Below are positions 1 to 44,934 of a stretch of DNA of 44,934 bases, in pieces (within the stretch, counting starts at the first letter, position 1; each line of letters starts with the position of its first letter). The stretch is taken from the NCBI RefSeq assembly GCF_947648125.1, contig NZ_CANSMR010000043.1, positions 1-44,934 on the forward strand, given 5' to 3'. The notes beneath the pieces are model-generated. The model saw nothing but the letters and a program-made list of their open reading frames with translations, did no database searches and was not told the origin of the DNA. This DNA comes from an uncultured Bradyrhizobium sp. (lineage in GTDB: Bacteria; Pseudomonadota; Alphaproteobacteria; Rhizobiales; Xanthobacteraceae). Position numbers and translations under genes: made by a program.

Positions 1-114
1 GCTGTGCAGGCGCAACGCGCAGCACCGCCGCCGCCGCGTCCGGCACCGCCGCCACGGCCCGCAGCAGCACCCCGAGCCGCGCCGGCATGCCCTCCCGGCA
101 AATGCAAACACTGA
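1..114 (+). CDS. C-terminal fragment of a Pro/Ala-rich protein (partial)
   Basis: Frame 1 is open from the window edge to a TGA at 112-114. It encodes 37 residues, rich in Pro, Ala and Arg, ending in a Cys-containing tail (ACPPGKCKH). The composition and the clean stop just before the next gene suggest the low-complexity end of a longer secreted or peptidoglycan-associated protein that begins outside the window. No domain is visible, so no function is assigned. GC-rich DNA readily gives open frames, so the call is tentative. Confidence 0.45.
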   Translation, partial: AVQAQRAAPPPPRPAPPPRPAAAPRAAPACPPGKCKH

Positions 115-149
115 GGGCATGACACTATGAACCGAGCAGGTCAGCGTTC

Positions 150-1694
150 ATGAGCATCACGGCCAAACTCGGATCGCGGACATCAGCGAAACTGATGATC
201 GGTACGATCGCGGGGCTGGTGGTGTTCCACCAGCCGGCGCGGGCGGCCGAACTCGCAGCGCAGGACATCGCGCTGCTCGATCGCCTGACCTGGGGCGTCA
301 GCGCCTCGAGCGCGGCGCATCTGCGCGAGGTCGGTACTGAACGCTGGCTGCAGGAGCAACTGCATCCGGCCAACACCGCGTTGCCGGCCGCCGTCCAGAA
401 GCAGATCGAGGCGATGCCGGACGTGCATCGCTTCCCGTTCGACATTGCCGCCTCGTTCGACCAGCAGGGCAAATCCGCCAACCAGGTCGCCGATCCGGAG
501 CAGAAGAAGGCGGCGCAACAGGTCTATCAGCAGGCCATGAACGACCGCGCCAGGCAGGCCGCGGCCCGCACCATCCTGCACGCGCTCTACGCGCCGGATC
601 AATTGCGCGAACGCCTGACCTGGTTCTGGTTCAACCACTTCAACGTCCACCAGTACAAGGCCAACATCCGCGTGCTGGTCGGCGACTATGAGGATCGCGC
701 GATCCGCGCCAACGCGCTCGGCAAATTCCGCAACCTGCTGTCGGCAACGCTGCATCATCCCGTGATGCTGCGTTATCTCGACAATGCCGATAACGCGGCC
801 GGTCACCTCAACGAGAACTACGCCCGCGAGATCATGGAACTGCACACCATGGGCGTCGGCTCCGGCTATACCCAGGCCGATGTTGAGGCGCTGGCGCGGA
901 TCCTCACCGGCGTCGGCATCGACTTCAAGTCGGAGGATCCGAAGCTGAAGCCCGAGCAGCAATCCCAGCTGGTCCGCGAGGGCGCCTTCGAGTTCAATCC
1001 GGCGCGCCACGATTTCGGCGACAAGACCTTCCTCGGCCATCAGATCAAGGGCCGCGGTCTCGCCGAGGTCGACGAGGCCCTCGACATCCTGTGCCGTCAT
1101 CCCGCGACCGCGACGCACGTCGCAAAGCAGCTTGCGACCTATTTCGTGTCGGACAATCCGCCGCCTGCGCTGGTGCAGCAGATGGCGCAGACCTTCCAGA
1201 AGACCGACGGCGATATCGCCGCCGTGATGTCGACGCTGGTTCATGCGCCGGAATTCGCCGCGAGCCTGAAGGGCGGCGCCAAGTTCAAGGATCCGATGCT
1301 CTACGTGATGTCGTCGGTGCGGCTCGCCTACGACAGCAAGGTCGTCCTCAATACGCTGCCGATCCAGGGCTGGCTCAACCGCTTGTCCGAGGGCCTGTTC
1401 AATCACGAGACGCCCGACGGCTATTCGATGCTGTCGGCGGCCTGGAACGGTCCCGGCCAGATGATGCTGCGTTTCGAGATCGCGCGCGCGATCGGCTCGG
1501 GATCGGCCGGGCTGTTCAAGCCGAACGAGCCCAACGCTGTCGACCAGCCGGCGTTTCCGCTCGTCATGAACGGACTCTATTTCAGCAACATCAGGCAGAC
1601 GTTGAGCCCGACCACGCTCGCCGCGCTCGACCAGGCCGTCTCGCCGCAGGACTGGAATACGCTGTTTCTGTCGTCACCCGAGTTCATGCACTGA
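150..1694 (+). CDS. DUF1800 family protein, secreted
   Basis: This 514-residue protein belongs to the DUF1800 family: an alpha-helical protein starting with a recognition stretch like LDRLTWGVS, with TWFWFNHFNV around residue 160 and NYAREIMELHTMGV around residue 225. The N terminus (a basic stretch, a hydrophobic core near 16-27, then ARAAE) reads as a signal peptide, so export is likely. The biochemical role of DUF1800 is unknown. It is nearly always encoded beside a DUF1501 protein, and here that gene starts 15 bases downstream, so the two are almost certainly one operon. The ATG at 150 is used although its Shine-Dalgarno sequence is weak. Confidence 0.9.
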   Translation: MSITAKLGSRTSAKLMIGTIAGLVVFHQPARAAELAAQDIALLDRLTWGVSASSAAHLREVGTERWLQEQLHPANTALPAAVQKQIEAMPDVHRFPFDIAASFDQQGKSANQVADPEQKKAAQQVYQQAMNDRARQAAARTILHALYAPDQLRERLTWFWFNHFNVHQYKANIRVLVGDYEDRAIRANALGKFRNLLSATLHHPVMLRYLDNADNAAGHLNENYAREIMELHTMGVGSGYTQADVEALARILTGVGIDFKSEDPKLKPEQQSQLVREGAFEFNPARHDFGDKTFLGHQIKGRGLAEVDEALDILCRHPATATHVAKQLATYFVSDNPPPALVQQMAQTFQKTDGDIAAVMSTLVHAPEFAASLKGGAKFKDPMLYVMSSVRLAYDSKVVLNTLPIQGWLNRLSEGLFNHETPDGYSMLSAAWNGPGQMMLRFEIARAIGSGSAGLFKPNEPNAVDQPAFPLVMNGLYFSNIRQTLSPTTLAALDQAVSPQDWNTLFLSSPEFMH

Positions 1695-1709
1695 AAGGGA
1701 GGTTCGCCA

Positions 1710-2903
1710 ATGAACCGCCGTGAACTGATCAAGGCCTTCGCCGCTTCCGCTTCGCTCACCCTTGCCGGCCGGGTCTGGGCTGCGCCCGCGACCGACGCGC
1801 GGCTGCTCGTCGTGTTCCTGCGCGGCGCCTACGACGCTGCTAATGTGGTGGTGCCCGTCGGCAGTGAGTTCTACTACGCCTCGCGCCCGACGCTTGCGGT
1901 CGCGCGGCCCGATGCCGGCAATCCGAATGCGGCACTGTCGCTCGACGCCGGATGGGGGCTGCATCCGGCATTGCGCGATTCGATCTATCCGCTGTGGGCC
2001 AAGCGCGAGATCGCTTTCGTTCCGTTTGCCGGCACCAGCGATGATCTCTCGCGCAGCCATTTCGAGACCCAGGACACGATCGAGCTCGGGCAGGCGGTCG
2101 GCGGCAGCCGCGACTACCGTTCCGGCTTCATGAGCCGGCTGGCGACCGAGCTGACGCGGGTGAAGCCGATCTCCTTCACCGACCAGCTGCCGCTGATCTT
2201 CCGCGGCCAGAACCAGATCCCGAACATCGGCATCGCCAGCGTCAGCAAGCCGGGTGTCGACGACCGCCAGGCGCGGCTGATCAGGGAGATGTATGCGAAG
2301 GGCGATCTCGCCAATTCGGTGTCGGAAGGCTTTCGGGTCCGCGACGACGTCTACAAGTCGGTCTCCGAGGAGATGATGGCGGCCAACCGTGGCGCCGTGT
2401 CGCCGCGCGGCTTCGAGCTGTCGGCGCGGCGGATCGGCCGGCTGATGCGCGAGCAGTTCAACCTCGGCTTCGTCGACGTCGGCGGCTGGGACACCCACGT
2501 CAACCAGGGCGCGGCGACCGGCTATCTCGCCGACCGCCTCGGCGAACTGGGAAGGGGCCTCGCCGGCTTCTCGGAGGAGATCGGGCCCGCGATGTGGCGC
2601 GACACCGTCGTGGTCGTGATCTCCGAGTTCGGCCGCACCTTTCGCGAGAACGGCGATCGCGGCACCGACCACGGCCATGGCAGCGTCTACTGGGTGATGG
2701 GCGGCGGCATCAACGGCGGACGCATGGCCGGCGAGCAGGTCCAGGTCGCACAGGCGACGCTGTTCCAGAACCGCGATTTTCCGGTTCTGACCGACTACAA
2801 GGCATTCTTCGCCGGCCTGATCCAGCACGTCTACGGCCTGCAGCAGTCCAGCCTCGAACGCATCTTCACCGGCATCAAGCCGAAGGATCTGAACCTGGTT
2901 TGA
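1710..2903 (+). CDS. DUF1501 family protein, Tat-exported
   Basis: This 397-residue DUF1501 protein has a fold related to alkaline phosphatases and sulfatases. It begins with a Tat-type signal (MNRRELIKAFAASASLTLAG, then an AxA site near 23-26), so it is probably folded before export to the periplasm. The stretches FLRGAYDAANVV, GGWDTHVNQG and ISEFGRTFREN followed by TDHGHGS are the conserved metal-site-like segments of the family. A GGGAGG ribosome site 7 bases before the ATG fixes the start. It follows the DUF1800 gene by 15 bases. The substrate of the pair is unknown. Confidence 0.92.
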   Translation: MNRRELIKAFAASASLTLAGRVWAAPATDARLLVVFLRGAYDAANVVVPVGSEFYYASRPTLAVARPDAGNPNAALSLDAGWGLHPALRDSIYPLWAKREIAFVPFAGTSDDLSRSHFETQDTIELGQAVGGSRDYRSGFMSRLATELTRVKPISFTDQLPLIFRGQNQIPNIGIASVSKPGVDDRQARLIREMYAKGDLANSVSEGFRVRDDVYKSVSEEMMAANRGAVSPRGFELSARRIGRLMREQFNLGFVDVGGWDTHVNQGAATGYLADRLGELGRGLAGFSEEIGPAMWRDTVVVVISEFGRTFRENGDRGTDHGHGSVYWVMGGGINGGRMAGEQVQVAQATLFQNRDFPVLTDYKAFFAGLIQHVYGLQQSSLERIFTGIKPKDLNLV

Positions 2904-3062
2904 GTGGGCACCGCCAAAATATCGAAAACAACCCCATGCAAAGTAGCCAGTTGCCGGTATTCGGCACGGCAACTTGACTCGTCGGGCAACTCAGCGGTAT
3001 TCTTCTATTATTCAGAAATAGTGCAATGGCGGCCGCGTGACCAGCGAAGGTCCATCGCTGTG
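2904..3062. other. AT-richer intergenic spacer, possibly a dispersed repeat
   Basis: The spacer separates the DUF1501 operon from the convergent DinB gene. Bases 2920-3020 are clearly AT-richer than the flanking genes and contain the string AAAACAACCCCATGCAAAGT, which resembles an intergenic repeat I associate with Bradyrhizobium genomes. Only one copy lies in this window, so the repeat assignment rests on memory. I see no convincing gene in it. Confidence 0.35.
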
Positions 3063-3620
3063 CTAGCCGTGCGATGGCATTTGAGGGGAGCTCGAAAGCG
3101 GACCTTCGAAGATAGGCGGCGCCGGCGCGCCGCGCTGAAACGCGAGAAGGTCGAGCGACGGTGGTTCCTTGCCGGTCAGGATCGATACGCAAGCGTGGGC
3201 CTGGCCTCGATGGTGCGTCTGATGATTGAACAGATGCTGGAGGATGTCGGCGATCCGCTGTTCCTGCGGTTGCCCGCTCGTCGTTCTATAGGCATGAACG
3301 CGATTCAACTCCGCTTCCTCGTAAGCTGAGACAACCGTCACGATCCGCTTGTCCTCCTCAAAGCGAGCACGGGCAAGGTCATGCCGGTCATCAAAGATGA
3401 TGGCATTAAGACGATCAGGATGTTCGCCTTCGCCTGTCAGTCGACGAAGCCACAGTCGATCTGTGAGGAGTAGGTGGTTGAGCGTCCCATGAAGGCTGCC
3501 GAAGAACACACCTGTCGGCCGCCGATACGCCTCCTCGGGAAGCGCTAACGCCGCTGCGTAAATGCGAGCGTTTGCCCACCGATTATAAGCCGCGAACTGA
3601 TCAAAGATGGCTTTGGTCAT
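3063..3620 (-). CDS. DinB family protein
   Basis: This 185-residue DinB/YfiT-like four-helix protein starts FDQFAAYNRWANARI. The family's metal-binding histidines are visible in GSLHGTLNHLLLTD and near the C-terminal half in HLFNHQTHHRGQ. DinB proteins are metal-binding, often thiol-transferase-like or stress-related, and the substrate cannot be told from sequence. The ATG at 3620 is chosen over an upstream in-frame start because GGAGG lies 5 bases before it. It is divergent from a LysR-type regulator, with 84 bases between the two starts, so it is a plausible target of that regulator. Confidence 0.88.
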   Translation of the reverse strand: MTKAIFDQFAAYNRWANARIYAAALALPEEAYRRPTGVFFGSLHGTLNHLLLTDRLWLRRLTGEGEHPDRLNAIIFDDRHDLARARFEEDKRIVTVVSAYEEAELNRVHAYRTTSGQPQEQRIADILQHLFNHQTHHRGQAHACVSILTGKEPPSLDLLAFQRGAPAPPIFEGPLSSSPQMPSHG

Positions 3621-3663
3621 GAGAACCTCCGCGGGCCACCATAGTGGCTTCGCGCACGCCCAT

Positions 3664-3682
3664 GCGTGAGATATATTCACGC
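3664..3682. promoter_or_regulatory. LysR-type operator candidate, GCGTGA-N7-TCACGC
   Basis: A perfect inverted repeat with six-base arms around an AT-rich heptamer (GATATAT) lies 22 bases upstream of the LysR gene and 43 bases from the divergent DinB start. It also contains the T-N11-A core typical of LysR-type binding sites. The location fits autoregulation of the regulator and control of the DinB gene. That is an inference from symmetry and position. Confidence 0.5.
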
Positions 3683-3704
3683 TTCGCGTCGGAGCTTCAG
3701 CGAT

Positions 3705-4550
3705 ATGGACCTACCTTCGACAAGGAATTTGCAGGCCCTGGCAGCCTTGAAGAAAGCATCTTCCCTCAGCGCCGCAGCAGAGACGCTCGGAGTGACGCGT
3801 TCGGCGCTGTCGCACCGGATCGCAGAACTGGAGCGACAACTCGGTGTCGTTCTCGTCCGTCAGTCTGGCCGCTGTGCCGTGCTCACGGATGACGCGCAGT
3901 CCCTCCTGATGGTGATGGGCAACGCGCTCGACCGTATCGAGGCGGCGGTGGCGCCGCTTCGGCGGCGGCGGGGACAGTTGCGCATCAGCACCGTGGCGAC
4001 CTTCGCGTCGCTGTGGCTGATCCCCCGTCTTGCGGACTGGCAGCATCAGCATCCCAACATCGAGCTGGCAATTTCCACGACGACGCGGGCGCTCGATCTT
4101 GCAGCAGAAGATATTGATTGCGCCATCCGCCATGGGCTTGGGGACTGGCAGGACCTGTCAGCCACTCTGTTGTTCCACGAAACGCTTGTGCCTGTCGCCC
4201 GCCCGGATCTGGCCGACCTTTCTATTGCAAGCACGGTCATCAGGGCGCGATCCCGCTTCACGGACTGGACACGCTGGTGGCGTGCGACCTGCAAAACAGG
4301 GGAGCCGCCGATCCGGAGCGTCGTCGTTGAGACCCGCGCCCAAGCAATGGATGCGGCTCTGGCCGGCGCCGGGGTCGCCATGATGGACGAGGCTTATGCT
4401 CGACCCCATATCGCCGCGGGTCGTCTTCGCCCACATGGCCCAGCCACAGAACTTCCCGAAGGCTACTTCCTTGTGACGGCACAAGTGGAGAAGCCACGAT
4501 CACCGGCGGTCAGGCTGCTAGCAGCCTGGCTTGCGCATCAAGTCGGGTAG
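3705..4550 (+). CDS. LysR family transcriptional regulator, GcvA-like
   Basis: This 281-residue LysR-type regulator has an N-terminal winged helix-turn-helix at residues about 5-62, with ASSLSAAAETLGVTRSALSH as the recognition region. A periplasmic-binding-protein-like effector domain follows (LRISTVATFASLWLIPRL). The LPSTRNLQALAAL opening is typical of the GcvA/AmpR-like group. A GGAG 10 bases upstream supports the ATG at 3705. An in-frame GTG at 3666 would start inside the candidate operator and is rejected. It is divergent from the DinB gene, and the effector is unknown. Codon choice is less GC-extreme than in its neighbours, so recent acquisition is possible. Confidence 0.9.
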   Translation: MDLPSTRNLQALAALKKASSLSAAAETLGVTRSALSHRIAELERQLGVVLVRQSGRCAVLTDDAQSLLMVMGNALDRIEAAVAPLRRRRGQLRISTVATFASLWLIPRLADWQHQHPNIELAISTTTRALDLAAEDIDCAIRHGLGDWQDLSATLLFHETLVPVARPDLADLSIASTVIRARSRFTDWTRWWRATCKTGEPPIRSVVVETRAQAMDAALAGAGVAMMDEAYARPHIAAGRLRPHGPATELPEGYFLVTAQVEKPRSPAVRLLAAWLAHQVG

Positions 4551-4588
4551 GTTTGGCAGCCAAGTCCTCGCCCGGTCCCCCACGCGGT

Positions 4589-4616
4589 GCCCTCGTTGAG
4601 TTGGACAAACGAAGGG
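4589..4616. terminator. Possible bidirectional hairpin between convergent genes
   Basis: GCCCTCGTT and AACGAAGGGC can pair as a 9-10 base stem with one bulge and a loop of about 10 bases, in the 79-base space between the LysR gene and the convergent proline iminopeptidase gene. There is no T-run on either side, so terminator function is only possible. Confidence 0.25.
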
Positions 4617-4629
4617 CCGACGTCGGTTG

Positions 4630-5607
4630 TCATCTTGCGATCTTCGCCGCCAAATCCGCGATCGCCTTCATCACGGCGTTGCGGATGCCGGGGTCGTAGA
4701 GGATGTGGCCGGCGCCGTCGATGATGCGGACCTCGCTGCCCGGCCAGCGCGCGGCCAGCGCGTGCGAGGTGGCGGGCGGGCACAGCAGATCGTAGCGGCC
4801 CTGCACCAGGATGCCGGGAACGCCGGCGAGCTTGCCGGCCTCATCCATCAGCTGGTTCGGCCGCATGAAGCAATCGTTAGCGAAGTAATGCGCCTCCATG
4901 AACGGCGTCGAGGGCAGGGCACCTGATGCCTTGAGGTCGAGCCGTGTCTGCTTCGGCGTGTGCTCCGACAGCGTGCGTTCGGTGTCGTGCCAGGCGCGCG
5001 CGGCCGGCGCATGCACGGCCATATCAGGATCGAGGATACGGCGGTAATAGGCCGCGAGCGGCGCTGCACGCTCGTTCTCCGGCAGGAAGTTGAGGAAGTC
5101 CTCGGAGAGGCCGGGATAGAAGCGCGGCAACGCGCGCAGGAAAACGTCCTCCAACTCTTCGCTGGTGCCGAGAAACGTCGCGCGCAGTACCAGCCCTCCG
5201 ACCCGCTCGGGATGGGCTTGCGCATAGGCTAGCGCCAGCGTCGCGCCCCAGGAGCCGCCGACCACCATCCAGCGCGCGAAGCCGAAGCGTTCGCGGATCT
5301 TCTCCAGGTCGGCGATCAAATGCTGCGTCGTGTTGTGGTCGCGGCTGCCCTTCGGCCGGCTGCGGCCGCAGCCGCGCTGGTCGAACAGCACGGCGTGAAA
5401 GCGTTCGGGATCGAACAGCCGGCGATGATCCGGCTGGCAGCCGCTGCCCGGGCCGCCATGCAGATAAACCGCGGGGATGCCGCTCTCGCGTCCGACGCTC
5501 TCGACGTGCAGGTTGTGCCCGTCGCCAACATCGAGCCACTCCGATGTCAGCGGAGCAAAGGGATCGGCGCGCCTGGCAGCCTTGCCGGCATCGGCATCAG
5601 GCGCCAT
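4630..5607 (-). CDS. pip: Proline iminopeptidase (alpha/beta hydrolase, S33)
   Basis: This 325-residue cytoplasmic alpha/beta hydrolase removes N-terminal proline from peptides. Family S33 marks are clear: HGGPGSG near residue 50, DQRGCGRS near 76, and the nucleophile elbow GGSWG with Ser119. The acid is in QGRYDLLCPP and the histidine in GAGHILYD. The ATG at 5607 overlaps the end of pqqE by 11 bases, so it is translated from the pqq transcript; upstream in-frame residues are pqqE shadow. A protease gene beside pqq clusters fits a part in degrading the PqqA precursor, but that is inference, and it could serve general peptide turnover. Confidence 0.9.
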   Translation of the reverse strand: MAPDADAGKAARRADPFAPLTSEWLDVGDGHNLHVESVGRESGIPAVYLHGGPGSGCQPDHRRLFDPERFHAVLFDQRGCGRSRPKGSRDHNTTQHLIADLEKIRERFGFARWMVVGGSWGATLALAYAQAHPERVGGLVLRATFLGTSEELEDVFLRALPRFYPGLSEDFLNFLPENERAAPLAAYYRRILDPDMAVHAPAARAWHDTERTLSEHTPKQTRLDLKASGALPSTPFMEAHYFANDCFMRPNQLMDEAGKLAGVPGILVQGRYDLLCPPATSHALAARWPGSEVRIIDGAGHILYDPGIRNAVMKAIADLAAKIAR

Positions 5608-6817
5608 GAGGTTTGTCCTGGTGTTCGTCCGTCTCCAGCGTGCCGCCGGCGAAGTTGCGGTAGAGGAAGCGGTTCTTGTTGCCGGCGGCTTCCTGCTCGG
5701 CCTGCTTGAAGATCTCCGCGTGCCGCGGCGACAGCGCGCAGGCCGGGTCGGTGTTGCCGGCATCGCCGGTCAGCGCAAAGGCCTGGCAGCGGCAGCCGCC
5801 GTAGTCGACCTCGCGGAATTCGCAGCTCTTGCACGGCTCCGGCATCCAGCCGGTGCCGCGATAGCGGTTGAAGGCGTCCGAGTTCTGCCAGATCCAGGCG
5901 ATCGAATGGTTCGAGCGCACCGACTCGAATTCGAGCCCGGTGATGCTTTCGGCGGCGTGGCACGGCAGCACCTTGCCGGCCGGCGAGATGTTGAAGAACT
6001 GGCGGCCCCAGCCGCCCATGCATTTCTTCGGCCGCTGCGCGTAGTAATCCGGCACCACATAGTCGATCGCGAGCGTGCCCTTCAGGCGCAGTTGCGCTTC
6101 CTCCACGATGCGGCTGGTCTCCTCGATCTGCTCGATCGTCGGCATCAGCGCGGCGCGGTTCTTCAGCGCCCAGCCGTAATACTGCACGTTGGCGACTTCG
6201 AGCCGGTCGGCGTCGAGGTCGACCGCCATCTGGATGATGTCGGACAGTTGATGCAGGTTCTGCCGGTGCATCACGGCATTCACCGTGAGCGGCATGTCGA
6301 GCTCGCGCGTCCATTTCGCGACTTCGAGCTTCTTGCGATGCGCGTCCTTTAGGCCGGCAACGCGATCGGCAACCATGGGTTCATTGCCCTGGAAGCTGAT
6401 CTGCACATGGCTGAGGCCGGCATCGGCCAGCGCCGACAGCTTGTCCCTGGTCAGCAGCACCGCCGAGGTGATCAGGTTGGAATACAGCCCGACATCGGTG
6501 GCGCGCTGCACCAGCTCGACGATGTCCTTGCGCGCGGTCGGCTCGCCGCCGGAGAAATGAACTTGCAGCACGCCGAGCTCGGCGAGCTCGCCCAGCACCT
6601 TCTTCCATTCCTCGGTGGTGAGCTCGGTCGAGCCGCGGTCGAGCTCGACCGGGTTCGAGCAATAGGGACATTGCAGCGGACAGCGGTGGGTGATCTCGAG
6701 CAGCACCGCGAGCGGGATGCCGTAAGTCTCAGCCGCCGAGCGCGTTTGCTCGAGCACCGCGAGCCCGTCGGTCGGGCCTGCTGTCGTTGTCTTGTTACCG
6801 GCGAGCGTGTCGCTCAT
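5597..6817 (-). CDS. pqqE: PqqE, radical SAM peptide cyclase for PQQ synthesis
   Basis: This 406-residue radical SAM enzyme makes the Glu-Tyr carbon-carbon crosslink in PqqA, the first step of pyrroloquinoline quinone synthesis. The SAM cluster motif CPLQCPYC places cysteines at residues 46, 50 and 53. The C-terminal SPASM region shows the auxiliary-cluster cysteines (KKCMGGWG, LPCHAAE, CKSCEF, GGCRCQAF, DPAC). About 25 residues lie ahead of the usual family start, with no better internal ATG. It overlaps pqqD by 4 bases upstream and pip downstream, so it is cotranscribed with both. Confidence 0.97.
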   Translation of the reverse strand: MSDTLAGNKTTTAGPTDGLAVLEQTRSAAETYGIPLAVLLEITHRCPLQCPYCSNPVELDRGSTELTTEEWKKVLGELAELGVLQVHFSGGEPTARKDIVELVQRATDVGLYSNLITSAVLLTRDKLSALADAGLSHVQISFQGNEPMVADRVAGLKDAHRKKLEVAKWTRELDMPLTVNAVMHRQNLHQLSDIIQMAVDLDADRLEVANVQYYGWALKNRAALMPTIEQIEETSRIVEEAQLRLKGTLAIDYVVPDYYAQRPKKCMGGWGRQFFNISPAGKVLPCHAAESITGLEFESVRSNHSIAWIWQNSDAFNRYRGTGWMPEPCKSCEFREVDYGGCRCQAFALTGDAGNTDPACALSPRHAEIFKQAEQEAAGNKNRFLYRNFAGGTLETDEHQDKPHGA

Positions 6818-7122
6818 GCTGTGCTCTCGCGCGCTTCGGTGAGAAAGCCCTTGTCGGCCAGATCCTGCAGCATCGCGATCACGTCGGTCGCGATCGCATC
6901 GCGTGGCGCGGCGTATTTTTCCGCGAGCTGGTCCACCATCTGGGCGACGCTGCGCACGCCGTCGCAGAGCTGCAGCACCTCGACCGCGATTTCATCCGGG
7001 GCCAGCACCCGCTCCGGCGCCAGGATCACCCAGACCTGCCGCGTCTCGTCGAATTTCAGCTTGGTATGGCGCGGCAGTTTCGGCCGGCTGGTCTCGCTGA
7101 CGCTGATGTTGCGGCTGGCCAT
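6814..7122 (-). CDS. pqqD: PqqD, PqqA-binding chaperone
   Basis: This 102-residue PqqD protein has a RiPP-recognition-element fold. It binds the PqqA peptide and delivers it to PqqE. The body from PKLPRHTKLKFDETRQ through ILAPERVLAPDEIAVEVL and the C-terminal helix around LADKGFL match the family over its usual length of 90-100 residues. The gene starts 10 bases after pqqC ends and overlaps pqqE by 4 bases, so PqqD and PqqE are probably translationally coupled. In some methylotrophs pqqC and pqqD are fused; here they are separate. Confidence 0.95.
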   Translation of the reverse strand: MASRNISVSETSRPKLPRHTKLKFDETRQVWVILAPERVLAPDEIAVEVLQLCDGVRSVAQMVDQLAEKYAAPRDAIATDVIAMLQDLADKGFLTEARESTA

Positions 7123-7131
7123 GTTACGTCT

Positions 7132-7911
7132 CTAGCTCGTCTTCGGCACGAAGGCGCCGGGTGGAATCTGGCCGTCGACATAGGCGTGATAGAGCGCGTC
7201 GAGTTGCACCCACAGCACGTTGGTCTTGAAGATCAGCGCGTTGCAGACCGCCTCGCGCTCGGCCGGCGTCTTGGCGTGCTGCTTGACGTAGTCGAGCGCG
7301 AAGCCGGCGTCGCGCGGCGCCTGGGTCAGGCGGCGGCTGAAATAGCTCATGATGTCGGGATTGACGAAGTCGTAGTGCTTCAGCATCCCCGAGATGCGCT
7401 CCTCGTGCAGGTTCGGCGCGAACAATTCGGTCAGCGAGGAGGCGATCGCCTCCAGCGGCGTGCGGTCGCGGCAGAAATGCACATAGGCTTCCACGGCAAA
7501 GCGCGTCGCCGGCAAGATGCCTTCGGTGGACTCGACATAGGCGGTGTCGAGGCCGAGGCCTTCGGTCAGCTTCAGCCAGCGCTCGATGCCGCCCTCGTTG
7601 CCGAGATCGCCGTCATGATCCTCGATGCGATGGCGCCATTCGATCCGTGTGTTGCGGTCGCGGAAGCGCGAGATCACCATCGCGTCCTTCAGCGGGATCG
7701 TGCTCTGGTAGTAGTAGCGGTTCAGCGCCCAGGCCTGGACCTGCCCCTTGTTGAGCTTGCCGCCGTGCAGCAGGCGATGGAACGGGTGCAGGCTGTGATA
7801 GCGCGTCGCGCCGATCGTGCGCAGCACAGATTCCATCTCCTCGGCACTGTCGAGCGTGATGCCCTTGCCGATCGAGAGCGCGGTCATTGCGTTGGTAGGC
7901 ACGACATTCAC
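7132..7911 (-). CDS. pqqC: PqqC, pyrroloquinoline-quinone synthase
   Basis: PqqC is a cofactorless oxidase that catalyses the last ring closure and eight-electron oxidation giving PQQ. The protein carries the family segments YHSLHPFHRLLHGGKLNKGQ, WALNRYYYQS, RIEDHDGD and FAPNLHEERI. Two starts are possible. A GTG at 7911 overlaps the pqqB stop (GTGA) and has GGAG 8 bases upstream, giving 259 residues. An ATG at 7887 gives 251 residues, closer to the usual 250, but has no ribosome site. I chose the GTG for its ribosome site; the ATG remains possible. The gene is third in the pqq operon. Confidence 0.95.
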   Translation of the reverse strand: MNVVPTNAMTALSIGKGITLDSAEEMESVLRTIGATRYHSLHPFHRLLHGGKLNKGQVQAWALNRYYYQSTIPLKDAMVISRFRDRNTRIEWRHRIEDHDGDLGNEGGIERWLKLTEGLGLDTAYVESTEGILPATRFAVEAYVHFCRDRTPLEAIASSLTELFAPNLHEERISGMLKHYDFVNPDIMSYFSRRLTQAPRDAGFALDYVKQHAKTPAEREAVCNALIFKTNVLWVQLDALYHAYVDGQIPPGAFVPKTS

Positions 7912-8837
7912 AGCACGATCTCCGTTCCGTCGGAAGGAATCTGCCAGCCCGCCTGTTCGGCCGCCTTGCGTTCGGCCGAGGTCCCAAGCAGCGCCGGGTT
8001 GGAGTTGTTGATATGCAAAAACACTTTTCGTCCGATGTCGAGCCCGGCGAGGCTTGCGATCGCGCCCTGATCGCCCGACATCGCGATATGTCCCATGCCC
8101 TGGCCGGTCTTGTTGCCAAGGCCCGCCGCGATCAGCTCGTCGTCGCGCCACACCGTGCCGTCGAAGAACACCAGGGGCGCGCCCTTGAGCCGTGATTTCA
8201 GGTCGTCGGTCACCCGGGCGCAGGCGGCCAGGAAGTAGAAGTATTTGCCGCTGCGCTTGTCCGCAATACGCAGGCCGAGCGTATCGCCGACGCCGTCGGC
8301 GCCGGCCGGGTGCGCCTTGCCCTCGAGATACCAAGCGCCCTTGCCGGGAACCTCGAACGGCAACACCTCGAGCCCGGACGGCGATCCGTCGGGCAGGGCG
8401 GGCTCGAAGGCCTGGTCGACCGCGATCGGCCGGCGGGCGACGTTCTTTTCGCTCAGCACGTTGAAGATGCTGTTTGCGCGGAGGATGGCCAGCACCCGCT
8501 CATGCGCATAGATCGCAAACGGCGAGCCCTCGCGCATCGACAGCAGCCCGGCGACGGCGTCGATCTCGCCATTGGTGAGGATGACGCCCGCGATCGGGCT
8601 GTGGCGCAAGGCGCCGTGTTTCGGATGCAGCTGCGGCGTGGCGATCAGCTGTTGACGGAGATCCGGGGAAGCGTTGACCAGGAACCAATGCGCGCCGTCG
8701 CCGCTGACGGCGATCGAGGCTTGCGTGCTCTGCAATTCGGGATGCTCGCTTCGCGCCGTCCTGCAGACGGCACAGCCGCAGTTCCACTGCGGAACGCCGC
8801 CACCCGCCGCGGCACCCAGGACGACGACACGAAGCAT
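7908..8837 (-). CDS. pqqB: PqqB, metallo-beta-lactamase-fold PQQ biosynthesis protein
   Basis: This 309-residue metallo-beta-lactamase-fold protein is required for PQQ synthesis; PqqB has been proposed to hydroxylate the tyrosine of the crosslinked intermediate. The N terminus VVLGAAAGGGVPQWNCGC with CRTAR is diagnostic, followed by QTHLH-like family positions around ILTNGEIDAVAGLL and the late HINNSNPAL. The start is supported by AGGGGAC before the ATG. It lies 172 bases after pqqA and overlaps pqqC by 4 bases. Confidence 0.96.
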   Translation of the reverse strand: MLRVVVLGAAAGGGVPQWNCGCAVCRTARSEHPELQSTQASIAVSGDGAHWFLVNASPDLRQQLIATPQLHPKHGALRHSPIAGVILTNGEIDAVAGLLSMREGSPFAIYAHERVLAILRANSIFNVLSEKNVARRPIAVDQAFEPALPDGSPSGLEVLPFEVPGKGAWYLEGKAHPAGADGVGDTLGLRIADKRSGKYFYFLAACARVTDDLKSRLKGAPLVFFDGTVWRDDELIAAGLGNKTGQGMGHIAMSGDQGAIASLAGLDIGRKVFLHINNSNPALLGTSAERKAAEQAGWQIPSDGTEIVL

Positions 8838-9009
8838 GATCCGTCCCCTGGAGACGTTTAACTCGGACCCAAAAACGCTGACCCAATAGCTGGCCCAGAA
8901 ACGTTACGAGGTGGACCCCGGCTTTGAAACACACCCCCATGCTCGGGAGCGCGTTACGCCCGGATGTCCACCTGCGCTAAAACGCTAAACGTGTATAGGG
9001 CGCTGCCGC

Positions 9010-9090
9010 TTACTTGCGGGTGGCGCACATATACATGTTGATTTCCATGCCGACCGACACTTCGACGATCTTCGGTGCTTTCCAGGCCAT
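9010..9090 (-). CDS. pqqA: PqqA, PQQ precursor peptide (26 residues)
   Basis: A 26-codon gene reads MAWKAPKIVEVSVGMEIN and then MYMCATRK. It has the invariant E16-x3-Y20 pair, whose side chains become PQQ after PqqE crosslinks them, and the family opening MxWxxPxxxE. AAGGAG lies 6 bases ahead of the ATG at 9090. It is first in the minus-strand pqq cluster, with 172 bases separating it from pqqB. That spacing is common for pqqA and allows a separate small, abundant transcript. Confidence 0.97.
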   Translation of the reverse strand: MAWKAPKIVEVSVGMEINMYMCATRK

Positions 9091-9415
9091 TAGGCTCTCC
9101 TTGTTGCAACCGGACGAACTTTCCGCCCTGCAGGTTAAACTACTGCGGTTCGAAAAGTTCGCCACTTAAATTTTTCGCAAGCCGCTCTGCTCAAGGACAT
9201 GCTGCACTGCGAAGGGTGAATTCCGGCCAGTCACAAATTTGTGCGCGCTTTTCCAGTCAAAACCCGGTGGCATCAGACCTTTTTCCTGTTGTTCGCCACA
9301 CGGCGAATGGTGATCTTGGACTAAGAGACAGGGGCCATCCGATCCTCCGAAGGTCCTGATGACGATTCTGTGCTTCCCGGTGACGGGGGGCGACTAACCG
9401 AGCCGAGTTCAGCCG
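9091..9415. other. Divergent control region between pqqA and the DUF6894 gene
   Basis: These 325 bases hold no gene I can support. They should contain the pqqA promoter (reading left) and the promoter of the DUF6894 gene (reading right). Visible structures are an AT-rich stretch near 9170, a perfect 12-base palindrome CACAAATTTGTG at 9232-9243, and a short hairpin TTCGCC-ACAC-GGCGAA at 9292-9307. I do not see a convincing -35/-10 pair for either gene. Confidence 0.5.
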
Positions 9416-9673
9416 ATGCCACGCTATTTCTTCAATACCCGTATCGGCGACGAGCTGATCTCCGATCCCGACGGCGAAATCCTCCGGGACCCGGATCGCG
9501 CGTGGGAGATGGCGCGGGCGATGATTCGCGAACTGCTGAAGACCGAGGGTGCCGACGGTGCGCTGCTCAACGCGGTGATCGAGGTGACCGACGACGAGGG
9601 CGAGATCGTGCTGGAGTTTCCATTCACCGAGGCGATCCTCGATCGCCCGGACCACTCGATGACAAGGCACTGA
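9416..9673 (+). CDS. DUF6894-type small protein
   Basis: This 85-residue soluble protein begins MPRYFFNTRIGDELISDPDG, the opening of a rhizobial small-protein family (DUF6894) with an aromatic MPRYFF start, an acidic DxxG turn and a helix with the sense of AWEMARAMIREL. Its function is unknown; many copies occur in Bradyrhizobium genomes. It is acidic with no signal or membrane segment. There is no obvious ribosome site, so the start rests on family resemblance. It lies between the pqq control region and the quinoprotein gene, but I see no evidence for a link to PQQ. Confidence 0.8.
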   Translation: MPRYFFNTRIGDELISDPDGEILRDPDRAWEMARAMIRELLKTEGADGALLNAVIEVTDDEGEIVLEFPFTEAILDRPDHSMTRH

Positions 9674-9756
9674 GACACACCGGCACTGAGATACACCGAC
9701 AGTGTCGCGTGGCCACAACCATGCGTTGGCCGATGTCAGCATGTTTCTGATTGCAA

Positions 9757-9768
9757 TTGTCCGGACAA
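9757..9768. promoter_or_regulatory. Perfect palindrome TTGTCCGGACAA upstream of the quinoprotein gene
   Basis: A 12-base perfect palindrome sits 89 bases before the sorbosone-dehydrogenase-type gene, flanked by AT-rich bases. A related sequence, TTTGTCCGGAC, occurs near 20358 ahead of the cyclase gene. The symmetry suggests a dimeric repressor or activator site, but no matching regulator is identifiable. Confidence 0.3.
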
Positions 9769-9857
9769 ATTCGCAAGACTATGAACGGAAAGCCTGATAG
9801 CGCCGGTCGACCTCAATGGCGCAATGAACAAACGGCTTCCACCCAAGGGAGATCATC

Positions 9858-11132
9858 ATGAAAAAACACTCATTCGCACCGCGCAGCCTGCTGCTTGCGG
9901 GGGCCATGCTGGGAGCGTTCACGCTCTCCGCTGCGGCGCAACAGCCGGCGGTCGCGCCCGCCGCAGGTGCCGCGCCGGCCGCGCAGCCGCTGCCGCCGGG
10001 CTCGCCCATGATCGGGCGTCCGGACAATGAAGCCGCCGCCAAGCTCGCGCCGGTGGCACCCCCGCCGCTGCCGTCCGCGCCCGACAAGCTGCCGCTCGCC
10101 AAGCTCAAGGTACCGGCCGGCTTCAATGTCGAGGTCTATGCCGCCGGCATGGCCAATGCGCGTTCGCTGGCGCTCGGCGACAAGGGCACCGTGTTCGTCG
10201 GCAGTCGGCTCGTCGATAAGGTCTATGCGATCGTCAACAAGGACGGCAAACGCTCGGTCAAGGTGATCGCCTCCGGCCTCTACCGTCCGAACGGCGTCGC
10301 CTTCAAGAACGGCACGCTCTACATCGCCGAGCTGTCGCAGGTCTCCAAGATCGACAAGATCGAGGACAATCTGGACAACCCGCCGAAGCCGACCGTCATC
10401 TACGACAAGCTGCCGAAGGACGAGGCGCATGGCTGGAAGTTCATCGCCATCGGCCCGGACAACAAGCTCTATGTCCCGGTCGGCCAGCCCGGCAACAACG
10501 TGCTGCATGACGCCGATCACGGTCAGATCCGCCGCATGAATCTCGACGGCTCCGGCGCCGAGGTCTACGCGCTCGGCGTGCGCAACTCGGTCGGCTTCGA
10601 CTGGAATCCCGAGACCAAGCAGATGTATTTCACCGACAACGGCCGCGACTGGCTGTCGGAGACGGTGCCGGAGGACGAGCTCAACCGCGTCACCAAGGCG
10701 GGCGAGGATTTCGGCGCGCCTTACTGCTACCAGGGCAACATCATCGACCAGGAGCTCGGCTGGGGCAAGGACTGCAAGGACTACACGCCGCCGGTCGGCC
10801 TGATGGGCCCGCATACCGCATCGCTCGGCATGCGCTTCTACACCGGCAGCATGTTCCCGAAGGCCTACAAGAACGTGATCTTCGTCGCGCGTCACGGCTC
10901 CTGGAACAAGTCGCAGAAGCAGGGCGGTGACGTCGTCGTCGTCAAGCTGAACAAGGACGGCACCGTGAAGTCGGTCGAGCCGTTCATGACCGGCTTCCTC
11001 GAGGACAACAAGTATGTCGGCCGCCCGGTCGACGTGATGCTGCTGAAGGACGGCTCGCTGCTGGTCTCCGACGACTGGAACGGCGCGGTCTATCGCATCA
11101 GCTACGGCAAGCCGAAGGTCGCCAACCAGTAA
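9858..11132 (+). CDS. Sorbosone dehydrogenase family protein (PQQ-type aldose dehydrogenase)
   Basis: This 424-residue secreted protein has a signal peptide ending in the AAAQ region near residue 28, an Ala/Pro-rich linker, then a six-bladed beta-propeller of the glucose/sorbosone dehydrogenase family. Family stretches include LKVPAGFNVEVYA, GLYRPNGVAF, HGWKFIAIGPDNKLYVPVGQ, YALGVRNSVGFDWNPE, FTDNGRDWL and FVARHGSWNKS. Relatives bind PQQ and calcium and oxidise aldoses in the periplasm. AAGGGAG 7 bases upstream supports the start. The pqq operon is divergent next door and a diheme cytochrome c follows, so a PQQ enzyme passing electrons to that cytochrome is a reasonable inference. The substrate is unknown. 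Confidence 0.92.
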   Translation: MKKHSFAPRSLLLAGAMLGAFTLSAAAQQPAVAPAAGAAPAAQPLPPGSPMIGRPDNEAAAKLAPVAPPPLPSAPDKLPLAKLKVPAGFNVEVYAAGMANARSLALGDKGTVFVGSRLVDKVYAIVNKDGKRSVKVIASGLYRPNGVAFKNGTLYIAELSQVSKIDKIEDNLDNPPKPTVIYDKLPKDEAHGWKFIAIGPDNKLYVPVGQPGNNVLHDADHGQIRRMNLDGSGAEVYALGVRNSVGFDWNPETKQMYFTDNGRDWLSETVPEDELNRVTKAGEDFGAPYCYQGNIIDQELGWGKDCKDYTPPVGLMGPHTASLGMRFYTGSMFPKAYKNVIFVARHGSWNKSQKQGGDVVVVKLNKDGTVKSVEPFMTGFLEDNKYVGRPVDVMLLKDGSLLVSDDWNGAVYRISYGKPKVANQ

Positions 11133-11151
11133 GCTGATGTAGCTCAGTCAC

Positions 11152-11267
11152 CGTCATTGCGAGCGAAGCGAAGCAATCCATTCTGCCCCTTGTGGCGATA
11201 TGGATTGCTTCGTCGCTCCAGCGCAAAATTGCTTCGCAATTTTGTCGCGAGCATCCTCGCAATGACA
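11152..11267. repeat. Palindromic repeat family B, copy 1 (variant)
   Basis: Terminal inverted arms begin GTCATTGCGAGCGAAGCGAA and return as CTCGCAATGACA. Inside are GCAATCCA and TGGATTGC. This copy carries an extra inner hairpin AAAATTGC-TTC-GCAATTTT that the other two copies (14072-14155 and 27405-27490) lack. It lies between the quinoprotein and cytochrome genes and could form a long hairpin in their shared transcript. Confidence 0.85.
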
Positions 11268-11287
11268 CTACATGCCCGGAGCGGCCA

Positions 11288-11857
11288 ATGCACAAGACCA
11301 TCATCGCCACCCTGGCAGTTGCTTCCATCGCATTCTCCGCAAACGCCGAGACCATCCAGGAGCGCACGGTCGCGTGCTTTGCCTGTCATGGCGAGCACGG
11401 CACGTCGGAAACCGAGAACACGCCCTCGCTCGGCGGCCAGCAGGCGCCCTATGCGCTGATCCAGCTGTTCATGTTTCGCGAGAAGCTCAGGGTATTCGAC
11501 CCGATGAACGAGATGGCGAAACCGATGACCGACGACGATCTGCGCACCTTCTCCGATTTCATCGCCACCTTGCCGAAGCCTGCGCCGCCCGTGGAGGCCG
11601 GCGATCCGGCACGGATGGCGCGCGGCCAGGCGCTGGCGCAGCAGAACCGCTGCAACAGCTGCCACAACACCGATTTTTCCGGCAAGGACAACGTCCCCCG
11701 CATCGCCAACCAGCGCGAGGACTACCTCGCCAAGACGCTGGCCGAATACAAGGACAACAGCCGCCACGGCTACGACGCCACCATGGCCGACGTGATGCAG
11801 ACGGTCACCAAGGAGCGGATCGGCGACCTTGCCTATTACATCGCGCATGTCCGCTGA
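11288..11857 (+). CDS. Periplasmic diheme c-type cytochrome (c553/c4-like)
   Basis: This 189-residue protein has an N-terminal signal peptide (residues 1-20, ending SANA) and two heme-binding motifs, CFACH at residues 30-34 and CNSCH in the C-terminal half. It is therefore a tandem class I cytochrome c of the c4/c553 kind. It carries electrons in the periplasm. The ATG at 11288 begins a proper signal peptide; in-frame residues upstream come from repeat DNA and are rejected. It lies 155 bases after the PQQ-type dehydrogenase on the same strand and is the likely electron acceptor for it. Confidence 0.92.
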
Positions 11858-11930
11858 AACATCGGGCGGCGGACGTCTGGTCTTGGCCTTCGTGCGGCGC
11901 TAAAACGCGTCCGTCACACGGAGTGTTCTT

Positions 11931-13322
11931 ATGCAGGATCTTTGGCGTCTGTCGGCGGCTGAACTCGCCTCCCTCATCAAATCCAAGAAGGTGTCGGCGA
12001 AGGAGGCGGCCGAGGCCGGGCTCGCCCGGCTCGACGCGGTCAACCCCAAGATCAACGCGGTGGTCGATCACCGGCCCGACGACGTGCTGGCACAGGCAGC
12101 CAAGATCGATGCGGCCATTGCGCGCGGTGAGGCGGTCGGGCCGCTCGCCGGCGTGCCTGTCACGATCAAGGTCAATGTCGACCAGGAAGGCTACGCCACC
12201 ACCAATGGGCTGAAGGCGCAGCGCGACCTCATCGCCAAGGTCGACAATCCCGTGGTCGCCAATCTGCGCAAGGCCGGCGCGGTGCTGCTCGGCCGCACCA
12301 ATTGTCCGGCGGTGTCCTATCGCTGGTTCACCACCAATCTCATTCACGGCGACACCAAGAACCCGCGCGATCCCGGCATCACGCCGGGCGGCTCGTCGGG
12401 CGGCGCGGGCTCCGCGGTCGCGGCCGGCATCGGCCACATTGCGCACGGCACCGATATCGCGGGCTCGGTCCGCTATCCGGCCTATGCCTGTGGCGTGCAC
12501 GGGCTGCGGCCGAGCATGGGCCGCATCCCCGCCTTCAACTCGGCATTGCCGGAGCGTCCGATCGGCCCGCAGATCAGCGCGGTGTCGGGCCCGCTGGCGC
12601 GCACCGTCAACGATCTGCGCATCTCGCTCGCGGCGATGTCGGCGCCGGACTATCGCGATCCCTGGTACGCGCCGGTGCCGCTCGAGGGACCGCCGCGCGA
12701 GAAGCGCGTTGCGATGTGCCTCAATCCCGATGGCCTCAACCCGGTCCCGGAAGTCGTCGCCGCGGTGGCCGATGCCGGCAAGCGGTTGCGTGAGGCCGGC
12801 TGGATCGTCGAGGAGATCGCCGACACGCCGTCCCTGCGCGAGGCGGCCGAGATCCAGACCCGGCTCTGGCTCGGTGACGGCTACGAGGCCCAGCTTGCGT
12901 TCGCGGAACGCGAGGGCGATCCCGGCGCGCTGGCTTGCCTGCGCGGCGTCCGCTCAAAAGTGCATCCGTTCGACCTGTCGCAGGCGCTGACCCGCCGGGC
13001 GACCTTAACCCGCGAATGGTTTGCCTTCCTCGACAAATATCCGGTGCTGCTGATGCCGGTCTCCGGCGAGCTGCCGTTCCCCGATCATCTCGACTGCAAG
13101 GACGAGGCGTCGTTCGCGCGGGTGTGGCACGCGCAGCTGCCGCAGATCGCGATCCCCTTCATGGGCCTTCCCGGGCTTGTCGTCTCCACGGGGCTCGTCG
13201 GGCGGATTCCGGTCGGCGTGCAGCTGGTCGCCGGCCGTTACCGCGAGGACCTCTGCCTTGCCGCGGGTGAGGCGGTCGAGGCCGGCGGCACGCCGTCGTC
13301 GCCGATCGATCCGGTGATCTAA
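11931..13322 (+). CDS. Amidase signature family protein
   Basis: This 463-residue hydrolase has the amidase-signature Ser-cisSer-Lys triad: the lysine in GVPVTIKVN near residue 78, the cis-serine in the GGSSGGAGSAVAAG stretch, and the nucleophile in DIAGSVRYPA (usual form DxGGSIRxPA). It cleaves a carboxamide; the substrate cannot be told. GGAG 7 bases upstream supports the ATG. The glutathione peroxidase gene begins 1 base after its stop, so both are in one operon. Cytoplasmic location is likely, as no signal peptide is seen. Confidence 0.92.
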   Translation: MQDLWRLSAAELASLIKSKKVSAKEAAEAGLARLDAVNPKINAVVDHRPDDVLAQAAKIDAAIARGEAVGPLAGVPVTIKVNVDQEGYATTNGLKAQRDLIAKVDNPVVANLRKAGAVLLGRTNCPAVSYRWFTTNLIHGDTKNPRDPGITPGGSSGGAGSAVAAGIGHIAHGTDIAGSVRYPAYACGVHGLRPSMGRIPAFNSALPERPIGPQISAVSGPLARTVNDLRISLAAMSAPDYRDPWYAPVPLEGPPREKRVAMCLNPDGLNPVPEVVAAVADAGKRLREAGWIVEEIADTPSLREAAEIQTRLWLGDGYEAQLAFAEREGDPGALACLRGVRSKVHPFDLSQALTRRATLTREWFAFLDKYPVLLMPVSGELPFPDHLDCKDEASFARVWHAQLPQIAIPFMGLPGLVVSTGLVGRIPVGVQLVAGRYREDLCLAAGEAVEAGGTPSSPIDPVI

Positions 13323-13323
13323 A

Positions 13324-13796
<473 letters not shown>

Positions 13797-13800
<4 letters not shown>

Positions 13801-14057
13801 GCGACGACACCAACGACCAATTTCCCGACCGCCTCTCGGTCGATCCGAACAGCCCGTATTACAACGCGGAGATTCTTTCGCGTGATGTTGGCATCCGGTT
13901 CAAGGGCGCCGAGAAGACCAATGTCGAGGAGTACTGCATCAGCGAAGGCTGGGTGCGGGTGACCGCCGGCAATGCCAAGGACCGTTACGGCAATCCGCTG
14001 ACCATCAAGGTGCACGGGCCGGTCGAGCCGTATTTCAGGGATAAGGCGAAGTCCTGA
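13797..14057 (+). CDS. DUF3297 family protein
   Basis: This 86-residue protein contains PDRLSVDPNSPYYNAEILSR and then GIRFKGAEKTNVEEYC, the conserved core of DUF3297. The family is short, cytoplasmic and uncharacterised, found in Proteobacteria. The ATG at 13797 overlaps the glutathione peroxidase stop by 3 bases, which shows translational coupling. An earlier in-frame start would lie inside the peroxidase gene and is rejected. The final part (VRVTAGNAKDRYGNPLTIKV) is typical of the family. Confidence 0.9.
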
Positions 14058-14071
14058 GGCGCTTCCTCCAC

Positions 14072-14155
14072 CGTCATTGCGAGCGAAGCGAAGCAATCCA
14101 TTCCTCCGCTTGTTGAGAAATGGATTGCTTCGTCGCTTCGCTCCTCGCAATGACG
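14072..14155. repeat. Palindromic repeat family B, copy 2
   Basis: An 84-base near-palindrome runs from GTCATTGCGAGCGAAGCGAA through GCAATCCA, an inner loop, TGGATTGCTTCGTCGCTTCG and back to CTCGCAATGACG. It starts 15 bases after the DUF3297 stop and can fold into one long hairpin, so it may end or stabilise that transcript as well as being a dispersed repeat. Confidence 0.88.
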
Positions 14156-14194
14156 TGAGGAGAGAAGCGGGCACGCAACATAGAAAGCAGCATC

Positions 14195-15364
14195 ATGTCC
14201 GTCCGCATCGTCGACGTCCGCGAGGTGACAAAGCCGATCTCCTCGCCGATCCGCAACGCCTATATCGACTTCACCAGGATGACCACGAGCCTGGTCGCCG
14301 TGGTCACCGATGTCGTGCGCGACGGCAGGCGGGTGGTCGGCTACGGCTTCAATTCCAACGGCCGTTACGGGCAGGGCGGGCTGATCCGGGAGCGCTTTGC
14401 GCCGCGGCTGCTCGAGGCCGATCCGAAATCGCTGCTCGATAGCTCCGGCACCAACCTCGATCCGGACAAGGTCTGGTCGACGCTGATGTCGAACGAGAAG
14501 CCGGGCGGCCATGGCGAGCGTTCGGTCGCGGTCGGCACCATCGACATGGCGGTGTGGGACGCGGTGGCGAAGATCGCTGGCAAGCCGCTGTTCCGGCTGC
14601 TTGCCGAGCGTCACGGGCTATCAGCCAATCCGCGCGTCTTCGTCTATGCCGCCGGCGGCTATTACTATCCGGGCAAGGACCTCGGGAGCTTACGCAAGGA
14701 GATGCGCGGCTATCTCGACCGCGGCTACAACGTCGTGAAGATGAAGATCGGCGGCGCGCCGCTCGCCGAGGACCGCGAGCGCATTGAGGCGGTGCTGAAG
14801 GAGATCGGCAGCGAGGCGCAACTCGCGGTCGATGCCAATGGCCGTTTCGATCTGGAGACCGCGATCGCCTACGCCAAGATGCTGCGGGAGTATCCGCTGT
14901 TCTGGTACGAGGAAGCCGGCGATCCGCTCGACTACGCGTTGCAGGCGGCGCTGGCCGAGTTCTATCCGGCGGCGATGGCGACCGGCGAGAACCTGTTCAG
15001 CCATCAGGATGCGCGCAACCTGATCCGCTACGGCGGCATGCGGCCGGACCGCGACTGGCTGCAATTCGACTGCGCGCTGTCCTACGGGCTCTGCGAATAT
15101 CAGCGCACGCTCGAGGTGCTGAAGACCCACGGCTGGTCGCCGAGCCGCTGCATCCCGCATGGCGGCCACCAGATGTCGCTCAACATCGCGGCCGGCCTCG
15201 GCCTCGGCGGCAATGAGAGCTATCCCGACCTGTTCCAACCCTATGGCGGGTTCCCGGACGGGGTGCGCGTCGAGGGCGGCCATATCGTCATGCCCGATCT
15301 CCCCGGCATCGGCTTCGAGGGCAAGTCGGATCTCTACAAGGAAATGAAGGCGCTGGCTGATTAG
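14195..15364 (+). CDS. tarD: D(-)-tartrate dehydratase (enolase superfamily)
   Basis: This 389-residue enolase-superfamily enzyme, mandelate racemase group, dehydrates D-tartrate to oxaloacetate. Counting from the ATG, the KMK motif gives Lys182 and Lys184, the metal ligands are Asp213, Glu239 and Glu265, and the general acid is His322 (IPHGGH). These match the positions I recall for the characterised Bradyrhizobium japonicum TarD, and the overall sequence reads as an ortholog. It stands alone behind repeat copy B2, with no transporter or regulator of tartrate use beside it. Confidence 0.93.
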   Translation: MSVRIVDVREVTKPISSPIRNAYIDFTRMTTSLVAVVTDVVRDGRRVVGYGFNSNGRYGQGGLIRERFAPRLLEADPKSLLDSSGTNLDPDKVWSTLMSNEKPGGHGERSVAVGTIDMAVWDAVAKIAGKPLFRLLAERHGLSANPRVFVYAAGGYYYPGKDLGSLRKEMRGYLDRGYNVVKMKIGGAPLAEDRERIEAVLKEIGSEAQLAVDANGRFDLETAIAYAKMLREYPLFWYEEAGDPLDYALQAALAEFYPAAMATGENLFSHQDARNLIRYGGMRPDRDWLQFDCALSYGLCEYQRTLEVLKTHGWSPSRCIPHGGHQMSLNIAAGLGLGGNESYPDLFQPYGGFPDGVRVEGGHIVMPDLPGIGFEGKSDLYKEMKALAD

Positions 15365-15414
15365 TCGGTGCTCATCCGGCCAGCCGGGAAGGCTCGCGTC
15401 CGCTTGCAAAACAA

Positions 15415-15452
15415 ATTGAGCGTCGCTCAATGAAATATTGAACGTTGCTCAC
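15415..15452. promoter_or_regulatory. Tandem palindromic operator, two sites 22 bases apart
   Basis: Site 1, ATTGAGCG-T-CGCTCAAT (15415-15431), is a perfect 17-base palindrome. Site 2, TTGAACGTTGCTCAC (15438-15452), is a degenerate copy. Their centres (15423 and 15445) are 22 bases apart, about two helical turns. TTGA-type palindromes of this size are characteristic of TetR-family repressors. Site 2 supplies the -35 hexamer of the promoter that follows, so a bound regulator would block RNA polymerase. Confidence 0.6.
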
Positions 15453-15465
15453 GTTCCGATATACT
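15438..15465 (+). promoter_or_regulatory. Sigma-70-type promoter of the membrane-protein gene
   Basis: TTGAAC (15438-15443) and TATACT (15460-15465) are separated by 16 bases, a good housekeeping-type promoter. It lies about 65 bases before the ATG at 15530. The -35 is inside the second operator copy. Confidence 0.55.
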
Positions 15466-15529
15466 CAGGAGAGACGCCTCTTTCCGGATCACCGGGGAGG
15501 CGCCGGAACCGGGCCATCAGGACAGCCGC

Positions 15530-16591
15530 ATGCCATATTCAGCGAAGAATCTCCGGGACGCTGCCGATGCCGGCGTGATCAGCGCGGCTGATCTGGACCG
15601 GCTGCTCGCCTTCCTCGCGAGCCATGACGGGCAGGGTGCGGCCGGCGAGGCAAGCCCGCCGGCCAGGTTCGATGCCGCCCATGTGCTCTGGTACGCCGGC
15701 GCGCTGATCGTGATCGGCGCCATGGGCCTGTTCTCGACCCTGGCGTTCACCCAGATGGGCGGGCGGGCGCTGACCGCCTGCGCGGTCGCCTACGCCACCG
15801 CTTTCGCCGTGGCCGGTCACCATCTCTGGTACGGCAAGAATCTGCGGGTTCCCGGCGGCTTGCTGGTCGCGATCGCGGTCTCGATGGCGCCGCTCGCGGT
15901 CTATGGCATCCAGGACGAGCTCGGCTGGTGGGGCAAGTTCGGCAAGCCCGGAACCGTGCAGGACTTCTACGTCTGGGTGAAGGGCAGCTGGATCTTCATG
16001 GAGATCGCGACCGTCGCCGCCGGCCTCGTCGCGCTGCGCTACTTCCGCTTCGCCTTCATCGTCGCGATCATCGCGTTTGCGCTGTGGTTCATGTCGATGG
16101 ATCTGGCGCCGTGGTTCAGCGGCACGAATTATGCCGACTTCGAGACGCGGCGCCGGGTGTCGGTGTGGTTCGGATTGGCCGTCCTCGCGGTGGCCTGGAT
16201 CGTGGACTATCGCAGCCGCAATGGTGACTTTGCGTTCTGGCTGCATCTGTTCGGCCTGATGGCATTCTGGGGCGGAATCACCGCGTCCGAAGGGTCAACC
16301 GAACTCTCGAAAGCGGTCTATTGCCTGCTCAACGTCGGTCTCGTCGCGGTTGCTGTGATCCTGATGCGGCGCGCCTATGCGGTGTTCGGCGCGTTCGGCA
16401 TCTGCCTCTACCTCGGACATCTCGCCGACGTCGTCTTCAAGGACTCGCTGTGGTTTCCGTTCTCGCTGTCGCTGATCGGAATTGCCGTGATCGCCGCCGG
16501 CCTGCTCTACCATCGCAACGAGCGTGCGATCGCCGCCTGGCTCGAGGCGCATCTGCCGGCGGGGCTGCGGCCGCGATCCGCAACGGCATGA
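15530..16591 (+). CDS. Multi-pass membrane protein, DUF2157-like
   Basis: This 353-residue protein has a short soluble N-terminal part (residues 1-50, helical, AADLDRLLAFLA) and then about eight hydrophobic segments, including VLWYAGALIVIGAMGLFSTL, AVAYATAFAVAG, FAFIVAIIAFALWFM and LSLIGIAVIAAGLLY. The arrangement resembles DUF2157 inner-membrane proteins, but I do not recognise a specific family member and give no function. AGGAC 8 bases upstream supports the ATG. Its control region, with a double palindrome over a promoter, suggests that expression is induced by a small molecule through a repressor encoded elsewhere. Confidence 0.75.
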   Translation: MPYSAKNLRDAADAGVISAADLDRLLAFLASHDGQGAAGEASPPARFDAAHVLWYAGALIVIGAMGLFSTLAFTQMGGRALTACAVAYATAFAVAGHHLWYGKNLRVPGGLLVAIAVSMAPLAVYGIQDELGWWGKFGKPGTVQDFYVWVKGSWIFMEIATVAAGLVALRYFRFAFIVAIIAFALWFMSMDLAPWFSGTNYADFETRRRVSVWFGLAVLAVAWIVDYRSRNGDFAFWLHLFGLMAFWGGITASEGSTELSKAVYCLLNVGLVAVAVILMRRAYAVFGAFGICLYLGHLADVVFKDSLWFPFSLSLIGIAVIAAGLLYHRNERAIAAWLEAHLPAGLRPRSATA

Positions 16592-16596
16592 GGCTC

Positions 16597-16646
16597 GCGA
16601 CAAGCCCAGGCCTCATGACGGCTGTGATCGTGCTCTCGCTTGTCGC
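16597..16646. terminator. Inverted repeat between convergent genes
   Basis: GCGACAAGC (16597-16605) and GCTTGTCGC (16638-16646) form a 9-base stem with a 32-base loop. They exactly fill the space between the membrane-protein gene and the convergent malonyl-CoA decarboxylase stop. There is no T-run, so it is a candidate bidirectional terminator only. Confidence 0.35.
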
Positions 16647-18011
16647 CTACGACAGCCGCATGTCCAGCAGCCGCCGGCCTTCGCCCTTCAACAGCTTCTT
16701 CACCGCGCTCGAGGCGATCACCTCGCCATTGTTGGCATAGGCCTCGTGGTTCTTCTCGATGTCGTCGAGGCGGTAGAGGTAGTTGACCATGACGCCGGCG
16801 GATTCGCGCAGGCCCTTGGGCGAGAGGTCGCCCAGCCAATTGATCCGCTCCAGCCGGGCGCCGTTGCCGAGATGGAAGCGGGCGACCGAATCGATCAGCC
16901 GGCCCTTCGGCGTGCGCGCCTTCAGGAAGTAATAGGCAGCGAGCGGCTCCAGCACGGCGCGCAGCTGCGTGGCGAGCTCGGCGTTCTCGAACCAGTCGGG
17001 CTTGCCGAGGCTTTCCAGCAGCTGACGGTCCTCGTCTGACAGCGGCACGTCATCGGCCTGCTTCACCCACTGCATGAAGCCCGGCACCGGCGACAGCGTC
17101 ACGAAATTGTCGAGCTTGGGCAATTCGCGGCGCAGCTCCTCGACCACCTGCTTGATCAAGAAGCTGCCGAACGAAATCCCACCCAAACCGCGCTGGGTGT
17201 TGGAGATCGAATAGAACACCGCGGTGCGGGCGCGCTCGACCGGCACAGGCTCGCGCTCTTCCGCAAGCAGCGGCGCGATCGCGCCCGGAATGGCCTCGGT
17301 CAGCGCGACCTCGACGAAGATCAGCGGCTCGTCGGCCAGCGCCGGATGGAAGAAGGCGTAGCAGCGGCGATCCACCGGATCGATGCGGCGGCGCAGATCG
17401 TCCCAGTCGCGGATCTCGTGCACGGCCTCATAGCGGATGATCTTCTCCAGAATATTGGCCGGCGACGACCAGTCTATCCTGCGCAGCACGAGGAATCCCC
17501 TGTTGAACCAGGACGAGAGCAGATGCACCACGTCGCGGTCGAGCGCGGCGAGGTCCTTGTTGCCCTTCATCAATGAAAGCAGATCCGAGCGGATCGACAC
17601 CAGCTCGCCGGTGCCGCCCGGCGCGCGATTGAGCCGGCGGATCAATTCCTGGCGGCGCGGCTCGGAGGCGAAATGCAGATCGCTGGCGTCGCCGCCACCG
17701 GCCTTGTCATTCGCCTTGGCGCGCCAGCTCTCGATCGCCTGCGCCAGCTTGGCGTGATCGGGGCCGAAATCGCGGGCCAGCGTCTGGAAGAACGACAGGC
17801 GGCCGGCGGCATCGAGGTGGTGGTAGCGGTCGAGCACTTCACGCGCCATCGCCGTGCCGGAGGCTTCGCCGCGGCCGGACAGCAGCGCCTCGCACAATTC
17901 CAGGAGTTCGGACGCATCCTGCTTGTCGTCGGCCGGGCTGGCACGGCCGAGCAGGACGCGGCCGCGTTCGGAAATCGTCGAGAGCAGATCGGAAAAGAAG
18001 GCGTTGGCCAT
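16647..18011 (-). CDS. Malonyl-CoA decarboxylase
   Basis: This 454-residue enzyme converts malonyl-CoA to acetyl-CoA and CO2. The N-terminal helical domain (residues about 1-150) is followed by the acetyltransferase-fold catalytic domain. It carries FVEVALTEAIPGAIAPLL, FYSISNTQRGLGGISFG and TLSPVPGFMQW with the conserved serine, and then ARFHLGNGARLERINWLGD with the conserved histidine; these are family signatures. No malonate transporter or malonyl-CoA synthetase is adjacent, so it probably acts in general malonyl-CoA turnover. An inverted repeat lies 40 bases upstream of the start. Confidence 0.95.
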   Translation of the reverse strand: MANAFFSDLLSTISERGRVLLGRASPADDKQDASELLELCEALLSGRGEASGTAMAREVLDRYHHLDAAGRLSFFQTLARDFGPDHAKLAQAIESWRAKANDKAGGGDASDLHFASEPRRQELIRRLNRAPGGTGELVSIRSDLLSLMKGNKDLAALDRDVVHLLSSWFNRGFLVLRRIDWSSPANILEKIIRYEAVHEIRDWDDLRRRIDPVDRRCYAFFHPALADEPLIFVEVALTEAIPGAIAPLLAEEREPVPVERARTAVFYSISNTQRGLGGISFGSFLIKQVVEELRRELPKLDNFVTLSPVPGFMQWVKQADDVPLSDEDRQLLESLGKPDWFENAELATQLRAVLEPLAAYYFLKARTPKGRLIDSVARFHLGNGARLERINWLGDLSPKGLRESAGVMVNYLYRLDDIEKNHEAYANNGEVIASSAVKKLLKGEGRRLLDMRLS

Positions 18012-18050
18012 GGGCAGTTCGTATCCAGCGGGTCGTATTCAGTGAAGCCG

Positions 18051-18073
18051 GACCTTACACGGGATTTAAGGTC
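18051..18073. promoter_or_regulatory. Operator-like inverted repeat GACCTTA-N9-TAAGGTC
   Basis: Perfect seven-base arms (18051-18057 and 18067-18073) with a nine-base spacer lie 40 bases upstream of the malonyl-CoA decarboxylase ATG. The position fits a regulator site in its promoter or leader, and it could instead be an mRNA hairpin. No regulator is assigned. Confidence 0.35.
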
Positions 18074-18169
18074 GGGAGGACTGCAATCAAGCGCATGGAT
18101 CGTACGGAAATATGTCGCAGGACGACAACGGTATAATTCGTAATCGCTGCGGCCGGTGACAAACCGCGT

Positions 18170-18979
18170 TCACGTTTTCTCCGCGAACGCGGTCGGTGTC
18201 TTGCCGGTGACCTGGCGGAACGCATGGGAGAATGCCGGCACGCTTGCATATCCGAGGTCGGAGGCGACCTGCTTGACCGAAACGTTCGCGTTGGTCGACA
18301 GGCGTTCGATCGCGGCGGCGATGCGGGCGCGCTGGCACCAGCTCTTGAACGACAGCTGCGTCTCCGCCGAGAACAGCCGCGATAGCGTCCGCGCCGAGGT
18401 GCCGACCGTGCGCGCCAGCGCATCGATCTCGTGGTCCTTGGTCGGATCGGCCAGCACGATGTCGGCGGCGCGGCGGCAGCGCGGCTCTTGGGGCAGCGGG
18501 ATGAAGGTCGCGGAATCCTCGGCCTGGTGCAATTCCAGCATCACGAGCCTGATCAGGAGGTCGGTGCGCTCGCGTCCGCATGAGCGGTCGAACAGTGCGA
18601 GGATCGCCTGGTGCACCAGCGGCGACACCCGCACCACGAATTCATGGCTGAGACTGTCGCTGCGCTTCTCGCGCGCGAGCCAGGCCCGGTCGAAATACAG
18701 CGTGCGCATCTCGATATCGGCGAGCACGTCGATCGCGTGGGGAAGCAAAGCAGGGACCCACACCGCGCGGTCCGGCGGCACCAGCCAGCGGCCCTTCGGC
18801 GTCGTCACCTGCATGGTGCCGCTGGCGGCATAGACCAGTTGCGCCTCGCGGTGCATGTGCGGGTCGAGCCGAACGCCCTTTAGGTAGCTGCGCGCGACCA
18901 TGTGCACGCCGTCGCCGGTGACGCGCCGGTCCTTGTGGAGGGCTCTTATTGGCGGCTCAGCGATAGTCATTGGCGACAT
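18170..18979 (-). CDS. AraC family transcriptional regulator with cupin sensor
   Basis: This 269-residue regulator has an N-terminal cupin (HMHREAQLVYAASGTMQV, then GRWLVPPDRAVWVPALLPH) and a C-terminal double helix-turn-helix (ALARTVGTSARTLSRLF and VKQVASDLGYASVPAFSHAF). The organisation resembles NimR-like regulators that control a neighbouring efflux pump. It is divergent from an MFS transporter with 50 bases between the starts, so it most likely regulates that gene. The ligand is unknown. Confidence 0.92.
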   Translation of the reverse strand: MSPMTIAEPPIRALHKDRRVTGDGVHMVARSYLKGVRLDPHMHREAQLVYAASGTMQVTTPKGRWLVPPDRAVWVPALLPHAIDVLADIEMRTLYFDRAWLAREKRSDSLSHEFVVRVSPLVHQAILALFDRSCGRERTDLLIRLVMLELHQAEDSATFIPLPQEPRCRRAADIVLADPTKDHEIDALARTVGTSARTLSRLFSAETQLSFKSWCQRARIAAAIERLSTNANVSVKQVASDLGYASVPAFSHAFRQVTGKTPTAFAEKT

Positions 18980-19029
18980 CCCGTCAGGACAAGCACCTAT
19001 AACCTATTTTCGAGCAATGGAAGAATCGC

Positions 19030-20250
19030 GTGAGAGACGTGCCAGTGAAAGATCTGCCCATGAGCAGCCCAACGAACAATCCAAGCCGGGTGATCAGCTT
19101 CGTCAACGCCGGCCATTTCATCGACCATTATGCGATGCTGATTTTCGCGGCTGCCGTCATCATCATGGGCCCGGCGCTCGGCATGGCCTATTCGGAACTG
19201 CTGCCCTATGCGACGCCGGGCTTCATCGCCTTCGGCGCCGGCTCACTGATCACGGGCTGGCTCGGCGATCGCTGGAGCCGCCGCCACATGATGGTGATCT
19301 TCTTCGTCGGCATCGGCCTGTCGATGATCTCGGTCGGCTTCGTGCAGACGCCGCTGCAACTCGGCGCAGCGCTGCTCGCGATCGGCATCTTCGCCTCGAT
19401 CTACCATCCGGTCGGCACCGCGATGATCGTGTCCTATGCCGAGAAGCTCGGCGCCCAGATGGGGATCAACGGCGTCTGGGGCAATCTCGGCGTCGCCTCG
19501 TCGGCGCTGGTCACCGGCGTGATCGGCCAGTATCTCGGCTGGCGCTGGGCCTTCATCGTGCCGGGTACGGTCACCGTGCTGGTCGGCATCGCCTTTGCAA
19601 CGACGGTGGTGCACGAGGACCGCAAGGGCTCCAGGCAGGCGGCAGCCCAGGTGCGGGTCGCCAAGGAAGACATGTGGCGCGTGGTGCTGTCGCTGCTGAT
19701 CGTGGTGATCGCGATCTCGACCACGTTCAACGCGGTGACGGTGGCGCTGCCGAAACTGTTCGCCGAACGGCTCGCCGATCTGACCAGGAGCCCGGCGCTG
19801 CTCGGCGTGATCGCCGCCGGGGTCTATGTGTTCGGCGCGATGACGCAGTACACCATCGGCAAGTTGCTCGACAAACATTCGCTGAAGACGGTGGCGCTGC
19901 CGCTGTCGTTCATGCTGACGCCGTTCCTCTATCTGGCGGCGAGCCTGTCCAACCTGCCGCTGATCGTGGTCTCGATCGGCATCGTGATGGGCGCGTTCGG
20001 CCAGGTGACGGTGAACGATGCCATGGTCGGCAAGTACACGACAGAGGAATGGCGCTCGCGCGCCTATGCGGTGCGCTATTTCGTCGGCTTCACCGCGGCG
20101 GGCGCCTCGGTCGGCCTGGTGGCCTGGCTGTATGACCAGGGCGGCTTCTCGATGATGCTGCGCGCCTTCGCGGCGCTGTGCCTGCTGGCGATTGCAGCCG
20201 CGATCATCCTGCCGCGCGAGATCCGGACGCCAGCCACGCAGGTGGGTTGA
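19030..20250 (+). CDS. MFS transporter
   Basis: This 406-residue major-facilitator protein has about 12 hydrophobic segments. The first helix region (VISFVNAGHFIDHYAMLIFA) and the loop 2-3 motif GWLGDRWSRRHMM (G-x-x-x-D-R-x-x-R-R form) are clear. The sequence is nearest in feel to fosmidomycin-resistance-type exporters, which is an impression only. A GTG at 19030 has GGAAG upstream, while an ATG at 19060 lacks a good ribosome site; the GTG is preferred but the ATG is possible. The divergent AraC regulator points to inducible transport of a small molecule, with direction unknown. Confidence 0.9.
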   Translation: MRDVPVKDLPMSSPTNNPSRVISFVNAGHFIDHYAMLIFAAAVIIMGPALGMAYSELLPYATPGFIAFGAGSLITGWLGDRWSRRHMMVIFFVGIGLSMISVGFVQTPLQLGAALLAIGIFASIYHPVGTAMIVSYAEKLGAQMGINGVWGNLGVASSALVTGVIGQYLGWRWAFIVPGTVTVLVGIAFATTVVHEDRKGSRQAAAQVRVAKEDMWRVVLSLLIVVIAISTTFNAVTVALPKLFAERLADLTRSPALLGVIAAGVYVFGAMTQYTIGKLLDKHSLKTVALPLSFMLTPFLYLAASLSNLPLIVVSIGIVMGAFGQVTVNDAMVGKYTTEEWRSRAYAVRYFVGFTAAGASVGLVAWLYDQGGFSMMLRAFAALCLLAIAAAIILPREIRTPATQVG

Positions 20251-20293
20251 CGTGCTGGCGGTTTGCTGCACCATTCAAGCTGAAACAAGCCCC

Positions 20294-20327
20294 AAGCGCC
20301 ATCCACCACCAGCAGATGGCGCTTTTC
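20294..20327 (+). terminator. Terminator after the MFS gene
   Basis: AAGCGCCATC (20294-20303) pairs perfectly with GATGGCGCTT (20315-20324) over 10 bases with an 11-base loop, and a short T-run follows. It lies 44 bases after the MFS stop and before the cyclase promoter, which is where a Rho-independent terminator is expected. Confidence 0.7.
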
Positions 20328-20460
20328 CGCGCACCGCACCATTGCGTCCGTAAACTTTGTCCGGACCCGGCGGTGTGATACTCTCCACAACGGTCTCAGG
20401 ACCTAAAGGCGCCGGTTGCGCCGATCACTGCCATTTGTGGTTTGTGGAGCAGCCGAAGCC

Positions 20461-22008
20461 ATGGGCGAAATTCGCGACTTCAGATCCGGCAAGCCGGGCA
20501 AGCCACCGCCCGGCGAAACGATGCCGCGCCGCCTCGCCGCGATCGTTGCCGGCGATATCGCCGGCTACAGCCGTTTGATGGAGCTCGACGAAGAGGGCAC
20601 CCACAACCGCGTCAAGCGGATCGAGCGCGATCTGATCGAGCCCACCATTTCCGAGCACCACGGCAAGCTGGTCAAGACCACCGGCGACGGGTTCATCGCG
20701 ATGTTCGACAGTCCGGTCGAGGCCGTCCGTTGCAGCATCGTGATTCAGCAGAACATGATCGGCCGCAACGCGGCGATCGCGAGAGATCACTGGATCGAGT
20801 ACCGGATCGGCGTCAATCTCGGCGACGTCATCATCGAGGCCGACGATATCTTCGGCGACGGCGTCAATGTGGCCTCGCGTCTTGAAGGGATTGCAGCGCC
20901 CGGCGAAGTCTTCATCTCCGGCGGCATCTACGAGCAGATCAAGCACAAGATGGTCTGCGGATACGAATCGCTCGGCGACAAGAAGGTCAAGAACATCACC
21001 GATCCGGTCCGGGTCTATCGCGTGTTGCCGGACGCTGCCGCGTACCAGAGGACGCGCCGGCGCCGTGAGTCCATCCTGCTTACGCTGCTCGGACTGGCGG
21101 TCGCAGTCATCGCTGGCGGCGTGCTTTGGTACATGCTGGCGCAACCGCGCACCAAGCCGATCGACGTGGCGCAGGTGCCTCCGTCACCGGCCGTACCGCC
21201 GGCCGTTCAGCAGCCGGCACCGAGCCCGGCTCCGGCTCCGGGCCAAGCTGCAAGTCCGGTCCCAAGTGCCGCACCGACGCAGCAAGCCTCGCCTCAAGCC
21301 GCGCCCTCTGCAACTCCCGCCGCGTCGGTGCCGGAGCCTGAAATAGTCTCGCTCCGGGGCGGCAGCTTCTCGATGGGAAGCAATGACGACCCTTCGGAGC
21401 GGCCGATCCGCAAGGTGACGGTCAAGCCGTTCGCCATGGGCAAATATCCGGTCACCGTGCGGGAATGGAATGCCTGCGCGGCGGCCAAGGCTTGCGGCTT
21501 CACAGCCAGTGGCAAAGACGACGTTCCCGTCACCAATGTGAGCTGGAGCGATGCGAAACAGTATGTGGCCTGGCTCGCCGAGGGGACGAAGAAGGCTTAC
21601 CGGCTTCCGAGCGAGGCCGAATGGGAATACGCGGCGCGGGGTGGAACGCAATCGAGATACTGGTGGGGCGACCAGATTCAATCGGGCAACGCCGGTTGCA
21701 AGGATTGCGGCGGCGGCGACGGTGCCGCCGAACAGCCGGTCAAGGTCGGCAGCTTCAAGCCGAATCCGTTCGGTCTTTACGACATGGGCGGCAGTGTCGA
21801 TCAGTGGGTCGAGGATTGCTGGCACAGGAACTACCAGGGCGCTCCGGCCGACGGTGCAGTGTGGCCCGGCGGCGACTGCGGCTCCCATGTCATTCGTTCC
21901 GGCTCCTGGAAGAACGACGCACGCTATGTCCGTCCCGCCAATCGCGACAATTACGACACCAATGTTCGCTACCCGACCCACGGTTTCCGGGTCGCTTTGT
22001 CTCCTTGA
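20461..22008 (+). CDS. Class III adenylate cyclase fused to an FGE/SUMF1-like domain
   Basis: This is a 515-residue two-domain protein. Residues 22-190 are a class III nucleotide cyclase: AIVAGDIAGYS (metal Asp32), KTTGDGFIAMF (Asp76, with Lys72 in the purine-selecting position) and DGVNVASRLEG (Asn136, Arg140), so it is probably active. One membrane helix follows (205-226), then a Pro/Ala-rich linker (230-292) and a formylglycine-generating-enzyme-like domain (293-515: FSMGSNDDPSERP, LPSEAEWEYAARGG, NPFGLYDMGGSVDQW, THGFRVA). The stretch RSGSWKNDARYVRPANRDN lacks the cysteines that active FGE uses for copper, so this domain is likely a sensor. The cyclase faces the cytoplasm and the FGE-like part the periplasm. 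The ATG at 20461 was chosen; 20521 is possible. Confidence 0.9.
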   Translation: MGEIRDFRSGKPGKPPPGETMPRRLAAIVAGDIAGYSRLMELDEEGTHNRVKRIERDLIEPTISEHHGKLVKTTGDGFIAMFDSPVEAVRCSIVIQQNMIGRNAAIARDHWIEYRIGVNLGDVIIEADDIFGDGVNVASRLEGIAAPGEVFISGGIYEQIKHKMVCGYESLGDKKVKNITDPVRVYRVLPDAAAYQRTRRRRESILLTLLGLAVAVIAGGVLWYMLAQPRTKPIDVAQVPPSPAVPPAVQQPAPSPAPAPGQAASPVPSAAPTQQASPQAAPSATPAASVPEPEIVSLRGGSFSMGSNDDPSERPIRKVTVKPFAMGKYPVTVREWNACAAAKACGFTASGKDDVPVTNVSWSDAKQYVAWLAEGTKKAYRLPSEAEWEYAARGGTQSRYWWGDQIQSGNAGCKDCGGGDGAAEQPVKVGSFKPNPFGLYDMGGSVDQWVEDCWHRNYQGAPADGAVWPGGDCGSHVIRSGSWKNDARYVRPANRDNYDTNVRYPTHGFRVALSP

Positions 22009-22044
22009 GGGACGCCTGCAATCGCGAGGTTTGATGGAGGGGTT

Positions 22045-22470
22045 ATGAAAAGTGCAGGCTTGATCATGCTCGCTGCGGCACTGACATTGCTCGCCAGTCC
22101 GGCCACCGCGCAAAACAAACCGGCGGGGAAAGACACCAAGCTGTATTTCATCTGGCCGCACGACGGAGCCAGGCTCAAAAGCCCGTTCTGGTGTCGCTTT
22201 GGGCTGCGCAACATGGGCGTCACCCATGCCGGCGACGAATATCCGAACAGCGGCCACCACCATCTTCTGATCGATGTGGACGAGCCGTTGAATCCGAACG
22301 AGCCGATCCCGTCGGACAAGTCTCACCAGCACTTCGGTGCAGGCCAGACCGAGACGCAGCTCGATCTGGCGCCCGGCAAGCATACCTTGCAGCTGGTGCT
22401 GGGCGACGCCAAGCACTATCCATTCAACCCGCCGGTCGTCTCCGAAAAAATCACCATCCGGGTCAAATAG
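22045..22470 (+). CDS. DUF4399 family secreted protein
   Basis: This 141-residue protein has an N-terminal signal peptide (residues 1-22, ending ATAQ). The mature part carries the DUF4399 pattern FIWPHDGARLKSPFWCRFGL, GVTHAGDEYPNSGHHHLLID and GKHTLQLVLGDAKHYPFNPP. The HHH and the aromatic and acidic residues around it suggest a metal-binding site, which is inference. GGAGGGG before the ATG supports the start. It follows the cyclase gene by 36 bases on the same strand and could share its transcript. Confidence 0.9.
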   Translation: MKSAGLIMLAAALTLLASPATAQNKPAGKDTKLYFIWPHDGARLKSPFWCRFGLRNMGVTHAGDEYPNSGHHHLLIDVDEPLNPNEPIPSDKSHQHFGAGQTETQLDLAPGKHTLQLVLGDAKHYPFNPPVVSEKITIRVK

Positions 22471-22496
22471 GCCGATACGGATAGCTCCCTTGCGCG

Positions 22497-22530
22497 AACC
22501 GCCGCTTGCGCAAAGCGGCCTCGTGCGGTT
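22497..22530 (+). promoter_or_regulatory. Structured leader ahead of the binding-protein gene
   Basis: An inner stem GCCGCTT/AAGCGGC (22501-22507 and 22513-22519, loop GCGCA) sits inside an outer AACC/GGTT pairing. The TTGCGC string recurs around it. It lies between the DUF4399 gene and the next start at 22575. It could end the first transcript or structure the second leader; the sequence does not say which. Confidence 0.3.
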
Positions 22531-22574
22531 TGTTGCGCGCCGCCGGGCGCAAGACCCGGCGTGGAGGGGGGCCG

Positions 22575-23372
22575 ATGTTGTCTCGACTGATGCGTCTGGC
22601 TGGCCTCGTTCTGGGAGTAGTGACGATGGCCATTTCAGCCAATGCCGACGCCTTAAAGGATCAGATCGCGCCGACCGGAAAGCTCCGGGTCGCGATCGCG
22701 ATCAGCCCGGCGGGCGGCGCGTTCTGGTCAACCAAGACAGAGAACGGCTATGCCGGCGTTCCCGTCGATCTCGGCAGGGAGATGGCGGCGCAGCTTGGCG
22801 TTCCCGTTGAGTATGTCGTGCACCAGAATTCCGGCCAGATCACCGATGCAGCGTCGAGCAACAGCTGGGACATCACCTTCCTGCCCAAGGACCCCGAGCG
22901 CGAGACCAAGATGACGTTCGGGCCGATCTACGAGGTTGCCGACGCCACCTACATCGTCAAGCCGGGCTCGGCGATCGCGAATTTCGCAGCGCTGGACCAG
23001 GACGGCGTCAAGGTCGCTGCCGTCAACGCCACCACCACGATGCGCGGCGCGATCGCGCATCTCAAGCACGCCAAGGTCACGGGCTATCAGACCTATGACG
23101 AGATATTCAATCTCCTGAAGAGCGGCGAGATCGACGCCTTCGCGTTGTCGCGCGATCAGCTCAATGCGATGGCCAAAAAGATTCCGGGCACCCGCGTGCT
23201 GGACGAGACCTTCAAGCAGACCGTCACCGCGGTTGCGGTGCCGCTCAACCATCCGCTGGCCGCGGCGTTCGCCACCAGGTTCATGACCGATGCGATCGCC
23301 AACGGCACGCTGCGCAAGGCCTATGACAATAACGGGCTGAAGGGCTCCCCGGTCCGCACCGAGGTGAAGTAG
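22575..23372 (+). CDS. Periplasmic substrate-binding protein, amino-acid (family 3) type
   Basis: This 265-residue secreted protein has a signal peptide to about residue 25 (ISANADA) and a type II periplasmic-binding fold. Marks are GKLRVAIAISPAGGAFW, GVPVDLGREMAAQLGVPVEY, SWDITFLPKDPER and IVKPGSAIANFAALD. It is typical of the polar amino-acid ABC transporter family. GGAGGGG 5 bases before the ATG sets the start and removes 23 upstream residues. No permease or ATPase gene is adjacent, so it is an orphan binding protein that may serve a distant transporter or a sensory role. Confidence 0.88.
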   Translation: MLSRLMRLAGLVLGVVTMAISANADALKDQIAPTGKLRVAIAISPAGGAFWSTKTENGYAGVPVDLGREMAAQLGVPVEYVVHQNSGQITDAASSNSWDITFLPKDPERETKMTFGPIYEVADATYIVKPGSAIANFAALDQDGVKVAAVNATTTMRGAIAHLKHAKVTGYQTYDEIFNLLKSGEIDAFALSRDQLNAMAKKIPGTRVLDETFKQTVTAVAVPLNHPLAAAFATRFMTDAIANGTLRKAYDNNGLKGSPVRTEVK

Positions 23373-23727
23373 ACCGGCGCATCCGGGCGTGGGCGTCATC
23401 TGGGCATGCTGCATAATTCCGCGCCATCGCGCGGGGCGGTTCCTGCGTTGCCTCTCTAACTCATTGTATTTACACGTATTTAAAGCGCATCCGTGAGCGC
23501 CCCCGGTTGGCACATCCATTGCTTTTGATTGCACCAGTCAATGACGACTGCCGTCCTCCGGATTGCCGAAGCCAATGCAGGCCGAGGTGAGGGGATCAAG
23601 GCGCCCCGCCGGGCGCCGCGAGCAATCGTTGCACCCCCATCTCCCCGGACGGACGAGCATTTCAACCAACCCGCGTCGCTTCCGGTAGGCAACCGGCGCG
23701 GCCGAATTGCGCAAGGGGAATTTACGA
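23373..23727. other. Long leader region of the FNT gene, with sigma-54 promoter
   Basis: These 355 bases contain no gene I accept. They hold a direct repeat GTATTTA (23466-23472 and 23476-23482, period 10), the sigma-54 promoter at 23508-23522, and then a GC-rich untranslated leader of nearly 200 bases. An 83-codon frame at 23529-23780 runs into the FNT gene out of frame and has no ribosome site. Confidence 0.6.
23508..23522 (+). promoter_or_regulatory. Sigma-54 (RpoN) promoter of the FNT channel gene
   Basis: TTGGCAC-ATCCA-TTGCT matches the sigma-54 consensus, with the GG at 23509-23510 and the GC at 23521-23522 exactly 10 bases apart. Transcription would begin near 23533. This implies control by an enhancer-binding protein, for example an NtrC-type nitrogen regulator. 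I do not see a clear enhancer site; the GTATTTA direct repeat upstream is the only candidate. Confidence 0.75.
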
Positions 23728-24546
23728 ATGGCCTATCTCGCACCGTCCGAATTCGTCACCAAGATGGTGGACGCCGGTGAATCCAAGATATTCATGTCGA
23801 CGCGCGACACCGTGATCCGCGCTTACATGGCCGGTGCGATCCTCGCGCTGGCGGCTTGGTTTGCCGTGACGATCAACGTCAACACGGGTCAGCCGCTTGT
23901 CGGCGCATTGCTGTTTCCGGTCGGCTTCGTGATGCTCTATCTGCTGGGCTTCGATCTGCTGACGGGGGTGTTCGTTCTCTCGCCGCTCGCGCTGCTCGAC
24001 AAGCGCCCTGGCGTCACGCTCGGCGGCGTGCTGCGAAACTGGGGCCTCGTCTTCATCGGCAACTTCGCCGGCGCGCTCACGGTGGCGTTCATGATGGCGT
24101 TCGTGACGACCTTCGGCTTCACGCAGGAGCCCGACAAGGTCGGCATGACCATCGGAAACGTCGGTGAGGCGCGAACGCTGGGTTATGCGGCGCATGGTGC
24201 GGCGGGCATGGCCACTCTCTTCATCCGCGGCATGCTCTGCAACTGGATGGTTTCCACGGGCGTCGTCGGCGCCATGATCTCCACGACGGTGCCCGGCAAG
24301 GTCATCGCGATGTGGATGCCGATCCTGGTGTTCTTCTACATGGTGTTCGAGCATTCGGTCGTGAACATGTTCCTGTTCCCGTCGGGACTGATGCTGCATG
24401 CCAAGTTCTCGATCATGGACTACCTGATCTGGAACGAGATCCCGACCGTGCTCGGCAACCTCGCCGGCGGCCTCGCCTTCACCGGGCTCACGCTCTACAC
24501 GACGCATGTGAAGACGGCGCCGAAGCGCCAGCGCCTCGCGGCTTGA
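23728..24546 (+). CDS. Formate/nitrite (FNT) family channel
   Basis: This 272-residue FNT channel should assemble as a pentamer in the inner membrane. Six membrane segments are visible, with the FNT marks GNFAGA (residues 111-116), FIRGMLCNWMV (165-175) and FEHSVVNMF, which contains the central pore His209. FNT channels pass formate, nitrite, hydrosulfide or similar small anions, and the sequence does not settle which. AAGGGG upstream supports the ATG at 23728 rather than one seven codons earlier. It is driven by a sigma-54 promoter and followed 60 bases later by a phosphatase/kinase gene. Confidence 0.93.
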   Translation: MAYLAPSEFVTKMVDAGESKIFMSTRDTVIRAYMAGAILALAAWFAVTINVNTGQPLVGALLFPVGFVMLYLLGFDLLTGVFVLSPLALLDKRPGVTLGGVLRNWGLVFIGNFAGALTVAFMMAFVTTFGFTQEPDKVGMTIGNVGEARTLGYAAHGAAGMATLFIRGMLCNWMVSTGVVGAMISTTVPGKVIAMWMPILVFFYMVFEHSVVNMFLFPSGLMLHAKFSIMDYLIWNEIPTVLGNLAGGLAFTGLTLYTTHVKTAPKRQRLAA

Positions 24547-24606
24547 TCCCGGGCGGCTTATGGGGCTCTCCTGTCACGGAGGGCCCCATTCGCATTGGGA
24601 CGGTCG

Positions 24607-26343
24607 ATGCCGCGCGCGCTGACAATATCGGTCGGGCAATTCTCTGATCAGGGCCGCAAGGACACCAATCAGGATTTCCACGGCGTCTTGATCCCCGACG
24701 AGCCGCTGCTCGGCCTGAAGGGCATCGCGGTGGTGCTTGCCGACGGCATCTCCTCGAGCAGCGTCAGCCGCATCGCCGCCGAGTCCGCGGTCAAGAGCTT
24801 CCTGACCGATTACTACTGCACCTCGGAATCCTGGTCGGTGAAGACCTCGGCGCAGCGGGTGCTGGAGGCGACCAATTCCTGGCTGCACGCGCAGACCAGG
24901 CGCAGCCAGAACCCCTACGACAAGGACAAGGGTTACGTCTGCACGCTGAGCGCGCTGGTGATCCGGTCGACCACGGCGCATCTGTTCCATGTTGGCGACA
25001 GCAGGATCTACCGGGTCGCGGGCAACAGCCTCGAACAATTGACCAACGACCACCGCGTCGTGATCTCCTCGCAGCAGAGCTATCTCGGCCGTGCGCTCGG
25101 CGTGAACCCGCAACTCGAGATCGACTACCAGAATCTCCCGCTCGAGCGTGGCGACACCTTCCTGCTGGTGACCGACGGCATCTACGAGCACGTCCCGGCG
25201 CGGCAGCTCGCCAAGACCATCAGGGAGGGCGCTGCCGATCTCGATGCTGCCGCGAAGTCGATCGTCGCGCAGGCCTATGAGAACGGCAGCCTGGACAATC
25301 TCACCGCGCAGATCATCCGCATCGACGAATTGCCCGACAGCGACGCCAGCGAGGTGTTCGGCCAGCCCACCGAGCTGCCGCTGCCGCCGCTGCTCGATGC
25401 AAGGATGCTGTTCGACGGCTACCGCATCGTCCGCGAGCTGCATGCATCGCACCGCAGCCACATCTATCTCGCGGTCGACGAGGAGAGCGGCACCACGGTC
25501 ACGATCAAGATCCCCTCGATCGACCTGCGTGACGATGGCGCCTATCTGAAACGCTTCATGCTGGAGGAGTGGGTCGCCCGGCGGATCGACAGCCCGCATG
25601 TGCTGAAGCCGTTTCTGCCGCAGCGCAAGCGCAACTTCCTCTATGTCGCGATGGAGTACATCGACGGCCAGACCCTGACGCAGTGGATAACAGACAATCC
25701 CGCGCCGTCGCTCGAGACGGTGCGCGACATCACCGAGCAAATTGCAAAGGGGCTGCGCGCGTTCCACCGCAAGGAGATGCTGCACCAGGACGTCAGGCCC
25801 GACAACATCATGATCGACAACACCGGTACGGTGAAGATCATCGACTTCGGCTCGACGCGAATCTCTGGCGTCGCCGAGGCGGTGCCGGCGGGCGTCGAGG
25901 ACATTCTGGGGACCCAGCAATACACCGCACCGGAGTATTTCCTCAGCGAGGGCGGCACCGCGCGCTCGGACCTGTTCTCGCTCGGCGTCGTCACCTATCA
26001 GATGCTGACGGGACGCTTGCCCTATGGCGCGCAGATCGCGCGTGCCCGGACCCGAGCCGACTTCAACCGGCTGGTGTACCGTCCGGCTGCGCATAGCGGC
26101 CGCGAGATTCCGAACTGGGTCGACGGCACGCTGGAGCGCGCCGTGCGCGTCAGTCCGCTCAAGCGCTACGACAGCTTTTCCGAGTTCCTTTTCGACCTGC
26201 GCAATCCCAACGCAAAATATCTGACGACGTCATCGACGCCGCTGATCGAGCGCAACCCGGTGCTGTTCTGGAAGTCGACCACGCTGGTGCTGACGCTCGT
26301 CGTGGTGCTGCTGCTCGCCTACGGTGCGCATCATTTGCGGTAG
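24607..26343 (+). CDS. PP2C phosphatase / Ser-Thr kinase fusion, tail-anchored
   Basis: This 578-residue bifunctional protein begins with a PP2C domain at residues 1-240: RKDTNQD, LADGISS (Asp46), VGDSRIY (Asp131), VTDG (Asp190) and LDN (Asp230). A protein kinase domain follows at 268-535: VTIKIP with Lys301, HQDVRPDN with Asp395, DFGS with Asp413, and APE at 441-443. The usual HRDxK becomes HQDVR, so Arg397 replaces the catalytic-loop Lys. A single hydrophobic helix at 557-572 near the C terminus anchors it with the catalytic domains in the cytoplasm. Fusions of this kind sit beside nitrate, nitrite or formate transporters in many Proteobacteria. It likely controls the FNT channel or an associated pathway by reversible phosphorylation. 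Confidence 0.93.
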   Translation: MPRALTISVGQFSDQGRKDTNQDFHGVLIPDEPLLGLKGIAVVLADGISSSSVSRIAAESAVKSFLTDYYCTSESWSVKTSAQRVLEATNSWLHAQTRRSQNPYDKDKGYVCTLSALVIRSTTAHLFHVGDSRIYRVAGNSLEQLTNDHRVVISSQQSYLGRALGVNPQLEIDYQNLPLERGDTFLLVTDGIYEHVPARQLAKTIREGAADLDAAAKSIVAQAYENGSLDNLTAQIIRIDELPDSDASEVFGQPTELPLPPLLDARMLFDGYRIVRELHASHRSHIYLAVDEESGTTVTIKIPSIDLRDDGAYLKRFMLEEWVARRIDSPHVLKPFLPQRKRNFLYVAMEYIDGQTLTQWITDNPAPSLETVRDITEQIAKGLRAFHRKEMLHQDVRPDNIMIDNTGTVKIIDFGSTRISGVAEAVPAGVEDILGTQQYTAPEYFLSEGGTARSDLFSLGVVTYQMLTGRLPYGAQIARARTRADFNRLVYRPAAHSGREIPNWVDGTLERAVRVSPLKRYDSFSEFLFDLRNPNAKYLTTSSTPLIERNPVLFWKSTTLVLTLVVVLLLAYGAHHLR

Positions 26344-26365
26344 GGCTAGCCGCGAAGGGACTGTT

Positions 26366-26497
26366 CTCCCTCTCCCGCGTGCGGGGGAGGGCTGGGGTGG
26401 GGGTGTCTCCGCGAAGGGATTCTTCGAGTGGAGCGAGCCCCCACCCGTAGCGCATCTCCGATGCGCTACGACCTCCCCCGCAAGCGGGAGAGGTGAA
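26366..26497 (+). repeat. Palindromic repeat family A, copy 1
   Basis: A 132-base element starts CTCCCTCTCCCGC and ends GACCTCCCCCGCAAGCGGGA with GAGGTGA. Each end is itself a hairpin (CTCCC and GGGAG arms), a GGGGTGGGGG/CCCCCACCC pair brackets the middle, and an inner hairpin GCGCATC-TCC-GATGCGC is included. Other copies are at 31381-31507 (reversed) and 44809-44934 (same direction). Confidence 0.88.
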
Positions 26498-26523
26498 GCC
26501 AGCTCGCGGAGAGCCGGTCGTCG

Positions 26524-27312
26524 CTAATGCGTCGCGCCGGAGGCAATCGGATCCAGCCCGCTCTTGACCAGCGCGTCGCGCGCATCCGCCGAAGCGAGGA
26601 AGCCGATCAGCGCCTTGCCGGCGTCGGGCTCCTTCGAGACGGTCGCGATCCCTGCGGAGAACACCGTGATCTTCTGTAACGGCTCGGGCAAGGGACCGAC
26701 GATGTCGATGCCGGCAACCGGCTTCAGCTCCGAGATCTGCTGCAGGCCGATCTCGGCCTCGCCCTTGGCCACGATCTCGCCGACCGGGGTCGCCGGGATC
26801 ATCCGTGCCTTGTCCTTCATCTGGTCGGCGATGCCGAGCTTGCCGAACATTTCGGTCGAGACATAGACGCCGCTGGCGCTGTCGGAATAGGCGACCGATT
26901 TCGCCGCCAGCAGCGCCTGCTTGACGGTGTCGGCCGAACTGATGTCCGGCTTTGGCGCGCCTGATTTGACCGCGATGCCGATCGGCGACTTCACGAGGTC
27001 GACGCGGCTGTCGGCCACCACCTTGCCCTGCTTGATCAGGTCGCCCAGCGCATAGCCGACCATGATCAGCACGTCGGCGGGCTCGCCGCGCGCCAGCCGC
27101 ACCGGAATGGCGTTGGTCGTGGTGCCCATCGACGGTCCGAAGGCGGTCACCACCTTGTGGCCGGTCTTGCGCTCGAACTCCGGCACCAGCGCCTTGTAGG
27201 CCGCGGTCAGCCCGCCCGAGATCATGACATGGACTTCGGCTGCGGATGCGGCTGACGCGAGGGCGAGGGCGCCGATGACGGCGAGCGTGAGGGTGCGGAA
27301 GGTGGCGCGCAT
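26524..27312 (-). CDS. ModA-like periplasmic substrate-binding protein
   Basis: This 262-residue secreted binding protein has a signal peptide of about 24 residues (ALASAASA cut site) and a type II fold of the ModA/AcbH-like family: VHVMISGGLTAAYKALVPEF, GPSMGTTTNAIPVRLARGEPAD, VLIMVGYALGDLI, SPIGIAVKSGA and GEAEIGLQQISEL. Molybdate or another oxyanion is the usual ligand for close families, but some members bind organic compounds, so the ligand is open. No permease or ATPase gene is adjacent. It is convergent to the phosphatase/kinase gene. Confidence 0.85.
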   Translation of the reverse strand: MRATFRTLTLAVIGALALASAASAAEVHVMISGGLTAAYKALVPEFERKTGHKVVTAFGPSMGTTTNAIPVRLARGEPADVLIMVGYALGDLIKQGKVVADSRVDLVKSPIGIAVKSGAPKPDISSADTVKQALLAAKSVAYSDSASGVYVSTEMFGKLGIADQMKDKARMIPATPVGEIVAKGEAEIGLQQISELKPVAGIDIVGPLPEPLQKITVFSAGIATVSKEPDAGKALIGFLASADARDALVKSGLDPIASGATH

Positions 27313-27404
27313 GGAGTTTCTCCCTGGACGATTCTTGGGGCGCGTGGGTCGTCGTGGCCGGGGAGACTACTGCGCGAGGAGATGCGTGACTAGGGTTGCG
27401 CCGC

Positions 27405-27490
27405 CGTCATTGCGAGGAGCGAAGCGACGAAGCAATCCATCCTTCCGCATATGTTGAAAGATGGATTGCTTCGCTTCGCTCGCAATGACG
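27405..27490. repeat. Palindromic repeat family B, copy 3
   Basis: An 86-base near-palindrome starts CGTCATTGCGAGGAGCGAAG and returns as CGCTTCGCTCGCAATGACG, with the GCAATCCA/TGGATTGC inner arms. It is the reverse orientation of copy 2, seen from the extra AGG in its left arm. It lies upstream of the binding-protein gene and 19 bases downstream of the PHA depolymerase stop (minus strand). Confidence 0.88.
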
Positions 27491-27509
27491 GGGAAACAGC
27501 GTTACGCCC

Positions 27510-28739
27510 TCAAGAATTCACATGCACGAAATCGCGCAGCAGCGGGTAGATCTCGTTGTTCCAGCGCTTGCCGGAGAACACGCCGTAGTGGCCGACGCCG
27601 GCCTGCATGTGGTGCACCTTGCGATAGGTGCGCACGCCGGTGCAGAGGTCCTGCGCGGCGAGCGTCTGGCCGATCGAGCAGATGTCGTCCTTCTCGCCTT
27701 CCACCGTCATCAGGCCCATGCGCCGGATCGCCGCCGGGTTCACCGGGCGGCCGCGATGCATCAGCATGCCCTGCGGCAAGAGATGCTCCTGGAACACGTC
27801 GCGTACCGTCTCGATATAGAACTCCGCCGGCAGGTCCATCACGGCGAAATACTCGTCGTAGAAGGTCTTGATCACTTCGGCCTTGGCGGTCTCGCCTTTG
27901 GCGAGATGGTCGGCGAGGTCGATGTGCTGCTTGATGTGGCGCTCCAGGTTCATCGAGACGAACGCCGTCAGCTGCACGAAGCCGGGATAGACCTGACGTA
28001 GCGCGCCCTTGCACTGCATCGGCACGTAGTTGATCAGATTGTCCTCGAACCATTTGATCGGCTTGCTCTTGGCGAATTCGTTCACCTTGGTCGGTAGGAT
28101 CCTGGTGTCGATCGGCCCGGCCATCAGGGTCAGCGACGCTGGCCGCGCCGGATGATTGTCTTCCGACATGATCGCGGCGGCCGCCAGCGCCGACACCGAC
28201 GGCTGGCAGATCGCCACCATATGCGCGCGCGGGCCGAGCTGGCCGAGGAAGTCGATCAGGTGGTCGGTGTAGTCCTCGAGCCCGAACCGGCCCTCCTTGC
28301 GCGGGATGTCGCGAGGATTGTGCCAGTCGGTGATGTAGACGTCGTGGTCCTGCAGCAGCGTCTTCACGGTGCCGCGCAGCAGCGTGGCAAAATGGCCGGA
28401 CATCGGCGCCACCAGCAAGAGCCGCGGCTGCTCCGGTCCATCCACCTTCCTGAAATGCAGCAGCGAGCCGAACGGCGTCGCATAGGCGACCTCCTCGGTC
28501 ACCTGGTATTCCCGGTTGCCGGCGGACACGCTGCCGATGGCGTAGTCGGGACGGGCGTAGGTCAGGGTGGAGCGCGAGATCAGCTCAAGCGCCGCCGCGA
28601 GCCGGCCATACACCCGGTCGGCGGCGCCCTGCGGTACCAAATTGAGGTATTTCAGCGCCGCTGCAGCCCCGGTCCGCCATGGCGCCGTGAGGTCCATGTG
28701 GTTCTGGTAGGCTTGGTACATCATTGACATCATACGCAT
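27510..28739 (-). CDS. phaZ: Intracellular polyhydroxyalkanoate depolymerase
   Basis: This 409-residue enzyme degrades stored poly-3-hydroxybutyrate. It is the PhaZ1 type without a signal peptide: YQAYQNHMDLTAPWR at the start, RLLLVAPMSGHFATLLRGTV, DVYITDWHNPRDIP and the lipase-box-like MVAICQPSVSA. Cys178 there is in the nucleophile position, as in the Ralstonia type, and GVGHYGVFSGKRW is the histidine region. The start at 28739 was preferred, with further in-frame ATGs at 28733 and 28730. An upstream stretch in frame has no ribosome site. It stands alone and is divergent from the glutathione S-transferase gene. Confidence 0.94.
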   Translation of the reverse strand: MRMMSMMYQAYQNHMDLTAPWRTGAAAALKYLNLVPQGAADRVYGRLAAALELISRSTLTYARPDYAIGSVSAGNREYQVTEEVAYATPFGSLLHFRKVDGPEQPRLLLVAPMSGHFATLLRGTVKTLLQDHDVYITDWHNPRDIPRKEGRFGLEDYTDHLIDFLGQLGPRAHMVAICQPSVSALAAAAIMSEDNHPARPASLTLMAGPIDTRILPTKVNEFAKSKPIKWFEDNLINYVPMQCKGALRQVYPGFVQLTAFVSMNLERHIKQHIDLADHLAKGETAKAEVIKTFYDEYFAVMDLPAEFYIETVRDVFQEHLLPQGMLMHRGRPVNPAAIRRMGLMTVEGEKDDICSIGQTLAAQDLCTGVRTYRKVHHMQAGVGHYGVFSGKRWNNEIYPLLRDFVHVNS

Positions 28740-28908
28740 CCGCCCCTGGCTAGGCTGGATATGCAATATCGACGCCAGAGAGGGGGCGGGCTGCCCGGCA
28801 AATTGGCACGTGGCTTGCTGCAAAAATGAACGGCTTCGGGGGCGCGGCGGTTTGGACCGGCGCGCGGTGTCCGGGGGTCAGGACGCGTTCAGGGCGTGAG
28901 GGACTGAT

Positions 28909-29565
28909 ATGGCGAAGGCGACACTCACCATCAGCAGCAAGAATTATTCGTCCTGGTCGCTGCGCGGCTGGTTGCTGGCGAAATTCGCCGGGCTGGAGTT
29001 CGAGGAGGTGGTCACCGCGCCCGATGACCCCACGGCGCGGGCCGAGCTGCTGCTGCTGTCTTCGTCGATCCTGGTGCCCTGCCTGCGCCACGAGGGCGCG
29101 ACCGTCTGGGACACGCTGGCGATCGGCGAGTATCTCAACGAGATCATGCCGCATGCCGGGCTGCTGCCCGAGGACCGGATCCAGCGCGCGCATTGCCGTT
29201 CGATCTCGGGCGAAATCCATTCCGGCTTCACCACGCTGCGGTCGTCGCTGCCGGTCAATCTCAAGGGGCATTTTCCCGGCTTCAAGATCTGGTCGCGGGC
29301 GCAGGCCGATATCGACCGGGTCTGCACCATCTGGCGCGATTGTCTCGGCAAATCAGGAGGGCCGTTCCTGTTCGGCGAACGCCGCACCATGGCGGACGCG
29401 ATGTACGCGCCCGTCGTGACCCGCTTCATGACCTATGACGTGAAGCTCGACCCGGTTCTGGCGGCGTATGCCACGACCATCATGGCGATGCCCGAGATGC
29501 TGGAATGGATCGAGGCCGCGAAGGCCGAGCCTGCCGACGTCGAGGAGCTCGAGGTCGAATATTAG
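28909..29565 (+). CDS. Glutathione S-transferase family protein
   Basis: This 218-residue GST has an N-terminal thioredoxin-fold domain starting TLTISSKNYSSWSLRGWLLA, with the catalytic-type serines, and the conserved cis-Pro region SILVPCLRHEGATVWDTLAI. An alpha-helical C-terminal domain follows, with FLFGERRTMADAMYAPVVTR. It conjugates or reduces electrophiles using glutathione in the cytoplasm; the substrate is unknown. It is divergent from phaZ, and the start follows GGGACTGAT. No other glutathione gene is adjacent, though a GFA-family protein and glutathione peroxidase occur elsewhere in the window. Confidence 0.92.
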   Translation: MAKATLTISSKNYSSWSLRGWLLAKFAGLEFEEVVTAPDDPTARAELLLLSSSILVPCLRHEGATVWDTLAIGEYLNEIMPHAGLLPEDRIQRAHCRSISGEIHSGFTTLRSSLPVNLKGHFPGFKIWSRAQADIDRVCTIWRDCLGKSGGPFLFGERRTMADAMYAPVVTRFMTYDVKLDPVLAAYATTIMAMPEMLEWIEAAKAEPADVEELEVEY

Positions 29566-29884
29566 GCAGCGTGCGCCGGGCCTGCCGGCGCCGGCGGCTC
29601 AAGCTCCAGGCAAGCCTTGCTCAATGGACGTGCCGTCGGCGTCAGGCACGGGCGCCGCGCGGCGATCGGGCGCAGCGCGTGCCGAACGCAAATTCAGGTC
29701 TTGCTCCAAATGCTTCCGCCGCGATGGCCGTGCCCGGCGAGACCGATCGCCGCGGCACAACCGGGCTGGCAAGGATTTCGCATAGCAATGTGCGAGCTGT
29801 GACCGCGACGATGCGACGCTGCCGAAAATTTGGACGCTGAGCCGCGCCGCGATCTCGCGAACACGAGAACCGTGGAGGCTTGAA
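29566..29884. other. Intergenic spacer of 319 bases, no gene seen
   Basis: Between the GST and cupin genes I find only GC-rich frames without ribosome sites or family resemblance. The cupin ribosome site (GGAGG, 8 bases before the ATG) is at its end. No strong hairpin, repeat copy or promoter stands out. Confidence 0.5.
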
Positions 29885-30319
29885 ATGAACCAGCACGCCA
29901 TCGTCAGCAAATTCTCCCACGTCAAACCCGGTGACACCGAGTTCAAGGGCGGAGGTCTGCGCGACTTCTTCCTGTATCGCGATCTCGGCATCGCCGACGC
30001 TACCGGCGGGCAGGTGATCTGCCATCTGGTCAAGGCCAATCCCGACCTGCCGCCGGAAGAGGGCACCGGCTGGCACAAGCATCTGTGCGATTTTCAGATC
30101 GTCATCATGACCAAGGGCTGGGCGCGCTTCATGTACGAGGACAAGGAGACGCTGGTCGAGGCCGGCGACGTGATCCATCAGCGGCCCGGCATCACCCACT
30201 ATCTGTTCGATTACTCGAAGGACATGGAATACCTCGAGATCGTCAGCCCCGCCGATTTCAAGACCGTGGATGTGCCGCCGGCAACCGAGACGGTGCCGCC
30301 GGTGACGCCGTGGAAATGA
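29885..30319 (+). CDS. Cupin domain protein
   Basis: This 144-residue single-domain cupin has the first metal motif spread over TGWHKHLCDFQIVIMTKG (His-x-His) and the second in EAGDVIHQRPGITHYLFDYS, so a mononuclear metal site is likely. It is a conserved, cytoplasmic protein in Bradyrhizobium relatives; its reaction is unknown, with isomerase, dioxygenase or sensor roles all possible. GGAGG 8 bases upstream supports the ATG. A possible 45-residue protein gene starts 20 bases after its stop. Confidence 0.88.
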   Translation: MNQHAIVSKFSHVKPGDTEFKGGGLRDFFLYRDLGIADATGGQVICHLVKANPDLPPEEGTGWHKHLCDFQIVIMTKGWARFMYEDKETLVEAGDVIHQRPGITHYLFDYSKDMEYLEIVSPADFKTVDVPPATETVPPVTPWK

Positions 30320-30338
30320 TCGCGAGGAGGGGCCGCAA

Positions 30339-30476
30339 ATGTCGTCAGCCGAGGAATTAACCTTTGTCGTCGGCCGCTGGCTGCGGCCGATCGTCATGCT
30401 TCTGTATGTGGTGCGCCGCCTCGGCCTGATGACCACATCTAGCCGTGAACAACGGAGTACATTGCTCGATCAGTGA
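30339..30476 (+). CDS. Candidate 45-residue protein with a membrane-like segment
   Basis: An ATG at 30339 preceded by GAGGAGGGG at 7 bases opens 45 codons to a TGA. The product starts MSSAEELTFVVGRWLRPIVM and continues LLYVVRRLGL, so residues 9-25 could lie in a membrane, flanked by arginines. It begins 20 bases after the cupin stop and would be cotranscribed. The strong ribosome site is the main support; no family is recognised and it may not be expressed. Confidence 0.4.
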   Translation: MSSAEELTFVVGRWLRPIVMLLYVVRRLGLMTTSSREQRSTLLDQ

Positions 30477-30566
30477 TTCGGACGCGGTTCGTTCCATCCG
30501 CGTTCCAAATCTTAAAACGCCTGCGCGTGCGCGTCGCGTTTTGAAACAGCGCGCGCCAATGGCGCG

Positions 30567-30791
30567 TCAAGCCATGCCCGCCTGCTTCACGCGCGGCATG
30601 CGCCAGGCAATGACATTGACCTCCAGCGCGCCGCCGGTCGTGTCGTTGCGCCACTGGCCGTCGATGAAACGGCAGGCGAACGGCAGCTGATACGTTCCGC
30701 TGTGATCCTCACAAAGCACTTCCACGCGTTGTTCCGGCGAAGGTTCGCCATTGCCGTCGAATTGCGCCAGACGTTTTTCGCGCGTAGCCAT
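30567..30791 (-). CDS. Conserved small hypothetical protein (74 residues)
   Basis: The protein begins MATREKRLAQFDGNGEPSPE, continues with VEVLCEDHSGTYQLPFACRF, and ends with basic residues (RMPRVKQAG). I recognise the pattern as a short protein recurring in Bradyrhizobium relatives, of unknown function. It has no signal or membrane segment, and a Cys pair is present. The start at 30791 is chosen by this pattern; the frame stays open further upstream but there it runs into the next gene on the other strand. Confidence 0.65.
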   Translation of the reverse strand: MATREKRLAQFDGNGEPSPEQRVEVLCEDHSGTYQLPFACRFIDGQWRNDTTGGALEVNVIAWRMPRVKQAGMA

Positions 30792-30983
30792 ACGATCTGT
30801 CTCCACTGCCCAAGGTCGAGCCAAAAGGGGTCGAACCAAACAAGTTCCGAAGGCCCCCGTCCCCACGAGTCCCCGTAATGAGTGAAGCACACCGCTTGAA
30901 TGCGGTTTCAGTGTGGTATGTCTGCCTGGCTTTCTGCGTCGCGAGCACAAATCTGTGAATGACGCATGTGATTGGGGATGTCG

Positions 30984-31355
30984 ATGATCGCGCGCTTCGT
31001 TGTTGCCTTGCTCGTGCCGCTTGCACTCGGCGTCGTCGGAACCGCGCATGCGCAGGACGTTCCCGGCATCGAGATCTGCACCGTCGAGAAAACCATGGAG
31101 CGGCGCACCAGCTGCCTGCAGAGCAACGTCGATTTCCTGCAGAAGACGATCGGCAAGCTCACGTCGGATCATCAGCGGAAGCTCGACGCCGCCAACCGGC
31201 AGATCGAGAGCTTGAAGAGCACAATCGCGACCTTGCAGAAGCTCGTCACCGATCTGCAGGCGGCGCAGGTCAAGCTGACCGAGGATATGAAGAAGAAGGT
31301 TGACGCACCGCCGGCAAAGGATGCGGCGTCTGTTGCGAAGGACGGGACGAAGTAG
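30984..31355 (+). CDS. Secreted coiled-coil protein of unknown function
   Basis: This 123-residue protein starts at 30984 with GGGGA 5 bases before the ATG; an in-frame ATG at 30978 is also possible. It has a signal peptide (FVVALLVPLALGVVGTAHAQ). A short cysteine-bearing region follows (EICTVEKTMERRTSCLQ), then a long coiled coil of Lys, Leu and Asp/Glu heptads (residues about 45-105) and an Ala/Lys tail. It is periplasmic or envelope-associated and the role is unknown. Its neighbours give no clue. Confidence 0.75.
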   Translation: MIARFVVALLVPLALGVVGTAHAQDVPGIEICTVEKTMERRTSCLQSNVDFLQKTIGKLTSDHQRKLDAANRQIESLKSTIATLQKLVTDLQAAQVKLTEDMKKKVDAPPAKDAASVAKDGTK

Positions 31356-31380
31356 AAGAATTCCATCCGCGACCTCGCTT

Positions 31381-31507
31381 CACCTCTCCCGCTTGCGGGG
31401 GAGGTCGGATCGCATCGAGAGATGCGATCCGGGTGGGGGCTCTCTCCACGCAATGACTCGTGGAGAAAGCCCCCACCCCAGCCCTCCCCCGCAAGCGGGA
31501 GAGGGGG
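31381..31507 (-). repeat. Palindromic repeat family A, copy 2 (reversed)
   Basis: It starts CACCTCTCCCGCTTGCGGGG and ends CTCCCCCGCAAGCGGGAGAG. Inside are a GATCGCATC-GAGA-GATGCGATC hairpin and the GGGTGGGGG/CCCCCACCCC pair around a second hairpin (TCTCCACG and CGTGGAGA). It is the reverse complement of copies at 26366 and 44809 in overall order. It lies between the coiled-coil gene and the convergent enolase-superfamily gene. Confidence 0.88.
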
Positions 31508-31538
31508 CGCACCATTGTCGTGGCTCGCAGCGCGCCTT

Positions 31539-32642
31539 CTACGCCACCCGATACGTCTCCATCACATCGCGATCCGGCTCGTAGCCGAGCCCGGGGCCCT
31601 GCGGCACGGCGACATGGCCACGGGCGTCGACGTCGATGCGGTCGCCCCACAGGCAGGCGGGGCGCTTCATGAAGAACACCTCGATCAGGCCTTCGTCGCG
31701 GATCGCCATCAGATGCAGCGTGGCAAGGAAGCCCGGCCCGAAATAGGGCGAGTGCGGAATCACCTGGACGCCGAACTCGTCGGCGAGCACGGCCACGCGC
31801 AAAAATTCGGTGACGCCGCCGACCTTGATCACCGAGGGCTGGGCGTGACTGACCGCGCCCGCCGTCATCATCTGGCGGAATTGATGCACGGTGCAGGCGT
31901 TCTCGCCGGCGGCGATATCGAGCCGGCCTTCTCTTCGAACCTCGGCGAGCGTCGCAAAATCCTCCGGCGGCCAGACCGGCTCCTCCAGGAACATCGGCGC
32001 GGCCTGCTTGCAGTCGCGGGCGAACTGGATCGCCGCCGGTCCATCAAGCGGACAATTCATGTCGACCATCAGCGGCACGCCGGGGCCGATCGCTTCGCGC
32101 GCCGCGGCAACCGCGGGCACGGTGGTCTCGTGCAGCTTGATCGCGGCGTAACCGAGCTTGATCGCATTCTTGCATTCGGCGGCGATGTGCGCGGGATTGC
32201 CGATCCGCATCAGGCTCGCATAGGCCGGAATCGTGCTGCGCTTGGCGCCGCCGATCAATTGATGCAGCGGCACGCCCTTCACCTTGCCGGCGAGATCCCA
32301 CAGCGCGATGTCGAGCGCGGAGATCGCAAACATCGTGATGCCGTAGCGGCCGAACAGATGCAAATTGCGCTGGATCTGCTCCATCGCGGCGGGAATGCTG
32401 GCCGCATCAGGCACCTCGAGGCCGCGGGCCTGCGGCGCGATCATCTCGGCCACCGCCGCGCAGCTCGTCTTCGGGCAGACATAGGCGAAAGCATCGCCCC
32501 AGCCGGTCAGGCCTGCATCGGTCGAAACCTCGACCAGCACCATGTCGAGCGCCGAGATCGCGGAAGCGCCCTGGCGGAAGCTCGCAGGGCCAGCGTCATA
32601 GGGAATGCGGATATGGTGGGCGCGGACGTCGGTGATTTTCAT
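31539..32642 (-). CDS. Enolase-superfamily enzyme (mandelate racemase group)
   Basis: This 367-residue TIM-barrel enzyme has a capping domain to about residue 125 and a catalytic barrel. From the ATG at 32642 the visible active site is K169-L-H171, with metal ligands Asp194, Glu220 and Glu247, and His297 in IPHSPYFGPG. The usual mandelate-racemase group KxK is here KxH, so the second lysine is replaced by histidine. The reaction is probably acid-sugar or carboxylate dehydration or epimerisation, but it is not assigned. GGAAGGA upstream supports the start. The neighbouring branched-chain-type binding protein gene is upstream on the same strand. Confidence 0.88.
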   Translation of the reverse strand: MKITDVRAHHIRIPYDAGPASFRQGASAISALDMVLVEVSTDAGLTGWGDAFAYVCPKTSCAAVAEMIAPQARGLEVPDAASIPAAMEQIQRNLHLFGRYGITMFAISALDIALWDLAGKVKGVPLHQLIGGAKRSTIPAYASLMRIGNPAHIAAECKNAIKLGYAAIKLHETTVPAVAAAREAIGPGVPLMVDMNCPLDGPAAIQFARDCKQAAPMFLEEPVWPPEDFATLAEVRREGRLDIAAGENACTVHQFRQMMTAGAVSHAQPSVIKVGGVTEFLRVAVLADEFGVQVIPHSPYFGPGFLATLHLMAIRDEGLIEVFFMKRPACLWGDRIDVDARGHVAVPQGPGLGYEPDRDVMETYRVA

Positions 32643-32757
32643 TGTTGTTGTCCTTCCGATCGCAGGATGTAGCAGGATGTCCTTGAGCTCGTGATGGCCG
32701 GACGCGGCAGCCTGGATGGCGCTGCTTCGGCTCGCCTGGGTTCCAGCCACATCGCAG

Positions 32758-32833
32758 GTCTTGCTTGTAGAGTCTTGGTTGTAAAGCCTTGCTTGTCGCG
32801 AGTCTTGCTCGTGACAAGTGTTGCTCGTGAATC
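32758..32833. repeat. Degenerate tandem repeat, five units of 14-16 bases
   Basis: Five units start at 32758, 32772, 32786, 32802 and 32818: GTCTTGCTTGTAGA, GTCTTGGTTGTAAA, GCCTTGCTTGTCGCGA, GTCTTGCTCGTGACAA and GTGTTGCTCGTGAATC. The first two are 14 bases and the last three 16. The array is in the 258-base space upstream of the enolase-type gene and downstream of the binding-protein gene. Confidence 0.7.
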
Positions 32834-32847
32834 GTGTCGAAGACGTG

Positions 32848-32872
32848 GATGCCCGGCGTGGCGCCGGGCATC
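32848..32872. terminator. Strong hairpin downstream of the binding-protein gene
   Basis: GATGCCCGGCG (32848-32858) pairs perfectly with CGCCGGGCATC (32862-32872) over 11 bases with a TGG loop, 28 bases past the binding-protein stop in the direction of its transcription. It has no T-run. It may stabilise or end the mRNA. Confidence 0.5.
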
Positions 32873-32900
32873 ACGAACTCCGAAGCTGTGGAGAAGGCTG

Positions 32901-34139
32901 CTACGAACTCTTCTCGCCGCTCATGACGGGGCCGAACCGGTCCCAGCTCTCGCCCTTGAAGCGCATCATCTGCAACTGCTCGATCGGTGCGTAGTCGTCC
33001 GGCCCGGTCTTGATCTTGGTGCCGGGCAGATAGATGCCGATCTCGAAGTTGAGGCTCGCCGCCTGCTTCATCAGGTTCTCGCGGGTGAGGTTGTCGCCGC
33101 ATTGTCGCAACACCTGCTCCAGCCCCTTGGCGACGCCGTAGCCGAACACGGTCGAGGCGTCGTTCTGGTCACCCTCGGGATACCACTTGGTCATGAAAGC
33201 GCGCCAGTCGTTCATGGCCGGATCGGTCTTCCACTCGTGATCCGCGGGATCCTTCAGATACTGGGTCGACAGGATGTCCTGGCTCGCCTCATAGCCGGCC
33301 GGCTTCATCACGCCGCCGATCGAGACGGAGACGTTGGTCAGGAACTGGACCGGATGCCAATCCAGCTCGGCGGCCTTCTTGATCGCCTGCGCCGCGAATT
33401 TCGGGGTTGCGATGTTGACGAAGATGTCGGGGTTGGCGCCCTTGATCTGCACGATCTGCGAATCCACCGTCGGCGACGTGGTTTCGTAGGAGGATTCGAC
33501 GACGATCAGTTTCTTGGCCGCGTCACCGAGCCCCTCATGCAGGCCGATCAGATAGTCCTTGCCGAAATCGTCGTTCTGGTAGAGCACGCCGATGGTCTTG
33601 CCGGGATATTTCTGCAGGATGTATTTGGCATAGATGCGCGCCTCGACCTGGTAGCTCGGCTGCCAGCCCATGGTCCACGGAAAATTCTTCGGATCGTTCC
33701 ACTTGGCGGCGCCGGTGGAGACGAACAGCTGCGGCACCTTCTTGGCGTTCATGTATTTCTGGATCGCGGTGTTGCCCGGCGTCCCCAGCGGATTGAAGAT
33801 CAAGAGCACCTCGTCGCTCTCGACCAGCTTGCGGGCCTGCTCGACCATCTTCGGCGGGCTGTAGCCGTCGTCGTAGGAGACGAAGTTGATCTTGCGGCCG
33901 TTGATGCCACCCTCGCTGTTGAGCTTGTTGAAATAGGCCGCTTCCGTCTTGCCGATCGTGGCATAGGCGGATGCCGGGCCCGAATAGGGCATGATGTTGC
34001 CGACCTTGATCTCGGTGTCGGTCGCGCCCGGATCGTATTTCTTCTGGGCGTTGGCTGCGCTGGCGACGGCGATCGTCAAAAGCCCCGCAAGCGCCGCAGA
34101 CTTGACGCAGTTGACATAGCTCAGGCGGTGGTGGTGCAT
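32901..34139 (-). CDS. ABC transporter substrate-binding protein, branched-chain amino-acid type
   Basis: This 412-residue periplasmic type I binding protein has a signal peptide to about residue 31 (AVASAANAQ). The mature part starts KKYDPGATDTEIKVGNIMPY and carries GPASAYATIGKTEAAYFNKL and NGRKINFVSYDDGYSPPKMV, the usual LivK/AmiC-type openings. The ligand is unknown; relatives bind branched amino acids, amides or aromatic acids. Two adjacent ATGs (34142 and 34139) occur; GGAGG has better spacing to 34139. No permease or ATPase is adjacent. It is divergent from an AraC/GyrI-like regulator. Confidence 0.9.
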   Translation of the reverse strand: MHHHRLSYVNCVKSAALAGLLTIAVASAANAQKKYDPGATDTEIKVGNIMPYSGPASAYATIGKTEAAYFNKLNSEGGINGRKINFVSYDDGYSPPKMVEQARKLVESDEVLLIFNPLGTPGNTAIQKYMNAKKVPQLFVSTGAAKWNDPKNFPWTMGWQPSYQVEARIYAKYILQKYPGKTIGVLYQNDDFGKDYLIGLHEGLGDAAKKLIVVESSYETTSPTVDSQIVQIKGANPDIFVNIATPKFAAQAIKKAAELDWHPVQFLTNVSVSIGGVMKPAGYEASQDILSTQYLKDPADHEWKTDPAMNDWRAFMTKWYPEGDQNDASTVFGYGVAKGLEQVLRQCGDNLTRENLMKQAASLNFEIGIYLPGTKIKTGPDDYAPIEQLQMMRFKGESWDRFGPVMSGEKSS

Positions 34140-34379
34140 CATTGTCCTCCCTGACATGCTGGCCGCGGCTCGTGCAGTCTTGATTTTCGGGCAGCTTGGT
34201 GAGCCGTCGGATCGATGCAACTGCGAGTATGCACGATTGCAGCGGTGTTGCCAGCGACGGCTTTGCGGTAAAATTTCGCAGAGCGGAATCACGGTTTCGC
34301 CGCCGCGCAGCAAGGACTGTCAAATGCCGCGCGCCGCAGCCATGCATGATGCCCGAGCTTTGCAGGAAGGCCGTCGTCC

Positions 34380-35219
34380 ATGAATCCAGCCCAGAAGGCG
34401 CTCTGGTACATCGAAAGCCACCTGCGCACGTCGCTGACGCTCGATGATATCGCTGTTGTTGCCGGGGTCTCGCGCTTCCATCTGGTGCGGGCGTTTGCGG
34501 AGGCGACCGGATTTTCGGTGATGCGCTACGTGCGGGCCCGGCGGTTGAGCGAGGCCGCGCGCGAGCTTGCGGCCGGTGCGCCCGACATTCTCGCGCTCGC
34601 GCTGGATGCGGATTACGGCTCCCACGAGGCATTCACTCGCGCGTTTCGCGACCATTTCGGCGTCACGCCGGAGACGGTGCGCGCGACGACGTGCCTGACC
34701 AAGCTCAAGCTCCAGGAGCCGATCACCATGATCTCGACCGCTCTCGATCACATCGATCCGCCGCGCATCGCGACCGGCAGGGCCTTTCTCGTCGCTGGTG
34801 TCGGCGAGCGCTACAACCACGCCAATGACAGCACCGCCGGCATTCCTAACCAGTGGCACGGCTTCCACCAGCAATGTGTGCATATTCCCCGCCAGGTCGG
34901 TGATGTTGCCTATGGTGTCTGCTGCAACGGCGACGATGCCGGCAATTTCGACTACATCGCAGGTGTCGAGGTTGCCGATTTCTCCGACCTGCCGCGCGAG
35001 TTCGCGCGCGTCCGGATTCCGGCGCAGAAGTATGTGGTGTTCACCCATGCCGACCACATCTCGACAATCCGCCGCACCGTCAACACGATCTGGAATCGCT
35101 GGCTGCCGCAATCCGGCATGAAGGTCGCGGACGCGCCGAACTTCGAGCGCTACGACGAGAAGTTCGACAAGAACAGCGGCAACGGCGGGCTCGAGATCTG
35201 GGTGCCGGTCGAGGAGTAG
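34380..35219 (+). CDS. AraC family regulator with GyrI-like effector domain
   Basis: In this 279-residue protein an N-terminal AraC-type double helix-turn-helix (residues about 5-105: LTLDDIAVVAGVSRFHLVRAF and ILALALDADYGSHEAFTRAF) precedes a GyrI-like small-molecule-binding domain (about 120-279: FLVAGVGERYN, YGVCCNGDDAGNFDYIAGVE, YVVFTHADHISTIRRT, LEIWVPVE). The order is that of Rob/SoxS-like multidrug regulators. It is divergent from the binding-protein gene and may control it or a distant efflux system. The start follows AGGCCGTCGTCC, a weak ribosome site, so the ATG rests on the family start. Confidence 0.92.
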   Translation: MNPAQKALWYIESHLRTSLTLDDIAVVAGVSRFHLVRAFAEATGFSVMRYVRARRLSEAARELAAGAPDILALALDADYGSHEAFTRAFRDHFGVTPETVRATTCLTKLKLQEPITMISTALDHIDPPRIATGRAFLVAGVGERYNHANDSTAGIPNQWHGFHQQCVHIPRQVGDVAYGVCCNGDDAGNFDYIAGVEVADFSDLPREFARVRIPAQKYVVFTHADHISTIRRTVNTIWNRWLPQSGMKVADAPNFERYDEKFDKNSGNGGLEIWVPVEE

Positions 35220-35247
35220 CGTGCGCACAGGTGCAGCAAACTCTGGC

Positions 35248-35362
35248 GTCGTCCCTGCGAAAGCAGGGACCCATAACCACCGATGCGGATTGTGCGTGAT
35301 GCTGGAACGACGAATCCCGCCTACGACATCCGCCGCGGGGTCCCTGCTTTCGCAGGGACGAC
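35248..35362. repeat. Palindromic repeat family C, copy 1
   Basis: A 115-base element starts GTCGTCCCTGCGAAAGCAGG, continues GACCCATAACCAC, and returns as GGGTCCCTGCTTTCGCAGGG ending ACGAC. Each end is a hairpin on its own and the two ends are inverted relative to each other. It starts 28 bases after the AraC/GyrI-like stop. Confidence 0.9.
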
Positions 35363-35407
35363 AGCTTCGATGGTGCCAGCACCGGTGGGCGCGCCGTACA
35401 TTACCTG

Positions 35408-35506
35408 TCATCGCCCGGCTCGACCGGGCGATCCAGTACGCCGCGGCCCCTCGGTTCAAGCACCCTGTCTCTGGAATACTGGATCACCCGCATGCGCGGG
35501 TGATGA
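35408..35506. repeat. Palindromic repeat family D
   Basis: A 99-base element starts TCATCGCCCGGCTCGACCGG, continues GCGATCCAGTA, and returns as TACTGGATCACCCGCATGCG ending GGTGATGA. The outer CATCGCCCG/CGGGTGATG and inner CCAGTA/TACTGG arms are paired. It lies centred between two C copies. Confidence 0.85.
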
Positions 35507-35548
35507 CACCGCGCTGTTTGATATCTTGAATTGCGCCTCATCCTCATC

Positions 35549-35670
35549 GTCGTCCCTGCGAAAGCAGGGACCCATAACCACGAGTGGTTATTGCTTGAAC
35601 ACGCCGGAACGACGACTGCCGTTCACAACTCTCGCCGCGGCGTATGGGTCCCTGCTTTCGCAGGGACGAC
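35549..35670. repeat. Palindromic repeat family C, copy 2
   Basis: A second family C element has the same GTCGTCCCTGCGAAAGCAGG opening followed by GACCCATAACCACGAGT, and the same inverted close CCCTGCTTTCGCAGGGACGA. It is separated from D by 42 bases and ends 34 bases before the polyprenyl synthase stop on the minus strand. C1, D and C2 together fill most of the 485-base space 35220-35704. Confidence 0.9.
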
Positions 35671-35704
35671 ACCGTGTATGCGGGCGCGGGTATGTTCTGC
35701 GAAC

Positions 35705-36715
35705 TTAATGCGAGCGCGCGAGGCAGAACGCGACGACCTGTTCAAGCGCCGTCTTCATCGGCGAGGACGGGAACAGCGCCAGCGCGTCGACCGCCATCGC
35801 ACCGTAGTGCTGGGCGCGGCTGATGGTGTCCTCCAGCGCGCGGTGCTTGGTCATCAATCCGATCGCGTGATCGAGATCGGCTGATCCGATCTCGCCGCGC
35901 TCCAGCGCGCGGATCCAGAACTGGCGCTCGGTGTCGTTGCCGCGGCGGAAGGCGAGCACCACGGGAAGCGTGATCTTGCCCTCGCGGAAATCGTCGCCGA
36001 CATTCTTGCCGAGTTTGGCCGACTTGCCGCCATAGTCGAGCACGTCGTCGACGAGCTGGAAGGCGATGCCGAGGTTCATGCCGACCGAGCGGCACGCGGT
36101 CTGCTCGGCCTTGGGCCGGTTGGCGATCACGGGACCGACCTCGCAGGCCGCCGCGAACAGCTCTGCCGTCTTGCCGCGGATCACGGCGAGATACTCGTCC
36201 TCGGTGGTCGCGGTGTTCTTGGCGGCGGCAAGCTGCATCACCTCGCCCTCGGCGATGGTGGCGGCGGCCGCGGAGAGAATGTCGAGCGCGCGCAGCGAGC
36301 CGACCTCGACCATCATCCGGAACGCCTGGCCGAGCAGGAAGTCGCCGACCAGCACGCTGGCCTCGTTGCCCCACAGCATCCGCGCGGACAATTTGCCGCG
36401 GCGCAGCTCGCTCTCGTCGACCACGTCGTCATGCAGCAGCGTCGCGGTGTGCATGAACTCGACCGCGGCGGCGAGCTTGATATGGCCGTCGCCGGAATAG
36501 TCGGCGAGCTGGGCCATCGCCAGGGTCAGCATCGGGCGCAACCGCTTGCCGCCGGAGGAGATCAGATGATTGGCGACCTCGGGGATCATGGTGACTTCGG
36601 AGCCGGTCCGCGAAAGGATGGTCGCGTTGACGCGCTCCATGTCGGCGGCGACAAGTCCCACCAGCCCGTCGATCGAAGCATTGGACGGGCTTTCGAAGGG
36701 TACAATAACCGCCAC
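35705..36715 (-). CDS. Polyprenyl diphosphate synthase (long-chain, ubiquinone side chain)
   Basis: This 336-residue trans-prenyltransferase probably makes the octaprenyl or decaprenyl diphosphate for ubiquinone. The first aspartate-rich motif is LLHDDVVDES and the second LVDDVLDY; GGKRLRP and FMHTATL are also conserved. A GTG at 36715 with GGAG 6 bases upstream is the best start; a TTG twelve bases earlier would leave the ribosome site inside the gene. Residues VAVIVPFESPS open the protein. Divergent from the DUF2007 and methyltransferase genes. Chain length cannot be read from sequence alone. Confidence 0.94.
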   Translation of the reverse strand: MAVIVPFESPSNASIDGLVGLVAADMERVNATILSRTGSEVTMIPEVANHLISSGGKRLRPMLTLAMAQLADYSGDGHIKLAAAVEFMHTATLLHDDVVDESELRRGKLSARMLWGNEASVLVGDFLLGQAFRMMVEVGSLRALDILSAAAATIAEGEVMQLAAAKNTATTEDEYLAVIRGKTAELFAAACEVGPVIANRPKAEQTACRSVGMNLGIAFQLVDDVLDYGGKSAKLGKNVGDDFREGKITLPVVLAFRRGNDTERQFWIRALERGEIGSADLDHAIGLMTKHRALEDTISRAQHYGAMAVDALALFPSSPMKTALEQVVAFCLARSH

Positions 36716-36849
36716 GCTGGTCTCCAATTTTGCCGAATTCGCACTAGCTCAGCTATAACAATAGAAACTGCGAAGGTATGCGGCAAGGCCACGAAGTTGT
36801 TGACATGTGACGCATTGGCCGCACAGCCGGGCGGAGAGGAGAGTGGATT

Positions 36850-37077
36850 TTGCGGGAATTGGTACGGACCAATGACGTGGTGCTGGTCTCCGCCGTCGGC
36901 GCGCTGCTCGACAGCGCTAACATCCATCATCTGGTGCTGGACCAGAACATGAGCATCATCGAGGGCTCGCTCGGCGTGCTGCCGCGGCGGATCCTGGTGC
37001 ACGAGGACGACAACCACGAGGCCCGCCAGCTCCTGACCGATGCCGGCCTTGGCCACGAATTGCGGGCCGATGACTAG
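36850..37077 (+). CDS. DUF2007 domain protein, putative signal transducing
   Basis: This 75-residue small protein of the DUF2007 family has the ferredoxin-like-fold pattern ELVRTNDVVLVSAVGALLDS, then AVLD-like ILVHEDDNHEARQLL. Its role is unknown, and some members pair with GlnB-like signalling. The start is a TTG at 36850, supported by GGAGAGGAG 9 bases upstream; no ATG lies in the right place. The next gene's ATG overlaps its stop by 8 bases, so the two are coupled. The divergent promoter region to polyprenyl synthase has TTGACA at 36800-36805 but no good -10. Confidence 0.85.
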   Translation: MRELVRTNDVVLVSAVGALLDSANIHHLVLDQNMSIIEGSLGVLPRRILVHEDDNHEARQLLTDAGLGHELRADD

Positions 37078-37897
37078 AGCGTTTTCAAGCGAAGTGGGCC
37101 CCGGTTCGCGTGAAGAAAACGCGTCAAAAAACCAGTCTCCGGCCGCTGAGATCACCGAAGACGGATTCCTCGGCGGGCAATTGCGGCTGCGGCAGCCGCG
37201 CAGCGGCCATCGCGCCGGCCACGACGCGATCCTGCTGGCCGCGGCGACGCCGGCGCGATCAGGCGACCGGGTCGTCGATCTCGGCTCTGGCGTCGGCGCC
37301 GCCGGGCTGGCGGTGGCGCGGCGGGTCAGCGGGATCGATCTGGTTCTGGTCGAAATCGACCCTGCATTGGCCGAGCTTGCCCGGAATAACGCCAGCGCCA
37401 ACGCGATCATGGCCGACGTGATCGTGCTCGATGTCGCGGCCGGCGCCTCCGCCTTCGATGATCTCGGCCTTACGCCCGACACCGCCGACGTCGTGCTGAT
37501 GAACCCGCCGTTCAACGATTCCACCAGGCACCGTGCCTCGCCGGACGGCGTGCGGCAGCGCGCCCATGTCGCGACCCCGACCACGCTGGCTAGCTGGGTT
37601 CACGTGGCGCGGCGGATCCTCAAGTCGAACGGGCAGCTTGCGATGATCTGGCGGGCCGACGGGATTGCCGAGGTGTTGGCTGCGCTGGACCGCGGCTTTG
37701 GCAGCCTCGAGATCCTGCCGGTTCATGGCGACGTGACGTCGCCGGCGATCCGAATCCTGGTGCGGGCCACCAAGGGCGGCCGTGCGCCGACGCGGCTGCA
37801 TGCCGCGCTGTTGCTCAATGAAGAGCCAGGTGTGCCCAATAAATGGGTGCAGGAGATTTTGGCTGGAAAGGGAGAATTGCCGCTGGCGCGGCGCTGA
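37070..37897 (+). CDS. TrmN6-like tRNA/DNA N6-adenine methyltransferase
   Basis: This 275-residue class I SAM methyltransferase has the glycine loop VVDLGSGVGAAGLAVA and the adenine-N6 motif NPPF (LMNPPFNDST). This identifies the N6-adenine class, most likely the enzyme that methylates A37 of a tRNA1(Val)-type tRNA. The first residues are Ser/Glu-rich and poorly ordered, then FLGGQLRLRQPRSGHRAGHD is the family opening. The ATG at 37070 overlaps the DUF2007 stop; an upstream in-frame start would lie inside that gene. Confidence 0.9.
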   Translation: MTRAFSSEVGPGSREENASKNQSPAAEITEDGFLGGQLRLRQPRSGHRAGHDAILLAAATPARSGDRVVDLGSGVGAAGLAVARRVSGIDLVLVEIDPALAELARNNASANAIMADVIVLDVAAGASAFDDLGLTPDTADVVLMNPPFNDSTRHRASPDGVRQRAHVATPTTLASWVHVARRILKSNGQLAMIWRADGIAEVLAALDRGFGSLEILPVHGDVTSPAIRILVRATKGGRAPTRLHAALLLNEEPGVPNKWVQEILAGKGELPLARR

Positions 37898-37935
37898 CGG
37901 GCAGACGGACTGCCCGCGTCGTCACTGGCACAAAG

Positions 37936-38034
37936 CTACTGCGAGGCCGTTTCCGACTGGCGATCCGGCCTGGATGTGAAGTGGATCGCCGTGAGGAGCG
38001 TACCGATCAGCAAAATCAGCAGGTAGATCTTCAT
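37936..38034 (-). CDS. Small membrane protein (32 residues)
   Basis: The product is MKIYLLILLIGTLLTAIHFT and then SRPDRQSETASQ. A single hydrophobic helix (residues 3-18) with a short polar tail indicates a one-span membrane protein. GAGGGACCC 5 bases before the ATG at 38034 is a plausible ribosome site. It stands alone between the methyltransferase gene (convergent) and the S49 peptidase gene (divergent). It could be a short regulator of a membrane enzyme, but no family is known to me. Confidence 0.6.
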   Translation of the reverse strand: MKIYLLILLIGTLLTAIHFTSRPDRQSETASQ

Positions 38035-38143
38035 GGGTCCCTCTTCGCCCGCGCGTTGCAACCCCAATGACAAAATGCAAAACGCGTTCCACGAAATCCA
38101 ATGACACTGGCGTGATAAAAAGTGGTTAATTCGAGGTAACGGC

Positions 38144-39079
38144 ATGAGTGAACAACTAAGTGATCGCCAAGGACATTCTGGAGCACGTTCTGGAGGACGT
38201 TCGGGACTGCTCGAGCGCGTGCAGGGGGTGCTTCCGGCGCGGTTCAGGCGCGGCATGGCCGTCGTGCCGGTGGTGCGGCTGTCGGGCGTGATCGGCGCGG
38301 TGACACCGCTGCGGCCCGGCATGTCGCTCGCGGGCGTCGCCAAGATGCTGGAGCGCGCCTTTGGCACTCGGAATGCCAAGGCAGTGGCGCTGGTGATCAA
38401 TTCGCCGGGCGGCTCGCCGGTGCAGTCGCGCCAAATCTATTTGCGCATCCGGCAACTGGCGGCCGAGAAGAAGCTGCCGGTGCTGGTGTTCGTCGAGGAC
38501 GTCGCGGCCTCCGGCGGCTACATGATTGCCTGTGCCGGCGACGAGATTTATTGCGACCCGTCCTCGATCCTGGGTTCGATCGGCGTGGTCGGCGGCAGCT
38601 TCGGCCTCGAGGGGTTGATCAAGAAGATCGGGGTCGAGAGGCGGCTCTATACGGCCGGCAGCCACAAGGCGATGCTCGATCCGTTCCTTCCCGAAAACCC
38701 CGACGACGTCGCCCGGCTGAAGTCGATCCAGCGCGAGATCCATGCGATCTTCATTGCGCTGGTGAAACAGAGCCGCGGCAGCCGCCTGAAGGGGCCCGAC
38801 GAGGAGTTGTTCACCGGCGAATACTGGGCCGGCGAGACCGCGATCGGGCTCGGGCTTGCCGATGGCATCGGCGACCTGCGCGCGACGCTGCGGGCCCGCT
38901 ATGGCGAGAAGGTGCTAACCCCGGTGATCGCGCCCGCGAGCGGCATGCTGTCCGGCCTGCTCGGCCGGCGGGCGCCCGGCGCGGGCTCGATGGCGGCGCT
39001 GGACGGGCTCGCAAGCTTGCCGGACGATTTGATCTCAGCGGTCGAAACCCGGGCAATTTGGGCCAGATTCGGGCTGTGA
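38144..39079 (+). CDS. S49 family peptidase (SppA-like)
   Basis: In this 311-residue serine protease the catalytic serine is Ser123 in DVAASGGYMIA and the lysine is Lys175 in GSHKAMLDP, the Ser-Lys dyad of signal-peptide peptidase A. VALVINSPGGSP precedes them, as in the family. The protein is the short, single-domain form without an obvious N-terminal membrane helix, so it is likely a peripheral or cytoplasmic protease. GAGG before the ATG at 38144 gives the start. No partner gene is evident, and the substrate is unknown. Confidence 0.93.
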   Translation: MSEQLSDRQGHSGARSGGRSGLLERVQGVLPARFRRGMAVVPVVRLSGVIGAVTPLRPGMSLAGVAKMLERAFGTRNAKAVALVINSPGGSPVQSRQIYLRIRQLAAEKKLPVLVFVEDVAASGGYMIACAGDEIYCDPSSILGSIGVVGGSFGLEGLIKKIGVERRLYTAGSHKAMLDPFLPENPDDVARLKSIQREIHAIFIALVKQSRGSRLKGPDEELFTGEYWAGETAIGLGLADGIGDLRATLRARYGEKVLTPVIAPASGMLSGLLGRRAPGAGSMAALDGLASLPDDLISAVETRAIWARFGL

Positions 39080-39195
39080 ACACGGGGATTTGAGCGCGCC
39101 ATTTTGCCCCAAAACCGCGATTGCGGCGCAGGCCGCCTTGCGCGAGAATGCCTGCCATTGGGGGCCTGACAGACGTGAACGACAAGGATCGACCG

Positions 39196-39387
39196 ATGCC
39201 GCCGCTGATTGCATTCGCAGGCGTCCTGGGTGGCCTGGCCGTGGTCCGCTGGGCATACAAGACGGCCGTCCGGATCAACCAGGAACTGGAAGAGGCGCGA
39301 TTGTCCCGCGTGGCCGAGACCACGCGTGCGAGCGAAATCAAGACCCTGCGCCGCGACCCCGTGACCGGGGCCTATCGCCCGGGCTAG
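39196..39387 (+). CDS. Small membrane-anchored protein (63 residues)
   Basis: The protein begins MPPLIAFAGVLGGLAVVRWA, one hydrophobic helix, followed by a charged tail YKTAVRINQELEEARLSRVA and DPVTGAYRPG. The tail is a probable short coiled coil in the cytoplasm. AAGGA 7 bases before the ATG at 39196 supports the start; a GTG at 39175 would add seven residues. I recognise this as a conserved short protein in alphaproteobacteria, with unknown function. It sits after the S49 peptidase gene and ahead of glyQ. Confidence 0.7.
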   Translation: MPPLIAFAGVLGGLAVVRWAYKTAVRINQELEEARLSRVAETTRASEIKTLRRDPVTGAYRPG

Positions 39388-39506
39388 TTTGCTCTGAAAA
39401 CCGCAAGATGGCGGTGCCGGATTTTCCGGCATCGCCTTGATTCCATTGGCTGCCGCCGATACGGTCCCGCGCGCTTCAAAACCCCCTCGCGAGACCTGTA
39501 GAGACG

Positions 39507-40442
39507 ATGGACGCCCTGCCTGACCACATGCGCCCGGAACGTTCGTTCCAGGGCTTCATCCTGGCTCTCCAGCGATTCTGGGCCGAGCAGGGTTGCGTCA
39601 TCCTGCAGCCCTACGACATGGAAATGGGCGCCGGCACCTTCCATCCCGCGACCACGCTGCGCGCGCTGGGGCCAAAGCCGTGGAACGCGGCCTATGTGCA
39701 GCCCTCGCGGCGGCCCAAGGACGGCCGCTACGGCGAAAACCCCAACCGGATGCAGCACTACTACCAGTTCCAGGTGATCATGAAGCCGTCGCCGCCGAAC
39801 CTTCAGGACCTGTACCTGAAGTCGCTGGCCGCGATCGGCATCGATTCCTCCGTCCATGACATCCGCTTCGTCGAGGACGACTGGGAGAGCCCGACGCTCG
39901 GCGCCTGGGGCTTGGGGTGGGAATGCTGGTGCGACGGCATGGAAGTCAGCCAGTTCACCTACTTCCAGCAGGTCGCGGGCGTCGAATGCGCGCCGGTCGC
40001 GGGCGAACTCACCTACGGGCTCGAGCGCCTCGCGATGTATGTGCAGGGCGTCGACCGCGTCTATGACCTCAACTTCAACGGCCGCGAGGGCGCCGAGAAG
40101 GTCACCTATGGCGACGTCTTCCTGCAGGCCGAGCAGGAATATTCGCGGCACAATTTCGAATACGCCGACACCGCGATGTTGTTCGAGCAGTTCAGGATGG
40201 CCGAAGAGGCCTGCCGCAAATATCTCGCCGCCGGCTGGCGCGAGGGGAGCAACCACAAGGAACATCTGATGGCCTTGCCGGCCTACGACCAGTGCATCAA
40301 GGCGAGCCACGTGTTCAACCTGCTCGACGCCCGCGGCGTCATCTCGGTGACGGAGCGGCAGAGCTATATCGGGCGTGTGCGCGATCTGGCGAAGGCCTGC
40401 GGCGAGGCCTGGATCCACACTGAAACGGGCAGGGCGGTCTGA
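39507..40442 (+). CDS. glyQ: Glycyl-tRNA synthetase alpha subunit
   Basis: This 311-residue alpha subunit of the bacterial heterotetrameric glycyl-tRNA synthetase is the catalytic part, class II. Family text is very strong: [52 protein letters not shown] (the class II motif 2 region) and [19 protein letters not shown]. It charges tRNA-Gly in the cytoplasm together with the beta subunit. Its stop overlaps the glyS start by 1 base (TGATG), so the two are translationally coupled. Confidence 0.98.
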
Positions 40443-42538
40443 TGCCCGATCTCCTCCTCGAACTGTTCTCCGAAGAAATCCCCGCCCGCATGCAGGCGAA
40501 GGCGGCCGACGATCTGCGCCGCATGGTGACTGACAAGCTCGTCGCCGAGGGCCTCGTCTATGAAGGCGCCAAGGCGTTCGCGACCCCGCGCCGGCTTGCG
40601 CTCACCGTGCACGGCATTCCCGCGCGCCAGCCCGATCTGAAGACCGAACGTCGCGGCCCGAAGATCGGCGCCCCGGATGCGGCGGTGCAGGGCTTTCTGA
40701 AAGCGACCGGTCTCAAGTCGCTGGATGAAGCGAAGATCCAGAAAGATCCGAAGGGCGATTTCTACATCGCACTGATCGAAAAGCCGGGCAGCGCAGCGAT
40801 CGACGTCATCGCGGAGATGCTGCCGGTGATCATCCGCACCTTCCCCTGGCCGAAATCGATGCGCTGGGGCGCGCGCTCGGCCAAGTCAGGCTCGCTGACC
40901 TGGGTGCGCCCGCTGCACGCCATCACCGCGACCTTCGGTCTGGAGACCGAGGAGCCTGACATCGTCAAGTTCTCGGTCGACGGCATCGAGGCCGGGCAGA
41001 CCACCTATGGCCACCGCTTCATGGCACCTAGCGCGATCAGCGTGCGTCGCTTCGAGGATTACGAGGCCAAGCTGAAGGCCGCCAAGGTCATCCTCGATCC
41101 GCAGGCCCGCAAGGACATCATCCTCGAGGACGCCAAGGAACTTGCGTTCGCGCAGGGCCTCGAGCTGGTCGAGGATCAGGTGCTGCTAGATGAGGTCTCC
41201 GGCCTCGTCGAATGGCCGGTCGTGATGATGGGATCGTTCGAGAAGGAATTCTTGTCGATCCCGGACGAAGTGATCCGCGCCACCATCCGCAACAACCAGA
41301 AGTGCTTCGTGGTCAAAGACCCCAAGACGGGGAAGCTGACCAACAAGTTCGTGCTGACCGCCAACATCGAGGCGCCCGACGGCGGCAAGACCATCGTCGC
41401 CGGCAATGAGCGCGTGATCCGGCCGCGGCTGTCGGACGCAAAGTTCTTCTACGAGACCGATCTCAAGACCAAGCTGGAAGACCGGCTGCCGAAGTTCGAG
41501 CAGATCGTGTTCCACGAGAAGCTCGGCACCCAGGCCGAACGCATCAAGCGGATCGAACGGCTCGCCGCCGAGATCGCGCCGCTGGTCGGCGCCGATGTCG
41601 AGAAGACCAAGCGCGCCGCGCGCCTCGCGAAAGCGGATTTGCTGACCGAAGTGGTCGGCGAATTCCCGGAGTTGCAGGGCCTGATGGGCAAGTATTATGC
41701 GCTGGCGCAGGGCGAGGATGCCTCCGTCGCCGCCGCAAGCGAGGAGCACTGGAAGCCGCAGGGGCCGACCGATCGTGTGCCGACTGATCCGGTCAGCGTC
41801 GCTGTGGCGCTGGCGGACAAGCTGGATACGCTGGCGGGATTCTGGGCGATCGATGAGAAGCCGACCGGGTCGAAGGACCCGTACGCGCTGCGTCGTGCGG
41901 CGTTGGGCGCAATCAGGCTGATCGTCGAAAACACGTTGCGTCTGCCGATCCTGAAGGCGGCCAAATCCGCGTTGCTCGGGTTGTCGGTCAAGGCTGATGC
42001 CGGAACACTGCCGAACGACCTGCTCGCCTTCTTCGCCGACCGCCTGAAGGTCCAGCTCCGCGACCAGGGCGCACGTCACGATCTCGTCGATGCCGTGTTC
42101 TCGCTCGGCGGCCAGGACGATCTCTTGCTCGTCGTTCGCCGCGTCGAGGCGCTTGGCAAATTCCTCGACAGTGATGACGGCAAGAACCTGCTCGCGGGCA
42201 CCAAGCGCGCCAGCAACATCCTCAGCATCGAGGAGAAGAAGGACAAGCGTACGTTTGATGGCGCGCCCGACGCCGCGCTCTACAAGCTCGACGAAGAGAA
42301 GATTCTTGCGAAGGCGATCGACCAGGTGAAGGCCGAGGCCTCCGCCGCGGTTGCAAAAGAAGACTTCGCCGGCGCGATGAGCGCGATGGCGAAGCTGCGT
42401 CCGGCGGTGGATGCGTTCTTCGACAAGGTCAAGGTCAACGACGATGACCCCAAGGTGCGCGAAAACCGCCTGAAGCTGCTCAACGAGATCCGCGCCGCGA
42501 CGCGCGCGGTGGCGGATTTCTCCCGGATCGAGGGCTGA
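40442..42538 (+). CDS. glyS: Glycyl-tRNA synthetase beta subunit
   Basis: This 698-residue beta subunit of glycyl-tRNA synthetase supplies tRNA binding and helps form the tetramer. The family opening [20 protein letters not shown] is clear, along with [14 protein letters not shown] and [16 protein letters not shown]; the C-terminal anticodon-binding part is helical ([17 protein letters not shown]). The length is the usual one for the family. A methyltransferase gene starts 4 bases after its stop, so the operon continues. Confidence 0.98.
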
Positions 42539-42541
42539 CCG

Positions 42542-43138
42542 ATGGACCGTGCAACGCTCGCCGCTTACGACAAGGAGGCGGCGGCGTTTGCGCAGGACTG
42601 GCACGACCAGCCGGCACCTCGCGATCTGCAGGAGATCGTCGGGCAATTCTTCATCAAGGGCGGTGCGACCGCCGATATCGGCTGCGGCAGCGGCCGCGAG
42701 GTGGCATGGCTCAATGCCAACGGCTTTCCGGCCGAAGGCTTCGATGCCTCCGAGGGCCTGCTCGCGGAGGCCCGTGCCCGCCATCCGGCGCTGCGCTTTG
42801 TGCGCGCCGAATTGCCCGATCTGTCAGGCATCGCCGCCGACAGCTTCGACAATGTGCTGTGCGAGACCGTAATCATGCATTTGGATCACCCGCTGATCGC
42901 GCCATCGGTGCGCCGTATGTTCGAACTCGTGAAGCCCGGCGGTATCTTCTATCTGAGCTGGCGCGTCACCGCCGGCGACGATGCCCGCGATGCGCACGGC
43001 CGGCTCTATGCGGCGTTCGATACCGCGCTGGTGCGGGCTGAACTGGCGGCGGCCGAATTGCTGCTCGATGCTGAGGTCGTCAGCGCCTCGTCTGGCAAGG
43101 TCATTCACCGGCTGGTCGCCAGCAAGGGCAGGCGATAA
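42542..43138 (+). CDS. Class I SAM-dependent methyltransferase
   Basis: This 198-residue methyltransferase has the SAM glycine motif in ADIGCGSGREVAWLNANGFP (near residues 43-62), followed by a GFDASEGLLAEAR acidic ligand region and the later DNVLCETVIMHL. This is the Methyltransf_25-like fold with no substrate-specific mark. It is the third gene in the glyQ-glyS transcript, with 3 bases between, and its stop overlaps the next start (TAATG). It may modify a small molecule or a protein; the acceptor is unknown. Confidence 0.9.
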   Translation: MDRATLAAYDKEAAAFAQDWHDQPAPRDLQEIVGQFFIKGGATADIGCGSGREVAWLNANGFPAEGFDASEGLLAEARARHPALRFVRAELPDLSGIAADSFDNVLCETVIMHLDHPLIAPSVRRMFELVKPGGIFYLSWRVTAGDDARDAHGRLYAAFDTALVRAELAAAELLLDAEVVSASSGKVIHRLVASKGRR

Positions 43139-43509
43139 TGGCGCGGCTCGCGACATGCGCCTGCGGACAGCTCCGCGTCACCTGTCAGGGCGAGCCCCTC
43201 ACGATATCGCTGTGTCATTGCCTGGAGTGCCAGAAGCGGACCGGCAGCACCTATGGCGTCGCGGCGTTCTTTCCGCGCGCCGATGTCGAGCCGCAGGGCG
43301 AGGCGCGCGAATACAGCCGCATCGGCGGCAGCGGGTCTCCGGTGGTGTTTCATTTCTGCCCGAATTGCGGATCGTCGGTCTATTGGGAGCCCGGTCGCGC
43401 GCCGGATCTGATCGGCGTTGCGGTCGGCGCCTTTGCGGACCCGGATTTTCCGGCGCCGTCGCAGTCGGTTTTCACGCAGCGCCGCCACGCCTGGGTCGTC
43501 GACAGGTAA
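43138..43509 (+). CDS. GFA family protein (zinc-binding)
   Basis: This 123-residue protein has the GFA fold. Zinc ligands appear as CACGQL near residue 6, SLCHCLECQKRTGS near 26-42 and HFCPNCGSSVYWE near 75. The family includes a reported glutathione-dependent formaldehyde-activating enzyme, but most members are of unproven activity. It overlaps the methyltransferase stop by 1 base and is the last gene of the glyQS operon. No formaldehyde pathway genes are adjacent. Confidence 0.9.
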   Translation: MARLATCACGQLRVTCQGEPLTISLCHCLECQKRTGSTYGVAAFFPRADVEPQGEAREYSRIGGSGSPVVFHFCPNCGSSVYWEPGRAPDLIGVAVGAFADPDFPAPSQSVFTQRRHAWVVDR

Positions 43510-43601
43510 GGGGCTGCCGTCGCGAGATGTGTCGTGCCAGAAATATCTGGAAATAATTTGCAATTTATTAACCATGCCCTGCGAGGGTCCTGGCGAGTCA
43601 A

Positions 43602-43619
43602 CGATTTCTTAAGAAATCG
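43602..43619. promoter_or_regulatory. Perfect 18-base palindrome CGATTTCTTAAGAAATCG
   Basis: The 18-base sequence is exactly its own reverse complement and starts 47 bases before the next gene's ATG at 43649. An A/T-rich stretch (ATTTATTAACC, near 43562) precedes it. It may be a dimeric regulator's operator or an mRNA hairpin in the leader. No regulator is assigned. Confidence 0.45.
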
Positions 43620-43648
43620 CCCCTCGCGCCAATGCAGGGACCTCCCCG

Positions 43649-44749
43649 ATGACCTCGATCGGTACCACGCCCAATCCCTACGCCCAATATGGCTCGGCCT
43701 ATGCGCGGGCCGCCGCGACGCCCTCGCTGGCGGCGACATTGTCAGGCGATGGCACCGCCGGCGACCTGTCGGCGTCCGCCACATCGAGCGCTGCAACCAA
43801 CCTCACGCTATCGGATGCCGCCCGCGCGCAGCTCGCCAAGGCGCCGCTGCCGGATTTTGCGACCGTCACCAATGACGCGCGCGTTACGCTCGACCGGCTC
43901 TACACCGTCGCGGGGGTGAAGAAGCCGATCGTCGACGGCAAGACCACGATCGATCTCTCGACACTGGATCGCCGCTCGCTGTTTGCGATCTCGACCAACA
44001 ATGGCGGCAAGTTCACGCCGGACGAGCAGGCGGTCGCCGCCACCGAGCTGAAGCAGCGCTTCGACAAAGCGCTCGCGCCGTCGCTTGCGACCACGCGCCT
44101 GACCGGCGACTACAGCGTCAGCTACAAGTCGGCGCTCGACTATCTCGACGGTGCCAGCGATGAGGAAAAGGCCACCGCAACCTGGGCCAGCCAGCGCGCC
44201 GCGGTGCTGAAGGGGGTTCAGGCGACGCAGCAGGATCCGAACAAGGCGCCGACGGGAATTTCAGGCGACCCGGTTGCGGCCGCGCTGGCGGGGACCACGT
44301 CGCCCACGACGGGCAAGCCGCGCGACTTCGGCAGCGTGGCGAGCGATGCGCGCGCCTTCCTCGATCGGCAGAAGACCGAGGCGGCGAAGAGCGGCAAGGA
44401 ACTGGTGTACGATTCCCGACGCAAGACCGGACAGCTCGCCGATCTGTCCTCGCTCGACAACCGCTCGCTGTCGGCGATCTCGCTGAACCAGGACAAGAAG
44501 TTTTCGGGCGAGGAGATCTTCGCGGCCAAGCACGAACTCAACACGCGGACGCGTCTTGCGGTGCTCGATGCGCTGAAGCAGAGCCAGTCCGCCGGCGATC
44601 CGCGCCAGTTCAGCCTCGGTATTCTCAAGCAATATTCCTCGATGAGCGGGGAGGAACGCCAGGCCGCCAACTGGACGCAGGATTTCCAGGACGCCGCGAT
44701 CAAGAACTACAAGTCGACCTCGACGCTGCTCTCGATTCTCAAATCGTAG
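43649..44749 (+). CDS. Internally duplicated protein with EF-hand-like loops
   Basis: This 366-residue protein of unknown family starts with an Ala/Thr/Ser-rich low-complexity part (residues 1-60). Two homologous modules follow, about residues 69-183 and 226-345. The first has DFATVTNDARVTLDR, STLDRRSLFAIS and a 12-residue loop STNNGGKFTPDE (115-126). The second has DFGSVASDARAFLDR, SSLDNRSLSAIS and the loop SLNQDKKFSGEE (278-289). Both loops keep the EF-hand pattern at positions 3, 8 and 12, so weak calcium binding or a structural vestige is possible. No signal peptide or membrane helix is seen, though surface export by a type I system is imaginable. It is a lone gene with an 18-base palindrome upstream. 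Confidence 0.8.
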   Translation: MTSIGTTPNPYAQYGSAYARAAATPSLAATLSGDGTAGDLSASATSSAATNLTLSDAARAQLAKAPLPDFATVTNDARVTLDRLYTVAGVKKPIVDGKTTIDLSTLDRRSLFAISTNNGGKFTPDEQAVAATELKQRFDKALAPSLATTRLTGDYSVSYKSALDYLDGASDEEKATATWASQRAAVLKGVQATQQDPNKAPTGISGDPVAAALAGTTSPTTGKPRDFGSVASDARAFLDRQKTEAAKSGKELVYDSRRKTGQLADLSSLDNRSLSAISLNQDKKFSGEEIFAAKHELNTRTRLAVLDALKQSQSAGDPRQFSLGILKQYSSMSGEERQAANWTQDFQDAAIKNYKSTSTLLSILKS

Positions 44750-44808
44750 ATCGCGACGACATCAGAACGCGATGAGATTAGGTCGAATAGCACCGCGAAG
44801 GCGGTTCG

Positions 44809-44934
44809 CTCCCTCTCCCGCTTGCGGGGGAGGGTTGGGGTGGGGGCTCTCTCCGCGAGTCACATCGCGGAGAGAGCCCCCACCCGCATCGCATCTTCGA
44901 TGCGATGCGACCTCCCCCGCAAGCGGGAGAGGTG
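44809..44934 (+). repeat. Palindromic repeat family A, copy 3 (cut by the window edge)
   Basis: It starts CTCCCTCTCCCGCTTGCGGG and shows the same inner GGGTGGGGG/CCCCCACCC pair, the TCTCTCCGCGA/TCGCGGAGAGA hairpin and the GCATCGCATC/GATGCGATGC hairpin. It then reaches CTCCCCCGCAAGCGGGAGAG at the window end. The final bases run into the edge, so completeness cannot be checked. It is 59 bases after the EF-hand-like gene. Confidence 0.87.

Follow-up and report, generated by a model that had tools for sequence, protein, structure and literature searches.

A conserved RpoN-type promoter and a predicted NasT-type leader precede a putative operon of an FNT channel and a phosphatase-kinase fusion in Bradyrhizobium

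The window analyzed here, the whole stretch of 44,934 nucleotides from an uncultured Bradyrhizobium sp., encodes an FNT-family channel of 272 amino acids (23728..24546) and a PP2C phosphatase-Ser/Thr kinase fusion of 578 amino acids with a C-terminal membrane helix (24607..26343), separated by the 60 nt that a preliminary description of this DNA had reported; these and the other window features given by coordinate below lie on the forward strand. We propose that the two genes form a nitrogen-assimilation operon with an RpoN-dependent start, NasT antitermination, anion uptake through the FNT channel, and a fusion that sets the phosphorylation of the channel, a reading to which we assign a probability of roughly 0.5. 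In this model, RNA polymerase with RpoN would start at about 23534 under nitrogen shortage. Nitrate or nitrite would release NasT from NasS, and the binding of NasT to an ANTAR-type hairpin would let transcription continue, as the conserved leader anatomy and a NasS-NasT-like pair in the genome suggest. The FNT protein would admit a small anion, most likely nitrite, to the cytoplasm for assimilation. The fusion, held on the inner membrane face by its tail helix, would add and remove phosphate on the channel, most likely at its N- or C-terminal cytoplasmic ends, and uptake of the toxic anion could thus be shut quickly when it exceeds reduction. An equivalent arrangement would serve NarK-type nitrate transporters elsewhere and in the same genome.

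The channel gene is preceded by a -24/-12 element, TTGGCACATCCATTGCTT (23507..23524). As previously claimed, it matches the RpoN consensus exactly (11/11 positions), and direct reading of the sequence places its GG and GC 10 nt apart, the correct spacing for this promoter class. A single exact match says little by itself, since the 8.57-Mb genome contains TGGCACN5TTGCW at 15 places versus 7 in a backwards-read control. The site was compared among genus loci, with one contig-edge locus (L089) left unassessed in this and the hairpin comparison. All 26 loci compared carry it at 10 to 11 of the 11 positions, located at -217 to -338 relative to the ATG, while Markov-resampled upstream regions (n = 2,700) reached at least 10/11 in 1.7% and 11/11 in 0.1% of cases. 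Among three clades, ungapped identity was 0.26 to 0.32 over the 98 nt 5' of the site and 0.66 to 0.86 over the promoter 16-mer. Because all 26 loci keep the site while the flanking DNA has diverged, a chance match was ruled out as its origin. RpoN-type control of the FNT channel gene is strongly supported by this sequence comparison.

The preliminary description had further proposed control by nitrogen status. The conserved RpoN-type promoter and the nitrogen genes neighboring the locus in some relatives (nirBD, nirA, nrtABC, and siroheme synthase) are in line with this proposal, but a palindrome and site search of the window found no clear upstream NtrC or NifA site, which weakens a simple NtrC story. 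At the position where many relatives have an exact upstream palindrome, the window retains a degenerate remnant, TGGGC-N5-GCATA (23401..23415, from anchored listing and palindrome counts), and palindromes in the window itself are poor (3 to 6 mismatches). When two locus sets that share species were pooled, at least one exact upstream palindrome was found in 58 of 97 relatives. Palindromes of the forms TGTGC-N4-GCACA and TTGTGC-N3-GCACAA, located in most cases 97 to 118 bp upstream, are present in relatives, and we take them to differ from the NtrC consensus. It is quite possible that this RpoN-dependent promoter responds to NifA, NtrX, or another bEBP instead of NtrC, as these palindromes and the missing NtrC palindrome of the window would suggest. 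However, exact GCAC-N7-GTGC, presumably the NtrC half-site spacing, was present in 17 of the 97 pooled relatives versus 0.6% of resampled sequences, and the NasT-type leader is consistent with general nitrogen control.

The transcript start predicted from the -12 element (~23533/23534) and the ATG at 23728 define a leader of about 195 nt (23534..23727), the length given in the preliminary description. At the predicted start lies an ANTAR-type, putatively NasT-binding hairpin, CAGTC[AATGAC]GACTG (23535..23550), whose hexaloop has the A at position 1 and the G at position 4 that define ANTAR targets in the accessible text of PMC3369931. It is kept in 26 of 26 genus loci versus 3.2% of resampled tails. 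A candidate second hairpin, GCC[AATGCA]GGC (23571..23582), also has A1 and G4; its stem is just 3 bp in the window, and a second A1/G4 hairpin was found in 16 of the 26 loci, in L015 at a different place. Covariation is weak in both stems, as the base pairs hardly vary. Direct reading revealed a terminator-like stem without a U-tract, GGCGCCC-CGCC-GGGCGCC (23600..23617), whose counterpart in a sub-threshold alignment to Rfam P11 is the 3' stem of that family. P11 (RF00625) was the best Rfam match to the leader at 15.4 bits (cut-off 70), and narK RNA (RF03032), among few other matches, scored 14.6 bits (cut-off 43.2); membership in either family was rejected on these scores. Elsewhere, P11 and narK RNA exceed their thresholds in two Pseudomonas-like loci, immediately 5' of nirB and immediately 5' of the nitrate transporter gene upstream of the fusion.

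The genome encodes an ANTAR protein (C47; PF03861, 74.3 bits) adjoining a NasS-like protein, and none of the NCBIfam models names NasS or NasT for this pair. The genome contains the strict promoter-plus-hairpin pattern a single time. Model R1, which scored 150 of 13,159 first-look candidates, found no further convincing leader of the type among them: the FNT leader scored 74.9 bits and the next match 20.6 bits (E 0.12), and inspection of the seven next matches by eye revealed no nitrogen genes. The comparison among loci supports the promoter and the first hairpin well, and an RpoN promoter combined with nitrate/nitrite antitermination is the best reading of the regulatory region. The ANTAR/NasT-type leader is a second regulatory layer that the preliminary description had overlooked.

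The proposed partnership of channel and fusion was followed across genomes. The fusion family is present in at least 129 of 398 sampled Pseudomonadota genomes, about a third. The survey of co-occurrence suggested earlier bore out the pairing in relatives: an FNT gene lies directly 5' of the fusion in 78 of the best 80 of 350 relatives, and 25 of 35 genus genomes besides our own carry an FNT-type fusion, all 25 together with this FNT. On plasmids, an FNT or MFS transporter gene is directly upstream of the fusion in 10 of the 11 loci examined. Outside the genus, 69 of 80 loci among the matches listed adjoin a nitrate/nitrite-type transporter (35 FNT and 34 NarK); this is not a random-sample rate, since the 80 loci exclude our own genus, the heavily sampled family f59 entirely, partial matches, and some further repeats. 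Transporters were assigned by tblastn, with 18 of 28 NarK-upstream calls being weak (44 to 63 bits); of the 20 least certain calls (these 18 plus L207 and L211), 19 pass the NCBIfam NarK cut-off, and L207 has NarK as its best match yet falls below it (284 vs 311.7). Six NarK and two FNT neighbors were assigned by hand; another orientation is seen in four of the six NarK genes and in the two FNT genes. The pairing is not universal, as a dead version of the fusion lies away from nitrate/nitrite-type transporters in 7 of the 80 loci and four further loci have other neighbors. L061 carries the fusion and no FNT within 8 kb. Pyrophosphatase and PPi-phosphofructokinase neighbors were tested with models in L236 alone and recognized by eye in the other loci of its clade, and the neighbor in L311 is DctA-like by eye only. 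Within our own genome, a paralogous fusion lies behind a NarK-like gene, which has an exact -24/-12 element of its own and a divergent nirB.

A tree of 94 fusions, built quickly and without bootstrap (L208, L214, and L247, whose frame was not recovered, were left out), places all 47 FNT-linked rows on one branch and follows transporter type with 6 changes versus 37.9 after shuffling. We read the fusion as an enzyme dedicated to controlling how far the neighboring transporter is phosphorylated. The recurrence of the channel/fusion pair with a nitrogen-type switch in many bacteria suggests that phosphorylation may gate nitrite entry, and the association with transporters of the nitrate/nitrite type throughout the family lends indirect support to the gating that the preliminary description had proposed. 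Extended to Proteobacteria, the proposal is a tentative one that we hold with somewhat less than even confidence: a single dedicated, membrane-tethered PP2C-kinase, writer and eraser in one protein, would be encoded next to its target, a nitrate/nitrite (perhaps cyanate) transporter. Its lineages would correspond to transporter families, HxDxR being the sign of the one specific to FNT, and reversible Ser/Thr phosphorylation would switch uptake as a further layer above RpoN and NasT control.

The fusion might instead act in nitrate/nitrite assimilation on another target, such as NasS-NasT, nitrite reductase, PII, or siroheme enzymes, with the channel gene just an operon partner. At least one of nirB, nirD, nasS/nasT, nrtB, or cysG lies within about 4 kb in 13 of 35 loci linked to FNT and in 20 of 32 linked to NarK, and the phospho-site evidence does not single out the channel. 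We nevertheless consider this alternative rather unlikely: among the matches listed no other neighbor is nearly as common as the transporter, the fusion tree divides by transporter family, and the fusion is predicted to be membrane-anchored. The phospho-site evidence concerns Thr25 and Thr263 of the channel, which are conserved in fusion-linked channels but do not exceed other clade-specific residues in frequency. This comparison leaves aside five close FNTs that are not linked to a fusion; counting all 50 gives shares of 0.12 and 0.14. Because non-S/T clade residues stand out as well, the two candidate phospho-sites are a lead, not evidence. None of the best 58 FNT places among the matches listed has a fusion beside it, 77 listed fusion places having been entered for this comparison and the remainder judged by eye.

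The assignment of the upstream gene to the formate/nitrite channels held up, with PF01226 scoring 205 bits against a cut-off of 34.6 and the conserved FEHS histidine segment (FEHSVVNMF) aligning with FocA and LCIA. The curated cut-offs of the NCBIfam FNT subfamilies (FocA, FocB, and NirC) were not reached (fnt 133 vs 232, FocA 115 vs 290, NirC 42 vs 293). Nitrite is less certain as the substrate than it appears, because outside the genus cynS (cyanase) adjoins 15 of 35 FNT-linked loci versus 0 of 32 NarK-linked ones. From this context the substrate may be nitrite or cyanate. A channel for cyanate, bicarbonate, or formate in an operon serving a different nitrogen source would also accommodate the cynS genes near FNT-linked fusions on Acinetobacter and Psychrobacter plasmids, and the nearest solved relative by sequence, LCIA (9v2a, 96 bits), which ranks ahead of FocA (52 to 56) and NirC (32). 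This seems unlikely to us, given that nirBD or nirA adjoin other FNT-linked loci, nrtABC-like genes are divergent from the locus in B. barranii, the genome's own cynS (C20) is unlinked to the FNT gene, and a NasT-type leader stands 5' of that gene.

In the fusion, domain matches to PP2C_2 (residues 18-200) and Pkinase (284-488), together with a helix at residues 551-577 predicted by AlphaFold and hydropathy, agree with the architecture previously described. The PP2C domain (residues 18-231; 24658..25299) contains the metal-binding aspartates D23, D46, D190, and D230, conserved in every one of the 47 FNT-linked rows. Residues 269 to 533, approximately, form the kinase domain (25411..26205), which contains the Hanks-type VAIK lysine K301, αC glutamate E320, HxD aspartate D395, N400, and DFG aspartate D413. 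Across FNT- and NarK-linked rows, the PP2C aspartates and the kinase Lys, Asp, Asn, and Asp are present in 83 of 83, and the αC glutamate in 82. The predicted membrane tail anchor (26257..26337) follows the motif R-N-P-x-x-F-W-K. In place of the HRDxK lysine the kinase has Arg397 (25795..25797), and the preliminary description had taken this HQDVR motif as casting doubt on kinase activity. The motif is real, but the doubt is largely removed by comparison: arginine is the norm on the FNT-linked branch (45 of 47 rows) versus lysine in 36 of 36 NarK-linked rows, and decay was rejected as its explanation. A reading in which only the phosphatase works, with the kinase domain serving as a pseudokinase or scaffold, is improbable. 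In its favor, the nucleotide loop has no glycines, the motif is HxDxR, Gln replaces the HRD arginine in 40 of 47 FNT-linked rows, 7 of the 47 have Ala at the DFG glycine, and a sister clade with the dead fusion has lost both active sites in 7 of 7 rows. Against it, Lys301, Asp395, Asn400, and Asp413 are kept in 47 of 47 and Glu320 in 46 (Asp in one), and active Src-type kinases can have Arg at the HRDxK lysine position.

To our knowledge, fast control of nitrate/nitrite uptake in heterotrophic bacteria is little understood. In cyanobacteria it runs via PII, according to the available text of PMC4390861. If the proposed partnership is true, such control would have a concrete, testable enzyme, a kinase-phosphatase dedicated to the transporter and present in roughly one third of the Pseudomonadota genomes sampled, and the frequent co-travel with nitrate/nitrite transporters of a gene known mainly by its database name would be explained. 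That name, "bifunctional protein-serine/threonine kinase/phosphatase" at NCBI, covers proteins of identical domain order annotated beside FNT or NarK on plasmids. PA1782 is presumably the Pseudomonas member of the family. In the accessible part of PMC8560001 it is mentioned only as a possible kinase, and within the portions available of the open-licence PMC literature we found no description of the fusion as a transporter partner.

The proposed arrangement can be compared with several known systems. The plant nitrate transporter NRT1.1 is regulated by the CIPK23 kinase and a PP2C phosphatase; the likeness, a kinase and a PP2C acting on a nitrate transporter, is one of outline only, as the enzymes are separate proteins, the transporter is unrelated, and no common descent is claimed. 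NitM, NirC, FocA, and LCIA share the PF01226 family with the channel, and we know of no dedicated kinase-phosphatase for any of them. NitM, an FNT nitrite transporter, is nitrogen-regulated and in some species inhibited by its C-terminal tail, excess uptake being lethal to cells, as stated in the text available from PMC4390861. The P11 and narK RNA consensuses include an element of TTGGCAC type as well as a loop region of AACG/AAAG type, P11 also a terminal stem, and full-score matches flank NarK-linked fusions in two loci, although the window leader scores far below both cut-offs. A further comparison is with the NasS-NasT and NasR leaders of Klebsiella nasF, Paracoccus nasABGHC, and Bradyrhizobium nirA and nosR (accessible text of PMC3369931, PMC5424462, PMC3795266, and PMC6759348). 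The FNT-fusion operon is absent from the NasT targets named in the available part of PMC6759348, and the second hairpin and terminator are less clear in the window leader than in these systems. However, the window leader shares with them an A1/G4 hexaloop hairpin at the predicted transcript start in a nitrogen-regulated setting, the genome encodes a NasS-NasT-like pair, and Paracoccus nasABGHC, according to the same sources, includes a nitrite transporter gene, nasH.

The genome containing the window comprises 8.57 Mb in 71 contigs. Direct reading of the sequence confirmed the coordinates of the preliminary description. The gene for the formate/nitrite-type channel (FNT, 272 aa) occupies 23728-24546 (Form_Nir_trans, 205 bits in Pfam), and it is followed after 60 nt, as claimed there, by the gene for the PP2C phosphatase-Ser/Thr kinase fusion (578 aa, 24607-26343; PP2C_2 57.9 bits, Pkinase 127 bits), whose nearest named relatives among those listed are from Bradyrhizobium. 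No NCBIfam FNT subfamily model matched the window FNT at its cut-off. The AlphaFold model of the fusion, built from 31 aligned sequences, has only moderate confidence (mean pLDDT 69.5, pTM 0.48). It places the anticipated C-terminal helix at residues 551-577, and Foldseek searches with it matched PP2C phosphatases (2pk0) and PknB/PknA/PknE-type kinases. The window also encodes a protein that joins an adenylate/guanylate cyclase domain to one of the FGE-sulfatase (SUMF1-like) type (20494-22005, + strand).

Throughout Pseudomonadota, gene neighbourhood marks the fusion as a partner of transporters. FNT lies directly upstream of it in 78 of the best 80 of 350 relatives; the exceptions are a contig edge (L102) and L061. 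The latter locus, from Bradyrhizobium sp. LTSP885, retains an FNT-type fusion with FNT absent from 8 kb upstream, offering a natural test of the role of the fusion without the channel. The co-occurrence survey suggested earlier found the FNT-type fusion and an FNT scoring 200-209 bits in the same 25 of 35 other genus genomes, and neither in the remaining 10. Among 398 sampled Pseudomonadota genomes, 129 encode the fusion (E <= 1e-60) and 147 an FNT. Within the 150 FNT matches listed, 55 have a fusion no more than 1.5 kb away and belong, without exception, to a single score band (55/81); the fusion accompanies none of the 58 highest-scoring matches, which are probably FocA/NirC-like, and none of the 11 lowest-scoring. 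For 80 fusion loci outside the genus, taken from the matches listed, the neighbour is FNT in 35 and NarK in 34, seven belong to a pyrophosphate-linked clade and four have other neighbours; NarK assignments that were weak at first stayed NarK when re-tested with NCBIfam. Annotated plasmid loci (11 of 35 records) carry FNT directly upstream of the fusion in eight cases and a NarK/MFS transporter in two, while in the eleventh both transporters flank the fusion on the opposite strand. The window genome itself has a paralogue, 32% identical, directly 3' of a NarK-like gene (best NCBIfam family NarK, at 245 bits short of the cut-off of 311.7); this locus has an exact -24/-12 site of its own and a divergent nirB (905 bits, above cut-off).

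The fusions diverge along with their transporters. A maximum-likelihood tree of 94 fusions, built by a quick method, puts every one of the 47 FNT-linked rows in one branch (SH-aLRT 100), together with one unclassified row, and the four neighbour labels require 6 changes versus 37.9 in shuffles. The PP2C metal aspartates and the kinase Lys, Asp, Asn and Asp are kept in 83/83 FNT- and NarK-linked rows, and the αC Glu in 82/83; the DFG glycine is Ala in 7/47 FNT-linked rows. The replacement of HRDxK by HQDVR noticed earlier was borne out. Since this lysine position is Arg in 45/47 FNT-linked rows versus Lys in 36/36 NarK-linked rows, the change is a lineage mark. In the pyrophosphate-linked sister clade (L233-L237, L239, L248; family f72), 7/7 rows lack the metal residues of the phosphatase and the catalytic Asp of the kinase, which makes it a double pseudoenzyme that may have a new role. 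It lies beside inorganic pyrophosphatase, PPi-phosphofructokinase or both (assigned by model in L236 and by eye in others; unclear in L233).

The RpoN-type -24/-12 site TTGGCACATCCATTGCTT (23507-23524) matches every specified consensus position. A single exact match is weak evidence, because the 8.57-Mb genome has 15 versus 7 for the backwards control. Others precede a DctA-like gene (L311, identified by eye) and, at the paralogous locus, the NarK-like gene; a second one in the window (28804-28819, + strand) is followed 89 nt later by a GST-like gene (28909-29565). By conservation, the promoter of the FNT gene is real: a site with 10 or 11 of 11 positions occurs 217-338 nt 5' of the channel ATG in 26/26 genus loci, and the 98 nt preceding it show an ungapped identity of only 0.26-0.32 between clades. 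A separately fetched named set, sharing species with these 26, has the site in 62/63 Bradyrhizobium-titled loci, the sole miss being a contig edge (L089), and in 9/15 others. Outside the genus, 33 loci with FNT directly upstream of the fusion include 19 with at least 9/11 positions (reversed control, 1) and nine with at least 10/11 (control, 0). nirB lies 5' of FNT in 6 of the 14 misses, so FNT there is probably not the first gene. RpoN presumably acts at the conserved promoter. Conservation strongly supports the RpoN-type part of the proposed nitrogen-status control, but the window has no convincing NtrC palindrome upstream of FNT (best, 3 mismatches). At least one of three kinds of exact palindrome was found in 58/97 pooled relatives (17, 28 and 28 loci), in most cases some 100-120 bp upstream. 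TGTGC-N4-GCACA and TTGTGC-N3-GCACAA are each exact in 28/97, mostly 97-118 bp 5' of -24, and in L013 both arms are altered together (TGGGC/GCCCA).

The leader may add a second control layer, which the preliminary description had missed. At the predicted transcript start, a hairpin, CAGTC[AATGAC]GACTG (23535-23550), bears a hexaloop with A at position 1 and G at position 4, the defining feature of ANTAR-protein targets (PMC3369931). Such a hairpin occurs within 45 nt of the promoter in 26/26 genus loci and, in the named set, in 61/63 Bradyrhizobium loci and 6/15 others; in resampled tails the rate is 3.2%. A candidate second hairpin that again has A1 and G4, GCC[AATGCA]GGC, is present in the window leader, and a second one of this type in 16/26 loci (in a different place in L015), mostly with a 3-4 bp stem; a strong stem at 23600-23617 has no U-tract. 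Elsewhere in the genome, a NasS-like binding protein has an ANTAR protein (74.3 bits) as its neighbour, and NasT could bind the FNT leader. In Paracoccus, nitrate and nitrite dissociate NasS-NasT (PMC3795266). Rfam ranks P11 best for the window leader and narK RNA second or third, all far under threshold. In two Pseudomonas-like loci, narK RNA exceeds threshold just 5' of the nitrate transporter preceding the fusion, and P11, classed as an sRNA gene, does so just 5' of nirB (L241, 6286-6415; L245, 3741-3880). Besides a TTGGCAC element, the P11 consensus has loops resembling those of ANTAR targets and a stem at its end; from these features it looks like a NasT-type leader, not a free sRNA.

The promoter, first hairpin, gene pairing and residue conservation rest on comparison. 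The FNT substrate is probably nitrite. Cyanate is a live alternative, since cyanase (cynS) adjoins 15/35 FNT-linked loci outside the genus (L176, L182, L183, L186-L188, L197, L198, L201-L203, L208, L210, L227, L232) versus 0/32 NarK-linked loci; plasmid loci L166 and L167 also have it, although cynS of the window genome lies away from the pair. Returning to the fusion, we favour a reading in which it would gate the channel by phosphorylation, given that the enzyme has a membrane anchor, remains beside the transporter and has diverged in step with it. The channel would then be the kinase substrate. Linked channels have Thr25 in 48/48 and Ser/Thr263 in 47/48, against shares of 0.02 and 0.04 among 45 distant unlinked FNTs, but clade specificity is just as high at other residues.

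The literature searched yielded no description of a dedicated kinase-phosphatase partner of such a channel, whereas the promoter type, antitermination type and channel family are known. NasT of B. diazoefficiens controls denitrification and assimilation genes, and the available text names the leaders of nirA, coxS, narK, bjgb and nosR, the FNT-fusion operon being absent from these (PMC6759348). For gating, cyanobacterial NitM provides a precedent among FNT proteins: transport by some NitM proteins is inhibited by their C-tail, and taking up too much nitrite is lethal to cells (PMC4390861).
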